64,000 bases of DNA. It comes from an uncultured SAR86 cluster bacterium (GTDB taxonomy: Bacteria > Pseudomonadota > Gammaproteobacteria > Magnimaribacterales > AG-339-G14). Made by a program: the position numbers and the translations under genes. Position 1 is the stretch's first letter. The number at the start of each line of letters is the position of its first letter. Positions 1-64,000 of this stretch are shown here, piece after piece. The stretch lies in contig CABZJI010000004.1 in assembly GCA_902526045.1 (NCBI GenBank), positions 1-64,000 on the forward strand, in the 5' to 3' direction. The notes under the pieces were generated by a model. It ran no database searches and was not told the origin of the DNA. It saw nothing but the letters and a program-made list of their open reading frames with translations.

Positions 1-2682
<2,682 letters not shown>

Positions 2683-2752
2683 ATATTTTTAGTTATTTAG
2701 GAATTTTTCTAAACTAAGTCAGAATTTTTGGAATTCAATACAAAAACGAATT

Positions 2753-2872
2753 TTGCTCGATGACAATAGCAAGTGTGTCCCACCTGAATCCATTCCGAAC
2801 TCAGAAGTGAAACCACTTAGCGCCGATGGTAGTGTAGCTTTTGTTACGTGAGAGTAGGACATCGTCGAGCTT
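2753..2872 (+). rRNA. 5S ribosomal RNA
   Basis: About 120 nt with the conserved core 'ccgaactcagaagtgaaac' and 'gcgccgatggtagtgt' in the right order. The ends are defined by a terminal helix in which GCTCGA at 2755-2760 pairs with TCGAGC at 2865-2870. It follows 23S by about 70 bp, the normal spacing in an rRNA operon. No tRNA gene follows. The 3' helix is followed by TTTTCGTTT, which may serve as a weak terminator. Confidence 0.96.
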
Positions 2873-2890
2873 TTCGTTTATATTTTAATT

Positions 2891-4519
2891 GTGAGAACTT
2901 TTTTATTATCTATATTCCTTTTCTTATTTTCTTGCTCTCAAGTTCAGCCTGATTCTAAAGAATACATGGATAACTTTATAGATTATGTAGAAACATTATC
3001 TTCAGATGATTTTGAGGGCAGAGCTCCAGGTACACCAGGAGGAATTAAGACTAAGGACTTTATATCGGAAAAATTTTCAGCATTTGGTCTTGAAGGTTTA
3101 AATGGTAGTTATCTTAATGATGTCAAATTAACTGAAATTACTCTTGAGAATTCATCAACTTTCGATATTTTTCATAATGGCAAGAAGCTAGATATAGATT
3201 TTGGAAAAGATTATGTTTTTTGGACCAAACGTCAGGTGAATGAAGTTGAACTAAAAAATCAAAAAATGGTTTTTATAGGCTATGGCGTTGATGCTCCTGA
3301 ATATGATTGGAATGACTACGAAGGAGTCGATTTAGAGGGAAAAGTAGTTGTAGCTTTAATAAATGATCCAGGTTTTGAGCTTCAAAATGGAAATCTATTT
3401 AAAGGAAAAGCCATGACTTACTATGGCAGATGGACTTATAAATTTGAAGAAGTTGCAAAAAAAGGAGCCACAGGAATGCTTATTATTCATGAAACTGCTC
3501 CAGCTGCATACGGATGGAACGTCGTAGAGACAAGTAACACAGGACCTCAGTTGGATTTATATTCAGAATCAAAGAACGTCCATAGAGCAAAGATTGAAGG
3601 ATGGATTACCAAAGAAACCTCAGAGAAAATTTTCACTCTTATTGGATCTTCCTATGAAGAAATGAAAAACGCGGCTTTGAAGAATGACTTTCAGGCCATC
3701 GATCTGGAAGGCTTTCAAGTAAGTGCAGCAATTAATAATCAAATTAAATATGCAAGTTCTCATAATGTAGTCGGCATAAAAAAAGGTAAGACTTATCCTG
3801 ATGAATACATAATGTTGATGGCCCATTGGGATCACCTTGGTAAGGATTCCTCTTTAGATGTAGATCAAATCTATAATGGAGCTGTTGATAACGCAACCGG
3901 AACTGCTTTGATTATGAGCGTAGCTGAAAGATTAAAAAATGAAGATACAGAAAGATCTGTGATGTTTCTTGCTTTAACTGCTGAAGAATCAGGTTTATTA
4001 GGGTCAGCATATTTGGCTGAGAATTTCCCATTTGATTTTTCTCAAATCGTTGCAGGAATGAATTTTGATGGAATACCCGCAATTGGTAAAACGAAAGATA
4101 TGTTAGTAATTGGATACGGAGCCTCTGAATTAGAAGATGTACTCAAAAGACATTTAAAAAAATATTCAAAAGTCATCACCCCTGACTTATTCCCTGAAAA
4201 AGGATTTTTCTATCGATCAGATCACATAAGTTTTGCAAAAAAAGGAATTCCTGTTTTGTATGCAGATCCGGGATACGACCTTGTTGATGGAGGTTTAGAA
4301 AAAGGCATGAAGTATGCAGCGGAATATACAAGCAATCTCTATCACCAAGTAGCAGATGAAGTATATGAAGATTGGAATTATGATGGAATAGCTGAGGATA
4401 TAGATATCTTCTATTCCATGACAAAAGATCTGGCAAATTCAAGAGAATTCCCTAATTGGTATCAGAACAACGAATTTAGATCTATAAGAGATAGTTCTTT
4501 AGTCAATAAGAGTCCCTAA
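2891..4519 (+). CDS. M28-family zinc peptidase, lipoprotein
   Basis: A 542-residue predicted aminopeptidase-type metalloenzyme. It starts at GTG and has a short hydrophobic signal ending in the lipobox LFSC, so Cys15 would be lipidated and the protein anchored in the outer membrane or periplasm. The segment at about residues 150-260 resembles the PA insert common in M28 peptidases. The co-catalytic zinc site can be read in order: H-W-D in 'MAHWDHLG', D in 'GAVDNATGTA', the EE pair in 'LTAEESGLLG', D in 'MNFDGIP', and H in 'RSDHISFA'. The gene begins only 19 bp after 5S rRNA, and its 3' end overlaps the convergent pantothenate kinase gene by 21 bp. It probably cleaves N-terminal residues from peptides; the substrate is unknown. 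Confidence 0.9.
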   Translation: MRTFLLSIFLFLFSCSQVQPDSKEYMDNFIDYVETLSSDDFEGRAPGTPGGIKTKDFISEKFSAFGLEGLNGSYLNDVKLTEITLENSSTFDIFHNGKKLDIDFGKDYVFWTKRQVNEVELKNQKMVFIGYGVDAPEYDWNDYEGVDLEGKVVVALINDPGFELQNGNLFKGKAMTYYGRWTYKFEEVAKKGATGMLIIHETAPAAYGWNVVETSNTGPQLDLYSESKNVHRAKIEGWITKETSEKIFTLIGSSYEEMKNAALKNDFQAIDLEGFQVSAAINNQIKYASSHNVVGIKKGKTYPDEYIMLMAHWDHLGKDSSLDVDQIYNGAVDNATGTALIMSVAERLKNEDTERSVMFLALTAEESGLLGSAYLAENFPFDFSQIVAGMNFDGIPAIGKTKDMLVIGYGASELEDVLKRHLKKYSKVITPDLFPEKGFFYRSDHISFAKKGIPVLYADPGYDLVDGGLEKGMKYAAEYTSNLYHQVADEVYEDWNYDGIAEDIDIFYSMTKDLANSREFPNWYQNNEFRSIRDSSLVNKSP

Positions 4520-5296
4520 AGAGCTTGCGAACTCTCCATTCTTTGGAAAATTAGCCGATAATCCTGCAAAAGAAATCCATCTTTTTAGAACACTCTTATA
4601 TAAATCATACTGAGGCGTTCTTCCAACAATATAAACATGCTCGCAGTTGAAGGCTACTGCTGTTGCAGAAGCCATTCTGGCTACAGTTTGACCGACTAAA
4701 TTGATTATTGCAGCTGTCTTGTCTGCTTTCGATGATTTATTTATATATCTAACTTTTCCGAAATTTACAGCAGTTGCATCTTTGGGTAATTTTCCTATTG
4801 GCCCAGATACAACTTCATTAAGCAATAAATCTACCCTTTCTACCTTACCTCGACTTGCAAGTTTATTGATTGTATCTGGATTATTTTCATCATTAATTAG
4901 ATTACACAATCCAACTATAGTTCCTCCTCCAACACCTGTTCCCCCAGCGTGAGAGGTGATGATTCCGTCACTTAATACGAACGCTGTTCCGGATCCGGAA
5001 CTGATAATCAACTTTTTTTTATCGTTTTCTGCCAGATAATTTGTTCCTTTACTGATAGCATCTATTTCATTTGCATGCGATAACTCAATTCCATTTATCT
5101 TAGAAGGTAAATCATAGTGTTTTCCTCCAGTAACGCCTATGTACTCAACATTATCAAAATTAACAAGTTTATGAATTTGTTTAGAAATATTTGAAACTGA
5201 TAACTTTTTAGAATCGAAAGATATAAATCTTGGCTTAGATTCATCTAGAATGGATAAATCTGTGAAACTTATGCCAAAATCAATACCTAATTTCAT
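4499..5296 (-). CDS. coaW: Type II pantothenate kinase
   Basis: A 265-residue ASKHA-fold kinase predicted to phosphorylate pantothenate, the first step of coenzyme A synthesis. It starts with the phosphate-binding motif 'GIDFGISFTDLSIL'. It has the acidic 'NEIDAI' segment, a second loop 'SSGSGTAFVL', and the type II hallmark 'GGTGVGGGTIVGL'. Later come 'AVNFGKV' and 'NLVGQTVARMA'. I place the start at 5296, where MKLGID begins, because the 43 upstream residues have no family character and run into the divergent gene. Type II enzymes are typical of staphylococci and eukaryotes, while gammaproteobacteria usually carry type I (CoaA) or III (CoaX). A related Fumble/BadF-type kinase for another small molecule cannot be excluded. 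Confidence 0.82.
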   Translation of the reverse strand: MKLGIDFGISFTDLSILDESKPRFISFDSKKLSVSNISKQIHKLVNFDNVEYIGVTGGKHYDLPSKINGIELSHANEIDAISKGTNYLAENDKKKLIISSGSGTAFVLSDGIITSHAGGTGVGGGTIVGLCNLINDENNPDTINKLASRGKVERVDLLLNEVVSGPIGKLPKDATAVNFGKVRYINKSSKADKTAAIINLVGQTVARMASATAVAFNCEHVYIVGRTPQYDLYKSVLKRWISFAGLSANFPKNGEFASSLGTLID

Positions 5297-5321
5297 TGAA
5301 CTTTTTTTGTGTACATCATAC

Positions 5322-7724
5322 ATGAAGAATTTTAAGCAAATTATTACAATTTGTTTTTTTGTATTCGTATCAGCTAATTGCGGTGGGGGAAAGGGAAGTT
5401 CAACACAGCCTTCTTCCCCAAACAATGACGTTCCTCCTCAGAACTCACAATCAAATTCCAGTCAAACACAGTCTTCCCAAGACTCTAGTAGTTCTGACTC
5501 AACTGCATCTTACGTTGAGTTGATGACAAAATTTACAGGCTCAGTTGAGTATATTAATCAATATGGGCTTTCAATGATTAATGCTGCAGAGCCATATGCA
5601 AATAATCTTTCTGGTGCTGGAACAACCATTGGAATAATGGATAGTGGAATTGAAACAAATCATGTAGAGCTTGATTCACAGAACAAAATTACAACTGATA
5701 GTGTTTTAGATTATTCAAATTTTTCGGGGTATAGGGCACCCACAGCAGATGATAAAACTCATGGAACCTTTGTCGCATCAATTGCTGCAGGTGACAGAGA
5801 TGAAAGCAATAATCCCAATGATATTCAGGGAGTTGCTTTTAATGCCCAAATCCATTTCATTGCAATCCCTTTAGCAGAACCAGATGATGATTATGAGCCT
5901 GTGGAAGTCACTGAAGAGAATGCAGAGGATTACAGTGGTCTTGATCAAGCATATGCTTCCTTTTATAGAGACTTTACATCCAGATATGTTACCGCAGTAA
6001 ATAATAGTTATGGGATGCAAGGAAACATTGCAGATTATGAAGAGTCAGCAGTTAGAGCTTCTTTCCCGACTGTGATTGAAACTATTGCTCAGAAAAATAA
6101 AATTAATAAAAGCATCTTTGTATGGAGTGCAGGTAACGCTGGGGGATACTCTGATCAGGATGCAGATAACTCAAGCCCAGAAATATTCCCAGGCATGGTT
6201 TACTTTATAGAAGAGCTTCAAGACACTTCTGTTGCTGTTGTCTCAGTGAACGAGGAAGGCCTTATTGCAGATCATTCCAATCGCTGTGGTTTAGCGAAAG
6301 ATTTTTGTATTGCTGCTCCAGGCGAGAACATTACAGGAGCTTATATAACAACTGATTATCCTGAAAATAATAATTATGGAACCGGGTCAGGTACATCTTT
6401 TGCAGCACCTTTTGTAAGTGGCGCAATTGCATTGTTGACAGAAAAATTTAGAGGGCAGCTTACAGGACAAGAAATTCTTCAACGTATTTATATCACCGCA
6501 AATAAAGAAGGTGTTTACTCAAACTCAGATATTTATGGACAAGGTCTTCTTGATCTCAAAAAGGCAATAGAACCAATTGGACAGACATATTACATTTCTC
6601 CCATAACCAATCAAATAACTCCTTTTTCTCAGGCCAACATTTTTTTGAGTTCACCATTATTCGGAAATCTTAATAACATAGACGATAAACTCCGCTTAAC
6701 TTACTTTGATGAGCTTGGAGCCCCTTTTTCAATTAAGGCTAGTCAACTAGTAAGAAATAATAATCCAGAAAATAGCTATTTACCCAGATTCCCTAACTCG
6801 CAAGTACCTATATTAGAAAATGAATATTTACAGTTATTTTCTTCAATAGAGAATTACGATTTTTTATCTAATCAAACTACTCAGAAGAGCGGTTTTTCAT
6901 ATGCTCTTTCTATAGATACCAATAATTCATTTAATTTGTCTTTAAATAAGAAGAATTATTATTCATCACTAAGTACCTCTTACGATCCAATCAAAAACTT
7001 TGTATCCAATGGGCCAAGTATCAAATATTCATTCAAAGACAAAAGAATTGGTTATGGGTTTAGTTTTTCTAAAGGTTTTCAGGATTGGAATCCTTGGACT
7101 GATCAAGATAAGGCTTATTCTAAGTATTTTTCAACTCAATTAAATATCTTCTCAAAAAATAATAAAACATCCATTAAGTTGGGGCGTCTTGAGGAAGATT
7201 CTTCTTATCTTGGAATGTTGTTTTTAAATGGTCAAAGTCCTTCAAAAAGTTCCTATTCTTCGATATTAACCGTTGATTCAGATTTTTTTATCAATGAAAA
7301 GTTTTCAGCTTTCATATCATTGACAGGCATGAGGGCTGAACCTTATGAAAATTTTTCTTTTATCAATATTAGATCGGATTCATCATTTCTTACATCAACA
7401 AACTTAAGCATTCTTGGTAAAGATATTTTCAATAAAAAGGATCTTTTTAGATTGGATTATTTAGTTCCTTTATCTATAGAAAAAGGTAAAGCTGAACTTA
7501 AATTTATATCAGGAAGAGACTATCTTGGTAATGCCATATTGGATACAGTTAAAATCAACCTGGCGCCCACCCACAGAGAAAGAGTTTTTTCGGCAAACTA
7601 TTCATCGCCAATCAATGATTTTTCCGAATTTGGACTTAAATTATTTCTTATTGAAAATCTTAATAACATAGGAACAAAAAATAAGGCTAACCTGACTTTC
7701 TATTTAAGATTAAAAATTAAATAA
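5322..7724 (+). CDS. Subtilisin-like (S8) serine protease, lipoprotein/autotransporter type
   Basis: An 800-residue exported protease. I choose the ATG at 5322 because it gives a clean signal peptide ending 'VSANC' with Cys20 as likely lipidation site. A Ser/Gln-rich low-complexity linker follows (about 25-62). The S8 domain has the full triad: Asp107 in 'IMDSGI', His147 in 'THGTFVAS', Ser359 in 'GTSFAAP', and oxyanion Asn272 in 'SAGNAGG'. Residues from about 440 are rich in alternating polar/aromatic strands and look like a 12-strand autotransporter beta-barrel, although the last residue is Lys rather than the usual Phe/Trp. Combining a lipobox with an autotransporter barrel is known for NalP-like proteases. 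The start is only 25 bp from the divergent coaW start. The substrate is unknown. Confidence 0.85.
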   Translation: MKNFKQIITICFFVFVSANCGGGKGSSTQPSSPNNDVPPQNSQSNSSQTQSSQDSSSSDSTASYVELMTKFTGSVEYINQYGLSMINAAEPYANNLSGAGTTIGIMDSGIETNHVELDSQNKITTDSVLDYSNFSGYRAPTADDKTHGTFVASIAAGDRDESNNPNDIQGVAFNAQIHFIAIPLAEPDDDYEPVEVTEENAEDYSGLDQAYASFYRDFTSRYVTAVNNSYGMQGNIADYEESAVRASFPTVIETIAQKNKINKSIFVWSAGNAGGYSDQDADNSSPEIFPGMVYFIEELQDTSVAVVSVNEEGLIADHSNRCGLAKDFCIAAPGENITGAYITTDYPENNNYGTGSGTSFAAPFVSGAIALLTEKFRGQLTGQEILQRIYITANKEGVYSNSDIYGQGLLDLKKAIEPIGQTYYISPITNQITPFSQANIFLSSPLFGNLNNIDDKLRLTYFDELGAPFSIKASQLVRNNNPENSYLPRFPNSQVPILENEYLQLFSSIENYDFLSNQTTQKSGFSYALSIDTNNSFNLSLNKKNYYSSLSTSYDPIKNFVSNGPSIKYSFKDKRIGYGFSFSKGFQDWNPWTDQDKAYSKYFSTQLNIFSKNNKTSIKLGRLEEDSSYLGMLFLNGQSPSKSSYSSILTVDSDFFINEKFSAFISLTGMRAEPYENFSFINIRSDSSFLTSTNLSILGKDIFNKKDLFRLDYLVPLSIEKGKAELKFISGRDYLGNAILDTVKINLAPTHRERVFSANYSSPINDFSEFGLKLFLIENLNNIGTKNKANLTFYLRLKIK

Positions 7725-7727
7725 AAC

Positions 7728-8879
7728 TTAAGCTTGGTTTAGCATTTCTGCAACTGCTTTTGCTTGCTCATCTGACTCCTTTACTATCTGTTCAGATGTC
7801 TCTAGAGGTTTTGTTATCTCAGCCCAGTCAATTTCAAAATCACTAGGTGCATTTTCATATTCAAGAAGACCTAATTCTTCATATTTTGGTCTTATAGAGT
7901 CTGTTAAAAGTCCAATTTTAGATAGATTAGGCATGACTCTTGAGAAAAGGAAATTTCTAAAAGTTTCCATTGCTCCTGACTCTAGCGTGAATTGCCTAGC
8001 TTCTTCGGGTGACATTTTCAAAAATTTCTGCATTGCGGTGGTGTTAATTATCCTATCTCTTGAAATAACACATGCTTCGTAAGCAAATTGAGCTCTGTCT
8101 TCAACTTCCTCAGGGCTTAAAGTTTTTACATACTCCTCTAGATAATTGATACCAAAAGTAACATGCCTTGCTTCATCTCTAATGACGTAGTGGAGCAATT
8201 GCTTCAAAAGAACACAATTTGTATCAAGTTTTAAATTAGTGAAAGCAGCTAGAGCCAGACCTTCTATAATTACCTGCATGCCTATAAACTTAAGGTCCCA
8301 TCTTTCATCAGTCAAAATTTTATCAAGCAAGGCCTTTAAATTTGAGTTTATTGGATAATGAAAACCAATTTTTTCTTGGAGGTATCGGTTGAAAACTTCA
8401 ACGTGTCTAGCTTCATCAAATGTTTGTGAAGCAGCATAAAGTTTTGCGTTAAAAGTTGGAGCACAACTGGCAATTTGAGAGGCAACTAAAAGTGCACCTT
8501 GTTCTCCATGCAAGAATTGACATAATAATTCAGCAGTTTCATGCCTATCAAACTCTATTTTTTCCTCTGGAGAAAGGTTCTTCCAAGCATCTAATTTTTC
8601 ATGAGGCGGTTCGAAAAGCTCTCCGCCTACTAATGGTTTATCTTTTGGATGATTGTAGCTCCAATCTAAATCTATGGAACCATTCCAATTAAGTTCTTTC
8701 CCTAATTCGTAAAGTCTTTTTATTCTATTATCTGCAACAGTATAGTCCCAATTGTAAGCTCCAGTTAAAGGTGTATTAAATATTTCTACAACATCTTTGA
8801 CATGCTTTTCCTTCAGTGGAAGCTCATCATCAAAATATATTAGATCTTCTGGAGGCCCATCTCTTTTAACAATTTCCAT
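7728..8879 (-). CDS. Di-iron ferritin-like protein (R2-like four-helix bundle)
   Basis: A 383-residue cytoplasmic protein that I do not recognise as a named enzyme. It has the ligand set of R2-like di-iron carboxylate proteins: Glu126 in 'HGEQGAL', Glu156-x2-His159 in 'DEARH', Glu206 in 'IEGLAL', and Glu236-x2-His239 in a second 'DEARH'. Spacing of about 80 residues between the halves fits two helix pairs. Such folds include ribonucleotide reductase R2, acyl-ACP desaturases and AurF-like N-oxygenases, so an oxygen-activating oxidase or desaturase is plausible. It lies 53 bp downstream of the cobT-like gene on the same strand and may be co-transcribed with the cobS/cobT pair. Its 3' end is 3 bp from the convergent protease gene. 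Confidence 0.75.
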   Translation of the reverse strand: MEIVKRDGPPEDLIYFDDELPLKEKHVKDVVEIFNTPLTGAYNWDYTVADNRIKRLYELGKELNWNGSIDLDWSYNHPKDKPLVGGELFEPPHEKLDAWKNLSPEEKIEFDRHETAELLCQFLHGEQGALLVASQIASCAPTFNAKLYAASQTFDEARHVEVFNRYLQEKIGFHYPINSNLKALLDKILTDERWDLKFIGMQVIIEGLALAAFTNLKLDTNCVLLKQLLHYVIRDEARHVTFGINYLEEYVKTLSPEEVEDRAQFAYEACVISRDRIINTTAMQKFLKMSPEEARQFTLESGAMETFRNFLFSRVMPNLSKIGLLTDSIRPKYEELGLLEYENAPSDFEIDWAEITKPLETSEQIVKESDEQAKAVAEMLNQA

Positions 8880-8932
8880 ATAGGTACCTATTTAAAAGTT
8901 ATTAAGTATTTTGACTTGATAGTATCAATTAA

Positions 8933-10678
8933 TCAAGTTTCAAAAAGAGAGGTCAATTGATCAAGCATAGCTCCTCCAAGTTCCTCAGCTCTATGAATAG
9001 TAACGGCTTTTTTATAGTATCTTGTAACATCATGACCAATGCCAATAGCAATGACTTCTGTTTCAGATGAATTTTCAACTTTTTTTATGACATCTCTTAA
9101 GTGAGTGTCAAGATAATTGGTGGAATTAGTAGATAGAGTACTATCATCAACTGGTGCTCCATCTGAAATAACCATTAATATTTTTCTTTGCTCAGATCTT
9201 TTGCCAAGTCTATTTTGAGCCCACATCAAGGCCTCTCCATCAACATTTTCCTTCAAAAGTCCTTCTCTGAGCATTAGCCCTAAATTTTTTCTTCCTCTCC
9301 TCCATGCTTGATCAGCAGGTTTGAAGATTATATGTCTCAAATCATTTAAGCGTCCTGGATTAGGCATTTTTCCTTGCTCTAACCACAATTTTCTAGAGTC
9401 TCCTCCTTTCCAGTGCTTTGTTGTAAATCCAAGAATTTCAGTTTTTATATTACATCTATCAAGTGTGCTCCCAATAATATCAGCACATATAGCAGCAGTG
9501 GTCATTGATCTTCCTCTCATAGATCCAGAGCTATCTACTAAAATAGAAACTAGGGTGTCTTTAAACTCTGAGTCTTTTTCAATTTTAAAACTCAGCGGAG
9601 TAAGAGGATCAACAATAATTTTGTGAAGCTTGCTAGGATCGAGCTGGCCTTCCTCTTTATCAAATTCCCAAGATCTATTTTGTTGAGCCAATAAAAGTCT
9701 TTGCAGTCTGTTGGCTAATTTTGCAATAGCATTTTTACTGGATTCCATCAGCTGATCCAATCTACTTCTCAATCTAGCTAATTCTTCTGAATCACATAAT
9801 TCTTCTGCTTTTACTTCCTCATCAAAATCTTTTGTATAAACTTTATATTCTTGTTCCCCTACCTTTTTGAGAAGCTCTTCTAATTTTGATCTATTTTCAA
9901 TCCAAGAATCTTCATCTGCATCAACTTCTCCTTCTTCAATATCCATTTCTTCATCATCAATTGAAGTATCTTGTTCGTCACTTTGCCCATCTTCAGAGTC
10001 AGTTTCTTCATCGTCCTCCTGATTTTCTTCTTCGTTTGACTCTTCTTCATTTTCTTCATCATTTGTTTCGTCATTTTCTTCTTCAGGTATTTCTTCATCA
10101 ACGCTAATTTCCAAGTCTTTCAGTAAAGAGAAGATAATTTTTGAAAAGTCCAATGAACTATCTAAAGAATCTTCTAGTTGCTCTAAGTATTTATCTTGAA
10201 AAGAAATCAATTTTCCATAGAGCTCTTCAAATTTATTTGAATCAGGGTTCACTAAATCTTGACCGAGAAGCTGTGATCTCAGCCAATGCGAAATGACTAT
10301 TGAAGATGAGTCCTCATTCGGATCTAAAGATTTAAGATTTTTGTTGAAAAGAAATTTTAAATTTTTTGAAACGCCAAGAAACTTTTTTGAGCCTAACAGT
10401 TCGACTCTAGTTAGGTCTAAGTCCCTGATGATTTGATTTACCTTTGCATCTCTATGTTTAAATAAATTATCACTTGAATATTTATTTATAAGTGCTACCT
10501 GATCAGACTTTGCTCTGAGATCATTGAAGTTTTTAACTGGTTGAAGCGGTTCTGGCAAAGAACTTTGCCTAAGGTTCTCTATTCCAAAATTGATACTTAA
10601 TTCTGTATCTTCAGAAATAGCTTTAGCCGATGCTGCAAGAGCATCCTTAATGGTTTGTTTATCAGATTTCTCTTGCAA
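8933..10678 (-). CDS. cobT: CobT-like VWA-domain protein
   Basis: A 581-residue protein like the CobT subunit of aerobic cobaltochelatase. The N-terminal 190 residues are helical. Residues 194-257 are an extremely acidic Glu/Asp/Asn-rich stretch, a feature of CobT and of magnesium-chelatase D proteins. The C-terminal VWA domain carries the MIDAS motif DSSGS at 382-386. In the known system CobS and CobT form an ATP-driven complex that assists CobN in inserting cobalt into the corrin ring. No cobN or other cobalamin gene is present in this window, so the real client may differ. The start is 3 bp after the cobS-like stop, so the two are clearly co-transcribed. Confidence 0.85.
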
Positions 10679-10681
10679 AAT

Positions 10682-11668
10682 TTAATTTGATTCAGAGCTT
10701 ATAGAACTATTGGTCTCAGAACCAAAACATCTCTGAAAATATTCTGAAATGATTGGTCTTTCAGTTTCATCTGACTTATTAAGAAAACTAAGCTCAAATG
10801 ATTTAACTAAATCCTCAAAAATAGAATAATTTTCTGCCCAACTAATGACTGTTCTAGGAGACATCAATGTTGATATATCACCACTCTCAAAGCCTTTTCT
10901 TGTTAAGTTGGCCAATCTAATCATATTTAGAACGGTTTCTTTACCTTCTTTGTTATCTAAATCTTTTATCTTTGAAAGAATAACCTTTTGCTCAAGCTCC
11001 TCATCTAAATAATTTAAAACTGTCACAATTTGCCACCTATCCATTTGTCCTTGATTTATCTGCTGTGTCCCATGATAAAGGCCTGTACTATCTCCTAAAC
11101 CTACAGTGTTTGCTGTTGCAAATAATCTAAAATAGGGATTAGGCGTCAAAACCCTGTTTTGATCTAATAAGGTTAATTTTCCTTCAGCTTCAAGTATTCT
11201 TTGAATGACAAACATTACATCCGGTCTCCCTGCATCATACTCATCAAAAACTAAAGCAACCGAATTCTGTATTGCCCAAGGAAGTATTCCTTCCACAAAC
11301 TTTGTTAATTGCTTCCCATCTTCAATAACAATTGCATCTTTGCCTAGCAAGTCTAATCTACTAATGTGACTATCTAAATTAATCCTGACACAAGGCCAAT
11401 TTAATCTTGACGCAACTTGTTCAATATGAGTTGATTTACCAGAACCATGCAAACCTTGAATCATTACTCGACGATTATGCGAAAACCCTGCAAGAATTGA
11501 GAGAGTTGTCTCTTTGTCAAAACAATAGTCGGGATCAAGAGCGGGAACGTATTCACTTGGCTCAGAAAAAGCCGGAACCTCTAAATTAGAGTCAAAGCCA
11601 AAGGTATTTCCAACGCTAACCTTGATATCTGGAGTAGCGCTTAGATTTTGGGAAGTTGAAATTGTCAT
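10682..11668 (-). CDS. cobS: CobS-like MoxR-type AAA+ ATPase
   Basis: A 328-residue AAA+ ATPase that matches the whole length of CobS, the motor subunit of the aerobic cobaltochelatase. Walker A is GLHGSGKST at 72-80 and Walker B is ALVFDEYD at 138-145; 'FRLFATANTVG' is the sensor 1 region. The N-terminal segment before Walker A ('VPALDPDYCFDKET') is also CobS-like. It is the first gene of a probable cobS-cobT-ferritin-like operon. MoxR ATPases paired with VWA proteins act as metal-insertion or protein-remodelling chaperones, so a non-corrin role is possible here because no cobalt or corrin genes are visible nearby. Confidence 0.87.
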   Translation of the reverse strand: MTISTSQNLSATPDIKVSVGNTFGFDSNLEVPAFSEPSEYVPALDPDYCFDKETTLSILAGFSHNRRVMIQGLHGSGKSTHIEQVASRLNWPCVRINLDSHISRLDLLGKDAIVIEDGKQLTKFVEGILPWAIQNSVALVFDEYDAGRPDVMFVIQRILEAEGKLTLLDQNRVLTPNPYFRLFATANTVGLGDSTGLYHGTQQINQGQMDRWQIVTVLNYLDEELEQKVILSKIKDLDNKEGKETVLNMIRLANLTRKGFESGDISTLMSPRTVISWAENYSIFEDLVKSFELSFLNKSDETERPIISEYFQRCFGSETNSSISSESN

Positions 11669-11684
11669 ATTTTTCTTGTTTAAA

Positions 11685-11714
11685 TTATTATCCTTTTATA
11701 CCCTAAAACTTCAA
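11685..11714 (-). promoter_or_regulatory. Candidate sigma70 promoter for the cobS-cobT operon
   Basis: On the minus strand TTGAAG (11714-11709) is followed after 18 bp by TAATAA (11690-11685). Transcription would start about 10 nt before the cobS ATG, giving a very short leader. It fits the consensus moderately; in such AT-rich DNA similar matches arise by chance. Confidence 0.35.
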
Positions 11715-11763
11715 ATATATAGCTATGACTTTTTGTTAACTTCGTCTAGACTTCCTTTTTTTA

Positions 11764-12549
11764 ATGAATGCCGTAGACAAAAATACATGGACAAAGCTTC
11801 GATCTGAGGCTGAGGACTATATTAATTCCAATGAAGATTATAAAGACTTTTTGGAGTCTTTGGTTTTATCTAATGATGATTTTATTTCTTCTATTAGCCT
11901 AAAACTATCAAGAGACTTATCTCAGGCATGGTCTTTTTCTGAAAAAAAATTATTTCCAAGTATTTTGCAGGCTCTAAATACCAAAGATGTTTCAAAAGCT
12001 ATTGAAAAAGATCTAAATGCGGTTATTTCCAGAGATCCTGCAACAAACACCATTTTGGAAACATTTTTATTTTCCAAAGGATTCTCAGCTTTGCAGGCAT
12101 ACAGGGCTTCTAACTATCATTGGAAAAAAGAAACTCTTTTATCTTATTTTCTGCAAAGCAGAACTTCGCAAGTTTATGGCGTAGATATTCATCCTGCAGC
12201 TACTATTGGAGAAGGAATAATGCTTGATCATGCCACTGGAATAGTAATTGGAGAAACTTCAGTGATTGAGGATGATGTGTCTATATTCCAAGGGGTTACC
12301 CTTGGTGGAACAGGAAAAGAGATAGGGGATAGACATCCTAAAGTTAGGAGGGGAGTCTTAATTAGTTCAGGTGCTAAAATCTTAGGTAATGTTGAAATAG
12401 GCGAAGGAGCAAAAATAGCCGCTGGAAGCGTAGTTCTAGAAGATGTTCCTAAACACATGACTGTAGCTGGTGTTCCAGCAAAAGTAGTTGGTAAGACTCT
12501 GATAAAAACTCCGGGGACTGAAATTGATCATACAATTGAGGAAAATTAA
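11764..12549 (+). CDS. cysE: Serine O-acetyltransferase
   Basis: A 261-residue enzyme that acetylates L-serine with acetyl-CoA, the committed step of cysteine synthesis. The N-terminal half is the helical SATase domain (to about residue 135). The C-terminal half is a left-handed beta-helix of hexapeptide repeats such as 'IHPAATIGEG' and 'NVEIGEGAKIAAGSVVLEDVP'. Catalytic and substrate residues appear conserved: Asp91, Asp155-His156 in 'LDHATG', and His191 in 'DRHPKV'. The length suits a canonical gammaproteobacterial CysE. Its stop overlaps the tesB ATG by one base (TAATG), so the two are translationally coupled. Confidence 0.95.
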   Translation: MNAVDKNTWTKLRSEAEDYINSNEDYKDFLESLVLSNDDFISSISLKLSRDLSQAWSFSEKKLFPSILQALNTKDVSKAIEKDLNAVISRDPATNTILETFLFSKGFSALQAYRASNYHWKKETLLSYFLQSRTSQVYGVDIHPAATIGEGIMLDHATGIVIGETSVIEDDVSIFQGVTLGGTGKEIGDRHPKVRRGVLISSGAKILGNVEIGEGAKIAAGSVVLEDVPKHMTVAGVPAKVVGKTLIKTPGTEIDHTIEEN

Positions 12550-13436
12550 TGTCGTCACAAAAAAGTTTAGATGATTTAGTTCAGACGCTTAATCTAGAAA
12601 AATTAGAAGAGAATCTTTACCGAGGTGAATGTGAAAAAACTGCATGGGGCAGAGTCTTCGGTGGCCAAGTTTTAGGCCAAGCTTTGAGCGCAGCCTATAA
12701 CACCATTGAAGAGGAAAGATATGCTCATTCCTTTCATGCTTATTTTTTAAGGCCAGGAAGAATAGATATTCCTATCGTTTATCAAGTTGTAAGAATAAGG
12801 GATGGAGGGAGCTTTACAACGAGAACAGTCGATGCAATTCAAAACGGTGAGGCAATTTTTAATATGTCTGTATCTTTTCAAAAGGACGAGGGTGGCTTTG
12901 AACATCAATTCGACATGCCTGATGTTCCAGGACCTGAAGAATTAAAAAGTGAAAGGGAATTAAGAGAGTCTATGATGGATCAAATTCCTGAACAGTACAG
13001 AGATGGATTTTTGAGAGAGAAAGCTATCGAATTAAGAACAGTTGAGCAATTCAATCCGTTGAATAGTGAAAAAAAACCTCCTTACAAACATACTTGGATG
13101 AAGGCAAATGGAAATTTACCGGATGATATTCTTGTTCATCAAAACATACTGGCATATGCCTCAGATTTTGGATTGCTTAGCACAGCACAACTTCCGCATG
13201 GTATTGGTTGGGGTGGTATGAACAGAAAAGTAATGGCAGCGAGTATCGATCATGCTATGTGGTTTCATAGACCTTTTAGAGCAGACGAATGGTTGTTATA
13301 TGTTACAGACAGTCCTAGTGCAAGCAATGCAAAAGGTTTTAACAGAGGAAGCGTTTATACACAGGATGGAATATTGGTAGCTTCAGCTATTCAAGAAGGA
13401 TTGATGAGAAAGATAGATTCAGATTACTCTAAATAA
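12549..13436 (+). CDS. tesB: Acyl-CoA thioesterase II
   Basis: A 295-residue double-hotdog thioesterase that hydrolyses medium- and long-chain acyl-CoA to free fatty acid and CoA. The first hotdog contains 'FGGQVLGQALSAA' and 'HAYFLRPG'; the second contains 'SIDHAMWFHRPFRADEWLLY' type sequence near the C-terminus, which carries the conserved catalytic Asp. The length equals that of E. coli TesB within ten residues. It is coupled to cysE upstream without an obvious pathway link. The 3' end overlaps gltD by 8 bp in convergent orientation. Confidence 0.94.
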   Translation: MSSQKSLDDLVQTLNLEKLEENLYRGECEKTAWGRVFGGQVLGQALSAAYNTIEEERYAHSFHAYFLRPGRIDIPIVYQVVRIRDGGSFTTRTVDAIQNGEAIFNMSVSFQKDEGGFEHQFDMPDVPGPEELKSERELRESMMDQIPEQYRDGFLREKAIELRTVEQFNPLNSEKKPPYKHTWMKANGNLPDDILVHQNILAYASDFGLLSTAQLPHGIGWGGMNRKVMAASIDHAMWFHRPFRADEWLLYVTDSPSASNAKGFNRGSVYTQDGILVASAIQEGLMRKIDSDYSK

Positions 13437-14874
13437 GAGTAGTAGAGCCCATTAATTCTTTATCTATTTCTCTCGCTGCGGCTCTTCCTTCATTTATAGC
13501 CCAAACAACAAGTGATTGACCTCTTCTGCAATCCCCAGCGGCAAAAACTTTTGGATGTGAGGTTTTATGGATATTATGAACTGCCTTAAAATTTGATCTT
13601 TCATCAAGATCAATATTTGCTTCCTGGTTAATATAGTTTTCTGGTCCCAGAAAACCCATAGCTAAAAGAATAAGGTCTGCTTTCCAAGTTTTTTCTGTGC
13701 CTTTTATTTCTTTAAAAGCTGAATCAACCATTACTGTTTTAATTCCTGTAAGTTTTCCAGACTCATCTCTTAAAAATTCCTTTCCGGAGATTGAATACTC
13801 TCTAGGATCTTTTCCTAATATCTCGATTGATTCTTCATGGCCATAATCAACCTTATGTATTCTAGGAAAAAGGGGCCAAGGATTGTTATCTGCTCTATCC
13901 TTTGGTAACTCTGACATTATTTCAAAATTAATAAGGCTTTTGCATTTATGCCTTAATGAGGTACCAAGACAATCGTTTCCAGTATCTCCTCCACCAATAA
14001 CGATAACATTTTTATCTTTAGCAGAAATGAATCTTTTATTCTTGAGCTTGCTATCCAGAAGGCTCTTTGTATTTTTACCTAGAAATTCCATAGCGAAGTG
14101 AACACCATCTCCTTCTCTTCCAGGGATGGAAAGATCTCTGGGTTTTGTTGCTCCAGTAGTTAGAAGGACAGAATCATTATCATTGATAAGATCTTCAAGT
14201 GATAGAGAATTTAGTGCACCAATATCAGTATTTGTATGGAAAACTATTCCTTCTTTTTCCATAATTTCAATTCTCATATCCAAAATTGATTTATCAAGTT
14301 TCATGTTAGGAATTCCATACATCATTAATCCGCCAATTCGATCGGATCTTTCATAAACATCAACATTGTGACCGACGCTATTTAATTGTTGAGCAGCTGA
14401 AAGGCCAGCAGGACCTGATCCAACTATGGCTATTTTTCTATTAGTTCTGATCTCTGGAACTCTGGGTTTTAACCACCCAGATTTTATTCCTTTATCAGCG
14501 ATAGCAAATTCTAGATTTTTAATTGCCACAGGGGTTTCGGTTATACCTAAAACACAAGCTCCTTCACAGACTGCTGGGCATACTCTTCCAGTAACTTCTG
14601 GAAAATTATTTGTTTTGAAAAGTCTATCAAATGCATCCTCCCATTGTTCGTTGTAAACCAAATCGTTCCACTCAGGGATTAAATTATAAACAGGGCAGCC
14701 TTCACCGGACTGACAAAAAGGCACTCCGCAATTCATACACCTAGCTGCTTGAGTATTCAAAAGCTTTTCATCATGATCTGTGTATATTTCTTTAAAGTCC
14801 AAAACTCTAGACTTCGCTGGCCTATATGGCTCAACCTCTCTAGAAAATTCTTTAAAGCCAGTTACTTTTCCCAT
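13429..14874 (-). CDS. gltD: Glutamate synthase small (beta) subunit
   Basis: A 481-residue flavoprotein that takes electrons from NADPH and passes them to GltB for glutamate formation from glutamine and 2-oxoglutarate. The N-terminal [4Fe-4S] cysteines are visible: C46, C49, C54 and C60, then 'CPAVCEGAC'. The FAD-binding Rossmann motif is 'IVGSGPAGLSAAQQL', the NADPH-binding one 'VIGGGDTGNDCLG'. The C-terminal 'VFAAGDCRRGQSLVVWAINEG' is the second FAD signature. It begins 1 bp after the gltB stop, so both subunits are made from one transcript and fall under the gltB leader RNA. Confidence 0.96.
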   Translation of the reverse strand: MGKVTGFKEFSREVEPYRPAKSRVLDFKEIYTDHDEKLLNTQAARCMNCGVPFCQSGEGCPVYNLIPEWNDLVYNEQWEDAFDRLFKTNNFPEVTGRVCPAVCEGACVLGITETPVAIKNLEFAIADKGIKSGWLKPRVPEIRTNRKIAIVGSGPAGLSAAQQLNSVGHNVDVYERSDRIGGLMMYGIPNMKLDKSILDMRIEIMEKEGIVFHTNTDIGALNSLSLEDLINDNDSVLLTTGATKPRDLSIPGREGDGVHFAMEFLGKNTKSLLDSKLKNKRFISAKDKNVIVIGGGDTGNDCLGTSLRHKCKSLINFEIMSELPKDRADNNPWPLFPRIHKVDYGHEESIEILGKDPREYSISGKEFLRDESGKLTGIKTVMVDSAFKEIKGTEKTWKADLILLAMGFLGPENYINQEANIDLDERSNFKAVHNIHKTSHPKVFAAGDCRRGQSLVVWAINEGRAAAREIDKELMGSTTLI

Positions 14875-14875
14875 T

Positions 14876-17800
14876 TCAACTCACTTTTAATTTTTTTTCT
14901 TTCATTTCTAACATAACTCTTTTGTAGTCAGTTGGCATTACTTTGATAAAGCTATCTACTGCACTATTCCAATTATTGAGGATTTTAGTAGCTACTGATG
15001 AATCAGTATATTTCTTATGATTTTTAATTAATTGCTTAAGCTCTTTTAAATCTTCTTTATTCTCTAAATTTTCAAGCTCAAATGTGCTGGTGTTACATTT
15101 TTTCTTGAATAGTTTTTTTGGATCATAAACATATGCAACCCCTCCACTCATGCCAGCGCCAAAATTTCTTCCAGTTTCCCCAAGAATTACAGCTATTCCT
15201 CCGGTCATATATTCACAGCCATGATCCCCGATGCCCTCAACTACCACTTTTGCTCCACTATTTCTTACACAAAATCTCTCTGCTGCAATTCCTCTAAAGT
15301 ATGCCTCACCTCCAGTGGCTCCGTATAGGGCTACATTTCCAAGAATAATATTTTCTTCAGCTAAAAAATTAGATTTTTTATCAGGATAGATTATGATTTT
15401 GCCACCCGAGAGACCTTTACCAACATAGTCATTGGCATCTCCCTCCAGCTCTAAAGTCATACCTTTGCAACTCCATGCTCCAAGACTTTGTCCAGCTGAC
15501 CCTTTTAATTTCAAATAAATAGAATCCTCAGGTAAACCATTACTTTCCCAAACTTTTGATATTTCGTTAGAGAGAATCGTTCCGAAAACCCTATCCGTAT
15601 TTCCAATTTCTTGTTCTATTTTTATCTTCTTTCTATTTCTTATGTTTGGTTTGATTTTTCTTAGCAGTTTTAGATCTAAAGATTCTTCAAGATTATGATT
15701 TTGATCTTGTGTCTTATATACATCAGTATTTTTGAAAATTCTTTCAGCAGGAGTTAAGAGATTTGATAAATCTATTCCATCTTTCTTCCAATGGTTGATG
15801 GCAGAGTCCAACTCAAGCAAATCAACTCTGCCAATCATTTCATTCAGAGTCTTTATTCCTAACTTAGCCATTATCATCCTTAATTCTTTTGCGACCATAA
15901 ATAGGTAATTTACGACATTTTCAGGGTTGCCTTTGAACTTCTCTCTAAGCTCCTTATCTTGTGTAGCTATCCCAACAGGACAGGTATTTAGGTGACACTT
16001 TCTCATCATGATACAACCCAAAGTAACTAAAGGCGCTGTTGAGAAGCCAAACTCTTCAGCTCCAAGAATCGCAGCTATTGCAACATCTCTTCCTGTTTTT
16101 AATTGACCATCTGTTTGGAGAACTACTCTTGATCTAAGATTATTCATGACTAGAGTCTGATGTGTCTCGGCAATACCAAGCTCCCAAGGAAGCCCTGCAT
16201 GTTTGATGGAAGTTAAAGGAGATGCTCCTGTTCCCCCATCGTGACCTGCTATAACTAGATGATCAGTTTTAGCTTTAACGACACCAGCTGCAATTGTGCC
16301 AACTCCTATTTCAGAGACCAATTTCACGCTTATCCTAGCTCTCCTATTTGCATTCTTTAGATCATGGATAAGTTGAGCTATGTCTTCAATGGAATAAATA
16401 TCATGATGTGGAGGAGGACTTATTAAGCCTACACCAGGGGTAGAATGCCTTATTCTTGCAATATATTGATCAACTTTCTTGCCAGGTAACTCACCGCCTT
16501 CTCCAGGTTTTGCCCCTTGAGCAATTTTTATTTGTAGCTCGTCAGAATTAGTCAAATACCACATCGTTACCCCAAATCTTCCTGAAGCAACTTGCTTTAT
16601 TGCAGATCTTTTGGATCCTCCATCTTTTAAGGGTTTAAACCTTATTGGATCCTCACCTCCCTCACCAGTATTAGATTTACCTCCAAGCTTATTCATAGCC
16701 AAAGCAAGCGACTCATGAGCTTCAGTTGAAATTGATCCCAAAGACATGGCTCCTGTAGCGAATCTTTTTACTATTTCTTTTTCCGATTCAACATGATCGA
16801 GAGGTATACCTTTTTTTGGATATTTGAACCTCATCAAACCTCTGAGAGTACTATTTTTTGTAGTTTGTTCATTGGCATGGTTAGAAAATTCCCAATATTT
16901 ACCTTCATCGTTAGTCTGAGAAGCCAATTGCAAAGAAGAAATGGATTTAGGATCCCACATGTGAGAATCTCCTCCGTTACGCCAATGAAAATCTCCAGGA
17001 TTTGGAAGAACTGAAACTTTATTTTGATCGTATTCTGGGAAACCTATTGAGTGTCTTCTTTCTACTTCCTCTGCCAGTACATCAAAATTAACTCCTTGTA
17101 CCCTGCTGGTAGTTCCAGGGAAACAAAGTTTTATTATTTCTTCTGCCAATCCAACAGCTTCAAATATTTGAGCACCTTTATAAGATTGAAGAGTAGATAT
17201 TCCCATCTTAGCCATAACTTTTAGTATGCCTTTTGCAACACCCTTTTTGTATGCATTAACAAGATCGGAGGAACTTTTCAGATTTTCATCTTGCAGGATC
17301 CCATCATCTAGAGATTTCTCTAATACATCAAATGCCAAGTAAGGATTAATGGCATCTGCACCATAACCTATAAGAAGGCAGTGGTGATGAACTTCTCGTG
17401 CTTCTCCTGATTCAACTACTAATCCCAGTTGAGTTCTCTTCTCTTTCTTGACTAAATGATGATGAATAGATGAGCAAGCAAGTAATGAACTAATAGCAAT
17501 CCTATCTTTTGATAATTCACGATCGGATAAGAGCACAAATGAATAGCCTTGCTTTATTGCTTCTTCTGAATCTGTACAAATTCTCTTCAGAGCTTTCTTT
17601 AAGCCTTTTGATTCGCTCCCTCTCTCGTAAGTGATATCGATAGTTTTAGTTTTCCATCCAAAATTCCTTAAATTTTTTATACTTTCGAGCTCTTGATTCG
17701 AAAGAATTGGATGTTTTAATCTTAATCGATGAGCATTCTTTTCATGGGAATCTAGTAAATTACTTTCAGGTCCAATCAAGCATTCAAGCGACATAATCAC

Positions 17801-19435
17801 TTCTTCCCTAATTGAATCAATGGGAGGATTAGTAATTTGAGCAAAGAGTTGTTTGAAGTAGTCGTAAATCATTCTAGGCTTGTCAGATAAACAGGCTAAG
17901 GCAGCATCATTTCCCATTGAGCCAAGAGGATCTCTTAGCTCAGTTACAATCGGAAGGAGCATGAATTCTAATGTTTCTGTTGTGTAACCAAAGGACTGCA
18001 TTCGAGAGATCAGGTCATCCTTAGAAGATTTGACTTTATATTTTTTAAGATCTTGCAAGTCTATGATTTGATTTTTGATCCAATCGCGATAAGGATGCTT
18101 TCTTGAAATGTTTTTTTTGATTTCATCATCGGGAATCATTCTTCCCTCCTCAAAGTCAATTAGAAACATTTTTCCTGGTTGCAGCCTACCTTTTGAAAGA
18201 ACCTTTGATTGATCAACTGGAAGGACTCCTACCTCTGATGCCATTATGACTTTGTCATCATCCGTGACATAAAATCTGCTTGGCCTGAGTCCATTTCTAT
18301 CTAAGACTGCTCCAACGTAATTACCATCAGTAAACACAATTGAAGCAGGTCCATCCCATGGCTCCATGAATGATGATGAGTATTCATAAAAGGCCTTTTT
18401 TGCTGAGCTCATTTCATTATCGTTCTGCCACGCTTCAGGAATCATCATCATTACTGCTTCTGAAAGTTCTCTTCCGGACATAATTAAAAGCTCCAGAACA
18501 TTGTCAAAAGATCCAGAATCTGAACAGTCTGGTTCTGCTATAGGAAATAATTTGGATATTTTTGAACCAAAGTATTCACTTCTTGCAAGACCTTGCCTTG
18601 AATACATTTGATTCATATTTCCCTTAAGTGTATTAATTTCACCGTTATGGCACATATACCTATTTGGCTGAGCTCTATCCCAAGAAGGAAATGTATTGGT
18701 ACTGAATCTTGAATGAACCATTGCAAGGTGAGTTTCAAACTTTTTATGTTCTAAATCTGGATAAAAAGGGAAAAGTTGTGCAGGAGTCAACATACCTTTG
18801 TAGGCAATTAGTCTTGAAGACAAAGTACATGCATAAAACATAAATGATTGTTTTAAATTTTCCTCATATCTCAAACGCTTAGTAAAAATTTTTCTGATCA
18901 AGTAAAGTTTTCTCTCAAACGCATCCTGATCAAGCTTCGATGCTCTTTGGATAAAAATTTGTTGAATTTCAGGTTGGCAGTCTAAAGCAGCTGGACCAAC
19001 GTTTGCCTTTTTAGCATTAACAGGTACTTTTCTCCATCCTAAAAATTTTTGACCCTCTGATTTTATTGTTTCTTCGACTACTTTTTTACAATATGATCTT
19101 TCCTTACTGTCTTGAGGAAGGAAAATATTCCCAGTAGCGTAGCTCCCAAAAGCAGGAAGATTTATTTTGATTATTTTTGCTTGTTCCTGGAAAAAAGAAT
19201 CTGGTAGAGCCATAAGAATCCCAGCTCCATCACCAGTGTTTTCCTCAAACCCACATCCGCCTCTATGGTCCATTCTAGAGTTAATTAAATAGGCATCATC
19301 CATGATCTCTCTAGAGGGGATGCCTTTAATATTGGCAACTAAGCCAACTCCACAAGAGTCTTTCTCACTGTTTGGATCGTAAAGTCCAATTTTTTTAGGA
19401 CGTTCTAGTAATTTATTTTCTTTATCTTCTACCAT
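14876..19435 (-). CDS. gltB: Glutamate synthase large (alpha) subunit
   Basis: A 1519-residue subunit, full length for the family. Cys28 in 'DSCGVGL' is the class II glutamine amidotransferase nucleophile, so a 27-residue propeptide is predicted to be removed. The FMN-binding synthase domain contains 'GGEGGEDPIRFKPL' and 'AGHDGGTGASP'. The [3Fe-4S] cluster motif C-x5-C-x4-C is seen in 'LGCIMMRKCHLNTCPVG'. The C-terminal GXGXG domain is present ('GLSGGKIIIYP', 'GMSGGVAYVYDP'). It releases ammonia from glutamine and adds it to 2-oxoglutarate. The leader carries a glutamine-riboswitch-like structure just upstream, which links expression to the enzyme's own substrate. Confidence 0.97.
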   Translation of the reverse strand: MVEDKENKLLERPKKIGLYDPNSEKDSCGVGLVANIKGIPSREIMDDAYLINSRMDHRGGCGFEENTGDGAGILMALPDSFFQEQAKIIKINLPAFGSYATGNIFLPQDSKERSYCKKVVEETIKSEGQKFLGWRKVPVNAKKANVGPAALDCQPEIQQIFIQRASKLDQDAFERKLYLIRKIFTKRLRYEENLKQSFMFYACTLSSRLIAYKGMLTPAQLFPFYPDLEHKKFETHLAMVHSRFSTNTFPSWDRAQPNRYMCHNGEINTLKGNMNQMYSRQGLARSEYFGSKISKLFPIAEPDCSDSGSFDNVLELLIMSGRELSEAVMMMIPEAWQNDNEMSSAKKAFYEYSSSFMEPWDGPASIVFTDGNYVGAVLDRNGLRPSRFYVTDDDKVIMASEVGVLPVDQSKVLSKGRLQPGKMFLIDFEEGRMIPDDEIKKNISRKHPYRDWIKNQIIDLQDLKKYKVKSSKDDLISRMQSFGYTTETLEFMLLPIVTELRDPLGSMGNDAALACLSDKPRMIYDYFKQLFAQITNPPIDSIREEVIMSLECLIGPESNLLDSHEKNAHRLRLKHPILSNQELESIKNLRNFGWKTKTIDITYERGSESKGLKKALKRICTDSEEAIKQGYSFVLLSDRELSKDRIAISSLLACSSIHHHLVKKEKRTQLGLVVESGEAREVHHHCLLIGYGADAINPYLAFDVLEKSLDDGILQDENLKSSSDLVNAYKKGVAKGILKVMAKMGISTLQSYKGAQIFEAVGLAEEIIKLCFPGTTSRVQGVNFDVLAEEVERRHSIGFPEYDQNKVSVLPNPGDFHWRNGGDSHMWDPKSISSLQLASQTNDEGKYWEFSNHANEQTTKNSTLRGLMRFKYPKKGIPLDHVESEKEIVKRFATGAMSLGSISTEAHESLALAMNKLGGKSNTGEGGEDPIRFKPLKDGGSKRSAIKQVASGRFGVTMWYLTNSDELQIKIAQGAKPGEGGELPGKKVDQYIARIRHSTPGVGLISPPPHHDIYSIEDIAQLIHDLKNANRRARISVKLVSEIGVGTIAAGVVKAKTDHLVIAGHDGGTGASPLTSIKHAGLPWELGIAETHQTLVMNNLRSRVVLQTDGQLKTGRDVAIAAILGAEEFGFSTAPLVTLGCIMMRKCHLNTCPVGIATQDKELREKFKGNPENVVNYLFMVAKELRMIMAKLGIKTLNEMIGRVDLLELDSAINHWKKDGIDLSNLLTPAERIFKNTDVYKTQDQNHNLEESLDLKLLRKIKPNIRNRKKIKIEQEIGNTDRVFGTILSNEISKVWESNGLPEDSIYLKLKGSAGQSLGAWSCKGMTLELEGDANDYVGKGLSGGKIIIYPDKKSNFLAEENIILGNVALYGATGGEAYFRGIAAERFCVRNSGAKVVVEGIGDHGCEYMTGGIAVILGETGRNFGAGMSGGVAYVYDPKKLFKKKCNTSTFELENLENKEDLKELKQLIKNHKKYTDSSVATKILNNWNSAVDSFIKVMPTDYKRVMLEMKEKKLKVS

Positions 19436-19446
19436 CGATAATATTC

Positions 19447-19468
19447 CATCCTTCCTATTAGAAAGATG
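19447..19468 (-). promoter_or_regulatory. Ribosome-site-sequestering hairpin in the gltB leader
   Basis: Directly after the riboswitch aptamer, CATCTTTC (19468-19461) pairs with GAAGGATG (19454-19447) to form an 8-bp stem, with one G-U pair, closed by a 6-nt loop. The 3' arm holds the purine-rich gltB ribosome-binding region (GGAAGGATGG). The first C of the stem is also the last base of the conserved aptamer AACGC, so the two folds could compete. This is the layout of a translation-controlling expression platform. Confidence 0.65.
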
Positions 19469-19522
19469 CGTTCCTTCGGTTTTATTTTTTACCTACTTCC
19501 GTCCTTTAAATAAGGATGAACG
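19468..19522 (-). promoter_or_regulatory. Glutamine riboswitch aptamer (glnA RNA class) of gltBD
   Basis: On the minus strand CGTTC (19522-19518) pairs with GAACG (19473-19469) to form P1. P2 is TCCTT/AAGGA around a 5-nt loop (19516-19502). After it comes the invariant 'CGGAAGTAGG', then P3 GGT...ACC with a 10-nt A-rich loop, then 'CCGAAGGAACGC'. Both the conserved blocks and the three-way-junction layout match my recollection of the glnA RNA consensus, which binds L-glutamine and is best known from cyanobacteria and marine metagenomes. It sits 33-87 nt upstream of the gltB ATG, as expected for a cis-regulator of glutamate synthase. Confidence 0.88.
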
Positions 19523-19525
19523 ATT

Positions 19526-19543
19526 GATCTTAAGCCCAAGATC
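19526..19543 (-). promoter_or_regulatory. Perfect inverted repeat at the 5' side of the riboswitch
   Basis: GATCTT (19543-19538) and AAGATC (19531-19526) on the minus strand pair around a 6-nt loop, four bases before the aptamer P1 stem. It may be a 5' stabilising hairpin of the leader RNA or a DNA-binding site. It has no T-run, so it is not a terminator. Confidence 0.4.
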
Positions 19544-19575
19544 GCAAGGAAGAATAATGATTTCTTATAAGTTTA

Positions 19576-19605
19576 TTTATACCAAAATATCATAAAAAAG
19601 ACCAA
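19576..19605 (-). promoter_or_regulatory. Candidate sigma70 promoter of gltBD
   Basis: On the minus strand TTGGTC (19605-19600), an 18-bp spacer and TATAAA (19581-19576). Transcription from about 19569 would give a leader of about 134 nt that contains the whole riboswitch and hairpin. The placement in the only sizeable gap between aroB and gltB supports it. Confidence 0.5.
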
Positions 19606-19636
19606 TTTTTATTCTGTAATATAAAAATTATATTTT

Positions 19637-20725
19637 TTATATTTTTATGCTATTTAGAATTTTATCATCAGGAACATTTTCAACAATTTCAACTTTTCCT
19701 AGACCATTTAATATGATGAACCTTAAGTTGTTATTTTTGTTCTTTTTATCCATCTCCATTGCTTTTAAAATTTTTTGAGGTTCACAATTAGAAGGTAATT
19801 TTGTTGGGAGTTTATATTTTTTTATGACACATTTAACTCTATTAAATTCCTTAACTGTCAATTTTTTAAGTAAAAAAGATAATTTTGCTGCACATAGCAT
19901 ACCAACCCCTACAGCCTCTCCATGATTTAATCCTTTAAAAGATTGGACGCTCTCAATTGCATGAGCATAAGTATGTCCAAAGTTTAGGTGCGCTCTAATC
20001 GATTTCTCTTCTTCATCTTGCTCCACAATTTTTGCTTTTATTTTTGAAGATATCTTGATGAGGTCTGCCAAATCAATATAGTCTGTTCTTTTTCCTAACT
20101 TTCGTCCAAATCTCTCTAATTTTGATAAAAGTCTCATATCGTCAATAAGTGCATGCTTAATTATTTCTGAATATCCAGCAGCCATGTGCCTTTTACTGAG
20201 TGATTTTAGAAAATATGTATCAATCAACACAGCTTTAGGCTGCTTAAATGCACCAATCATATTTTTAAAATTTTTACTGTTAACCCCTGTCTTGCCTCCT
20301 ATAGAAGCATCCACCTGAGCCAGAAGAGTGGTAGGAATGTGCATTACCTCTACTCCACGAAGATATATCGAGGCTACAAAGCCCGAGAGATCCGTTGTGA
20401 TACCGCCGCCAAAAGAAACAATCAACGAATTTCTAGAAAATTTCAAATCTATTAATTTTTCTATAATTTTTTGAGAGGTCTCAATAGATTTATTTTTTTC
20501 ATTTGCAGTAAATTTTAATGATTCAAATTTACTCGGTTTTGATTTCCGTATGAAGCTCTTTATTTTTCTGATTGATGAATCAGGCAGCTTTGAGTCAAAA
20601 ATAAGAAAAATTTCTTTTGAATTGGATATCTTTTTTAGGGAAAAGCTATTAACAAAATTATCACCAAAATAAATGGAGTAATTTGAACTAGGAGAACTTA
20701 CTTTTAATTGTTTAATTGTTTTCAT
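19637..20725 (-). CDS. aroB: 3-dehydroquinate synthase
   Basis: A 362-residue NAD- and metal-dependent enzyme that cyclises DAHP to 3-dehydroquinate, step two of the shikimate pathway. It shows the NAD-binding 'SFGGGITTDLSGFVASIYLRG' type core, 'TTLLAQVDASIGGKTG', and the metal ligands in 'YSEIIKHALI' and 'LNFGHTYAHAIE' and 'LNHGEAVGVGM'. Length is normal. The start overlaps the aroK stop by 14 bp, the usual aroK-aroB coupling. In related bacteria damX and sometimes hemE separate aroB from gltB; here only the gltB leader lies between. Confidence 0.96.
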   Translation of the reverse strand: MKTIKQLKVSSPSSNYSIYFGDNFVNSFSLKKISNSKEIFLIFDSKLPDSSIRKIKSFIRKSKPSKFESLKFTANEKNKSIETSQKIIEKLIDLKFSRNSLIVSFGGGITTDLSGFVASIYLRGVEVMHIPTTLLAQVDASIGGKTGVNSKNFKNMIGAFKQPKAVLIDTYFLKSLSKRHMAAGYSEIIKHALIDDMRLLSKLERFGRKLGKRTDYIDLADLIKISSKIKAKIVEQDEEEKSIRAHLNFGHTYAHAIESVQSFKGLNHGEAVGVGMLCAAKLSFLLKKLTVKEFNRVKCVIKKYKLPTKLPSNCEPQKILKAMEMDKKNKNNNLRFIILNGLGKVEIVENVPDDKILNSIKI

Positions 20726-21218
20726 TTAGTTCTTCAATAATTTTTAAAAGAATATCTTTGCTTTTATATTTATCAACGTTAATTTCAAAATTTGAAACTT
20801 CTTTGTATAACTGTAACCTTTGATCGTAAAGTTCCTTAAGTTTTTTCAACCTATCTACATTTTTTAAAAGAGGTCTTTTGTCCGATCTTGATGTTCTTTT
20901 GCGTTGTCTTTCAACTGAGGCATTCAAGAAAATAACTTTATTTTCTTTTAATTTTTCACGATTTTCTTTATCTATAACAATACCTCCGCCGGTTGCAATA
21001 ACCATGTTTAAGCTATTTGGAATATTAATCAAAATCTCTTTCTCTTTTTCTCTGAAATAGCTTTCTCCACTATCTTCAAAAATCTCATTAATGGTTTTAC
21101 TTTCCTTCTTTTCAATTTCTTTGTCTGTATCTTTGAACTTTTTATCTAAACTTTTGGCGAGTTTCTTGCCCAAGCTTGATTTTCCAGAACCCATTGGGCC
21201 AACAAGAAAGATGTTCAT
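20712..21218 (-). CDS. aroK: Shikimate kinase
   Basis: A 168-residue P-loop kinase that phosphorylates shikimate. Walker A is GPMGSGKS at residues 7-14. The shikimate-binding 'DTDKEIE' follows, then 'ESYFREKEKEIL' and 'ATGGGIV', and the lid region 'RTSRSDKRPLL'. All are in standard order. It is the first gene of the aroK-aroB pair and diverges from mrcA with 36 bp between start codons. The type IV pilus operon pilMNOPQ, usually located at this place in gammaproteobacteria, is absent. Confidence 0.95.
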   Translation of the reverse strand: MNIFLVGPMGSGKSSLGKKLAKSLDKKFKDTDKEIEKKESKTINEIFEDSGESYFREKEKEILINIPNSLNMVIATGGGIVIDKENREKLKENKVIFLNASVERQRKRTSRSDKRPLLKNVDRLKKLKELYDQRLQLYKEVSNFEINVDKYKSKDILLKIIEELNENN

Positions 21219-21254
21219 CTACTCATTATATCTATTAGAATTATCTTTTAGAAA

Positions 21255-23651
21255 ATGAAAAAATTTTTTAGTTCATTATTCAGGTCAAAGATATTTCTAA
21301 TATCTCTAATTACTATTCTTTTGCCATTTCAGATGGCGCTTGGCGTTTATATATATCTTTATCCTGAATTACCAAAAATTAGTGACCTTGATAAAGCAGA
21401 GTTACAAATCCCATTAAAAATTTATACTAGCGATGGAAAGCTTATTTCTGAATTTGGGGAAATTCATAGAACTAAAATTACTTTTGAAGACATACCAAAA
21501 GGGCTTGTTAATGCCTATCTAGCTGCAGAAGACGATGAATTTTTCTCCCATACGGGTATAGATTTTACAGCTCTTGCTAGAGCGATAAGTGAGTTAATAA
21601 TTACGGGAGAAAAAGGCAGTGGAGGAGGAACTTTGACAATGCAAGTTGCAAGAAATTATCTGCTTACTCAAGAAAAAACCTACAAAAGAAAATTAAAAGA
21701 AATCTATACGGCCTTTATGCTTGAAGTTTTCTTAACTAAAGAGGAAATATTTGAACTTTATGTAAATAAAGTTTTTTTAGGAAACAGAGCCTATGGCGTT
21801 GTCGCGGCCTCCTCGATTTATTATGGAAAACCTCTTCAGGATTTATCTGTAGCTCAATTCGCAATGATTGCTGCATCAACACAGAGGCCATCAGAGGTGA
21901 ACCCACTGGCAAATAAAAGAAGAGCATTGAATAGAAGAAATTGGATACTTACACGAATGAAAGATCTCGGATATATCTCAGAAAATGATTACGAAGTAAA
22001 TGTATCTGAACCTCTTACAGCAGATAATTTTGGAATAAAACCTGAGGTGGAAGCCGGTCATTTGGCAGAGGAAATTAGAAAATACATGGTTAGTAACTAT
22101 GGAAAGGGAGTATATAAAGGTGGCTATGAAGTTTATTCAACAATAAATTCAGAACATCAACTTTCCGCTAACAAGGCCCTTAAAACAGGTATCGAGAGTT
22201 ATGAGAATAGACATGGATTTAGAAAGCCAAAGAATTATAAAAATTTGATCCCAAATAAATTTCTTAACAAGTCTGAAGTGTTCTATAAATTTTTTTATCA
22301 AGATATAGATTTTTCTGATGAGTATGGAATAGAAAAAACGGATGAGCATCCTTTCAAAGAGATTGAAGCTCTTTATGAGTCACTCCCAAAATACAAAAAT
22401 TTTGTCCCTGCCATATTTCTTTCAGTAGAAGATCAAGTTGTATTTCTTATCAACTCTAATTTAGAGCTAGTAAGAATTTTTATTGAGGAGTTGAGTACGA
22501 AGATTAAACCAAAAATTGATGAAAATAGAATAGATAGAGAGGTGCAGGAATTCTCGGATTTCTTCTTTCCCGGAGATCTCGTTTGGATGAATGAAAGTGG
22601 TGAAAAAGTAGAACTTTCTCAATACCCAGAGATTCAATCGTGCATCGTAAGCCTTGATCCAAAGGATGGAAAAATCCTGGCCTTGGTCGGAGGATATGAC
22701 TTTTATTCAAGTAACTTTAATCGAGTTTTTCAAGCAAAACCCCAACTTGGTTCAAACTTTAAACCTTTTTTATATAGTGCTGCTTTTGAGAATGGTTATA
22801 ACCCATCCTCAATAATCCTTGATGCACCTATAGTTTTTGAAGATGAGAATTTAGAAGATGTCTGGCGCCCAAAGAATTCATCCGGTAGATTCTATGGACC
22901 AACAAGATTAAGAGAGGCGCTAGTTCAATCAAGAAATATAGTTTCAGTGAGACTTCTTCAGGAATTAGGTATAGATAAAGTAAGAAATCATGTTCAGAAA
23001 TATGGATTCCAAGAAGATGAAATTCCGAATGATTTGTCTCTGGCTCTAGGATCTTATAGTTCAACTCCTCTTCAAAATGCAAAAGCCTTCTCCATCATTG
23101 CTAATGGAGGAAGATCGATTGAGCCCTTTTATATTGAAAAAATCATTCTTCCTAATTCAGAAGTATTAGATTTCTCAAAAACTAAAACTTTAGATTTTAG
23201 GACCTCAAGATTATGGAATGGATACAATGAAGAAAATGATGATGAAGGAATCATTGATCCTAGAATTACATATGTAATTAATGACATTTTGATAGAAGCG
23301 GCAAAAAGAGGAACAGCAAGCAATATAAAAAAATTATCCAGAGATGATTTTGCAGGAAAAACTGGAACGACTAATGGTGCAGAGAGTACTTGGTTTACAG
23401 GCTTTAATAATAGCTTCTTGGCAACTGTTTGGTTTGGATATGATGAACCTAAACCACTAGGAGAAAGAGAGTTTGGAAGTACAACTGCTTTACCTATCTG
23501 GATGAACTATGTCTCCGAGGTTGAGAACTATATAGATATAGGAACGCAACCAAGACCTAAGAATTTATCTGCAGCCAGATTGAATAAAAGTACAGGAGAA
23601 ATTGCCAAGCCGGATGAAAAGAACATTTTCTTTGACTTTATGATAAATTAA
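21255..23651 (+). CDS. mrcA: Penicillin-binding protein 1A, bifunctional peptidoglycan synthase
   Basis: A 798-residue class A PBP. It has an N-terminal cytoplasmic stub and one membrane anchor (about residues 11-36). The glycosyltransferase 51 domain includes catalytic Glu92 in 'AAEDDEFFSH', 'GGGTLTMQVARN' and 'KEEIFELYVNKVFLG'. The transpeptidase domain has the nucleophile in 'SNFK' near residue 500, 'SRN' near 559 and 'KTGTT' near 701. An insert of about 130 residues between the two domains matches the OB-like region of gammaproteobacterial PBP1A. It polymerises and cross-links peptidoglycan in the periplasm. Confidence 0.96.
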   Translation: MKKFFSSLFRSKIFLISLITILLPFQMALGVYIYLYPELPKISDLDKAELQIPLKIYTSDGKLISEFGEIHRTKITFEDIPKGLVNAYLAAEDDEFFSHTGIDFTALARAISELIITGEKGSGGGTLTMQVARNYLLTQEKTYKRKLKEIYTAFMLEVFLTKEEIFELYVNKVFLGNRAYGVVAASSIYYGKPLQDLSVAQFAMIAASTQRPSEVNPLANKRRALNRRNWILTRMKDLGYISENDYEVNVSEPLTADNFGIKPEVEAGHLAEEIRKYMVSNYGKGVYKGGYEVYSTINSEHQLSANKALKTGIESYENRHGFRKPKNYKNLIPNKFLNKSEVFYKFFYQDIDFSDEYGIEKTDEHPFKEIEALYESLPKYKNFVPAIFLSVEDQVVFLINSNLELVRIFIEELSTKIKPKIDENRIDREVQEFSDFFFPGDLVWMNESGEKVELSQYPEIQSCIVSLDPKDGKILALVGGYDFYSSNFNRVFQAKPQLGSNFKPFLYSAAFENGYNPSSIILDAPIVFEDENLEDVWRPKNSSGRFYGPTRLREALVQSRNIVSVRLLQELGIDKVRNHVQKYGFQEDEIPNDLSLALGSYSSTPLQNAKAFSIIANGGRSIEPFYIEKIILPNSEVLDFSKTKTLDFRTSRLWNGYNEENDDEGIIDPRITYVINDILIEAAKRGTASNIKKLSRDDFAGKTGTTNGAESTWFTGFNNSFLATVWFGYDEPKPLGEREFGSTTALPIWMNYVSEVENYIDIGTQPRPKNLSAARLNKSTGEIAKPDEKNIFFDFMIN

Positions 23652-23656
23652 TTAAA

Positions 23657-24241
23657 TTACTTATAAATTGTTAGCACTAATTTTGAAGAATATTCATTCC
23701 ATTCTTCCAATACTTTTCTTTTAAAATTTGATCTTACAAAGCTTTGAATCTTTCCCTCTAGAATGGAAATGATCAATCCAGCTGAATCAGTTGGAGTTAA
23801 GTTAAATTTTGCCTTGCTCGATTGTTCGTAATTTTGGAAGGCAAGTTTGATCTCAAGCTCAAATCTTTCAAATAAATGATTTACTTTTTCTTCTATTTTT
23901 ATTTCATCTGGACTAAGTGCTTCTCTAGTCAAAATTTTACAAATACCTTTGTTCTTCTCACAAAACGCTAATATTAGAGTACAAATGTTAAGAGGAGTCT
24001 CCGGACTTGAAACTTCTTTTTTAATGGATGATATTCTTGGAAAAATATTTTCCTCACAAAAATCAACCAAACCTTCAAATATCTTTCTTTTGCTTGGAAA
24101 ATGTTTATAGATGGCAGCTTCAGTTATCTCACATCGCTTTGCTAATTCAGCAGTAGTAATTTTTATCGGTTCTTTACTTTCCAGCATGGAAACTAAAGTT
24201 TGCATAATATTAATTTGTCTATTTGTCAGAGTTTCAGTCAT
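23657..24241 (-). CDS. slmA: Nucleoid occlusion factor, TetR family
   Basis: A 194-residue TetR-fold protein. The N-terminal helix-turn-helix reads 'ITTAELAKRCEITEAAIYKHFPSKRKIFEGL', very close to SlmA, which binds DNA over the chromosome and blocks FtsZ assembly there. Length matches the 198-residue E. coli protein. The gene order phosphomannomutase-argB-slmA is the same as algC-argB-slmA in Pseudomonas, which supports SlmA over an ordinary TetR repressor. It starts 1 bp after the argB stop. Confidence 0.87.
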   Translation of the reverse strand: MTETLTNRQINIMQTLVSMLESKEPIKITTAELAKRCEITEAAIYKHFPSKRKIFEGLVDFCEENIFPRISSIKKEVSSPETPLNICTLILAFCEKNKGICKILTREALSPDEIKIEEKVNHLFERFELEIKLAFQNYEQSSKAKFNLTPTDSAGLIISILEGKIQSFVRSNFKRKVLEEWNEYSSKLVLTIYK

Positions 24242-24242
24242 C

Positions 24243-25094
24243 TTATTTAGTTATCCAAGTTCCAACACCTTTGTCAGTAAGTATCTCAACTAAAACTGCA
24301 TGTGGCACTCTACCATCGACGATATGAGCACTTTTCACGCCGCTCTCTAGACTTTTGATCACTGATGAAAGTTTCGGAAGCATTCCTCCTTTTATGTTTT
24401 TTGCAATTTTTTTAGCTTTTTTAATATTCATTTCAGATATTTTTTTCCCTGATTTAGTCAACACTCCATTTACATCCGTCATCATAATTATCTTTTCAGC
24501 TTTTAATTTTTCAGCAACCTTGCAAGCCACATGATCAGCATTAATATTGTAATGCATGCCAAATCTATCCCTACCGATTGGAGCAATTATAGGAATTTTT
24601 CCATCAAAAATATTTTTCTTAATTAAATTTCCATCAACTTTTGTGATATCACCTACAAAACCAAGATTCACCTTTGTTTTAATTTTTTTACAGATAAGAA
24701 TACTCTCTCTAACGTCATTAAATGTTTTTGTCTTTGCTCCCCAAGTTTTGATCAGTTCAGCAATATCTCCGTTTACTTCTCTGAGAGTTTTAATAATAAT
24801 TTTTATTGAATTTTCGTCTGTTTTTCTAAGACCATCAATAAAAACACTTTTTATATTGCTCTTCTCTAAATTTCTTTCAATTTGAGGTCCGCCCCCATGA
24901 ACAAGAACAGGAAATATTCCAATTTGCCTCATCAAAGCGATATCTCTTGCAAAATTTTGCCTTAACTTATTTTCTTTCATGGCGCTCCCACCATACTTAA
25001 TGACCACTATCTTTCCAGAAAACTTTTGTATGTAAGGTAGTGCCTCACTTAGGATCTTTGCAAGTGATTCTGCTGATTTACTATCTTTGATCAT
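24243..25094 (-). CDS. argB: Acetylglutamate kinase
   Basis: A 283-residue amino-acid kinase that phosphorylates N-acetylglutamate in arginine synthesis. Features are 'VVIKYGGSAMKENK' at the N-terminus, 'VLVHGGGPQIERNL', 'NINADHVACKVAEKL' and 'MMTDVNGVL', and the C-terminal 'GGMLPKLSSVIKSLESGVKSAHIVDGR' type arginine-site region. Lys-rich segments reflect the AT-rich codon use. It overlaps the upstream phosphomannomutase gene by one base (TAATG), so translation is coupled. Confidence 0.95.
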   Translation of the reverse strand: MIKDSKSAESLAKILSEALPYIQKFSGKIVVIKYGGSAMKENKLRQNFARDIALMRQIGIFPVLVHGGGPQIERNLEKSNIKSVFIDGLRKTDENSIKIIIKTLREVNGDIAELIKTWGAKTKTFNDVRESILICKKIKTKVNLGFVGDITKVDGNLIKKNIFDGKIPIIAPIGRDRFGMHYNINADHVACKVAEKLKAEKIIMMTDVNGVLTKSGKKISEMNIKKAKKIAKNIKGGMLPKLSSVIKSLESGVKSAHIVDGRVPHAVLVEILTDKGVGTWITK

Positions 25095-26473
25095 TAAAAA
25101 TTTGTTTTGATCGTATTATCTACTTTCGAAATAGCTTTTTTAAATACATTTTTAATTTGATCTAAATCTTGAAGTGTATTTCCTTCAAATCTCAAAACCA
25201 AGCTTGGCGAAGTATTTGACGCTCTAATAAGGCCCCAGCAAGAATCTTTATCTATTCTAATTCCATCTAAGGAGCTGATTTCTCCATTTTCCTCCCCAAG
25301 TATATTTATTAGTTTACTTATTATTGTGAACTTATTTTCATCTGAGACAGATAAATTTATCTCAGGAGTTGATAAATTTTGAGGCAGTTCTGAGAAAATC
25401 TCCGATGAACTTTTTTCTTTTTCTGACAAAATTTCCAACATCCTACTTCCAGCATAAATAGCATCATCGAAACCGAACCATCTGTCTCTAAAGAAAATAT
25501 GCCCACTCATTTCTCCTGCTAAAAGCGCATTCTTTTCAAAAAGATTTTTCTTTATGAACGAGTGACCGGTTTTTGACATATAAGCTATGCCAGAGTTTTC
25601 CTCTATGAAATTTTTTAAAAGATTAGAACATTTAACATCAAAAATAATTGTCGCATTCTTATTTTTCTTTAATACTTGATCCGCATACAGAATCATTTGA
25701 ATATCCGGGTAGATAATTTTCCCTGAGTTATCAACAATTCCAACTCTATCTGCATCACCATCCAAGGCTATACCAATATCGGCATTTGATTCTTTTACTT
25801 TGTTTTGTAAATTTTCAAGATTCTTCGGATTACCAGGATCAGGATGATGATTTGGAAAGTTTCCATCTACTTCGCTGAAAAGTTCTATGACTTCACAACC
25901 AATCTCTTTAAATGCCTGTGGTGCGATCACTCCTCCAACACCATTTCCACAATCAAGACAAATCTTCATGGGTCTTTTTAATGAGATATTGTTTCTAAGC
26001 TCATCAATATAATCATCCAAAACATCTTTCTCCTCTAAATATCCTTTCTTGATATCTTTCGAGTATTTGCCTTGGAGTATGTAATTTTTGATATCTTGAA
26101 TTTCTTGGCCAAAGATAGTTTTACCTCCCAAAATTATTTTAAAACCATTATATTCTTTGGGATTGTGACTGCCCGTGATCATAACTCCATTCTTAGTTTT
26201 GAATTTCTCGACTGCAAAATAAAGCAATGGTGAGGGCACCATTCCCACATTTATGATATTTAAGCCATTTTCCAAGAAGGAGTTAATCAAGGCTGAGCAA
26301 ATTCTTTTACCAGATAATCTTCCATCGCGTGCTATGACAACTTGTTTTAAACCTAATTTTTTAATTTGATGACTTAAAGCTGATCCCAATGCGGTAACAA
26401 ATTCATCGCTCAGGTCCTCAGATGCAATACCTCTGATATCATATGCTCTAAAAATATTTTGATTAATTTGCAT
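25094..26473 (-). CDS. algC: Phosphomannomutase/phosphoglucomutase
   Basis: A 459-residue alpha-D-phosphohexomutase that interconverts hexose 1- and 6-phosphates for LPS and exopolysaccharide precursors. The phosphoserine loop is 'MITGSHNPKEYNGFK', the metal loop 'DGDADRVGIV', the sugar-specificity loop 'GEMSGHIFF', and the C-terminal phosphate-binding part 'IRASNTSPSLVLRFEG'. The synteny with argB and slmA mirrors algC in Pseudomonas. It diverges from ilvE with 17 bp between start codons. Assignment between strict PMM and dual PMM/PGM is not possible from sequence alone. Confidence 0.92.
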   Translation of the reverse strand: MQINQNIFRAYDIRGIASEDLSDEFVTALGSALSHQIKKLGLKQVVIARDGRLSGKRICSALINSFLENGLNIINVGMVPSPLLYFAVEKFKTKNGVMITGSHNPKEYNGFKIILGGKTIFGQEIQDIKNYILQGKYSKDIKKGYLEEKDVLDDYIDELRNNISLKRPMKICLDCGNGVGGVIAPQAFKEIGCEVIELFSEVDGNFPNHHPDPGNPKNLENLQNKVKESNADIGIALDGDADRVGIVDNSGKIIYPDIQMILYADQVLKKNKNATIIFDVKCSNLLKNFIEENSGIAYMSKTGHSFIKKNLFEKNALLAGEMSGHIFFRDRWFGFDDAIYAGSRMLEILSEKEKSSSEIFSELPQNLSTPEINLSVSDENKFTIISKLINILGEENGEISSLDGIRIDKDSCWGLIRASNTSPSLVLRFEGNTLQDLDQIKNVFKKAISKVDNTIKTNF

Positions 26474-26490
26474 TTAGTTCTAATTTAGAT

Positions 26491-27429
26491 ATGGATACTT
26501 CAAAAGGCCTCGAAAATATAGATGGCGTTGTATGGTTTGATGGCCAGTATGTTGACTGGAAAGATGCCAAAGTTCATGTTTTAACTCATACTCTTCATTA
26601 CGGATTAGGTGTATTTGAAGGTGTTAGAGCTTATTCTACCACGCAAGGACCAACGATTTTCCGTCTTAAGGACCATACAGATCGTCTTTTTGAATCTGCA
26701 GAAACAGTAAAATTAAAAATTCCTTATTCAAAAGATGAAATAAATAAAGCTCAAATAGAAGTTGTAAAGAAAAATAAACTAGAGGAAGCCTATATAAGGC
26801 CTATGTGTTTCTATGGTTCTGAGGGCTTAGGACTAAGGGCTGATAATCTCAAAGTTCATTGTATTGTCGCTGCTTGGTACTGGCCAAGTTACCTTTCTCC
26901 AGATCTTTATGAGAAAGGAATCAAAGTAAAACTATCTTCCTATAAAAGACAAAGAGGGAATAAAGTTTCGAGATCAAAAGTAAACGGGAACTACGTTAAT
27001 TCAATTGTTGCTCTTAATGAAGCTCTTGAAGCGGGTTTTGATGAAGCATTAATGTTAGATACAGAAGGAAATGTAGCTGAAGGTTCTGGAGAAAACTTTT
27101 TTATGGTGAAAGATGGGAAAATATTCACTCCTGATGTTGAGGCCTCCCTTAATGGTATTACAAGAAAAAGCATCATTGATTTGGCTAAAAATGAAAAAAT
27201 AGATGTCATTGAAAAGAAAATCTCTCCGGAAGAGGTTATTCAGTCAGATGAACTTTTTTTTACAGGAACTGCAGCAGAGGTATTACCAATTACATTTATC
27301 GATAAAAATAAAATATCAAATGGTCAAAGAGGACCTATTACCAAGATTCTTCAATCAAAATACTCCAGTCATGTGAGAGGGGAAAATATTTTATTTCCAG
27401 AATGGTTAACTAATATTTCTGATAATTGA
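26491..27429 (+). CDS. ilvE: Branched-chain amino acid aminotransferase
   Basis: A 312-residue fold-type IV PLP aminotransferase acting on leucine, isoleucine and valine. The N-terminal part has 'VHVLTHTLHYGLGVFEGVRAY', the lysine that binds PLP lies in 'SRSKVNGNYVNSIVAL', and 'EGSGENFFMVKDG' and 'FFTGTAAEVLPI' are typical. It closely resembles gammaproteobacterial IlvE in length and order of motifs. The stop overlaps the TTG start of the heptosyltransferase gene (TTGA), so it may lead the envelope cluster transcript. Confidence 0.95.
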   Translation: MDTSKGLENIDGVVWFDGQYVDWKDAKVHVLTHTLHYGLGVFEGVRAYSTTQGPTIFRLKDHTDRLFESAETVKLKIPYSKDEINKAQIEVVKKNKLEEAYIRPMCFYGSEGLGLRADNLKVHCIVAAWYWPSYLSPDLYEKGIKVKLSSYKRQRGNKVSRSKVNGNYVNSIVALNEALEAGFDEALMLDTEGNVAEGSGENFFMVKDGKIFTPDVEASLNGITRKSIIDLAKNEKIDVIEKKISPEEVIQSDELFFTGTAAEVLPITFIDKNKISNGQRGPITKILQSKYSSHVRGENILFPEWLTNISDN

Positions 27430-28382
27430 GAATCTTGATAATTAAAACTTCTTCTCTGGGAGATATAATTCATTCTTTTCCCGCTATTGTAGATATTAAA
27501 AAAAAATTTCCTAACTGCAAAATTGATTATCTAGTTGATAATGCATTTCTCAGAACAGCGAGACTTAATAAAAATATTGATAATTTTCTTACTATTTCTC
27601 ACAGAGAGAAAATGAATAAGTCAATTTTCTTGAAAATTAGAGATCTTGAAAAGGATCTTAATTCAATTTTTAAAAATAGATACTATGATCAAATTATTGA
27701 TTTACAAGGGCTGATTAGAACTCAAATAATCGGTGCAAGAATAAAAAAAATCACTGGCTCAAAACAATTTAATGGATATGACTTCAAGTCAGCCAGAGAG
27801 GCATTGTTTGTTTTTTTATACGATAGAAAAATAGGAGTATCAAAAAATTTGCATGCAGTGACGCGCATGAAAAATTTAGTTGCATCTTGTTTAGATTTCC
27901 CTCCGGAGAAAGATATTAATTTTGGATATGAGATCAACCATCTTAAAAGAGAAAATAAGGTTGTTTTCATCCATGGTTCTAGTAAAAAAAGTAAAGAATA
28001 TTCCACTGAAAGTTGGAAAAAAATTGCAGATTACCTTCAAAACTATAAGGTTGATATCTGCATTCCAGTTTATGACAATGAACAAAGAATTTTTTTTTAT
28101 GAAATTAGTGAATTAAATAATAAAGCTTATAAATTAGAAACTGAAAACCTAGAGAAAATAAAAAATGAATTAGCAAAATGTTCTTTCTTTATAGGTGTCG
28201 ATACTGGTTTTACTCATATTTGCTCAAGTTTTGGTATGTCGGGAATATTTCTTCTTGCCAAAACAGACCCAGTGAAGGCCGGACCTATCTTTAATCATCA
28301 AAAAGTTATTAGACAAAAATCAATGGATAAAATAGATCCAGAAGAAATAATTTCACTTCTTAAAGAGGAAAATTTTGATTGA
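27426..28382 (+). CDS. waaC: Lipopolysaccharide heptosyltransferase I-like (GT9)
   Basis: A 318-residue GT9 glycosyltransferase with a TTG start. The N-terminal 'ILIIKTSSLGDIIHSFPAIVDIKKKFPN' is the classic WaaC/WaaF motif. The nucleotide-sugar half contains 'VVFIHGSSKKSKEYSTESW' and 'FIGVDTGFTHICSSFG'. It would transfer heptose to the Kdo of lipid A in the inner membrane. The final step 'DTGFTHI' with 'PVKAGP' replaces the usual 'GPT..RTGP', so the exact donor is open. It overlaps genes on both sides, consistent with a single operon through about 31.3 kb. Confidence 0.85.
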   Translation: MRILIIKTSSLGDIIHSFPAIVDIKKKFPNCKIDYLVDNAFLRTARLNKNIDNFLTISHREKMNKSIFLKIRDLEKDLNSIFKNRYYDQIIDLQGLIRTQIIGARIKKITGSKQFNGYDFKSAREALFVFLYDRKIGVSKNLHAVTRMKNLVASCLDFPPEKDINFGYEINHLKRENKVVFIHGSSKKSKEYSTESWKKIADYLQNYKVDICIPVYDNEQRIFFYEISELNNKAYKLETENLEKIKNELAKCSFFIGVDTGFTHICSSFGMSGIFLLAKTDPVKAGPIFNHQKVIRQKSMDKIDPEEIISLLKEENFD

Positions 28383-29634
28383 TAATAAATTTAGAATAGG
28401 TCTGATCACTTATAGGGGTAATCCTTCATCAGGAGGCCAAGGTATTTACATAAACTATCTAAGTAAAGCTCTATCAGATCTTGGTCATGAGGTTACTGTC
28501 ATTTCTGGCCCTCCTTATCCGGAAATAAGAAAAGATATCAAACTCGTTAAAATACCCAGCCTTGACTTATTTTCAAAAAAAAACAGATTTCTTGACGTTA
28601 AATTTTCAAAATTATTATCTTTTAATAACTTGAAAGAATGGATAAGCGCAAACACTGGCGGTTTTCCTGAACCTCATACTTTTGGTCCAAGATTGAAGAA
28701 ATTTATTGAAGACAATGCAGATCAATTTGATTTAATTCATGACAATCAAACTTTATGTAAAGAACTCATTTCTCTTCAGCAAAAACTTCCTTTAGTAACA
28801 ACCATCCATCACCCAATTACGAAAGATTTAGAATTTCAGCTAAAAAGTACGAATGATTTTTTCTTAAAACTCCTCATAAAAAGATGGCACTCATTTATTC
28901 CAACTCAAATAAAGGTTGCAAAAAAATTAAAAAAAATTGTTGTACCGTCTGAATCATCTGGAAAAGATGTTGTGAAGGATTTTTCATTGAATGAAGCAAG
29001 CATTGAAGTTGTTTACAACGGCATAGATTTGAGTTTTTTCTATCCCTCCGAAAAGCCTTATGAGGAGTACAAAATATTATCCATAGCAAGCTCTGACGTA
29101 CCGATGAAAGGTTTAGATTTCATGATCAAAGCTTTTCCAAAAATAAAAAAAAGTTATCCCAAGGCTAAATTAAGTGTCTTAGGAAAAATAAGAGAGGAAG
29201 GACATACAGAGAGACTGATAAGTAGTTTAGATCTCAAAGATGATATAAATTTTGTATCAGGTCTATCTCATTCAGAATTAAGAGAACAATATTGCTCATC
29301 TCATGTAGTAGTTATTCCATCCTTGTATGAAGGTTTTGGTTTTGCTGCTGCAGAAGCAATGGCTTGTGGAGTTCCCGCGGTGGTATCCGATGGTGGATCT
29401 TTAAAGGAAATCATTGGAGAGGCGGGAAAGGTTATAATTCCTGGAAATGAAAACGCTATTGTTGATGCTGTAAATGAATTATTTACTTCAGAAGATTTAA
29501 GAAAAAACTTTGTAGTCAAAGGTATCTCTAGAGTTAAAGATAAATTTACATGGCACAATGCTGCTTTAAAGCTAGAAAATATTTATCAACAAATGATAGA
29601 GAATCATGCAAACAATAAATATTCAAAAACTTAA
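28375..29634 (+). CDS. GT4-family glycosyltransferase
   Basis: A 419-residue GT-B glycosyltransferase starting at TTG. The N-terminal half has 'SGGQGIYINYLSKALSDLGHEVTVIS', typical of retaining GT4 enzymes. The C-terminal half has the EX7E signature in 'YEGFGFAAAEAMACGVPAVVSDGG'. It starts inside the 3' end of the heptosyltransferase gene and its own 3' end overlaps the next methyltransferase by 29 bp. The position suggests an LPS-core or other cell-envelope glycan sugar; the donor cannot be told from the sequence. Confidence 0.88.
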   Translation: MIDNKFRIGLITYRGNPSSGGQGIYINYLSKALSDLGHEVTVISGPPYPEIRKDIKLVKIPSLDLFSKKNRFLDVKFSKLLSFNNLKEWISANTGGFPEPHTFGPRLKKFIEDNADQFDLIHDNQTLCKELISLQQKLPLVTTIHHPITKDLEFQLKSTNDFFLKLLIKRWHSFIPTQIKVAKKLKKIVVPSESSGKDVVKDFSLNEASIEVVYNGIDLSFFYPSEKPYEEYKILSIASSDVPMKGLDFMIKAFPKIKKSYPKAKLSVLGKIREEGHTERLISSLDLKDDINFVSGLSHSELREQYCSSHVVVIPSLYEGFGFAAAEAMACGVPAVVSDGGSLKEIIGEAGKVIIPGNENAIVDAVNELFTSEDLRKNFVVKGISRVKDKFTWHNAALKLENIYQQMIENHANNKYSKT

Positions 29635-30310
29635 TCTTTTGGATAATGCAAAAGTTCTTGATCTAGGTTGTGGAGAAGGTAGGCATTGTTTTGGTGCATA
29701 CATGCTTGCGAACTTAGACGTTTATGGTTTTGACATAAATCCGAAGGATGTTCAGAAAGCTATGAGTAATTTTCCACAATTTGATGAAAAATCTGATACA
29801 AAAAGTTGCAGTTTCGGATGTGCCGATGCCACAAAACTCCCTTTTGCCGACGAGACTTTTGATTACTTGATTTGCTCAGAGGTGCTGGAGCATATTCCAG
29901 AGGTTGATTGTGCAATTGATGAAATTATCAGAGTTACCAAGCGAGGAGGTAAAATTGCCGTTAGTGTTCCTTCTTTCTTTCCAGAATGGGTTTGCTGGTC
30001 TCTGAGCAGTGATTACCAATTAACACCAGGTGGACATGTAAGGATTTTTAAATACAAACAACTAAGAAAAATGATTGAAAAAAGGAATTGTAAATTCATA
30101 GAGAAACATCGTGAGCATGCACTTCATAGTCCGTATTGGTGGTTAAAATGTTTATTTTGGGAGAACCAAGACAATTCATATTTAGTCAACAAATATCATG
30201 ATTTTCTAGTATGGGATATGATGAAAAAACCTTTTATAACAAAACTTCTAGAAAAAATATTCCAACCACTGATTGGTAAAAGCACAGTTATTTATTTTGA
30301 AAAAAATTAG
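29606..30310 (+). CDS. SAM-dependent methyltransferase (class I)
   Basis: A 234-residue methyltransferase of the Methyltransf_11 type. Motif I is 'VLDLGCGEGRHCFGA', the acidic motif II lies in 'VYGFDIN', and 'ADATKLPFADETFDYLICSEVLEHIPEV' is the following typical segment. The substrate is not evident. It overlaps the GT4 gene by 29 bp and is followed 9 bp later by the toroid protein, so it probably modifies the product of the same pathway. Confidence 0.87.
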   Translation: MQTINIQKLNLLDNAKVLDLGCGEGRHCFGAYMLANLDVYGFDINPKDVQKAMSNFPQFDEKSDTKSCSFGCADATKLPFADETFDYLICSEVLEHIPEVDCAIDEIIRVTKRGGKIAVSVPSFFPEWVCWSLSSDYQLTPGGHVRIFKYKQLRKMIEKRNCKFIEKHREHALHSPYWWLKCLFWENQDNSYLVNKYHDFLVWDMMKKPFITKLLEKIFQPLIGKSTVIYFEKN

Positions 30311-30319
30311 AATCTAGTT

Positions 30320-31315
30320 TTGAAATCTTTATCTGAGTTAAATCATCTTTCGGATTACATTGCCGAAAGTCAAGATGAATGGGGAGGAATTCCTTCAGAG
30401 AAAGAGAAAATTCTTGATCCTTGGGATCATATTGAATGCTGCATGGCTTTGGATGTTTTCGGAGAGAAAGAAAGATCTTCGCTTGGTTTCCAATGGCTTA
30501 TTGATCATCAAGAGGATGATGGATCATGGTATTCAGCTTATCAAGCAAACAAAAATATTTCTTCAAGAAAAGAATCAAACTTCTCTTCGTATATTGCAAT
30601 TGGAGCACTACATAATTTCGAGAGCTATGGAGATTTGAAATTCTTAGAAAACTTGTTTCCAACTCTCGAAAAGTCTCTTGAGTTTACTCTTTCAGCGCAA
30701 ACTGATTGTGGAGAATTCTCTTGGGCCATGGAAAATGGAAAATGGTTAGATGATTCTTTAAAAACTGGTAACTCATCTATTTATATGAGCTTGAAAGCTT
30801 ATAAAAAAATTTTTGAATTGTTAGGTCAAAATTCAAATCAAATAGAAACTTCACTAATAGCCTTAAAAAAAGTTTTTTTTAATAACTTATCTAGATTTGA
30901 TAGAAATTGGGATTCAAAAGAAAGATACAGTATGGATTGGTATTATCCAATTTTGGCTGGAATTTATGATAAATCTGAGGCCATTAAAAAAATTAATTCC
31001 AAATGGGATATTTTTATCGAAGAAGAGTTTGGTTGTAGATGCGTTAGCGATAGACCTTGGATCACTGTAGCCGAAACATCTGAACTAATAATAACTTTAA
31101 ATAAAATAGATGAAATCAAAAAAGCTGAAGATCTATTTGAAAAAGTAAGCGAATTAAAAGATCCCAAGGACAACATTTTCTGGATGGGTTATGTTTTTGA
31201 TGATGGTAAATATTGGCCAATTGAAAAACCTACTTGGACTGCAGCAGCTTATATTCTCGCTACGAATGCATTAAATAGATTTACGTCGGCAGGTGACTTT
31301 TTTAAGAAGTTGTAG
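30320..31315 (+). CDS. Prenyltransferase/squalene-cyclase-like alpha/alpha-toroid protein
   Basis: A 331-residue protein starting at TTG. Repeats such as 'QWLIDHQEDDGSWYSAY', 'LEFTLSAQTDCGEFSWA' and the closing 'KPTWTAAAYILATNAL' have the QW-like character of the (alpha/alpha)6 toroid fold found in prenyltransferases, squalene cyclases and some glycan-processing enzymes. The DxDD cyclase motif is not seen. I do not know the function. Its place between two methyltransferases and downstream of two glycosyltransferases suggests a step in a modified glycan or glycolipid. It is convergent with the next gene, separated by 1 bp. Confidence 0.6.
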   Translation: MKSLSELNHLSDYIAESQDEWGGIPSEKEKILDPWDHIECCMALDVFGEKERSSLGFQWLIDHQEDDGSWYSAYQANKNISSRKESNFSSYIAIGALHNFESYGDLKFLENLFPTLEKSLEFTLSAQTDCGEFSWAMENGKWLDDSLKTGNSSIYMSLKAYKKIFELLGQNSNQIETSLIALKKVFFNNLSRFDRNWDSKERYSMDWYYPILAGIYDKSEAIKKINSKWDIFIEEEFGCRCVSDRPWITVAETSELIITLNKIDEIKKAEDLFEKVSELKDPKDNIFWMGYVFDDGKYWPIEKPTWTAAAYILATNALNRFTSAGDFFKKL

Positions 31316-31316
31316 C

Positions 31317-31934
31317 CTAAACTTTTTTTAATATTCCTAAAGTTTTATATAGTTCTATTAATTTGAATTTCTTTGTTTCCTTTACATATTCAAATAATTC
31401 ATAGGGAGGCCTTCCTCCATCATTTGGATCAGGAAAAACATCATGAATGAGCAAATAACCATCTTTGCAAATGAAATCGGCCCAAGCTTTAAAATCTGCA
31501 AACGCTGATTTTTTACTATGACTCCCATCAATGAAGAGGAGACTGATCTCATAGTTCTTTGGCCAGAGTGAACTTACTTCTTTTGAGTCACCTACTGCAG
31601 GCAAAATAGATTCTTTGTAAGGAAAATTCTCAATATAAGACCTAAAAACAGGATAGGTATTAAATTTATTAATTCTTTCATCATAAAAATTTTTGTCGAA
31701 ATATTCTTCCCCAGGCTGATGCTCTTCTGAGCCTATATGATGATCGACTGTTATTAAATAAGTATCATTAGCTGCACAGGCTTCAGCAATAACCAAAGAC
31801 GATTTCCCACAATATGTTCCGATTTCAAGGCAAGGGCCTTTTTTTGAAGCTTCTGAAGCTAATTCAAAAAGTCTTTCTGCTTCAGAAAAGTCAAGGAAAC
31901 CTATATGATTACTAAAATTTTTAACCCATTTCAC
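31317..31934 (-). CDS. Class I SAM-dependent methyltransferase (Methyltransf_24 type)
   Basis: A 205-residue protein with motif I 'CLEIGTYCGKSSLVIAEAC', 'LITVDHHIGSEEHQ' as acidic region, and 'ISLLFIDGSHSKKSAFADFKAW', the pattern of cephalosporin-hydroxylase/FkbM-like small methyltransferases. It starts at GTG (31934-31932). Upstream there is no visible ribosome-binding site and the divergent hydrolase ATG lies only 8 bp away. The substrate is unknown; the location points to a cell-envelope glycan. Confidence 0.78.
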   Translation of the reverse strand: MKWVKNFSNHIGFLDFSEAERLFELASEASKKGPCLEIGTYCGKSSLVIAEACAANDTYLITVDHHIGSEEHQPGEEYFDKNFYDERINKFNTYPVFRSYIENFPYKESILPAVGDSKEVSSLWPKNYEISLLFIDGSHSKKSAFADFKAWADFICKDGYLLIHDVFPDPNDGGRPPYELFEYVKETKKFKLIELYKTLGILKKV

Positions 31935-31942
31935 TTTAAAAA

Positions 31943-32815
31943 ATGTTTACTAGGGAAGTCTACACGAATTCAAAAGGAGAAGATTTTTCTTATCTGACCC
32001 ATGGAAACCAAGCAGCAGAAAACTTAATCTTTTTCTTTCATGCTACTGGTTTCAATGCCGAGACCTACAATAACTTTCTAAGCAACCTATCAAAAAAATT
32101 GGGCAACAATTACAAAATAATTTCTTTAGATCAAAGAGGACATGGATTATCTTTAGCAAACGCAAATCCTGCTAAGCTAACTACATGGAATTCATTTGTT
32201 GATGACGCAAAAGACTTCGTTCAAAAATTTTCCTCAAATAAATTATATTTTTCTGGTCATTCAATGGGAGCTATTATTGCGTTAAAACTTTCAATAGAAT
32301 TTTCAGAAATTACCAGACTATTCTTAATAGATCCTGTTTTACCAGGTCCCAAATTTTCTACTTACGGAAGAGTAAAAAAATTTTTTAGATTGAATAAAAC
32401 TTCTCATATGGTCTTGGCTGCTAAAAATAGAAGGTTTGAATTTGCATCAAAGCAAGAAGCATTCAACCATTTTAAGGGCAGAGGTGCCTATAAATCTTGG
32501 AATGATGATATTTTGCAAGATTATTTAAATGGAGGAATGATAGTCGAAGAGGATAAATCATATTTAAGCTGCCATCCTCATTGGGAAGCACAGGTCTTCA
32601 ATACAGCATCGCTAGATACATGGAAGTACTTAAAAAAAGTGAAGAGTGATGTATTTGTACCTTATGCATTAATTGCGTCAACCATGGGAAATGGTGCAAG
32701 AAAAAGTCTCCAAAAAAACCATAATTTTAGGCTTAAACCATACGATGCTTCACATTTCCTGCCAATGGAAAAGGGTGATCAACTCAGTTCTGATATAGTA
32801 TCTTTTATCTTGTGA
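31943..32815 (+). CDS. Alpha/beta-hydrolase
   Basis: A 290-residue alpha/beta-hydrolase-fold enzyme. The oxyanion-hole region is 'FFFHATGFNAETYNNFL', the nucleophile elbow GHSMG lies in 'LYFSGHSMGAIIAL', and a C-terminal 'YDASHFLPME' gives the catalytic His. An acid Asp is likely in 'LDQRGHG' or near residue 250. It is a generic esterase/lipase type with no clear substrate. Starting 8 bp from the divergent methyltransferase, it has no Shine-Dalgarno sequence, so a leaderless transcript is possible. Confidence 0.84.
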   Translation: MFTREVYTNSKGEDFSYLTHGNQAAENLIFFFHATGFNAETYNNFLSNLSKKLGNNYKIISLDQRGHGLSLANANPAKLTTWNSFVDDAKDFVQKFSSNKLYFSGHSMGAIIALKLSIEFSEITRLFLIDPVLPGPKFSTYGRVKKFFRLNKTSHMVLAAKNRRFEFASKQEAFNHFKGRGAYKSWNDDILQDYLNGGMIVEEDKSYLSCHPHWEAQVFNTASLDTWKYLKKVKSDVFVPYALIASTMGNGARKSLQKNHNFRLKPYDASHFLPMEKGDQLSSDIVSFIL

Positions 32816-32929
32816 TTTTGATGCAGAGTCTTTGAAATCAATAAATGAAATTCCTCACCTTAAGGGTAACTTTGTTTAGGCAATCTTTGCAAAAATTGGA
32901 AATACAAGACTAATAGGTAAAACTTTTTT

Positions 32930-33790
32930 TCAATATAGCCTTTTTCGTAAAAGGCTTTCATCATAAATATCTTGAGAATTTTTAGGTCGATGTTTGAACC
33001 TTCTATGAATCCAAAGGTATCTCTCTGGTTGCTCTTTAATGGATGATTCGATATTTTTATTAAGTAAGCTTAAGTCCTCATAAAGGTTATCGCCACTTAG
33101 ATTGAGTTCCTTCAAAATTATTTTGAATCTATTTTTTATTTTTTCTAAATAGAGATAATAAACTTTGCATCCTGACCTTTTTTTTGCGATTGAAGGGAAT
33201 TTAACGGTTAATGTAGGCACATTGAAATACGGCACGAATATCGAGTGATCGTATCCATAATCCTGATCGGGCAAATACAGTAAACTCTCGCCTTTTTGCA
33301 GAAGTCTCATAGATTTTAAAACTTCGTTTGGGAATAGAATTTTTTTGAAATATTTACCTCTCCAACTAAAAATAAAATTATTCACTAATTTATTTTTCTG
33401 TTTTTTTGCCATTGCATTTACATCAAACATCAGTGCTGCCACTCGTCCCGTTATTTCTAAGTCAGTTGTATGAGGAATTAAAATTAGACTGCCTTGCGAT
33501 GATTCATTTAGCTTATCAAAGTCAAATTCATCTAGGTTTATGAGGAGCTTTTCAAAATCTTTTTTATTGAGAAGCCAAGCTTTAAGACCGTAAAAAATAG
33601 ATGCGCCAAGACGAAAAAAATGTTTATTGAGAATTTTTGATCTGTCTACCTCTTCCATCTCAGGAAAACATACTTCCAAATTTCTATGTGCAATTTTTCG
33701 TCTAATTTTTCCGAACTTTTTAAAAAAAAAAGCTATTAATTTAGTAAAAAGAATTTCTAAGAGGTTCAATAAATGTAGCATTAAAGACAT
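32930..33790 (-). CDS. lpxL: Lipid A biosynthesis acyltransferase (LpxL/HtrB family)
   Basis: A 286-residue inner-membrane acyltransferase that adds a secondary acyl chain to Kdo2-lipid IVA. An N-terminal hydrophobic segment (about residues 5-25) is followed by the catalytic H-x4-E motif at His107-Glu112 in 'IPHTTDLE'. 'YLPDQDYG' is also typical. It is somewhat shorter than E. coli LpxL (306 residues). It diverges from waaA, which supplies the Kdo for its substrate. LpxL, LpxM and LpxP cannot be separated from sequence alone. A 114-bp gap to the convergent hydrolase holds nothing I recognise. Confidence 0.86.
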   Translation of the reverse strand: MSLMLHLLNLLEILFTKLIAFFFKKFGKIRRKIAHRNLEVCFPEMEEVDRSKILNKHFFRLGASIFYGLKAWLLNKKDFEKLLINLDEFDFDKLNESSQGSLILIPHTTDLEITGRVAALMFDVNAMAKKQKNKLVNNFIFSWRGKYFKKILFPNEVLKSMRLLQKGESLLYLPDQDYGYDHSIFVPYFNVPTLTVKFPSIAKKRSGCKVYYLYLEKIKNRFKIILKELNLSGDNLYEDLSLLNKNIESSIKEQPERYLWIHRRFKHRPKNSQDIYDESLLRKRLY

Positions 33791-33847
33791 TTTAAAATTT
33801 TTCTCATTATAGTAGCATTTGAATCAATTGAAGATTCGGAGCATTTT

Positions 33848-35101
33848 ATTTTCTTTTTTTACAATTTTTTAATTTTTCTTATAATTCCTTTTGCTTTATT
33901 GAGGCACATAATTAAAGCAGGTTCTTATGAAGAAAAAAAACTCCAGGCTTTGGAAAAGATTGGAGTATTTCAAGGAGAAAAACACTTAAACAAATCAGTC
34001 TGGATTCATGCTGTATCTGTAGGTGAGGTCAATATTGCTCTAAAGTTAATTCAAGACTTAGAAGAAATTTTAGAAAACCCGAGCTTTATTTTATCTACAA
34101 CTACTTTGACTGGAGCAAAAAAAGCCAAGGAAAGTCTCAGTAAAAATTCAAAACATGTTTATTTTCCTTTCGATTTAAAATTTATCTGCAAAAAATTCAT
34201 CACCTTTCATAATCCATCAATACTTCTTTTAGTAGAAACTGAAATATGGCCAAATCTTATCAATGTATCAAATGAACTTAAATTACCAGTGGTTCTAATA
34301 AATGGAAGGTTATCTAATAAATCTTTAAAGAAATATCAAATTCTTAGTGCCTTTTTCAAAAGGAGTTTTAATAAAATTAGTTTTGCTTTTGTTCAATCAA
34401 AAAATGATTTTGTAAGATTCCTTGAGGCTGGAATTTATGAGGAGTCAATGAGTGTGAGCGGCTCAATTAAGTTTGACATAAATGTAAGGCCTGTGAATAA
34501 TTTCAGCGAAAACGAAGTCAATTATTACAAAGATAAATATCTATTTGTTTGCGGTAGCACACATCCAGGAGAGGAAGAAATCCTCATCAACAGTTTCATA
34601 GATTTAAAAAAAGAAAATAAGCATTTAGTTTTAGCACCTCGACATCCAGATAGATTTAACGAGATCAAGGAGATACTAAATGCAAAAAAATTAAGCAGTA
34701 CTTTGTATACCGAAATTTCATCAAATCCTTATGATAAGAGTGACGTTACTATAGTTAATGTGATGGGACGGTTGTTAGATTTCTATGAGTATGCAGACTA
34801 TGTTTTCGTTGGAGGAACTTTAGTTGATCATGGAGGGCAGAACTTTCTTGAACCAGCTGTTTTTAATAAACCTATTATTGCAGGAAAAAGTACATACAAT
34901 TTTGAGGAAATATCAAAAAAATTAAGAGATTTAGGTTTATTAAGATTTGTTTCTAATAAAGATGAAATTATCTCTGCACTTGAAAATATTGATGTCGTAT
35001 CCGAATCTTTGAAACAAGAGATTAATTTTTGGTTGAGAGAAAACAGGGGCGCCTCTGATTTAATCAGCAAAGAAGTATGTGAAAAATTTAATTTAATATA
35101 A
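33848..35101 (+). CDS. waaA: Kdo transferase, probable ATT start
   Basis: About 417 residues; it adds Kdo to lipid IVA in the inner membrane. 'WIHAVSVGEVNIALKL' (with the catalytic Glu), 'LLVETEIWPNLI', 'SGSIKFDI', 'CGSTHPGEEE' and 'VFVGGTLVDHGGQNFLEPA' are all WaaA hallmarks. The first NTG codon in frame (TTG, 33899) would remove the N-terminal membrane anchor. Reading upstream the frame stays open, and starting at ATT 33848 yields a hydrophobic segment with YNFLIFLIIPFALLR that aligns without gaps to the E. coli WaaA N-terminus. GGAG at 33838-33841 lies 6 nt before this ATT, which supports it. No ATG, GTG or TTG exists in frame upstream of 33899. Confidence 0.8.
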   Translation: MFFFYNFLIFLIIPFALLRHIIKAGSYEEKKLQALEKIGVFQGEKHLNKSVWIHAVSVGEVNIALKLIQDLEEILENPSFILSTTTLTGAKKAKESLSKNSKHVYFPFDLKFICKKFITFHNPSILLLVETEIWPNLINVSNELKLPVVLINGRLSNKSLKKYQILSAFFKRSFNKISFAFVQSKNDFVRFLEAGIYEESMSVSGSIKFDINVRPVNNFSENEVNYYKDKYLFVCGSTHPGEEEILINSFIDLKKENKHLVLAPRHPDRFNEIKEILNAKKLSSTLYTEISSNPYDKSDVTIVNVMGRLLDFYEYADYVFVGGTLVDHGGQNFLEPAVFNKPIIAGKSTYNFEEISKKLRDLGLLRFVSNKDEIISALENIDVVSESLKQEINFWLRENRGASDLISKEVCEKFNLI

Positions 35102-35171
35102 TTTTTTTGAACATAGAGACATTTTTTAAAATTTTATAGTAATATTTGTAACAATTTTTTGGGGAAAAATA

Positions 35172-35510
35172 ATGAAATTCATTGTGGCGATAATTAAGCC
35201 TGCTAAATTAGAGGAAATTAGGTCTTCTTTATCTGACGTTGATGTTGCAGGACTGACTGTTTCAGAAGTCAAAGGATTCGGTCGCCAAAAAGGTCAAACT
35301 GAACTCTATCGTGGAACCGAATATAAAGCTGATTTTCTCCCAAAGACAAAAATCGAGCTGGCTGTTCCAGATGATCAAGTCGAAAAAGTTACCAAGGCTA
35401 TCTTATCTGTTGCAAATACAGGCAAGATAGGGGATGGAAAGTTATTTGTTTTCGATCTAGAGAAAGTAGTTAGAATGAGGACAGGTGAGACCGGTGAGGA
35501 AGCTTTATAA
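35172..35510 (+). CDS. glnK: PII nitrogen-regulatory protein
   Basis: A 112-residue PII protein, a trimeric sensor of 2-oxoglutarate, ATP/ADP and, through uridylylation, glutamine. 'MKFIVAIIKPAKLEEI' is the canonical start. The T-loop has 'LYRGTEYKADFLPK', keeping the uridylylated Tyr51. The C-terminal signature is 'GKIGDGKLFVFDLEKVVRMRTGE'. GGGG lies about 10 nt upstream of the ATG. It stands alone: no amtB, glnA or glnD nearby, so it could be named glnB or glnK. Together with the glutamine-riboswitch-like leader of gltB it gives a second nitrogen-sensing element in this window. Confidence 0.94.
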   Translation: MKFIVAIIKPAKLEEIRSSLSDVDVAGLTVSEVKGFGRQKGQTELYRGTEYKADFLPKTKIELAVPDDQVEKVTKAILSVANTGKIGDGKLFVFDLEKVVRMRTGETGEEAL

Positions 35511-35519
35511 ATTCGTTAG

Positions 35520-37139
35520 TTAACTCAAAGCGGTTTCAGCAAATTCTCTTGCCCATTTGTAATTAGCTTTTCCATTTGGAGCTCTTTTAACCTCATTTGT
35601 AATAAGGATACTTTTTGGAACTTTATAACCGGCTAAATTAGTTTTTAAAAAAGCAATAAGTTCTTCTTCGCTAGGAATGTTACCCTCATTTGAAGATATA
35701 ACTGCGACAACTTTTTGACCAAATTTTTCATCAGTCAAGCCAACGACTAGACAGTCATAGACACTTTCATTTAACTTCAATGCTTCTTCAATCTCCTCAG
35801 GATAAACTTTTTCTCCAGCAGTATTGATGCAATTACTGCCTCTCCCCAAAAGAGTAATAGATCCATCTTCTTCAAGAAGAGCATAATCTCCTGGAAAGCT
35901 ATACCTTACTCCGTTGAATTCTTTAAAGGTCTCAGCAGATTTATCGGGATCTTTGTAATATCCTTCTGGAACCAAACCACTCGTGCCGATTTTCCCTCTA
36001 ATACCAGAACCTGGAGTGACTTCTTTTCCTTCATCATCAATTATAATCACTCCAGGATTTAAACTGAATTTAGCTGTTTCCGCTGGATTATCTCTTGATG
36101 ATATTGATGAGCCCATTCCACCTTCCGTAGACCCCATGGTATCTATCAAAACCATATCTTTGTGTTCTAGAAGACCATCTTTCACTTCTGAACTCCACAT
36201 AACTCCACTGGAAATTATTGTTTGTAGGCTATCTATTGAGTATGAATTACCATCTTCAGAGGCTTTGTTAAGTGAATCCAACATTGGTCTTGCAAATGCG
36301 TCACCAACAATGACAACGCTTGAAGCTTTTTTAGATTCTACCTCTCTCCACAAACGATCTGGATCAAATCCTAAAGTAGGCATAGTTACCACACTTCCTC
36401 CAGATAAATGAGGCAAAAAAGCGCCTAACCACATTCCTGTCCCATGCATCAAAGGGCATCCTACTAGACTCACTGGCAATTCATTAGATGACGCCTTATC
36501 TTTAATCATTTTTTCTATATCTTCTATGTTCTCAGGTACAGGGAAACCCATTGCAAAAGCTGTTTTCATCATTGAGCTAAGAAATGATCCTTGCTTGTAC
36601 ATTACTCCTTTGGGCATTCCAGTAGTTCCGCCGGTGTAGAGCATATAAAAATTTTCTTCAGATCTTTCTTTCTCTTCTTGCTTATTTTCTTTTTGAATAA
36701 TTTTTGAATATTCATCTGAACCCTCAAGAAGATCTTCACTACCGTCCATGACTTGTATAAAAGCTTTAATTTTTGGGAGTTTATCCTTTATTGCTTTAAT
36801 CCTTTCGGCGTAACAAGCTTGATAAAAAATTGCTTCTGCATCTGAATTATCAAGTAAATAAATTAGCTCATCTTCTTGATAGCGATAATTTACATTGATC
36901 GGAACACTTTCATTTTTGAAAGTTGCAAATTGAGCTACGAGGTATTCATTAGAATTATGAAGGTATAGCCCAACTTTCGAATCAAAAGAAAGGCCTTTGT
37001 TCTCTAAGTAATTTGCTAACTTAGCAGCTTGATCTTCGAACTCTTGCCAGTTTAATACTTTATCTTCGCAAACTAGAGCTGGCTTTTCCGGAATAATTTT
37101 TGAAATTTTTTCAAAAACTGATGCAAAGTGCATGTTCAT
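35520..37139 (-). CDS. Acyl-CoA synthetase (AMP-forming, fatty-acid CoA ligase type)
   Basis: A 539-residue ANL-superfamily enzyme. The ATP-binding loop is 'MLYTGGTTGMPKGVMY', the second core motif 'MGSTEGGMGSSI', and the hinge/C-terminal domain includes 'GDYALLEEDGSITLLGRGSNCINTAGEKVYPEEIEEAL'-type sequence with the catalytic Lys in 'RAPNGKANYKWA'. It activates a carboxylic acid as acyl-adenylate and then as acyl-CoA. Substrate length is not evident; the family resembles FadD3/FadD13-like or acyl-CoA ligases of beta-oxidation. The position between PII and miaA shows no operon link. Confidence 0.88.
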   Translation of the reverse strand: MNMHFASVFEKISKIIPEKPALVCEDKVLNWQEFEDQAAKLANYLENKGLSFDSKVGLYLHNSNEYLVAQFATFKNESVPINVNYRYQEDELIYLLDNSDAEAIFYQACYAERIKAIKDKLPKIKAFIQVMDGSEDLLEGSDEYSKIIQKENKQEEKERSEENFYMLYTGGTTGMPKGVMYKQGSFLSSMMKTAFAMGFPVPENIEDIEKMIKDKASSNELPVSLVGCPLMHGTGMWLGAFLPHLSGGSVVTMPTLGFDPDRLWREVESKKASSVVIVGDAFARPMLDSLNKASEDGNSYSIDSLQTIISSGVMWSSEVKDGLLEHKDMVLIDTMGSTEGGMGSSISSRDNPAETAKFSLNPGVIIIDDEGKEVTPGSGIRGKIGTSGLVPEGYYKDPDKSAETFKEFNGVRYSFPGDYALLEEDGSITLLGRGSNCINTAGEKVYPEEIEEALKLNESVYDCLVVGLTDEKFGQKVVAVISSNEGNIPSEEELIAFLKTNLAGYKVPKSILITNEVKRAPNGKANYKWAREFAETALS

Positions 37140-37219
37140 ATCTCCCCCAAAATTTTTCTTATGTTTTCAAATGCTAAATTAGTTAATAATTAACCAAAAT
37201 ACAATAGTTTAAAAATATT

Positions 37220-38134
37220 TTGAAAACCTTATCACCAATTATTTGCATTCTAGGACCTACTAATTCTGGAAAAACAGACCTATCACTCCAATTGTTTGAT
37301 GAAATACCATCAAAGTTGATAAGTGTTGATTCTGTTCAAATCTACAAATACGCTGACATTGGCAGCAATAAAATATCTAAGAAACTACAAAAAAAATACC
37401 CTCACGAACTTATCGATATCATTGAGCCGAATGAAATCTATTCTGTGGGTGAATTTTTGAAAGACTTGAGGCTCTCTTTAGAAAAATCGACTCAGTCAAA
37501 TAAAATACCGATCTTAGTTGGTGGTTCGATGATGTATTTTTTTTCTTATCTTGTTGGATTTGATGATCTCCCTAAGTCTGATCCAGATACAAGGACAAAA
37601 ATTCTTGAAGCCATTGATAGAAGAGGAAAAGAAGATGCTTATAAAAAACTTAAAGCAAAAGATCCTGAAGCTGCAAAAAATATTCATCCGAATGATACTC
37701 AAAGAATAGTTAGAGCTTTGGAAGTCATGGAAATTTCTAAAAAAACCATGAGTTCTTTTTTCAAAAGAAAAAAAAGATTCACCCCAAATGTATTTCCAAT
37801 CGTTATTGATAAAGGTAAAGGTTTAAGTTTTGATAATGAACTTAAAGTTAGAATTGAAAAGATGCTAAAAGAAGGCTTTATCGATGAAGTCCATGAAATA
37901 GCAAAAATTTACAAATCCAATAAATTACCCCTTTTTAATTCTGCAGGATACAAAGAAGTTTCTATGCATATAGATAAAATAATTAAAAAGGATGTCCTTA
38001 TTGAAAAAATATTTTTTGCCCATAAGAAATTGTCAAAGCATCAAAGAACTTGGATAAAAAAAATCCCTAACTTGAAAGCTTTTCAAAGTGCGGATACTGC
38101 AAAAAATGAAATATTGGAATATTTATCTTATTGA
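37220..38134 (+). CDS. miaA: tRNA dimethylallyltransferase
   Basis: A 304-residue enzyme that adds a dimethylallyl group to A37 of tRNAs reading UNN codons. It starts at TTG. The P-loop is 'LGPTNSGKTDLS', followed by 'SVDSVQIYKYADIGSNK' and 'LVGGSMMYF', and the tRNA-binding part 'NDTQRIVRALEVMEIS'. The family's usual gene order is miaA-hfq-hflX-hflK-hflC. Here hflK follows after 37 bp with nothing in between. Confidence 0.95.
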   Translation: MKTLSPIICILGPTNSGKTDLSLQLFDEIPSKLISVDSVQIYKYADIGSNKISKKLQKKYPHELIDIIEPNEIYSVGEFLKDLRLSLEKSTQSNKIPILVGGSMMYFFSYLVGFDDLPKSDPDTRTKILEAIDRRGKEDAYKKLKAKDPEAAKNIHPNDTQRIVRALEVMEISKKTMSSFFKRKKRFTPNVFPIVIDKGKGLSFDNELKVRIEKMLKEGFIDEVHEIAKIYKSNKLPLFNSAGYKEVSMHIDKIIKKDVLIEKIFFAHKKLSKHQRTWIKKIPNLKAFQSADTAKNEILEYLSY

Positions 38135-38171
38135 GTATCTTTATATCAATCTTATCTTTAAAATGTGACTT

Positions 38172-39296
38172 ATGTCTTGGAATAACAACGGAAATAATGG
38201 ATCAAGAGATCCTTGGGGAGGAAAAGATGGTCCTCCTGATATCGATGAAGCTTTAAAAAAATTTAGAGATCAATTCAGTTTTCTATTTGGAAGAAAATCT
38301 AGCTCTGGTGGTGGTGATTTCAAACCAAGAAAATTCCTTACACCTGTCTTAGCAGTCATAGCTATCTTATATGGAGCTTTAGGAATCTATACTGTAGATG
38401 CTCAGGAGCAAGCTGTCGTTCTTAGGTTTGGAGAATACATCAATACCAAAGGACCTGGAATACACTGGAATCCCCCGATTCTTGACACCAGAACTATTGT
38501 CAATACTGAAAAATTGTTCACTCATACGGCCACTTCTTCGATGTTGACTAAGGATGAAAACATCGTCGTCGTTGAGATTGGAGTTCAGTACAAGAAATCC
38601 AATCCCGTTAACTATCTATTAGAAGCTTCAACACCTGACGATAGTCTTGCGCAGGCATCTGAGGCAGCCTTAAGGCATGTTGTCGGCAGTAATATTATGG
38701 ATGATGTACTCACTACTGGAAGGGAACAAATAGCATTCGATGTCAAAGATAGATTACAGCAAAGATTAGATGATTATCTAACTGGTATAGAAGTAGTAAC
38801 AGTCAACGTCAAAGAGTCTAAGCCGCCTGATGCAGTAAGAGAGGCCTTTGACGATGTAGTCAAGGCTCGAGAAGATGAGGTTAGATTACGAAACCAAGCT
38901 GAAACTTATGCAAACGAGGTAGTTCCAGTAGCTCGAGGTGATGCACAAAGAACCATACAGGATGCAGAAGGTTATAAAAGCAAAGTGATATCAGAGGCAG
39001 AGGGTGATGCTTCTCGTTTTAGTCAATTGCTTGTTGAATATACCAAAGCTCCGGAAGTTACCAGACAAAGACTATATCTAGACGCTGTGCAGTCTGTAAT
39101 GGACAACAGTACCAAGGTTATGATCGATGTTCAGGAAGGTAATAACATTCTTTACTTGCCTTTAGATAAAATTGCATCTGCTGCAGTCGCTACAGACAGA
39201 ATTAGTTCTTCCTCCAGTAATGACCAAGATATTTCTATTGGTGATATTACAGATCAGGTGATAGAAGAAATAAGAAAAAGACAGGAGAGAAGATAA
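38172..39296 (+). CDS. hflK: HflK, SPFH/prohibitin-family membrane protein
   Basis: A 374-residue protein of the HflKC complex that surrounds and modulates the FtsH protease. The N-terminus is Gly/Asn-rich and cytoplasmic, followed by a single membrane segment (about 54-74) and a periplasmic SPFH domain with 'AVVLRFGEYINTKGPGIHWNPPI'. The long helical region 'EVRLRNQAETYANEVVPVARGDAQRTIQDAEGYK' follows, then a low-complexity tail with a Ser stretch. Its stop overlaps the hflC ATG (ATGA), so they are coupled. Confidence 0.94.
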   Translation: MSWNNNGNNGSRDPWGGKDGPPDIDEALKKFRDQFSFLFGRKSSSGGGDFKPRKFLTPVLAVIAILYGALGIYTVDAQEQAVVLRFGEYINTKGPGIHWNPPILDTRTIVNTEKLFTHTATSSMLTKDENIVVVEIGVQYKKSNPVNYLLEASTPDDSLAQASEAALRHVVGSNIMDDVLTTGREQIAFDVKDRLQQRLDDYLTGIEVVTVNVKESKPPDAVREAFDDVVKAREDEVRLRNQAETYANEVVPVARGDAQRTIQDAEGYKSKVISEAEGDASRFSQLLVEYTKAPEVTRQRLYLDAVQSVMDNSTKVMIDVQEGNNILYLPLDKIASAAVATDRISSSSSNDQDISIGDITDQVIEEIRKRQERR

Positions 39297-40171
39297 TGAC
39301 TAGGCTAGGTTTAATTATCGTATCAGCAGTTGTCATCACAATAGTGATTCTAGCGAATACGTTATATATAGTTACCGATAGAGAGACTGCTATCAAATTA
39401 AGATTTGGTGAAATAATTGATTCTTCAATCGAACCAGGGTTACATTTCAAAGTTCCAATTCTTCATACCATTAGAAAATTCGATGAGAGAGTGTTAACTC
39501 TAGATAATCTGCCTCAACCATATTTCACTGCGGAAAAGAAAAGGTTGATCGTTGATTACTTTGTTAAATGGAGAATCACAGATGATGAACAATTCTATAT
39601 CACAACATCAGGTGGTCAGCTTTCAGCTCTTAGAGCTCTTTTGACACAAAGAGCTGATGAAGGTCTTAGGAATCAATTTGGAACACGAAGTGTTCAAGAA
39701 GTTGTGTCCGGTGAAAGAGATGAGCTAATGGCCAATCTAACTACAAATCTTAACCAAACAGTCGGTGATGAACTAGGTATTGAAGTAATAGATGTGAGGA
39801 TTAAAAAAATTGAACTACCTAATGAGGTCAACGATTCAGTCTATAATAGAATGAGAACTGAGCGGGAGAGGTTAGCTCAAGAGCTTAGGGCTCAAGGAAA
39901 TGAAATAGCTGAGGAACTTAGAGCTACAGCTGATAAAGAAAGAACAATTATTTTAGCTAACGCCTATAAAATTTCTGAAGAATTAAGAGGTGAGGGTGAC
40001 GCAACCGCTGCTAATATTTATGCAGATGCATTTAATGAAGATCCAGAATTCTATGAATTCACAAGAAGCTTGAAGGCTTATCAAATGGCTTTTAAAAATA
40101 AATCAGATGTTCTTTTAATAGATCCCGATAGCGATTTTTTCAAATACTTGGATAGCTCAAAAGGTAATTAG
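39296..40171 (+). CDS. hflC: HflC, SPFH/prohibitin-family membrane protein
   Basis: A 291-residue partner of HflK. One N-terminal transmembrane helix (about 5-25) precedes the SPFH domain with 'ETAIKLRFGEIIDSSIEPGLHFKVP'. 'DYFVKWRITDDEQFY' and 'LRNQFGTRSVQEVVSGERDELM' are typical of HflC, and the coiled-coil region carries 'RAQGNEIAEELRATADKERTIILANAYK'. With HflK it forms a periplasmic cage around FtsH. Only 5 bp separate it from hisZ. Confidence 0.94.
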   Translation: MTRLGLIIVSAVVITIVILANTLYIVTDRETAIKLRFGEIIDSSIEPGLHFKVPILHTIRKFDERVLTLDNLPQPYFTAEKKRLIVDYFVKWRITDDEQFYITTSGGQLSALRALLTQRADEGLRNQFGTRSVQEVVSGERDELMANLTTNLNQTVGDELGIEVIDVRIKKIELPNEVNDSVYNRMRTERERLAQELRAQGNEIAEELRATADKERTIILANAYKISEELRGEGDATAANIYADAFNEDPEFYEFTRSLKAYQMAFKNKSDVLLIDPDSDFFKYLDSSKGN

Positions 40172-40176
40172 CAGGT

Positions 40177-41157
40177 ATGTCAGATTTCTGGAATCTCCCT
40201 GATGGAGTCGAAGAAATTATTCCTCCTCTTTCTACTAACTTAGAAAAAACAAAGACTAATCTTCTTGATTATTTTCAAAATAAGGGATTTGATCTCATAT
40301 TTACGCCTCTTGTTGAATACTCTGATTCTATAGGAGGTTTAGCCAACCAAGAATTATCTAGGTCTAGTTTTCAGTTTTCAGATACAAACTCGGAAAAATC
40401 TCTTGCTTTAAGACCAGATATTTCGCAACAGGTAGCCAGAATAGATAGAAGGTTTTTGACTGAAAAAAATAAAAAATACTGTTATTACGGTGAAGTTATT
40501 AAAAAACCACGTGGCTCTTTTACTAAAGCAATTAGCACCATGAAAGTTGGACTAGAAATTTTTTATGATAGTGAGACAGGCGTTAAAGAAGATATTTTTA
40601 ATACCTTATCTGGAACTCTTAAAAAATTGGGTCTCAAAGATTACGTTCTCACGATTGGAGATATTTCTATTCTGGATGAGATACTTGATAAATTAAGATT
40701 TCCTTTAGACAAGAGAAATAAACTTAAGAATATTTTATCTTCGAGATCAAAAAGTGATTTATCTGAATTTCTGAAGCAAGAAGGCAAGGGAAAAAGAACT
40801 TTAATAATTCTGTCGAACCTTCTTGATATTATTGGTGATTATGATCATGAATTTAAGAACCTTAATTTGATTTGTGAGGAACTAAAAATTGATGCTAGAA
40901 AAATAAGAAGCATAAAACAATCTTTTGACGTTCTCAAAAAGAACAAAATAAAGAATATTTTAATTGATATGGTTGATTTTCCTGGTTATTCATATCACTC
41001 TGGTATAGTTTTTTCTATCTTTCAGCCAAAGTCCGGAGTTCCTCTGATAAATGGCGGCCAGTATAAAACTCCTTTTTCAAAAGCAAACAATAAAGAAAGA
41101 AAAGGCATGGGTTTTGATGTAGATCTGATTTCTATTTTAAAATTACAAGGTAAATGA
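40177..41157 (+). CDS. hisZ: ATP phosphoribosyltransferase regulatory subunit
   Basis: A 326-residue class II aminoacyl-tRNA-synthetase paralogue. 'LPDGVEEIIPP' at the N-terminus, 'PLVEYSDSI', 'RPDISQQVARID' and 'CYYGEVIKKPRG' match HisZ, the regulator that allows short-form HisG to work in histidine synthesis. It lacks the tRNA anticodon domain of HisS. The order hflKC-hisZ-purA is the same as in Pseudomonas. hisG is not in the window. The 3' end overlaps the purA ATG by 4 bp. Confidence 0.88.
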   Translation: MSDFWNLPDGVEEIIPPLSTNLEKTKTNLLDYFQNKGFDLIFTPLVEYSDSIGGLANQELSRSSFQFSDTNSEKSLALRPDISQQVARIDRRFLTEKNKKYCYYGEVIKKPRGSFTKAISTMKVGLEIFYDSETGVKEDIFNTLSGTLKKLGLKDYVLTIGDISILDEILDKLRFPLDKRNKLKNILSSRSKSDLSEFLKQEGKGKRTLIILSNLLDIIGDYDHEFKNLNLICEELKIDARKIRSIKQSFDVLKKNKIKNILIDMVDFPGYSYHSGIVFSIFQPKSGVPLINGGQYKTPFSKANNKERKGMGFDVDLISILKLQGK

Positions 41158-42437
41158 CAAAAACCCAAAATTTTGCAGTTCTTGGTCTTCAATGGGGGGA
41201 TGAAGGAAAGGGAAAGATAGTAAATTTTTTGTCCCCAAGTTTTCAAGCAACTTGCAGATTTCAAGGTGGCCATAATGCTGGCCACACGCTTATAGTCGAT
41301 GGAAAGAAACTAATCCTTCATCTGCTACCTTCTTCTATTTGCGAAAAAAATGCTCTTTCATTAATCGGGAAAGGCGTTGTTCTTTCTCCAAATGACTTAT
41401 TTGAGGAAATATCTGATACTAATTCTTTCCTCGAGGGAGTAGAAGATAGGTTAAAAATTAGTTCTGCCTGTGTTCTTATCCTAGATCATCATAAAAAGTT
41501 TGATCAATGTAGAGAAAAATCTAATTCATTTAAAACAATTGGAACTACCGGAAGAGGTATAGGTCCAGCTTATGAGGATAAAGTAGGAAGGAGAGCAATT
41601 AGATTGATTGATTGTTTTTATGAAAAGATTTTGGAAGAAAAATTAAGAGAAAATCTTGATTTTTATAATTTTATGTTTAAAAAGCTCTTCTCAGTTGAAG
41701 AGATTAGTTTTGATCAAACCTTTGAAAAGGCATTAAGTTATGGAGAAAGATTAAAGCCTATGACGAAAGATATTTCTAAACTTATTTTGGAGATGAACAA
41801 TGAGGGAAAAAAAGTTCTTTTTGAGGGAGCTCAAGGAGCGTTATTAGATGTAGATAATGGTACTTATCCTTATGTTACTTCCAGTAACTCATCTGCAGCT
41901 GGAATTGCATCTGGATCGGGTTTAGGACCACTATCGGTAGGCAATATCATTGGTATTGCCAAAGCATATACGACTAGGGTTGGGGAAGGACCAATGCCTA
42001 CAGAATTGACTGATGATATTGGCAATTATATTGCTAAGAAAGGTGGAGAAGTGGGAGCCACTACAGGAAGACCAAGAAGATGTGGATGGTTTGATGCAGT
42101 AGCTATGAGAAAGGTTATACAATCTAATAGTGTAAAAAGCCTGTGCATTACGAAGCTTGATGTTTTTGATGGAATGGATAGCATCAAAATTTGTGACAGT
42201 TATGATAATTCTGATGAATTTTTTGAGGAATCTCTCAATTTAGATCATGTTAAGCCAAAATACACTCAGTTATCAGGATGGAAAAAACCGATTTATGGAT
42301 TAAAAAATTTGGATGATTTTCCGAGTGAAGCCATTGAATTCATTTCAAAAATAGAAGAGGTTTGTGGCATATCTGTTGATATCATTTCTACTGGGCCGGA
42401 AAGAGAAAGCACTATATTTAAAAACGAGATTATCTAG
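41154..42437 (+). CDS. purA: Adenylosuccinate synthetase
   Basis: A 427-residue GTP-dependent enzyme that makes adenylosuccinate from IMP and aspartate. 'VLGLQWGDEGKGKIV' is the N-terminal signature with the catalytic Asp, 'GGHNAGHTL' and the IMP-binding 'GTTGRGIGPAYEDKVGR' follow. 'FEGAQGALLDVDNGTYPYVTSSN' and 'GEGPMPTEL' complete the usual set. Translation overlaps hisZ by 4 bp. Its end overlaps the convergent nusB gene by 8 bp. Confidence 0.97.
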   Translation: MTKTQNFAVLGLQWGDEGKGKIVNFLSPSFQATCRFQGGHNAGHTLIVDGKKLILHLLPSSICEKNALSLIGKGVVLSPNDLFEEISDTNSFLEGVEDRLKISSACVLILDHHKKFDQCREKSNSFKTIGTTGRGIGPAYEDKVGRRAIRLIDCFYEKILEEKLRENLDFYNFMFKKLFSVEEISFDQTFEKALSYGERLKPMTKDISKLILEMNNEGKKVLFEGAQGALLDVDNGTYPYVTSSNSSAAGIASGSGLGPLSVGNIIGIAKAYTTRVGEGPMPTELTDDIGNYIAKKGGEVGATTGRPRRCGWFDAVAMRKVIQSNSVKSLCITKLDVFDGMDSIKICDSYDNSDEFFEESLNLDHVKPKYTQLSGWKKPIYGLKNLDDFPSEAIEFISKIEEVCGISVDIISTGPERESTIFKNEII

Positions 42438-42837
42438 CAGCAATATAGGAGTCTAATACTCCATTTATGAATCTATAACTGTCCTCCTGGCCAAATTTCT
42501 TGGCTAACTTTACAGCCTCATTAATTACTATTGGATAATCTATATCTGTATTCTCTATTTCAAAGATAGATTGCCTTAGAATTGAAATTTCTATTTCACC
42601 AATTGACTTTATTTCTTTGCTTGAATTATCTGCAATACTTTTATTTAAAGTATCATTATTTTTATATATCCCTTTTAATTTTTCAGCAACATTAGAAATA
42701 TCAAATTCTCTGTATGACTTCCTAAATTGAGTAATTAAATCAGTATTAGAAATATCAGATATTTCTTTTTGATAAAGGGCTTGCAAAAGGATCTCTCTTA
42801 TCTTTGTAGGAGAGAGCTTTTTTTTAATTAATGGCAT
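42430..42837 (-). CDS. nusB: Transcription antitermination factor NusB
   Basis: A 135-residue all-helical RNA-binding protein of the rRNA antitermination complex. 'SPTKIREILLQALYQKEIS' and 'YPIVINEAVKLAKKFGQEDSYRFINGVLDSYIAAR' are typical NusB ends. I prefer the start at 42837 (MPLIKKK) over 42855 because the extra six residues lack family character; either way the gene overlaps the end of ribH. thiL, which usually follows nusB, is separated here and lies 6.4 kb away. Confidence 0.92.
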   Translation of the reverse strand: MPLIKKKLSPTKIREILLQALYQKEISDISNTDLITQFRKSYREFDISNVAEKLKGIYKNNDTLNKSIADNSSKEIKSIGEIEISILRQSIFEIENTDIDYPIVINEAVKLAKKFGQEDSYRFINGVLDSYIAAR

Positions 42838-43288
42838 CTTTTGAAAACAAGTCAATCATTTTCAGAAGGCTTTTTGCGTACTCAGATCCTTTTACCTGCG
42901 CTCTTTGTTTTGCCTGCAATTCACTGTTGGTTGTTAATACCCCAAAAATCACTGGTTTTTTGTTTGAAATGCTAACTTGCGATAAAGATCTAGCAGTTTC
43001 ATGAGCAAGGACTTCAAAATGATATGTTTCACCTTTGATAATGGCGCCTAAAGCCAAAACTGCATCATATGATTCAATAAACTTTTCCGCTGCTTGTGAT
43101 AGTTCAAATGCACCTGGTACCTCAATGCTATCAATTTTATTCACATTATATTTTTGTAGATTAGATATAGCATCTTCCTTAATGATATTAATTATCTCTC
43201 GGTTCCAAGAAGTTGAAATTAATAGAATACGGTAATTAGAATAATCATTTTTACCGATGTTAATTTCTGTTTCCATAAAGTCAGTCAT
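42824..43288 (-). CDS. ribH: 6,7-dimethyl-8-ribityllumazine synthase
   Basis: A 154-residue enzyme that joins the butanone phosphate made by RibB to the ribityl-aminouracil. 'ILLISTSWNREI' at the N-terminus, 'SIEVPGAFELSQAAEKF' and 'ALGAIIKGETYHFEVLAHETARSL' with the conserved catalytic His are characteristic. It is the second step from the end of riboflavin synthesis. It follows the ribBA-like gene by 2 bp. Confidence 0.95.
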   Translation of the reverse strand: MTDFMETEINIGKNDYSNYRILLISTSWNREIINIIKEDAISNLQKYNVNKIDSIEVPGAFELSQAAEKFIESYDAVLALGAIIKGETYHFEVLAHETARSLSQVSISNKKPVIFGVLTTNSELQAKQRAQVKGSEYAKSLLKMIDLFSKDAIN

Positions 43289-43290
43289 AA

Positions 43291-44364
43291 TTAGTTTGAA
43301 ATAAATTCAACAACTTCCAGGTCAAATCCTGACAAAGAAGGATATTTAGCTTCCGCTCCAAGAAGCTTAATTTTTGAAACGCCAAATTCTTTCAGTATTT
43401 GCGAACCAACACCTATTCTTCTTTTATCTGTATCCGAGGAATTAATGTTTTCCTCAATATCATCATCCTGTTGCGTTAAATCTGAACTAATAAGAACAAT
43501 TAAACCATTTTCAGAAGCAGATACTTTTTCCATCGCATCCTCAAGAGACCATCTATCGCCAAAGTCATTGGATTTAAAAATATCATGTTTAATACTTATT
43601 TGTTGTACTCTTACCATGGTTGGTTCGGCTGGTTTTATTTCACCCATTTTTAAAGCGTAATGGACCTCATTCAAAAGAGAGTCTTTATAAACAAAAAAAC
43701 TGAATTCTCCATATTTATTTTTTATAGATGATTCACTAATCAATTCAATAGATTTTTCATTCGTCAATCTGTAATTGATTAAGTCAGCAATTGTTCCTAT
43801 CTTAAGTTTATGTTTTTCACAAAATCTCTCTAAATCAGGTCTTCTAGACATAGAGCCATCTTCATTCATTATTTCGCATATCACTGCAGCAGGATGAAAA
43901 CCTGATAATCTTGCTAGGTCAATGCTAGCCTCAGTGTGACCAGACCTATTTAAAACTCCTCCTCCTTCTGCTTTAAGAGGAAAAATATGTCCTGGCTGAA
44001 CTATATCTGAACTTTGTGCCTGAGGATTTGATGCAACTTCTATTGTTCTTGATCTATCTTTAGCAGAGATGCCTGTGGTGATTCCACTTGCAGCTTCAAT
44101 AGATACCGTGAAAGCAGTTTCGTGTTTACTTTTGTTTGTTTTAACCATTTGGTCTAGTTTTAATTTGTCGCAATGTTCCTCCGTTAATGCAAGACAAATA
44201 AGACCTCTACCGTGCATCGCCATAAAATTAATGGCTTCAGGAGACACGTTTTCAGCAGGTAAAATTAAGTCTCCTTCATTTTCTCTATCTTCATCATCCA
44301 TTAATACAACCATCTTTCCTTTTTTAAGATCAGACAGTAATTCATTTGTAGTATTAAGAGACAT
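43291..44364 (-). CDS. ribB: DHBP synthase with degenerate GTP cyclohydrolase II domain
   Basis: A 357-residue protein. The N-terminal half (to about 205) is 3,4-dihydroxy-2-butanone-4-phosphate synthase, with 'MDDEDRENEGDLI', 'CLALTEEHCDKL', 'SIDLARLSGFHPAAVICEIM' and 'GHTEAS'. The C-terminal half follows the GTP cyclohydrolase II fold by length and position but has no cysteine at all, so the zinc site of RibA is missing, and 'VRVQQISIKHDIF' stands where the active 'VRVHSEC' segment would be. It therefore supplies DHBP only; a separate RibA must exist elsewhere. Such RibB-RibX fusions are known in gammaproteobacteria. Confidence 0.88.
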   Translation of the reverse strand: MSLNTTNELLSDLKKGKMVVLMDDEDRENEGDLILPAENVSPEAINFMAMHGRGLICLALTEEHCDKLKLDQMVKTNKSKHETAFTVSIEAASGITTGISAKDRSRTIEVASNPQAQSSDIVQPGHIFPLKAEGGGVLNRSGHTEASIDLARLSGFHPAAVICEIMNEDGSMSRRPDLERFCEKHKLKIGTIADLINYRLTNEKSIELISESSIKNKYGEFSFFVYKDSLLNEVHYALKMGEIKPAEPTMVRVQQISIKHDIFKSNDFGDRWSLEDAMEKVSASENGLIVLISSDLTQQDDDIEENINSSDTDKRRIGVGSQILKEFGVSKIKLLGAEAKYPSLSGFDLEVVEFISN

Positions 44365-45460
44365 TTTTCTTTCTAAGTATCAATTTAAGATCCCTTCCAA
44401 TGGATTTTTCTTCAATGATTTCTAAATCCGGTGATTTTAATATACTTTCAAAATTTTTATTTGTATAAAAACTATCTGCTTTACTCCCTAAAACTTTTGG
44501 TGCAATGTAAAAAATGTATTCATCAATAAGGTTTAAATCAATGAAACTTGTAATCAATTTAGGACCCGCCTCTAGCAGGACATCCTTAATACTTATTGAG
44601 CCAAGGTATCTGAGCACCGAAGGGATAGATATTTTATTTACATCAGAATCAACCCTAACTATTTCTGTGTTTAAAGTCTTATCAATATGAATATCCAAAT
44701 CGTCATTGTTAGTAAAAATTATCTTTTTTGAACTATCTTGAAAAAACTTTTTTTCAAAATCTAATTGAGATTTTGAAGTTATTAAAGTTTTTATAGGTTG
44801 TTTAAAATCTTTGTTGTTTAATGCTTCTTCAAGTCTCACATTAAGAAGAGGGTCATCAATATCTAAAGTTCCTGATCCTGTGATAATTGCTCCTGATATG
44901 GCTCTATAAAAATATCCATCTTTTCTTGACGTTTGTGATGTAATCCATTTTTCATTATTTTTTTTAAAAGCAATTTTCCCATCCATAGAGCAAGCAATCT
45001 TTGCTCTAACAAATGGTTTTCGTAAGGTTAAATGTTTAAAAAAACCGTTATTAAGGACTGAATGATTCAGATTTAATTTCTCAACTAGAAAACCTTTTTC
45101 CTTTAAAATGTTTGAACCTTCCTGAGAAGGATCGCTTTGCAAGAAGATAATCTCTTTAAAAGAATATTTTTGAATCATGTCCGTACAAGGTGGGGTAGTT
45201 CTCTCTGTAGAGCAGGGCTCTAAAGTTACGATTAAAGAACTCCCTTTAAGGACTTCCTTCGTAGACTCTTTAAACTTCGATTCAGCATTGAGAATCGCAT
45301 TTACTTCAGCATGATTTGAACCTGGAGAAACATGCCATCCTTCGGAAAGGATCTTACCGTTCTTGTAAATAAGGCATCCAACATTAGGATTCTCTTTTGT
45401 TGTAAAACTCCCTCTTAAGGCTAAATGGACAGCTCTTTCCATCAAAGCTGATTTATTCAT
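44354..45460 (-). CDS. ribD: Bifunctional pyrimidine deaminase/reductase
   Basis: A 368-residue enzyme that deaminates and then reduces the pyrimidine intermediate in riboflavin synthesis. The deaminase zinc site shows 'NHAEVNAI' and 'LEPCSTERTTPPC'. The reductase half begins around residue 150 with 'RAKIACSMDGKIAF', 'GSGTLDIDDPLLNVR' and 'DVLLEAGPKL'. It overlaps the downstream ribB gene by 11 bp and abuts nrdR. The riboflavin synthase gene ribE, normally located between ribD and ribB, is missing. Confidence 0.95.
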   Translation of the reverse strand: MNKSALMERAVHLALRGSFTTKENPNVGCLIYKNGKILSEGWHVSPGSNHAEVNAILNAESKFKESTKEVLKGSSLIVTLEPCSTERTTPPCTDMIQKYSFKEIIFLQSDPSQEGSNILKEKGFLVEKLNLNHSVLNNGFFKHLTLRKPFVRAKIACSMDGKIAFKKNNEKWITSQTSRKDGYFYRAISGAIITGSGTLDIDDPLLNVRLEEALNNKDFKQPIKTLITSKSQLDFEKKFFQDSSKKIIFTNNDDLDIHIDKTLNTEIVRVDSDVNKISIPSVLRYLGSISIKDVLLEAGPKLITSFIDLNLIDEYIFYIAPKVLGSKADSFYTNKNFESILKSPDLEIIEEKSIGRDLKLILRKKNVS

Positions 45461-45912
45461 TACTCATTAGAAAGCTTTTTTACTTCTTCACTAAACTCAA
45501 GAGGATCTTGGAAGCTTCTATATACTGAGGCAAATCTTACAAAAGCAACTTCATCAATCTTTCTTAAATGTTTCATAACAGTTTCACCAACTTCTCTAGA
45601 AGAGACTTCTCTTTCACCAAAACCTCTTATGTCTCTTTTAATCAGTTCAATTAATGTTTCGAAGTCCTCTTGACTTACTGGCCTTTTCTCTAAAGAACGT
45701 GAAATACCTTCTTTAAGTTTTATTTCATCAAAAGGAACTCTTGATTTGTCTTGCTTGACAATTTTAGGCATAAGAAGTTCAGCGAGCTCAAACGTGGTCC
45801 ATCTTTCGTTACACCTATTACATTCCCTCCTTCTTCTGATTTGACTGCTATCTGCAACCAGTCTTGAATCAATTACTTTACTTTCTTCGTATGAGCAAAA
45901 AGGGCACTTCAT
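45460..45912 (-). CDS. nrdR: NrdR transcriptional repressor
   Basis: A 150-residue regulator that represses ribonucleotide reductase genes in response to dATP/ATP. The zinc ribbon has C3, C6, C31 and C34 around '[13 protein letters not shown]'. The ATP-cone domain follows, with '[22 protein letters not shown]' and '[11 protein letters not shown]'. The order glyA-nrdR-ribD is normal for gammaproteobacteria. Translation overlaps glyA by 4 bp and ribD by one base. Confidence 0.96.
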
Positions 45913-47177
45913 GGATTAATTTTAGATGATTCATAAACGGGAAAGGTCAAACAGAGATCTTTTACCTCTGATTTTGTACTTTCTATTAATTTATCGTTTT
46001 TCACATCTAAAATTATATTAGAAATCCAATCTGAAAGAATATCCATTTCATCTTCCTTAAATCCTCTTCTAGTAACAGCTGGAGTTCCAATTCGTATTCC
46101 AGAAGTAACAAAGGGAGATTTTGGATCATTTGGAACCGCATTTTTATTCACAGTTATATTGGCTCTACCCAAAGCTGTGTCAACCTCCTTTCCCGTTAGA
46201 TCCTTACTAACAAGATCGACTAGGAACATATGATTATTTGTTCCATTAGAGACAATATCGATTCCTTTATCCATAATTTTTTTACTTAAGAATTGAGCAT
46301 TTTTAAGAACCTGATTTTGATACTCTTTGAATTCAGGTTCCATAGCTTCCTTAAAACAAACAGCCTTTGCAGCGATCACATGCATTAAGGGACCACCTTG
46401 GGAGCCAGGAAAAAGAGCTGAATTCAATTTTTTGTGAATTTCTTCGTTTTCTTTTGCAAGAATAAGTCCGCCTCTTGGACCCACAAGTGTTTTATGGGTT
46501 GTAGTTGTTACAACATCTGCATGAGGAACAGGCGAGGGATAAATTCCTGCAGCCACTAATCCTGAAACATGAGACATATCTGCCAGCAAATAAGCCCCAA
46601 CTGAATCGGCTATCTCCCTAAATTTTTCCCACTTAATAATTCCAGAAAAAGCACTAAATCCAGATATAATAACCTTGGGGTTATGCTCCTCAGCTAAAGC
46701 TTGTACCTGATCATAATTAATATCTCCACTTTCATCTAATCCATAACTGAATGATTCATAAATTTTTCCTGAGAAATTTACCTTAGCCCCATGTGTTAAA
46801 TGTCCTCCTTGATCTAGACTCATTCCAAGTACTTTATCTCCAGCATCACACAAAGCTAAGAACACCGCCGCATTTGCACTTGCCCCTGAATGCGGCTGGA
46901 CATTGGCATAATCAGCTCTGAATAATTCTTTTGCTCTATCAATGGCAAGCTGTTCTGCAAGATCAACAAATTCGCATCCTCCGTAATATCTTTTTCCGGG
47001 ATATCCCTCAGCGTATTTATTAGTTAAAACAGATCCTTGCGCTTCTAAGACTCTTGGTGAAGTATAATTTTCAGAAGCAATTAGTTCTATATGCTCTTCT
47101 TGGCGTCTTTTTTCTTTTTCTAAAGAACTCCATAGCTCTTCATCAAAGGATTGAATAGATAAGTTTTCTGTATACAT
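45909..47177 (-). CDS. glyA: Serine hydroxymethyltransferase
   Basis: A 422-residue PLP enzyme that makes glycine and 5,10-methylene-tetrahydrofolate from serine. '[38 protein letters not shown]' type sequence forms the N-terminal signature, '[14 protein letters not shown]' carries the PLP lysine, and '[19 protein letters not shown]' is near the active site. It may be the first gene of a glyA-nrdR-ribD-ribB-ribH-nusB transcript. The gap to nth upstream is 30 bp. Confidence 0.97.
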
Positions 47178-47207
47178 AATAGAATTATAACTTCTATAGC
47201 GAATTTT

Positions 47208-47861
47208 CTAAGCTTTATTGGTTATAACCTTTTTCTTTCTTTTAGGAAACAATTCGGTGCACATAAGACATATAGTTCCATTACATCCTCTAGCAGTACA
47301 AAACTGTCTTCCGTATAAAATGATCTGAATGTGCAATTTACCCCAAAGTGATTTATCAAAGAGATTTTTTAAATCATTTTCTGTCTGCGCGACAGATTTT
47401 CCATTTGTTAGTCCCCACCTTTGTGCCAATCTATGAATGTGAGTATCTACTGGAAATGTCTCTATTCCAAAAGCCTGACTAAGAACCACTGATGCAGTCT
47501 TATGTCCTACGCCAGGCAAAGCTTCTAAAGCTTGAATGTCTTTTGGAATTTTGGAGTTGTGCTTATCTACTAGTATTTTTGATGTTGCAACTATCGCCTT
47601 AGTCTTTTTAGGTGCAAGACCGCAACTTTTTATGTACTCGAATATTTTATCATGACCAAGAGAGAGCATTTCTTTTGGCGAAGTAGCAACTTTAAAAAGT
47701 TCTTTAGTTACAATATTTACTCTTTCATCAGTACATTGAGCGCTCAGTAAGACAGCAATAAGAAGGGTAAAGGAATTTTTATGATTCAAAGGTACCTTAG
47801 GGTTTGGGTACATTTCTTGCAACCTATTTGCAATAAAAACAGCTCTTTGCTTTCTATTCAT
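47208..47861 (-). CDS. nth: Endonuclease III, variant iron-sulfur loop
   Basis: A 217-residue base-excision DNA glycosylase/AP lyase. The helix-hairpin-helix is 'LEALPGVGHKTASVVL' with the catalytic Lys, and 'FPVDTHIHRLAQRWGL' has the catalytic Asp. The C-terminal cluster cysteines are at about 188, 193, 198 and 201, giving C-x4-C-x4-C-x2-C in place of the classic C-x6-C-x2-C-x5-C. A [4Fe-4S] cluster is still possible, but the loop is atypical. It removes oxidised pyrimidines. It reads in the same direction as glyA. Confidence 0.9.
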   Translation of the reverse strand: MNRKQRAVFIANRLQEMYPNPKVPLNHKNSFTLLIAVLLSAQCTDERVNIVTKELFKVATSPKEMLSLGHDKIFEYIKSCGLAPKKTKAIVATSKILVDKHNSKIPKDIQALEALPGVGHKTASVVLSQAFGIETFPVDTHIHRLAQRWGLTNGKSVAQTENDLKNLFDKSLWGKLHIQIILYGRQFCTARGCNGTICLMCTELFPKRKKKVITNKA

Positions 47862-47986
47862 AAATTAGCAGGAAGAATTACTTATACTTTCTCAAAAACT
47901 AGATTAGTATATGTCTTCGTCAAATAAAAATAAGTTAAATTTCATATTTGTTTTATTTTACGGTTCATTTAGTACAAGGAGAATTT

Positions 47987-49180
47987 ATGAGAAACGTAGT
48001 TATAGTTGATAGTGTAAGGACTGGTCTAGCAAAGTCCTTTAGAGGGGGATTCAATCAAACAAGAGCAGACAACATGACTGCTCACTTAGTGAATGCACTC
48101 TTAGAAAGAAATCCATCACTCAAGCCAGATATGGTTGAGGACATGATTTTAGGATGCGGAGCACCTGAAGGTGCCCAAGGTCATAACATAGCAAGAAATG
48201 CCGCTGTTTTATCAAATCTTCCAATCGAGGTTGGTGGCACAACAGTAAATAGATACTGTTCATCTGGTTTACAAACTGTCGCAATGGCTGCAAACCAAGT
48301 TGCTAGTGGATTTTCTGACTGCATCTTGGCAGGAGGAGTAGAATCGATAAGTACAACTCAGGGCCAAACCAATATGCATATGTATGTAAACGAGAAGTTA
48401 GCTGAAGATGTGCCAGGTATCTACCATGCAATGGGCCAAACTGCTGAGTGTGTCGCTAAAAGATACAATGTAACTAGGGAAGCACAAGATGAGTATGCCT
48501 TATCTAGTCAGCAAAGAACTGCTGCAGCTCAAGAAGAAGGTTTTTATGATGATGAGATCATTCCAATGGATACAGTTATGAAGCTTGTCAACAAAGATAC
48601 TGGGGAAGAGAAAGATGTAGAAGTTACTGTCGATAGAGATGATTGTAATAGACCGGAAACTACCATGGAAGGTCTATCGTCTTTAAAGCCTGTTTTTGAT
48701 CCTGAAAATGGTTCTGTAACTGCTGGAAATTCCTCTCAGCTATCTGACGGTGCTTCTGTAACTTTAGTTATGAGTGAAGATAAAGCTAAGGAACTTGGCT
48801 TGGAACCTAAACTATATTTTAGAGGATTTACTGTAGTTGGTTGTCAGCCAGATGAAATGGGCATAGGTCCAGTTTATTCAATACCCAAGTTATTGAAATC
48901 AGCAAATCTATCTATTGAAGATATTGATTTATGGGAGCTCAATGAAGCTTTTGCTTCTCAAGTAGTTTATATAAGAGATACTCTTGGATTACCAACTGAA
49001 AAGCTTAATGTAAATGGCGGCTCCATTTCTATTGGCCATCCTTTTGGAATGACTGGCTCTAGACAAGTAGGACATGTCGCCAGAGAACTTAACAGACGTG
49101 ACGGCAAATACGGTATTGTTACCATGTGTGTTGGTGGCGGAATGGGTGCCACTGGTCTATTTGAAGCCTACAATTCTTAA
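47987..49180 (+). CDS. Acetyl-CoA C-acyltransferase (thiolase)
   Basis: A 397-residue thiolase. The nucleophile Cys lies in 'TTVNRYCSSGLQTVAMA', the second catalytic site in 'NVNGGSISIGHPFGMTGSRQ' with its His, and the final Cys in 'IVTMCVGGGMGATGLFE'. It may act in fatty-acid beta-oxidation or the condensation direction. I use the ATG at 47987 because AAGGAG (47976-47981) stands 5 nt upstream and the family begins at 'MRNVVIVDSVRTG'; the earlier in-frame ATG adds 13 unrelated residues. It ends in front of a strong terminator hairpin that overlaps the next gene. Confidence 0.93.
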   Translation: MRNVVIVDSVRTGLAKSFRGGFNQTRADNMTAHLVNALLERNPSLKPDMVEDMILGCGAPEGAQGHNIARNAAVLSNLPIEVGGTTVNRYCSSGLQTVAMAANQVASGFSDCILAGGVESISTTQGQTNMHMYVNEKLAEDVPGIYHAMGQTAECVAKRYNVTREAQDEYALSSQQRTAAAQEEGFYDDEIIPMDTVMKLVNKDTGEEKDVEVTVDRDDCNRPETTMEGLSSLKPVFDPENGSVTAGNSSQLSDGASVTLVMSEDKAKELGLEPKLYFRGFTVVGCQPDEMGIGPVYSIPKLLKSANLSIEDIDLWELNEAFASQVVYIRDTLGLPTEKLNVNGGSISIGHPFGMTGSRQVGHVARELNRRDGKYGIVTMCVGGGMGATGLFEAYNS

Positions 49181-49190
49181 TAAAATAATC

Positions 49191-49234
49191 AAATTCATCT
49201 ATCTGTAAATGTCACAGGTAGATGAATTTTTTTT
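49191..49234 (+). terminator. Intrinsic terminator overlapping the thiL start codon
   Basis: AAATTCATCTATCTGT (49191-49206) pairs with ACAGGTAGATGAATTT (49214-49229) as a 16-bp stem with one G-U pair. The stem is followed without a break by a T-tract (49227-49234, 8 Ts including the stem's last bases). The 7-nt loop 49207-49213 contains the thiL ATG (49209). It would stop transcription from the thiolase gene inside the first codons of thiL. Confidence 0.8.
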
Positions 49235-50156
49235 AATTGAAAAATATTTCAAAAATATTGGATCAAAATTTTTATCCAAAAAAAATTTTATTCTAGGTTC
49301 CGGGGATGATTCAGCTATTTTCAAGAGCACAAATAATCTTTGTTACTCGGTTGATCAAAATTATGAAAAAATTCATTTTCCAAAATACCTACCTCCTGAA
49401 TTCATAGCAACAAGATCGGTGCTTCGTTCTTTTAGCGACATATCGGCGATGGGAGCTAAACCTCTTTGGTTTAGCGTTGCACTTGCATGTGATTTTGATG
49501 AAAAATTCATAAAGGACTTCTCAAGAGGCTTAAATAAAGTATCAAATTTATTAAGCGTTCCTTTAATTGGTGGCGACTTAATAAAAACACATCAAAAGTC
49601 AGTGACTGTCTCGGTATCTGGAGAAACGAAAAAAAATAATCATCTTTCAAGATCTGGTGCCAAACATAATCAAAACATTTATCTAACTGGCGAATTGGGT
49701 CTTGCCAAAAAAGGTTTAGAAGAAATTAAAAAAAATTTTAATAAAAATATTTACAGAAACAAAAATGTAAGAAGATTTATTTTTCCTCAGCTGAGATTAG
49801 AAATTTCCAATAACATTTCACAGTTCGCTTCATCATGCATAGATGTTTCAGATGGATTCATTGCAGATCTAGAGAAAATTCTTATTCCAAGCAATCAAGG
49901 AGCATCAATTTATCTAGATGACATTCCTAGGGTTGATAAGTCATCTCTTGAAGATTTTACATTTGGAGATGACCTGGAATTGATTTTCACAGCAGATAAA
50001 AAATATCACAAAAAAATTATTAAACTTTCCGATAACGTCGGAATTAATATTAACTTGATTGGGCAAACTAAAAAAAATAGTGAAATTAAATACATCCTTA
50101 ATAATGACGAAGTAGAATTTCCAAGAAAGAAGGGTTGGAACCATGGAGAAAAATGA
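49209..50156 (+). CDS. thiL: Thiamine-monophosphate kinase
   Basis: A 315-residue enzyme that makes thiamine pyrophosphate from thiamine monophosphate. 'EFFLIEKYFKNIGSKFL' matches the usual 'EF.LI..YF' N-terminus, so the ATG at 49209 is the likely start. 'LGSGDDSAIF', 'SFSDISAMGAKPLWFSVAL' and 'LIGGDLIKT' are typical Mg-ATP residues, and 'CIDVSDGFIADLEKI' follows. No Shine-Dalgarno sequence is visible. Codons 2-9 are part of a terminator hairpin and its U-tract, so expression must depend on readthrough or on a promoter within the upstream gene's end. It overlaps pgpA by 14 bp. Confidence 0.93.
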   Translation: MSQVDEFFLIEKYFKNIGSKFLSKKNFILGSGDDSAIFKSTNNLCYSVDQNYEKIHFPKYLPPEFIATRSVLRSFSDISAMGAKPLWFSVALACDFDEKFIKDFSRGLNKVSNLLSVPLIGGDLIKTHQKSVTVSVSGETKKNNHLSRSGAKHNQNIYLTGELGLAKKGLEEIKKNFNKNIYRNKNVRRFIFPQLRLEISNNISQFASSCIDVSDGFIADLEKILIPSNQGASIYLDDIPRVDKSSLEDFTFGDDLELIFTADKKYHKKIIKLSDNVGININLIGQTKKNSEIKYILNNDEVEFPRKKGWNHGEK

Positions 50157-50634
50157 TTTTCCTAACACAAAGAATATTTTCCACTTTATTGCTATAGGTT
50201 TTGGATCAGGACTAATTAGAATTGCTCCAGGAACTTGGGGATCCACTGTAGCCTTAATTTTATTTATTGTTGCTGAAGTTTTTATAGATGATCTATTACA
50301 TCTGTTTATCTTGACAACTTCCTTATTAATAATATTTTTGATTTCATGCATACTTGCCTCGAGAGATGCAGATATAAAGGATGACTCAAGAATAGTTTCC
50401 GATGAAATGGGCGGAATGCTGCTCACCTTATTCATGGTGAGTTTAATTTCAGACGAAACCTTTGATTATTTTGTAGGTTTTGCACTTTTTAGAGCTTTTG
50501 ACATAGTCAAGCCCTGGCCTATTTCTTACGTAGATCAAAATTTAAAAAATGGATTTGGAGTTTTCTTAGATGATTTGATTGCAGGATTATTGAGTTTTCT
50601 TGTGTTTTTTTGTTTTTATTTTTTACTTAATTAA
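50143..50634 (+). CDS. pgpA: Phosphatidylglycerophosphatase A
   Basis: A 163-residue inner-membrane phosphatase that dephosphorylates phosphatidylglycerophosphate in phosphatidylglycerol synthesis. It has about four hydrophobic segments. 'IAPGTWGSTVAL' near residue 25 and 'VSDEMGGMLLTL' and 'RAFDIVKPWPISYVDQNLKNGFGVFLDDLIAGL' are conserved in PgpA. The gene is coupled to thiL by a 14-bp overlap. It is convergent with dxs and the two coding regions overlap by 12 bp. Confidence 0.93.
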   Translation: MEKNDFPNTKNIFHFIAIGFGSGLIRIAPGTWGSTVALILFIVAEVFIDDLLHLFILTTSLLIIFLISCILASRDADIKDDSRIVSDEMGGMLLTLFMVSLISDETFDYFVGFALFRAFDIVKPWPISYVDQNLKNGFGVFLDDLIAGLLSFLVFFCFYFLLN

Positions 50635-52491
50635 TTTCTCTTTAATTTTCTTCACTATTTTATCTCTATCTAATTGATAGTCTTCTTTCTGTTCAGATAT
50701 GCTTCCGATCGATGGGAAATGATCAGAAATTCCAAAATTCATTATTTTAACTTTAATATCTTCTTGTGTAATAAATTCATTTATCGCTGAACCGGCACCC
50801 CCAGCAACTACATTATCTTCAAGAGTCACAAGCAAATCAGAGTGATTTGCGCACTTTATAATGCATTCAGCGTCTAACGGTTTAACAAATCTCATATCAA
50901 TCAAATTAGCATCTAAATCTTCACTTATTTCATCTGAGAGTGACAGCATAGAACCAAAAGTAAAGATAGAAATTTTATTCTTCTCGGAAAATTTAATTTC
51001 TTTCGATTTTCCAATCTCAATTTCTTCAAATTCATTAGGAAGATCTGTTCCTAATCCAAAGCCTTTGGGATATCTAACTGCAGCCGGGCCTTTAAACTTA
51101 TAACCAGTTTCCAACAGCCTCCAACATTCTTCTTCAGAAGAGGGAGTCATAATAATCAAGTTAGGAATACACCTCATGAAGGATAAATCAAATATCCCAG
51201 AATGCGTTGCTCCGTCTTCACCAACTAATCCAGCTCTATCTATAGCAATTAAAAGATCAAGCTTTTGAATTGCTACATCATGGATTAATTGATCATATGC
51301 CCTTTGTAAAAAGGTAGAGTATATAGCCAGAACAGGTTTTTTCCCTTCGCAGGCAAGTCCAGCAGCAAAAGTCATAGCATGTTGTTCAGCGATAGCCACA
51401 TCATAGAAACGCGATGGGAATTTATCCGCAAATTCAACCATCCCTGAGCCCTCTTTCATAGCAGGAGTAATTGCAACAAGGGAAGAATCAACATTTGCTT
51501 TTGAAGATAGCCAAGAACCAAAAACATCTGAATATTTCATGCCAACATTTCTCTCCTTTGATGAATTTGGATTTTCCATTTTTGTGATTGCATGGAATCC
51601 AATTGGATCGTCCTCTGCGGATTTAAATCCTTTTCCTTTTTTAGTAATTAAATGAAGAAGCTTAGGACCTGAGGTATCGTTAAGGTTTCTTAAAGTTCTT
51701 ATTATTTCTTTGACGTTATGCCCATCCATGGGTCCAACATAGTTAAAGCCAAGTTCTTCGAATAAAGTTCCTGGTGCAACCATTCCTTTGATATGCTCTT
51801 CAGCTTTACTAGCAAATTTTCTTGCAGAAGGGATCAATCTCAGCGCCATTTTTCCTCCCTCTCTTATCTGCGTATACCATCGACTCGACCAAATTCTTGC
51901 TAGGTAATTAGATAGCCCACCAATATTTTTCGAAATCGACATATTGTTATCATTTAGGACAACCAATAAATCTTTATTAAGATTGCCTGAATGACTCAAG
52001 GCTTCAAACGCCATACCAGCAGTTAATGCGCCGTCGCCTATAACTGCTATAGCTTTTTCATTTGAACCTACTGTCATTCCTAAAGCTGCGCTGATAGAAG
52101 TGCTTGAATGACCTACCCCGAAAGTATCAAAGATGCTTTCCTCTCTTGAGGGGAAGGGATGTAAACCATCTTTTTGTCGCATAGATGACATCAAGCTTTT
52201 TCTCCCCGTAATAATTTTATGAGGATAGGTCTGATGACCAACATCCCAAACTATCTTATCTTTAGGAGAATCGAAGACATAATGAAGAGCAACTGTAAGC
52301 TCCACAACACCTAAACCAGCACCGAAATGTCCACCCGTCTGTCCAACCGAGTATAAGAGAAATTCTCTAAGTTGATCACAGAAATCTCCTAATTGACTTT
52401 CTTTTAGCTGTTTTAAGTCTGAAGGTGAATTTACTTTATCTAGTAAAGGTGTTTCAGGACATTTATCTGGAATGGAATCAAATACTTTCAC
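50623..52491 (-). CDS. dxs: 1-deoxy-D-xylulose-5-phosphate synthase
   Basis: A 622-residue thiamine-diphosphate enzyme, first step of the MEP isoprenoid pathway. 'GHQTYPHKIITGR', 'FGVGHSSTSISAALGM', the ThDP-binding 'IGDGALTAGMAFEALSH' through 'NDNNMSISKN', 'AIAEQHAMTFAAGLA' and 'GEDGATHSGIFDL' are in normal order. The length is usual. It is the last gene of a run xseB-ispA-dxs with 6 bp from ispA, as in many gammaproteobacteria. A second copy of the thiamine link is thiL, which supplies its cofactor from the adjacent unit. Confidence 0.96.
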   Translation of the reverse strand: MKVFDSIPDKCPETPLLDKVNSPSDLKQLKESQLGDFCDQLREFLLYSVGQTGGHFGAGLGVVELTVALHYVFDSPKDKIVWDVGHQTYPHKIITGRKSLMSSMRQKDGLHPFPSREESIFDTFGVGHSSTSISAALGMTVGSNEKAIAVIGDGALTAGMAFEALSHSGNLNKDLLVVLNDNNMSISKNIGGLSNYLARIWSSRWYTQIREGGKMALRLIPSARKFASKAEEHIKGMVAPGTLFEELGFNYVGPMDGHNVKEIIRTLRNLNDTSGPKLLHLITKKGKGFKSAEDDPIGFHAITKMENPNSSKERNVGMKYSDVFGSWLSSKANVDSSLVAITPAMKEGSGMVEFADKFPSRFYDVAIAEQHAMTFAAGLACEGKKPVLAIYSTFLQRAYDQLIHDVAIQKLDLLIAIDRAGLVGEDGATHSGIFDLSFMRCIPNLIIMTPSSEEECWRLLETGYKFKGPAAVRYPKGFGLGTDLPNEFEEIEIGKSKEIKFSEKNKISIFTFGSMLSLSDEISEDLDANLIDMRFVKPLDAECIIKCANHSDLLVTLEDNVVAGGAGSAINEFITQEDIKVKIMNFGISDHFPSIGSISEQKEDYQLDRDKIVKKIKEKLIK

Positions 52492-52497
52492 TCTATT

Positions 52498-53391
52498 TTA
52501 ATTTGTTCTCTCAACTATGAATTTTGATAATTTAATCAGCTTTTGAGTATTGTAAGGGAGAGATTTTAAACACTGAATAGCTTCATTGCACAAGGATTCG
52601 GCTCTTGAAAGGGATTCTTCAATTCCAATTAATTTTGGGTAAGTATTTTTTTTTAAACTTTCGTCGGAATGTACTGGTTTTCCAAGGACTTCTGTTGATG
52701 AGGTGCAATCTAAAATATCATCTTTTATCTGAAAAGCTAGACCAATACACTCTGCATACCTAATGAATGCTTGCATATCATTTTCAGGTAAATCTTCCTT
52801 CAAAAGACAAGTGGCATGAACGCAGGCAGAAATTAATTTGCCTGTCTTTAGGACGTGAATCATATCCAGTTCTTCAAGAGAGATATCTATATTTTCTGAT
52901 TTAATGTCTCTATTTTGTCCTTCTACCATTCCAAAAGGTCCGCAGGCTTTTGAAAAAATACTGATAATTTTAATCTTGGTTTCAGCAGATAAATTAGGAT
53001 CATCAATGTCAGTAATTATTTCCAATGCCAAAGGTTGGATAGCATCACCAGCAAGAATAGCTGATGCCTCGCCAAATTTTATGTGACAAGAAGGTTTACC
53101 TCTTCTTAAATCATCATTGTCCATGGCAGGCAGATCATCATGGATCAAAGAGTAAGAATGAATTAGCTCTCCAGATGCTGCCATAGCATCAATGCTTTCA
53201 TCTTTGAGATTTAAATTAAGGGAATCTGCAACAAGATATATTAGTTGCGGCCTGATCCTTTTTCCGCCATCCAGAACAGAATAATGTATAGCCTCTGTAA
53301 TATTTGAAAAATCTCTTGCGGGTAAGGCTTTATTTAAAGCCTTCTCAATTCTTTTTTGATTTTTTTCCAGAAAAGAGAAATCATCAATCAT
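52498..53391 (-). CDS. ispA: Geranyl/farnesyl diphosphate synthase
   Basis: About 297 residues; it condenses IPP with DMAPP and GPP to FPP. The first Asp-rich motif is 'LIHDDLPAMDND' and the second 'FQIKDDILD'. 'GGKRIRPQLIYL' and 'KTGKLI' are also conserved. The earliest in-frame ATG (53460) would overlap most of the 3' end of xseB, so I choose 53391 (MIDDFSFLEKNQ), which overlaps xseB by 8 bp. It is followed by dxs. Confidence 0.94.
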   Translation of the reverse strand: MIDDFSFLEKNQKRIEKALNKALPARDFSNITEAIHYSVLDGGKRIRPQLIYLVADSLNLNLKDESIDAMAASGELIHSYSLIHDDLPAMDNDDLRRGKPSCHIKFGEASAILAGDAIQPLALEIITDIDDPNLSAETKIKIISIFSKACGPFGMVEGQNRDIKSENIDISLEELDMIHVLKTGKLISACVHATCLLKEDLPENDMQAFIRYAECIGLAFQIKDDILDCTSSTEVLGKPVHSDESLKKNTYPKLIGIEESLSRAESLCNEAIQCLKSLPYNTQKLIKLSKFIVERTN

Positions 53392-53626
53392 TCGATATAT
53401 CCTCAAAAGAAACATCTTCTCCTTCTTTAGAGGATAATTTTTTAATTTTAAGCTCAGCATCTGAAAGCATCTTTTGACAAGCCTTGGTTAAAGATATGCC
53501 TTTCTCATAAGCTTTAATCGAATCTTCTAAGGATAAGTTTCCTTCTTCTAAGCTCTCTATAATTTTTTCTATCTCGCTGAGAGTTGATTCAAAATTGAGA
53601 GATTTTTTTTTATCGCTGTTGGACAT
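53384..53626 (-). CDS. xseB: Exodeoxyribonuclease VII small subunit
   Basis: An 80-residue helical protein with the signature 'FESTLSEIEKIIESLEEGNLSLEDSIKAYEKGISL'. It binds XseA to form exonuclease VII. The length fits the family. The gene overlaps the RND transporter by 17 bp upstream and ispA by 8 bp downstream, which places a DNA-repair subunit, isoprenoid enzymes and an efflux pump on one likely transcript. Confidence 0.94.
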   Translation of the reverse strand: MSNSDKKKSLNFESTLSEIEKIIESLEEGNLSLEDSIKAYEKGISLTKACQKMLSDAELKIKKLSSKEGEDVSFEDISND

Positions 53627-56600
53627 TTGTTTTATTAGTAATTATTTCAAATTTTGAAAAAATTTCCTTCAATCTTGAAGGTAGAATTAACCAGGCTGGC
53701 GTCACAAAAAGGGTAAGTATTGTTGCAAAGGACAATCCCCAAACCAGACCAAATGCTAAAGGTTGCCAATAAACCGCCACTCTTCCACCCAATCCAATTT
53801 CTCTTGAAATAAAATCAACACCAATGCTGCTTGCAAGGGGTAATAATCCTACCACCGTGGTAAAAGAAGTAAGAAACACAGGCCTTAACCTCTGAGCACA
53901 AGTTCTGATTAGAATATCTTTTTCTTTCAAATTAATTGAGTTGCGTTTTAGAACATTGTAAGTATCAACCAAAACTATGTTGTTATTAACAACTATTCCT
54001 GCCAAAGCCACAACAGATAGTCCTGTGAAAAGAACACTGGTGATTGATTGGGTTAAGAATAGGCCAAGTTGAACGCCAGCAGTTGATAATATAATTGCAA
54101 AAACAATTACGAATGCTTGATAAAAGCTATTAAGCTGAGTAACTAGTAGCATAGCCATTAAGAAAATAGAGATTATCCCAGCCAAGGCAAAAAAAGATGC
54201 TGCATCTTCAACTTCTTCTTGCTCTCCTCCAAAAATAAAATTAATATTTTGAAATTCAACATTTTCATCAATCCATTCATTTATTTGTTGGATTACCAAA
54301 GAGGGCACGGCGTTTTCAAGATAATCTGCTGTGACAGTAAAAGCTCTCTCCCCATCGACTCTTCTTATAGATGGAACATCAAATTGAGGAATTATCTCAA
54401 CAAAACTACTTAATGGCATTAATCCTTGTCTTGTTGGAATATTTAATTGACCCAATTGATTTATTCGTCTCTCGGACTCTGGATATCTGACTCTAATTTC
54501 TACTTCATCATCAACATCTTCAGGCCTATATTCGCCTAACTTAAGTCCGTTTGTAAGAAATTGAACAGCTGCACCTATCTCAGTTGTTGAAACACCAAAT
54601 AAAGATGCCTTTTCCTTATCTATATCTATAGACCATTCAATTTTTCTAACTGGAATGGTAGTTTTAACGTTATCAACGCCTTCAATAGAATTTTTCATGA
54701 ATTCTTCTAAGGCAATAGTAGCTTCGTAAACAACTTGCGAATTTCTTCCAGACACATCAATTTCAATTGGAGAGTTGACTGGTGGGCCACCTTCCTCCCT
54801 TCTTATGACGAATTTTAATCCTGGAAAGTCTTTTTCCATATCTCTCAAACTATCTAAGACTTCATATCCATCTCTTCCGTCTGGCAAGATATCCTCCTTC
54901 AAGAATGGCAATTCAACCAAAAAGCCACCGATACCATCAGAAGAACCTCTGCTTCGGGGATCTCCAACTGACTCTCCCTTGGTATACATTGAAAGTCTAA
55001 GAATTTCAGGTATTTTTACCATCCTATCCTCAACCTCTTCCATCAAGTCCAATCTTTCAGAAGCATTCAAGTTTCCTCTTGCTTCAATATTTACGCTCAA
55101 AAAAGTAGGTTCTCCATCAACGAAAAAAGTAGAGCCAGCACCATGACGTCCTTGAAGTAAAAAAATTGTGTAAACCAGAAGTATAGTAAAAAATAAAACT
55201 TGAAGAGGTCTTTCAAGAATAAAACTGAGAGATCTCGCATAAGTTCCTGTAATTCCAGGAAGCTCTGTCGGGTCTCCATTTTCTAGTTTTGAAGTATTTT
55301 GAATAGATTGTTGGCTTCGATTACCAATGCTCCCAAATAAAGATCCTACTGCTGGTGTAAAAAGGAGTGCATATAGAAGAGAACCTCCTAAAACCGCGAA
55401 GACTGTCACAATTAAAGTTCTCAAAAAAGAGCCAGATAAAGAATCCCAAAATAATAAAGGGAAAAAGGCGGCAAGCGTTGTTAGATTAGAAGCTATTACT
55501 GGCCAAAACATTCTTCTAGCAGCCAGTTTGTAAGCAGTGGTTTTATCAAGTCCTTCGGCCATTTTTCGGTCTGCGAATTCGATTACAACTACTGCTCCAT
55601 CTATCAACATGCCTAGAGAAATTAAAATACCAAAACAAACTAAAAAATTAAACGAGGTACCATAAGCATTCAAAATAATCATCCCGAAAAAAAAGCATAA
55701 CGGTATTGCAGCTCCTACCATCAAAGAAGATCGTATACCCATAGTTGCCAGAGCAACTGCCATCACCAAAACAAGAGCAGTAATCACATTTCCCATAAGC
55801 TCCTTCAACATCACTGTATTCCAAGCAGTTCTATCTTCAGTTACTACTATTTCAAGAGAAGGGGGGTAACGTTCAGCTTTTTCTGATAAAAGGCTATTTA
55901 TTAATTTAACAGCATCTAGTTCATTAGCATCTGTTTTTTTTACAATTTCAACTGAGACCGTATTTTTTCCATTAACCTTTGCATAACTTTGTTGATCTTT
56001 AAAAGACCTTCTAATGGAGGCAACGTCTTCAATTCTGATTACAGCGTTATCTCTCTTTATTAATGGTATTTTTCTTACATCGTTGACTTCCTCAAAAATA
56101 GAGGGAACTTTTACTGCAAATGAACCGGTGCCAGTATTAATTATGCCAGCAGGAATGACTCTATTATTTTGTGAAATGGCGTTGTAAAAATCTTGAGCAG
56201 TTATTCCAAAACTTTCCAGTCTGGTTCTATCAACTTCTACTTCTAATAAATCTTCAGGAACTCCAACAACATTTGCTTCCAAAACCAGAGGTATCGCTTC
56301 GATGTCTGATTGTAAATCTTTAGCGATAAAATTAAGTTCTCTTTTAGAGAGTTCATTAGAAACAAGATTTACTCTCATTATTGGCACAAGTGCAAAGTTA
56401 AAGTTACTGACCATAGGTTCTTCAGCCTCTGAAGGTAACTTGAATGCAATTTCGTCTACCGCATCTCTTATACTGGTTTTAGCTAAATCAGGATCAAAAT
56501 CATTTGGAAATTCAACTACAACTGTAGAAAAATCAAGTCTACTGTAAGATTGAACGCCTTGAACATCCTCAACAGTTAAGAGTCTTTTTTCAATAGGTCT

Positions 56601-56795
56601 AGATATTAACCTTTCAGCATCCTCGGAAGAGACTCCCTCATAGAAAGTGGAGACAATTACAAAAGGAACATCTATATCAGGTTCCGAAGCATTGGGGATT
56701 TGACTGTATGAATACATTCCTAGTGTTAAAACAAGGAACATCATTGTTAAAGTAGTTCTGTAGCGATCTACAAAAAAATCAATTAATCCTTTCAT
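53610..56795 (-). CDS. RND-family efflux transporter, inner-membrane subunit
   Basis: A 1061-residue AcrB/HAE-type proton-driven pump. The N-terminal helix leads into 'VIVSTFYEGVSSEDAERLISRPIEKRL', the usual start of the first periplasmic domain. The proton-relay region is 'GMLIDGAVVVIEF' with Asp399; the usual neighbouring second Asp is Gly, as in a subset of the family. 'GIVVNNNIVLVDTYN' forms the second half. It has 12 predicted membrane segments and a duplicated domain. It is preceded by its adaptor gene (17-bp overlap). No outer-membrane TolC-like gene is in the window. Confidence 0.92.
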   Translation of the reverse strand: MKGLIDFFVDRYRTTLTMMFLVLTLGMYSYSQIPNASEPDIDVPFVIVSTFYEGVSSEDAERLISRPIEKRLLTVEDVQGVQSYSRLDFSTVVVEFPNDFDPDLAKTSIRDAVDEIAFKLPSEAEEPMVSNFNFALVPIMRVNLVSNELSKRELNFIAKDLQSDIEAIPLVLEANVVGVPEDLLEVEVDRTRLESFGITAQDFYNAISQNNRVIPAGIINTGTGSFAVKVPSIFEEVNDVRKIPLIKRDNAVIRIEDVASIRRSFKDQQSYAKVNGKNTVSVEIVKKTDANELDAVKLINSLLSEKAERYPPSLEIVVTEDRTAWNTVMLKELMGNVITALVLVMAVALATMGIRSSLMVGAAIPLCFFFGMIILNAYGTSFNFLVCFGILISLGMLIDGAVVVIEFADRKMAEGLDKTTAYKLAARRMFWPVIASNLTTLAAFFPLLFWDSLSGSFLRTLIVTVFAVLGGSLLYALLFTPAVGSLFGSIGNRSQQSIQNTSKLENGDPTELPGITGTYARSLSFILERPLQVLFFTILLVYTIFLLQGRHGAGSTFFVDGEPTFLSVNIEARGNLNASERLDLMEEVEDRMVKIPEILRLSMYTKGESVGDPRSRGSSDGIGGFLVELPFLKEDILPDGRDGYEVLDSLRDMEKDFPGLKFVIRREEGGPPVNSPIEIDVSGRNSQVVYEATIALEEFMKNSIEGVDNVKTTIPVRKIEWSIDIDKEKASLFGVSTTEIGAAVQFLTNGLKLGEYRPEDVDDEVEIRVRYPESERRINQLGQLNIPTRQGLMPLSSFVEIIPQFDVPSIRRVDGERAFTVTADYLENAVPSLVIQQINEWIDENVEFQNINFIFGGEQEEVEDAASFFALAGIISIFLMAMLLVTQLNSFYQAFVIVFAIILSTAGVQLGLFLTQSITSVLFTGLSVVALAGIVVNNNIVLVDTYNVLKRNSINLKEKDILIRTCAQRLRPVFLTSFTTVVGLLPLASSIGVDFISREIGLGGRVAVYWQPLAFGLVWGLSFATILTLFVTPAWLILPSRLKEIFSKFEIITNKTNVQQR

Positions 56796-57849
56796 TCAAA
56801 TTATTGAATCTACTATCTAAGGCAATTCCAACTTTTTCACCTTGCGAAACATAATCCTGACCAACTGTGATAATGGTTGAAATAGTTTCTAAGCCAGTAA
56901 TCCAGGCTCCCTCACCAGTATCCTCAATGATATCAACTTCTTTAAAAGCTACGAGGCCATCGGTATCGATTGTCCTGATACCTAAATTTCCTGTGTTATC
57001 AAGCCTAAGAATGGACACAGGGACCAAATGTGCAATTCTTTCTATGCCTTTTAGAGAAACCTCAGCCGTCATACCGTCCTTTATCTCTGTATCTGGATTA
57101 GCAACAGATATCTCAACTCTGAATGTTCTTGTAATTGGATTAGCTGATGAAGAAATAAAATTAACTTTCCCTTCAAACACTTTTTCATTATTTAACTCTA
57201 CTTTTGCTATTGAATTCAGAGAAATCTCAGACATATCGTTCTCGGACACTTCTGCTGAAATAAGAATAGGATTTAAATCCAGAACTGTTGCACAGATTCC
57301 TTGCCTAGGAAGAAAATCTCCTACATCAAGATCAATTCTATCCACTATTCCATCAAAAGGAGCTTTAACAGAAGCAAAATCAAGATCCTGAAAAGCTCTC
57401 TCGTATCTTCCTTTGGCTGCTTGAAGTTGACTATTTGAGTAGAGCCCTTCATCAAAAAGTTTTTTTGCTGTTTCGTAATTTAACGAAGCTTCTTTTGCAA
57501 CTTCGTCTTTGTCACCTATAAAAATTTGACATATCGGGCTACCTTTTTTAACGAATTGTCCCTGCGCAACAGGAAGACTTATTACTTGACCAGAGGTCTC
57601 AGCTCTTAGCTGAACATTTTTGTCTGCTTCTGCTGAGCCTTTAAGAATTATATTTCTTGAAAAGGGTCGAGCCGATTGTTTCATCACTCTGACGGTGGTC
57701 TCTTCTAGAATAACTTGCTTAGTTGGTATTTCACTTTCTACAAAGAATCCTGAAATCATCCAAACTGAGGCGAAAAACAAAAAAATACCAGCAGACTGTA
57801 TATTTGATATCGTGAAGATAGATTTTACGATTGAGCTCAAGAATTTCAT
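56779..57849 (-). CDS. RND efflux periplasmic adaptor (HlyD/MFP family)
   Basis: A 356-residue membrane-fusion protein. A signal or membrane anchor spans about residues 17-38. The lipoyl-like segment is 'VQLRAETSGQVISLPVAQGQFVKKGSPI', a short helical hairpin (about 113-160) follows and then 'FDGIVDRIDLDVGDF', the second lipoyl half. Beta-barrel sequence 'TFRVEISVANPDTEIKDGMTAEV' is typical. It bridges the RND pump to an outer-membrane channel. The gene precedes the pump and is the first gene of that transcript. Confidence 0.9.
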   Translation of the reverse strand: MKFLSSIVKSIFTISNIQSAGIFLFFASVWMISGFFVESEIPTKQVILEETTVRVMKQSARPFSRNIILKGSAEADKNVQLRAETSGQVISLPVAQGQFVKKGSPICQIFIGDKDEVAKEASLNYETAKKLFDEGLYSNSQLQAAKGRYERAFQDLDFASVKAPFDGIVDRIDLDVGDFLPRQGICATVLDLNPILISAEVSENDMSEISLNSIAKVELNNEKVFEGKVNFISSSANPITRTFRVEISVANPDTEIKDGMTAEVSLKGIERIAHLVPVSILRLDNTGNLGIRTIDTDGLVAFKEVDIIEDTGEGAWITGLETISTIITVGQDYVSQGEKVGIALDSRFNNLNERIN

Positions 57850-57924
57850 TTTTTTAATATGGAGTCGAAACGGATTATATCAACATAGTTAAGTTATATA
57901 TGCTTTTTTATATTCTGTTAATAA

Positions 57925-58512
57925 TTAGATCAGATGCTTTTCCTTTAACTTCTTAAGAAGATGTATTTGTTTTTCTTGAGATAAATCAGTTTCTTTTTCT
58001 TCAATTCTATTTGACACTGGAAGATAAAAATTTCTGGAATCATTTAAATAATCTTTTATTGAATCAGACATAAGAGACTGAAACTTTTCAAAACCCCTTC
58101 TTTCCTCTGAACGTCTAAGATCAGACCAACCAAAGTTTTTAGCTGTCTCGTAAACTAAAGAGTGTGACCAATTGAAGTTTTCAGGATCATCGGATCCTAA
58201 ACATGCCTCTGCAAAAGCCGAATCAACAGATGAAATTCCTTCTTTTTTTAAGAAATGACTTTTTACTTCTTCAAGAGTCTGACTTAAGGAAGGAAGAAAT
58301 TTAGATTTTGAAGTAAGTTCATCTATCGCTTCAAAAATTAGATCTAAAGAGAAGATTTCTAGTTTGTTAAACCATAATTGTTTTGCCAAATTTAAACTAA
58401 TCTCATCTTTAAATGCTTTATGAAATTGATTATGGTAAGTAATTTCCAATTGAGCAAATATTAGATTTACCAACTCTATGTGATTATTTGGAATTTTTAT
58501 TTTTTCGCCCAT
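57925..58512 (-). CDS. Lambda P-like replication/helicase-loader protein
   Basis: A 195-residue cytoplasmic protein that resembles the phage lambda replication protein P family. The segment 'NLIFAQLEITYHNQFHKAF' through 'FLPSLSQTLEEVKSHF' follows the same pattern as lambda P ('FSQL..TF', then 'FLPSPGQF'), and the 'VYETAKNFGWSDLRRSEER' region fits its central part. Lambda P binds DnaB and delivers it to the origin. The start overlaps the DnaT-like gene by 16 bp, so the pair resembles dnaT-dnaC of E. coli. The similarity is my reading of motifs and needs a profile search; the function remains inferred. Confidence 0.6.
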   Translation of the reverse strand: MGEKIKIPNNHIELVNLIFAQLEITYHNQFHKAFKDEISLNLAKQLWFNKLEIFSLDLIFEAIDELTSKSKFLPSLSQTLEEVKSHFLKKEGISSVDSAFAEACLGSDDPENFNWSHSLVYETAKNFGWSDLRRSEERRGFEKFQSLMSDSIKDYLNDSRNFYLPVSNRIEEKETDLSQEKQIHLLKKLKEKHLI

Positions 58513-59411
58513 TCTGTGTTAGCAAGCCTTTCCAATATATTTGAACCTTTTTTTGAATCTTTTTCCCAAGAATTTTTTATAAAATTTATAAACTTATTGT
58601 TCCAATTTGTAGAGATTTCACCTGCATCAATCCAATAGAGTCTAAATTCAGGTATTTTTGATTCTGTAAAATCCATTGGCACATTTGCTACCCCTAGAAC
58701 TTTCAAACAATTCTCACTAGGAGTCCAATTATCTGTCATTGGATGATTTTCTTTTTCGCTATCAAGCTTGTAGTTCTTTCTAGCCCATTGTTTTTTTGCA
58801 TGACTTAAGAAAGTAGAGTTCCATGAATTTGACTTAATTCGTTTTTCTTTCCAAAACAAAATAAATTCTGGCAATAAGCTTTCAATAAAAGAATCATTTA
58901 AATTAAGATTTCTTAAAATTGACATCGCATCTTCAGAAGGCTTCCAATCATTACCTATTAAAACTTTTTTTGATTCTTGATATTCATTTTTTTCTTGCTC
59001 CCTCCAATTTTTTAAGACATATTGAAGAAACTTTGACTCCTTGGAATGTAGTTTTAAATCTTTGTCTTTCCAAAACAAATTAAAGCTTCCTAACTGGTCT
59101 ATTAAAAAATCTTTTTTAATTCCTAAATTAGTTGCTTGCTTCATCAGGTCTTCACTTGGATAGAAATTATCTGTCTCATTAAGGTTTGAAGCACTGTCTT
59201 TTGCATGAATATTTTTTTTGAAAAGGCCCAAATTATTAAGTTTTTTAAAAGAATTTTCTATTTGCGAAACATCCAAGAATTTAAATTCATTCTTGAGACT
59301 ATCCAAGGAAAAGTCTTCTTGATTATTTTGGAAGAAATCTAGAACTATTGCTTCAGTAACTCCGAGAGATTCAGCAATTTCTTTTGAGAACGAGTATTTT
59401 TTTCCAGACAT
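58497..59411 (-). CDS. DnaT-like protein with three tandem DnaT-type domains
   Basis: A 304-residue protein. Residues 1-70 look like a winged-helix domain ('SFSKEIAESLGVTEAIVLDFF'). Three copies of a DnaT DNA-binding-type unit follow at about 83-136, 156-209 and 229-282. Each has [FW]-x-PSE near the start, F/Y-W in the middle (114, 187, 260) and W at the end (136, 209, 282). All are exactly 73 residues apart with no gaps. E. coli DnaT has one such unit (about 84-153) and helps restart replication with PriB and DnaC. The gene starts directly after aroG and overlaps the lambda P-like gene. Confidence 0.72.
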   Translation of the reverse strand: MSGKKYSFSKEIAESLGVTEAIVLDFFQNNQEDFSLDSLKNEFKFLDVSQIENSFKKLNNLGLFKKNIHAKDSASNLNETDNFYPSEDLMKQATNLGIKKDFLIDQLGSFNLFWKDKDLKLHSKESKFLQYVLKNWREQEKNEYQESKKVLIGNDWKPSEDAMSILRNLNLNDSFIESLLPEFILFWKEKRIKSNSWNSTFLSHAKKQWARKNYKLDSEKENHPMTDNWTPSENCLKVLGVANVPMDFTESKIPEFRLYWIDAGEISTNWNNKFINFIKNSWEKDSKKGSNILERLANTEWAKK

Positions 59412-60482
59412 TTATGCCGAAACCTTCATATTCTGTCTTCTGTTCTTGACAGCATTAGAAAGCAAGTTCAGCATGATTTCTGTATCTTCCCAACCCACGC
59501 AGGCATCTGTAATACTTTGTCCGTATTTGAGCTTATCCTTTTTATCAGAGCTTTGGTTTCCCTCAATTAAATTGCTTTCAATCATGACCCCAATGATATT
59601 TTTTGATCCAGAAGATATTTGATTACAAAGATCTTGATTTACTAATAACTGTTTTTTGAATTGCTTACTGCTATTTCCATGACTCATGTCAACCATTACA
59701 GAATCTATTAATCCATTTTCTCCGAGGATCTTGGATGTTTCTTTTATATCCTTATCTTTGTAATTAGGTTCACTACCTCCTCGAAGAATTACATGACAAT
59801 CTTGATTTCCCGCTGAGTTAAAGATAGCTGATTTACCCTCTTTTGTAATAGATAAGAAAATATGTGAGTGACTTGCTGCTTTCAAGGCATCAACGGCTAC
59901 TTTTACTGAACCATTGGTACTATTTTTGAATCCAACAGGACATGACAAACCAGAGGCTAATTCTCTATGAATTTGACTTTCGGTGGTTCTAGCTCCTATA
60001 GCTCCCCAGGTTATTAAGTCAGAGATATATTGCGGGGTAATGATATCGAGGTATTCAGTTCCAGCAGGTAATCCTATTTCATTTATTTCTAATAAAAGCT
60101 TTCTTGCAGTTTTCAGTCCTTTGTTGATATTAAAACTGTTATCAATATCTGGATCATTTATCAAACCTTTCCATCCAATTGTAGTTCTTGGTTTTTCGAA
60201 ATAAACTCTCATGACTATTTTTAGTTCTTTCGATAGAACATCAGCAAGCGGTTTTAATTTCTCTGCATATTTTAAAGCAGCCTTTGGATCATGAATGGAG
60301 CAAGGACCTACCACAACCAATAAACGATCATCCTCTTGTCTAAGGATTGAGGATAGCTCATTCCTTGATTCGTATACCAGCTTTGATGCTTTTGAAGACA
60401 GAGGCAGCTTGTCAATAAGCTTTATTGGAGGTGTTACCTCCAAAAGCCCTTTAATCCTAGTATTGTCTGTTAAATATTGCAT
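59412..60482 (-). CDS. aroG: 3-deoxy-7-phosphoheptulonate synthase
   Basis: A 356-residue class I DAHP synthase, first step of the shikimate pathway. 'VVVGPCSIHDPKAALKYAEKL', 'MRVYFEKPRTTIGWKGLINDP', 'GARTTESQIHRELASGLSCPVGFKN' and 'MVDMSHGNSSK' are all present. It belongs to the AroF/G/H type whose N-terminus can be feedback regulated; which amino acid inhibits it is not evident. It is followed directly by the DnaT-like gene with no gap, which is an unusual partner. It diverges from nadE. Confidence 0.96.
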   Translation of the reverse strand: MQYLTDNTRIKGLLEVTPPIKLIDKLPLSSKASKLVYESRNELSSILRQEDDRLLVVVGPCSIHDPKAALKYAEKLKPLADVLSKELKIVMRVYFEKPRTTIGWKGLINDPDIDNSFNINKGLKTARKLLLEINEIGLPAGTEYLDIITPQYISDLITWGAIGARTTESQIHRELASGLSCPVGFKNSTNGSVKVAVDALKAASHSHIFLSITKEGKSAIFNSAGNQDCHVILRGGSEPNYKDKDIKETSKILGENGLIDSVMVDMSHGNSSKQFKKQLLVNQDLCNQISSGSKNIIGVMIESNLIEGNQSSDKKDKLKYGQSITDACVGWEDTEIMLNLLSNAVKNRRQNMKVSA

Positions 60483-60549
60483 AATTTATTAAGTGGAAGC
60501 ATTTTATATATAATCTCTTCAATTAAAAGGATTTTAATTTAAATATACA

Positions 60550-62151
60550 GTGAAAATTTCTCTAGTACAGGAAAATCCCGTCGTTGGAGACATAGACGGT
60601 AATGCTTCTATGGCTAGAGATTATATTTTGGAAAATGAATCTTTCGGTTCAGATCTTATTGTATTCAGCGAACTGTTTATAACAGGCTACCCACCTGAAG
60701 ATCTCTTATTGAGAGAGGATTTCTTAATTTCTGCTCTAAAGAGCGTTGAAAATTTATCTTCTTTTATAAAAAAATCGAAAGTTTTAATTGGACTTCCAAC
60801 AATAGAAGAAGGCAAAAGATACAATTCAGCTGCTTTAATAGACCGGTCTGGAATTATTCAAATCTACAATAAACATGTTCTTCCAAACTATATTGAATTC
60901 GATGAGAAGAGATATTTCTCCCATGGAAATTCTAAAAACTACTTTCAAATAAATGACATCAAAATCGGACTTTCAATTTGTGAAGATATCTGGGATGAAG
61001 GTTTTTTAAATTTACAAAAAGAGAACAATTTAGATCTTCTTATTAATCTAAGTGCTTCACCATTTACAATCAGTAAGAAAAAAGATAGAGGTCATGTTTT
61101 TGCAAAGGTCTCAGAAAAATTAAATATTCCATTAATTTATGTAAACCAAATAGGCGGACAAGATGAATTGGTTTTTGATGGCTCTTCCACAGTAATTAAT
61201 AGTAAAGGAAAAATTACTTTTGAACTTAAAAGCTTCGCAACTGATTCGCTTCAATTTAGTTATGAAGAAATAAATAAGTCTTTAAATAAAGAAGAAAAAT
61301 TAGACAGATTGAAAGATCTATATGACTCTTTAGTTCTTGCTACAAAAGATTACGTTCAAAAAAATAACTTCAAGGGGGTGCTAATTGGCTCCTCAGGTGG
61401 TATTGACTCTGCTTTGACAGCAACGATTGCTGCAGATGCACTGGGTTCGGATAAAGTAAGAACGATCATGATGCCATTTAAATATACTGCAGACATAAGT
61501 ATCGAAGATGCTGCGCTATTGGCTAAGAATCTAAAAATTGATCACCAAGAGATTCCAATTGAGAAAGTTTATGACGCTCATATGAGCAAGCTCTCAAATA
61601 TTTTTGCCAATAAAAAAATTGATAAGACTGAAGAGAATTTGCAATCAAGAATTAGAGGGGTGACCTTAATGGCAATTTCGAATAAAGATGGATTATTAGT
61701 GCTTACAACAGGAAATAAAAGCGAAACAGCAGTTGGATATTCAACATTATATGGGGATACAGCTGGAGGATTTGCAGTTTTGAAAGATGTGTCGAAGACA
61801 TTGGTTTACGAGCTATCAAAATACAGAAATAAATTAAATGAAGTAATACCAGAAAGGATCATTATAAGACCTCCAAGTGCTGAATTAGCTCCTGATCAAA
61901 AAGATTCTGATTCTCTTCCAGATTATGAAATATTAGATCCGATTATAGAGCTCTACGTTGAAAAGGATTTTTCTGTAAAAGAGATCATTGAAGAAGGTTT
62001 TGATAAAAAAATTGTAGAAAAAATAATTGGACTAATTGACTTCAATGAGTACAAAAGAAGACAAGCGCCATTGGGAGTAAAAATATCCGATAGAAATTTC
62101 GATAAGGGTAGAAGATATCCTATTACTAATTTATGGAAACCCAATATGTAG
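60550..62151 (+). CDS. nadE: Glutamine-dependent NAD+ synthetase
   Basis: A 533-residue two-domain enzyme starting at GTG. The N-terminal nitrilase domain supplies ammonia from glutamine; its catalytic Glu (in 'VFSELFITGYPPEDL'), Lys (in 'NKHVLPNY') and Cys (in 'LSICEDIWDEG') are present. The C-terminal synthetase has the ATP pyrophosphatase loop 'GSSGGIDSALTATIA' and 'TTGNKSETAVGYSTLYGD'. It amidates nicotinic acid adenine dinucleotide. It is another glutamine-consuming reaction in the window. Confidence 0.96.
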   Translation: MKISLVQENPVVGDIDGNASMARDYILENESFGSDLIVFSELFITGYPPEDLLLREDFLISALKSVENLSSFIKKSKVLIGLPTIEEGKRYNSAALIDRSGIIQIYNKHVLPNYIEFDEKRYFSHGNSKNYFQINDIKIGLSICEDIWDEGFLNLQKENNLDLLINLSASPFTISKKKDRGHVFAKVSEKLNIPLIYVNQIGGQDELVFDGSSTVINSKGKITFELKSFATDSLQFSYEEINKSLNKEEKLDRLKDLYDSLVLATKDYVQKNNFKGVLIGSSGGIDSALTATIAADALGSDKVRTIMMPFKYTADISIEDAALLAKNLKIDHQEIPIEKVYDAHMSKLSNIFANKKIDKTEENLQSRIRGVTLMAISNKDGLLVLTTGNKSETAVGYSTLYGDTAGGFAVLKDVSKTLVYELSKYRNKLNEVIPERIIIRPPSAELAPDQKDSDSLPDYEILDPIIELYVEKDFSVKEIIEEGFDKKIVEKIIGLIDFNEYKRRQAPLGVKISDRNFDKGRRYPITNLWKPNM

Positions 62152-62180
62152 GGTTGTTATCAGAAAAAAATCACTACATT

Positions 62181-62210
62181 TTGTGCTTTTGGGGGCAAAT
62201 AAGCTATAAT
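62181..62210 (+). promoter_or_regulatory. Sigma70-type promoter of scpA
   Basis: TTGTGC (62181-62186), an 18-bp spacer and a perfect TATAAT (62205-62210). Transcription would start near 62217, about 8 nt before the GTG of scpA, so the scpA message would have almost no leader. This is the only gap between nadE and scpA. Confidence 0.6.
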
Positions 62211-62224
62211 TCGCCAAAACAGCT

Positions 62225-63043
62225 GTGGATATATTAAAAGACATCAATAAAGCTGAACAACAAGCATTGCCTCTAAAATTGCAAGGTCAGAACATATCTG
62301 ACCTTCCTGAAGATCTATATATCCCGCCCAACTCTCTGAGAATATTTTTAGATTCTTTTCAGGGTCCGTTGGACCTCCTTTTATATTTTATACAAAAACA
62401 AAACCTTGATATTGCTAACATAGATGTTTCACTCATAACCGATCAGTACATTACATACATCAACCTTATGGAAGAACTTCAGTTTGATTTAGCAGGAGAA
62501 TACCTCGTTATGTCTGCTTATCTTGCAGAGATAAAATCTAGGATTTTGCTACCTTCTTTATCTGAAAATGAGGAGTTAGAGGATGATCCAAGGTCTGAAC
62601 TGATAAGAAGACTTCAAGAGTATGAGAGATATAAAAAAGCATCGGAAAGCTTAAATGAAATCCCAATGGTAAATAGAGATTTTTATCTTGCAAGTGCAGC
62701 AAAACCTGAATTTGAAGTGTCAAAAGAAAAACCAAAAATTACTGGTGAAGACTTAGTGCTTATTTTTGATGAATTAAAAGAAAGAATAAGTCTAAATAAA
62801 AATCATGTAATTGATTTTGAAGAACTTTCCACGAGAGAAAGGATGACTCAAATTCTTGAATTGCTCCAACAAAGTGACTTAATAGCTTTTAATGATTTGA
62901 TAAAGAAGTCTGAAGGAAAAAAGGGCGTTGCAGTGGTCTTGTTGGCAATAACGGAGTTACTTAAAGATTCACTTATAAAAAGTATTCAAAACGAACCCTT
63001 CGGAAAAATTCATCTTTCTAAAAAAACTTTTGGTATCCACTAA
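62225..63043 (+). CDS. scpA: Segregation and condensation protein A
   Basis: A 272-residue kleisin subunit of the SMC-ScpAB condensin. It starts at GTG. The family core 'FQGPLDLLLYFIQKQNLDIANIDVSLITDQYITYI' and 'EYLVMSAYLAEIKSRILLP' is clear, and the C-terminal winged-helix region ends the protein. An N-terminal tail of about 40 residues precedes the core, as in some gammaproteobacteria. The gene is followed by scpB with no gap. Most gammaproteobacteria have MukBEF or this system; here the window shows ScpAB. Confidence 0.94.
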   Translation: MDILKDINKAEQQALPLKLQGQNISDLPEDLYIPPNSLRIFLDSFQGPLDLLLYFIQKQNLDIANIDVSLITDQYITYINLMEELQFDLAGEYLVMSAYLAEIKSRILLPSLSENEELEDDPRSELIRRLQEYERYKKASESLNEIPMVNRDFYLASAAKPEFEVSKEKPKITGEDLVLIFDELKERISLNKNHVIDFEELSTRERMTQILELLQQSDLIAFNDLIKKSEGKKGVAVVLLAITELLKDSLIKSIQNEPFGKIHLSKKTFGIH

Positions 63044-63643
63044 ATGAATATGATTACACTTTCAAAAATAATAGAGGCGATACTTCTGTCATCTGGCAGG
63101 CCTCTGAGTGAAAAAAAGATCATAAGCCTATTTGACGAAGGAGAAAAACCGTCTAATTCAGAGTTTAAAGATGCCTTGGATTTGATTGAGCAAAATTCTC
63201 AAAATAATTCTTTCACCTTATCAAGAGTTGCGAGCGGGTTTAGGCTTCAAGTTGATCAAGATTATGCCCCTTACATTGCTAAAATTTGGCAAGAAAAGAA
63301 TCAGAGATATTCCAGAGCGCTAATGGAAACGATAACTTTGATAGCCTATAAGCAGCCAATAACACGAAGCGAAATAGAAGAAGTAAGAGGAGTTTCGGTG
63401 AGTAGTAATCTAATTAAGAATTTATTCGAAAAGGGATGGATTAAAGTTATAGGTACTAGAGATGTTCCAGGAAAACCCAGTTTGCTTGGTACTACAAAGG
63501 AGTTTCTTGATGACTTAGGTTTGAAGAAGCTATCAGATTTACCTTCTTTGCCTGAAATAAACATGTCTACGGAATCAACTTTGCCATTACCTTTAGAGGA
63601 TCCAGACCAAAATTCCATTGAGGGAAATGAGATAATTCAGTGA
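63044..63643 (+). CDS. scpB: Segregation and condensation protein B
   Basis: A 199-residue winged-helix partner of ScpA. 'IIEAILLSSGRPLSEKKII' at the N-terminus, 'FRLQVDQDYAPYI' and 'LMETITLIAYKQPITRSEIEEVRGVSVSSNLI' are diagnostic. The acidic and Pro-rich tail after residue 175 is variable. Its start directly follows the scpA stop and its TGA overlaps the rluB GTG (GTGA). Confidence 0.95.
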   Translation: MNMITLSKIIEAILLSSGRPLSEKKIISLFDEGEKPSNSEFKDALDLIEQNSQNNSFTLSRVASGFRLQVDQDYAPYIAKIWQEKNQRYSRALMETITLIAYKQPITRSEIEEVRGVSVSSNLIKNLFEKGWIKVIGTRDVPGKPSLLGTTKEFLDDLGLKKLSDLPSLPEINMSTESTLPLPLEDPDQNSIEGNEIIQ

Positions 63644-64000
63644 AAGAAAGAATCCAAAAGGTTCTTTCTGATTCAGGTTTAGCATCTCGGCGGCAAATAG
63701 AAAAGTTTATCCAAGAAAAGAGAATATATGTTGACGATAGACTTGCTAAGATCGGAGAGAAAGTATCTAGGGGCGATCGAATTTTTCTTGATGGAAAAAA
63801 AATTAAGCTTAGTATTAAAAATAAGTTAAGAATACTAGCTTTGAATAAGCCTGAGGGGTATGAATGTACAAGATCAGAGAAGAGCCCTAAGAAAAAAATT
63901 TTTGATTTATTGCCGCCTGAAAAAAAATTCAGATGGATATCAGTTGGTAGATTAGATCTAAACACTTCTGGACTACTTTTGTTGACAAATAATGGCCAAA
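63640..64000 (+). CDS. rluB: 23S rRNA pseudouridine synthase B, cut off by the window end
   Basis: The first 120 codons of a gene starting at GTG (63640), overlapping the scpB stop. The translation begins with an S4-type RNA-binding domain ('RIQKVLSDSGLASRRQIEKF', 'IYVDDRLAKIGEKVSRGDRI'), then the catalytic-domain start 'LALNKPEGYECTRS' and 'VGRLDLNTSGLLLLTNNG', which carries the catalytic Asp of RluB/RsuA-type synthases. The order scpA-scpB-rluB is conserved, favouring RluB over RluE/F/RsuA. Confidence 0.9.
   Translation, partial: MKERIQKVLSDSGLASRRQIEKFIQEKRIYVDDRLAKIGEKVSRGDRIFLDGKKIKLSIKNKLRILALNKPEGYECTRSEKSPKKKIFDLLPPEKKFRWISVGRLDLNTSGLLLLTNNGQ

What the first reader, a model, noticed from the sequence alone, without database searches (positions are those of the whole stretch)
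19436..19605. Glutamine riboswitch (glnA class) with a translation switch in the gltBD leader
Seen: three helices in the order P1 (CGTTC/GAACG), P2 (TCCTT/AAGGA) and P3 (GGT/ACC), with conserved joiners CGGAAGTAGG and CCGAAGGAACGC, and then an 8-bp hairpin that captures the gltB ribosome site. The final C of the aptamer is also the first base of that hairpin. Known: glnA RNAs bind L-glutamine and are mostly described in cyanobacteria and marine metagenomes. Inference: glutamine, the substrate of glutamate synthase, sets GltBD synthesis by switching between aptamer and ribosome-site hairpin. Finding it in a gammaproteobacterial gltB leader, at a locus syntenic with aroKB, is noteworthy.
Basis: partly seen in the sequence, partly recalled or inferred. 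Interest (0 to 1): 0.88.

Follow-up and report, generated by a model that had tools for sequence, protein, structure and literature searches.

The report
Glutamine riboswitch before gltB in SAR86
An uncultured ocean bacterium of the SAR86 group carries a well-formed glutamine-sensing RNA switch in front of its glutamate synthase gene; the switch is a known type, but close relatives have a different, undescribed RNA element at the same place.

Summary
Infernal finds a glutamine-I (glnA, RF01739) aptamer at 19524-19465 (-), 65.7 bits against a 35-bit cut-off, directly before gltB (19435-14876). A hairpin of 8-9 pairs starting on the first base after P1 (C19468) hides the ribosome site. C19468 corresponds to C60, which pairs with G23 when glutamine is bound, so one base serves both folds. 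The same design is predicted in 39 of 47 cyanobacterial tail clusters, the setting of proven glutamine ON switches; among 42 non-cyanobacterial clusters it occurs before gltB/gltD or small ORFs (10 of 14), not before the rest (0 of 28: glutamine synthetase, amt and others). I predict that glutamine turns GltB translation ON; direction is inferred. The order is SAR86. Class and gene association are known (metagenomes, 2010): a new member of a known kind. The context is newer: sister genera carry an undescribed tandem-pseudoknot RNA at gltB (23 of 23 genomes with a gltB match), and 18 of 18 g3/g4 leaders have an NtrC-like site upstream. The riboswitch genus lacks full-length NtrC (0 of 9; AAA+ domain missing) and detectable sigma-54. 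The pseudoknot RNA is the most novel lead.

The parts
19465..19524 (-). glutamine-I (glnA) aptamer, RF01739
   Evidence: cmscan 65.7 bits, gathering 35; single hit in the held genome, 93% complete
19518..19522 (-). P1, 5' strand (pairs with 19469-19473)
   Evidence: 35 of 35 cells paired in 7 genomes, invariant
19469..19473 (-). P1, 3' strand
19502..19516 (-). P2 hairpin (19516-19512/19506-19502)
   Evidence: compensatory change at 19513-19505
19478..19493 (-). P3 hairpin (19493-19491/19480-19478)
   Evidence: invariant
19499..19500 (-). G-G of joiner J2/3, equivalent to G22 and G23 of the solved aptamer
   Evidence: register by P1 and CGGAAG against the crystallised sequence printed in PMC5393176; role in PMC11477058
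19468..19468 (-). C equivalent to C60: linchpin partner of G23 in the bound aptamer and first base of the sequestering hairpin
19447..19468 (-). ribosome-site sequestering hairpin (19468-19461/19454-19447, plus 19460-19455)
   Evidence: dG -8.6 kcal/mol (8 pairs), -5.4 without the C19468 pair; shuffles
19449..19455 (-). Shine-Dalgarno-like GGAAGGA, 13 nt before the start codon
   Evidence: sequence
19527..19531 (-). AAGAU that can pair with 19463-19467 below P1 (candidate anti-sequestor) or with 19538-19542 (upstream hairpin)
   Evidence: pairing kept in 7 of 7 genomes but invariant, so untested by covariation
19538..19543 (-). GAUCUU, 5' arm of the upstream hairpin with 19526-19531
   Evidence: invariant
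19548..19554 (-). UUCUUCC, complementary to GGAAGGA (19455-19449), a possible second sequestor
   Evidence: pairs in 7 of 7 genomes, one U-A to U-G change
14876..19435 (-). gltB, glutamate synthase large subunit (1519 aa)
   Evidence: PF00310, PF04898, PF01645, PF01493
13429..14874 (-). gltD, glutamate synthase small subunit (481 aa)
   Evidence: PF14691, PF07992, and position after gltB
19637..20725 (-). aroB, upstream neighbour
   Evidence: PF01761, PF24621
20712..21218 (-). aroK, upstream neighbour
   Evidence: PF01202

Best explanation
The gltB leader is a translational glutamine-I riboswitch, most likely an ON switch. Without glutamine, C19468 and the bases after it (CAUCUUUCU) pair with the ribosome site and GltB is translated poorly. 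Glutamine binding draws G19499 (G23) into the base of P1 to pair with C19468 (C60), taking the first pair from the hairpin and stabilising P1 beside it; in this genus AAGAU 5' of P1 can also pair with AUCUU 3' of P1 and may help open the hairpin. Glutamine, the substrate of GltBD, then raises GltBD synthesis. Shown: aptamer match, hairpin, shared base, gene order. Inferred: binding, opening, direction.
For: RF01739 65.7 bits, conserved joiners kept. Hairpin not chance: 11 of 5000 shuffles. The bound glutamine-I aptamer has the G23-C60 linchpin pair (PMC11477058; PMC5393176). Losing the C19468 pair costs the hairpin 3.2 of 8.6 kcal/mol. Ribosome site 0-4% unpaired in the models without AAGAU/AUCUU forced. 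Predicted pairing probability of that C is 0.99 here; above 0.5 in 39 of 47 cyanobacterial tail clusters (mean 0.78, shuffles 0.15), cyanobacteria being where glutamine switches are reported to activate expression (PMC6316151 passages). Among 42 non-cyanobacterial clusters the design precedes gltB/gltD or small ORFs in 10 of 14 and other genes in 0 of 28, Fisher p 7e-7 (grouping made after seeing the data). Seven of 9 genomes of the genus have it at gltB; of the other two, one has no gltB match and one only gltB pieces at contig ends.
Against: No ligand or expression data. Only one hairpin pair is directly contested, so coupling may be weak. The ribosome site lies 13 nt before AUG (15 nt in 4 of the 7 leaders), long for a Shine-Dalgarno. 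The anti-sequestor pairing is invariant and so untested; with it forced, the ribosome site is still only 15% unpaired. The free MFE is not the aptamer fold but one with the 5' UUCUUCC region paired across (-30.4 against -28.9). The two other gltB/gltD riboswitches found (L049, L052) do not show the C-paired hairpin (0.00), nor do 2 of 10 small-ORF leaders and 8 of 47 cyanobacterial clusters.
Confidence: 0.65

Rival explanations
1. It is a glutamine riboswitch but an OFF switch: glutamine binding melts a helix below P1 (AAGAU/AUCUU), freeing AUCUU to join the ribosome-site hairpin, so GltB falls when glutamine is plentiful.
For: A helix below P1 is possible and kept in 7 of 7 genomes. I recall, from the abstract of Ren et al. 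2015 (not held), that ligand binding melts a short helix below P1 in the cyanobacterial aptamer. In relatives glutamine switches precede glutamine synthetase and amt, where repression by glutamine would be expected.
Against: The hairpin uses C19468, which the bound aptamer also uses; the glutamine synthetase and amt leaders lack this hairpin (within the 0 of 28), so the two gene groups look differently wired; the matching cyanobacterial design is found where ON switches are reported.
Confidence: 0.2
2. The aptamer binds glutamine but acts on transcription (Rho access or another terminator) or on mRNA stability rather than on translation initiation.
For: The leader precedes a 6-kb gltBD pair; translation and Rho access are often coupled (general knowledge).
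Against: No intrinsic-terminator-like site in 19400-19720; the hairpin covers the ribosome site.
Confidence: 0.08
3. A decayed or re-purposed aptamer that no longer answers to glutamine.
For: No binding data for a SAR86 aptamer in the passages and listings seen.
Against: Conserved joiner positions kept at 65.7 bits; kept in 7 of 7 leaders of the genus while P2 and loops vary.
Confidence: 0.05

Closest known systems
Glutamine-I (glnA, RF01739) riboswitches of cyanobacteria, as before gifB (IF17) and other DUF4278 genes
   Same: Same aptamer; same predicted platform, a hairpin starting on C60 (39 of 47 clusters; the genes behind them were judged by eye, many with YRG-type small ORFs)
   Different: Gene is gltB, not a glutamine synthetase inhibitor; host is a gammaproteobacterium; AAGAU and UUCUUCC elements 5' of the aptamer, not looked for in cyanobacteria
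glnA motif of cyanobacteria and marine metagenomes (Weinberg et al. 2010, PMC2864571, passages)
   Same: Already linked to glutamate synthase, glutamine synthetase, PII and ammonium transporter genes; tandem forms noted
   Different: Taxon there given only as cyanobacteria and marine; here placed in SAR86, with alphaproteobacterial and other marine records beside it
Glutamine-II (Downstream-peptide, RF01704)
   Same: Same ligand, ON switch (PMC6698751 passages)
   Different: Different fold; no RF01704 match in the window
Methylophage Melnitz and pelagiphage Mosig glutamine riboswitch (PMC9004378 passages)
   Same: glnA-type switch in streamlined marine hosts
   Different: Viral, with a tmRNA gene; that paper reports none in its OM43 host

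Membership tests
Glutamine-I riboswitch (RF01739) | Covariance-model score above the curated gathering score | tested here: met
   65.7 against 35 bits
Glutamine-I riboswitch (RF01739) | Three-helix junction P1-P2-P3 with the conserved joiners | tested here: met
Glutamine-I riboswitch (RF01739) | G22, G23 and C60 at the ligand site | tested here: met
   19500, 19499 and 19468 in register
Glutamine-I riboswitch (RF01739) | Leader of a nitrogen-metabolism gene | tested here: met
   gltB by Pfam
Glutamine-I riboswitch (RF01739) | Selective L-glutamine binding | not testable with these tools
   needs in-line probing or SHAPE
Glutamine-I riboswitch (RF01739) | Glutamine-dependent expression of the gene | not testable with these tools
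   needs a reporter fusion
Translational ON switch of the cyanobacterial type | Hairpin starting on C60 that captures the ribosome site | tested here: met
Translational ON switch of the cyanobacterial type | Expression rises with glutamine | not testable with these tools
   needs a reporter fusion
Glutamine-II riboswitch (RF01704) | Match to the RF01704 model | tested here: not met
   no match at gathering threshold in the window

The most novel reading that the evidence does not exclude
Within one SAR86 family the gltB leader has swapped one RNA sensor for another. Sister genera carry an undescribed array of two or three H-type pseudoknots, whose last strand in about half of the leaders runs straight into a start-site-hiding helix; the window's genus has the glutamine aptamer there instead and has lost the AAA+ domain of NtrC. 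The pseudoknot array would then be a new riboswitch class sensing glutamine or another signal of nitrogen status, and the glutamine riboswitch a replacement for it and for NtrC.
Probability: 0.2. Interest if true: 0.82.

Novelty: new member of a known kind. Interest (0 to 1): 0.55.

Why it matters
It gives a host group to glnA RNAs of the marine metagenomes, which a 2018 review (PMC6316151, passages) left as environmental sequence while calling glutamine riboswitches restricted but common to cyanobacteria. It suggests a rule by which one aptamer may be wired with opposite signs in different genes, and a natural experiment in which glutamine-sensing RNA on core nitrogen genes coincides with loss of full-length NtrC in a group described as one of the most abundant of the surface ocean (PMC11582366, abstract in a listing). 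It also exposes a candidate new RNA class at the same gene.

Tried and rejected
Chance resemblance: rejected. Glutamine-II: no match. A terminator-based switch: no terminator-like site. A conserved leader peptide: the AUG of GGAUG opens MEYYRW* in the window and MKH* in the other subgroup of the genus (read by eye); not conserved, dropped, though both end close to the gltB start and L017 has GTG there. Covariation in the genus: too little variation except in P2. Pseudoknot element in viral contigs: one hit in IMG/VR, inside an unrelated open frame. Rfam for the pseudoknot leaders: five loci scanned, one weak hit of 25 bits. Phylum sample: 1 of 299 genomes, the own one.

In some searches clade labels were set by hand from record titles, loci above L150 were left out, and tails were clustered at 34 of 45 identical bases (125 distinct tails to 89 clusters, 47 cyanobacterial and 42 not). 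In one search genes were assigned by similarity to nine reference ORFs and, for small ORFs, by hand; Pfam was run on representatives only. Treating circularly permuted ATP-grasp as outside core nitrogen genes was my choice. One search held one wrongly sliced row (L156) and was replaced. Whole-genome searches of over 40 genomes used stricter filters: the seven long-P3 loci L024-L030 scored 28-35 bits there and 42-46 when scanned directly. RF01739 hits of G018 and G023 were not read.

Papers: Ren 2015, Klahn 2018 and Ames and Breaker 2011 are not held; what I say of Ren's abstract is recalled. From PMC2864571, PMC6316151, PMC6698751, PMC5393176, PMC11477058, PMC9004378, PMC9481103, PMC8632094, PMC11109978 and PMC11582366 I saw passages only; others only in search listings. 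That I know of no earlier report of a SAR86 gltB glutamine riboswitch rests, in an open-licence library only and partly on listings.

Full report
Observation. Rfam's RF01739 model matches 19524-19465 over its full length with 65.7 bits, gathering score 35, E 2.6e-12, with no non-standard pair marked. It is the only match in the held genome of 1.2 Mb, 93% complete. gltB follows at 19435-14876 and gltD at 14874-13429; aroB and aroK lie upstream on the same strand.

Platform. The first base after P1, C19468, begins a hairpin of eight pairs (nine with a U-G) that contains GGAAGGA. A nine-pair helix from that base arises in 11 of 5000 shuffles. The equivalent base in the solved aptamer, C60, pairs with G23 when glutamine is bound: PMC11477058 calls it a linchpin pair through which P1 stability is regulated (passages), and PMC5393176 says that G23-C60 in the bound form proved correct. 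Here G23 is G19499. The bound aptamer and the hairpin thus compete for one base; losing that pair costs the hairpin 3.2 of 8.6 kcal/mol in the model. Further 5' elements, AAGAU, GAUCUU and UUCUUCC, can each pair with parts of the hairpin or with each other. They are kept in all 7 leaders of the genus but hardly vary, so covariation cannot choose between them. The ribosome site is 0-4% unpaired in six of the seven models run and 15% in the one with the aptamer and AAGAU/AUCUU forced. The free MFE is not the aptamer fold.

Direction. I folded the 70 nt after the last aptamer for 89 tail clusters (125 distinct tails). The C is predicted paired (over 0.5) in 39 of 47 cyanobacterial clusters, mean 0.78 against 0.15 in shuffles; in cyanobacteria the switch is reported to activate expression on glutamine binding (PMC6316151, passages). 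In the 42 non-cyanobacterial clusters it is paired in 10: 2 gltB leaders, both of the window's genus, and 8 leaders of small ORFs. It is not in 2 small-ORF leaders, in the gltB and gltD leaders of two other gammaproteobacterial records (L049, L052), and in the 28 remaining leaders: 10 glutamine synthetase, 9 circularly permuted ATP-grasp, 3 Gcw_chp (followed by an ammonium-transporter ORF, Pfam-tested in L002), 2 amt and 4 unassigned. Fisher p is 7e-7, but the grouping was made after seeing the data. I conclude that the window's leader has the ON-type platform. Induction of GltBD by its substrate would make sense; this is inference.

Distribution. Contigs of the searched genomes agree in length with records titled SAR86 (G057:C1 with CACATF010000001.1, G056:C1 with CACEDS010000001.1, G055:C46 with CALJGK010000046.1; these lie in families f4, f3 and f2 of the window's order), so I take the order to be SAR86. 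RF01739 occurs in 34 of 61 genomes of the order (23 over the cut-off), in 3 of 274 genomes drawn from the class, all three of this order, and in 1 of 299 from the phylum, the own one. A pattern scan of GTDB contigs, stopped at 120 stretches, gave by my hand labels 56 cyanobacterial records, 11 titled SAR86, 6 other gammaproteobacterial and 47 alphaproteobacterial or other. Within SAR86 the associated genes in the loci read are gltB (genus g1), glutamine synthetase II and a Gcw_chp-amt cluster (family f4; glutamine synthetase also in G050), circularly permuted ATP-grasp (f3) and DUF4278-like or other small ORFs (f1, f2, f3).

What relatives have at gltB. Seven of 9 genomes of genus g1 carry the riboswitch there; the other two have no gltB match or only gltB pieces at contig ends. 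None of the 21 g2, g3 and g4 gltB leaders read shows the aptamer, and the RF01739 hits of those genomes lie elsewhere. They carry two or three tandem units of the form N-GCAT-N-TCAC-ATGC-N-NN-AAAA-GTGA, in which the loop can pair with the tail. A pattern search with up to 3 mismatches finds the unit in 23 of 28 g2/g3/g4 genomes, each time just before gltB; the 5 without it are the 5 in which no gltB was matched. It is in 0 of 9 g1 genomes, and elsewhere in the order only as a 2- and a 3-mismatch hit in two f2 genomes; the reversed control pattern gave none. Over 14 unit variants that I copied out, 96.8% of cells pair, the pseudoknot helix is 100% paired, 3 of its 4 pairs change on both sides, and 0 of 500 shuffles reach the covariation score; but the number of pairs with a both-sided change and the number of pair types are reached by 88 and 96 of 500 shuffles. 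The signal leans on differences between the repeated and the terminal unit type, and the shorter or longer terminal units of g2 and most g4 were left out of that alignment. In 12 of 23 leaders an 8-pair helix starting on the base after the terminal unit covers the bases just before, in one leader into, the presumed GTG start. In five loci scanned Rfam gave only one hit, of 25 bits. In the gltB tree g1 is a clade (100/100) and lies between pseudoknot-bearing groups if the root is placed on f2; the drawn root is the midpoint, and g3 and g4 are not clades in that tree, so gltB transfer is possible.

Protein regulators. Full-length NtrC is found in 40 of 61 genomes; the 21 without it are all 9 of g1, all 8 of f4, G050, and G022, G027 and G049. 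In the window's genome ntrB is followed by a 256-aa ORF with receiver and Fis-type HTH domains but no sigma-54 activation domain, against 465 aa with it in G009. A glutamine riboswitch on gltB, glutamine synthetase or the amt cluster was seen in 16 genomes, none with full-length NtrC; of the other 45, 40 have it (Fisher p 1e-10 over genomes, which are not independent; 0.003 over 14 genera). Sigma-54 is not found in any of 9 g1, 8 f4 and 13 g3 genomes or in G050 and G058; 10 of 15 g2/g4 genomes have only a C-terminal fragment and 14 genomes of f2 and f3 a full-length match; so the link is with NtrC rather than sigma-54. PII is missing from 10 of 61: 8 of 8 f4, G050 and G019; the own genome has it. 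NtrC-like sites (TGCAC-N7-GTGCA) lie 68-83 nt before the first unit's CACATGC core in 18 of 18 g3/g4 leaders and in 0 of 5 g2 leaders. With a similar pattern and one mismatch allowed, none of the listed hits of the 7 g1 genomes lies at gltB. The NtrC consensus is recalled.

Verdict. It is a new member of a known kind. The surroundings, a riboswitch standing where relatives have a different RNA and keep full-length NtrC, raise its interest.

Noticed in passing
L162-L177, L180-L184, L190, L201 (gltB leaders of genera g2, g3, g4): Two or three tandem H-type pseudoknot units before gltB with compensatory changes in the pseudoknot helix, followed in 12 of 23 by a start-hiding helix; no convincing Rfam match in the five loci scanned. 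Candidate new structured RNA.
   Followed up: partly
L024-L030, L208-L210: A glutamine aptamer variant with a long, strongly conserved insert in P3 (72 and 77 nt in the two alignments shown), before a DUF4278-like small ORF, in three SAR86 families. RNAalifold on seven of them finds 6 pairs with both-sided changes, in P2 and in an inner hairpin of the insert.
   Followed up: partly
L206:1972-2742 (-), own genome C1: NtrC reduced to receiver plus Fis-type HTH, AAA+ domain missing, next to ntrB; the same match pattern in 7 of 9 genomes of the genus, only weak receiver hits in the other two.
   Followed up: partly
G009, G012, G014, G015, G017, G018, G020, G021, G023, G026: ORFs of 78-91 aa that match only the C-terminal part of sigma-54 (model 356-434) in genera without a full rpoN match.
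   Followed up: no
L021, L024, L029, L085, L123: DUF4278-like small proteins (YRG repeats) behind glutamine riboswitches in SAR86 and one Porticoccaceae-titled record; one (L123) passes the Pfam cut-off, 30.2 against 25.3 bits, the others fall below it. In cyanobacteria DUF4278 covers the N-terminal part of a glutamine synthetase inhibitor (PMC6316151 passages).
   Followed up: partly
L049, L052: Glutamine riboswitches before gltB and gltD in two other gammaproteobacterial records with a different tail (CACCAAAC/GTTTGGTG, with a second CATCAAAC or CATCAAAT partner downstream).
   Followed up: no
G039, G042, G045, G048, G050, G051, G054, G057, G060: SAR86 genomes without a PII match and without full-length NtrC, in which glutamine aptamers precede glutamine synthetase or an amt cluster.
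   Followed up: partly
window 19581-19576 (-): TATAAA after TTTTTTGG or ATTTTGG, kept in all 7 leaders of the genus, a possible -10 element; the promoter scan did not report it.
   Followed up: no
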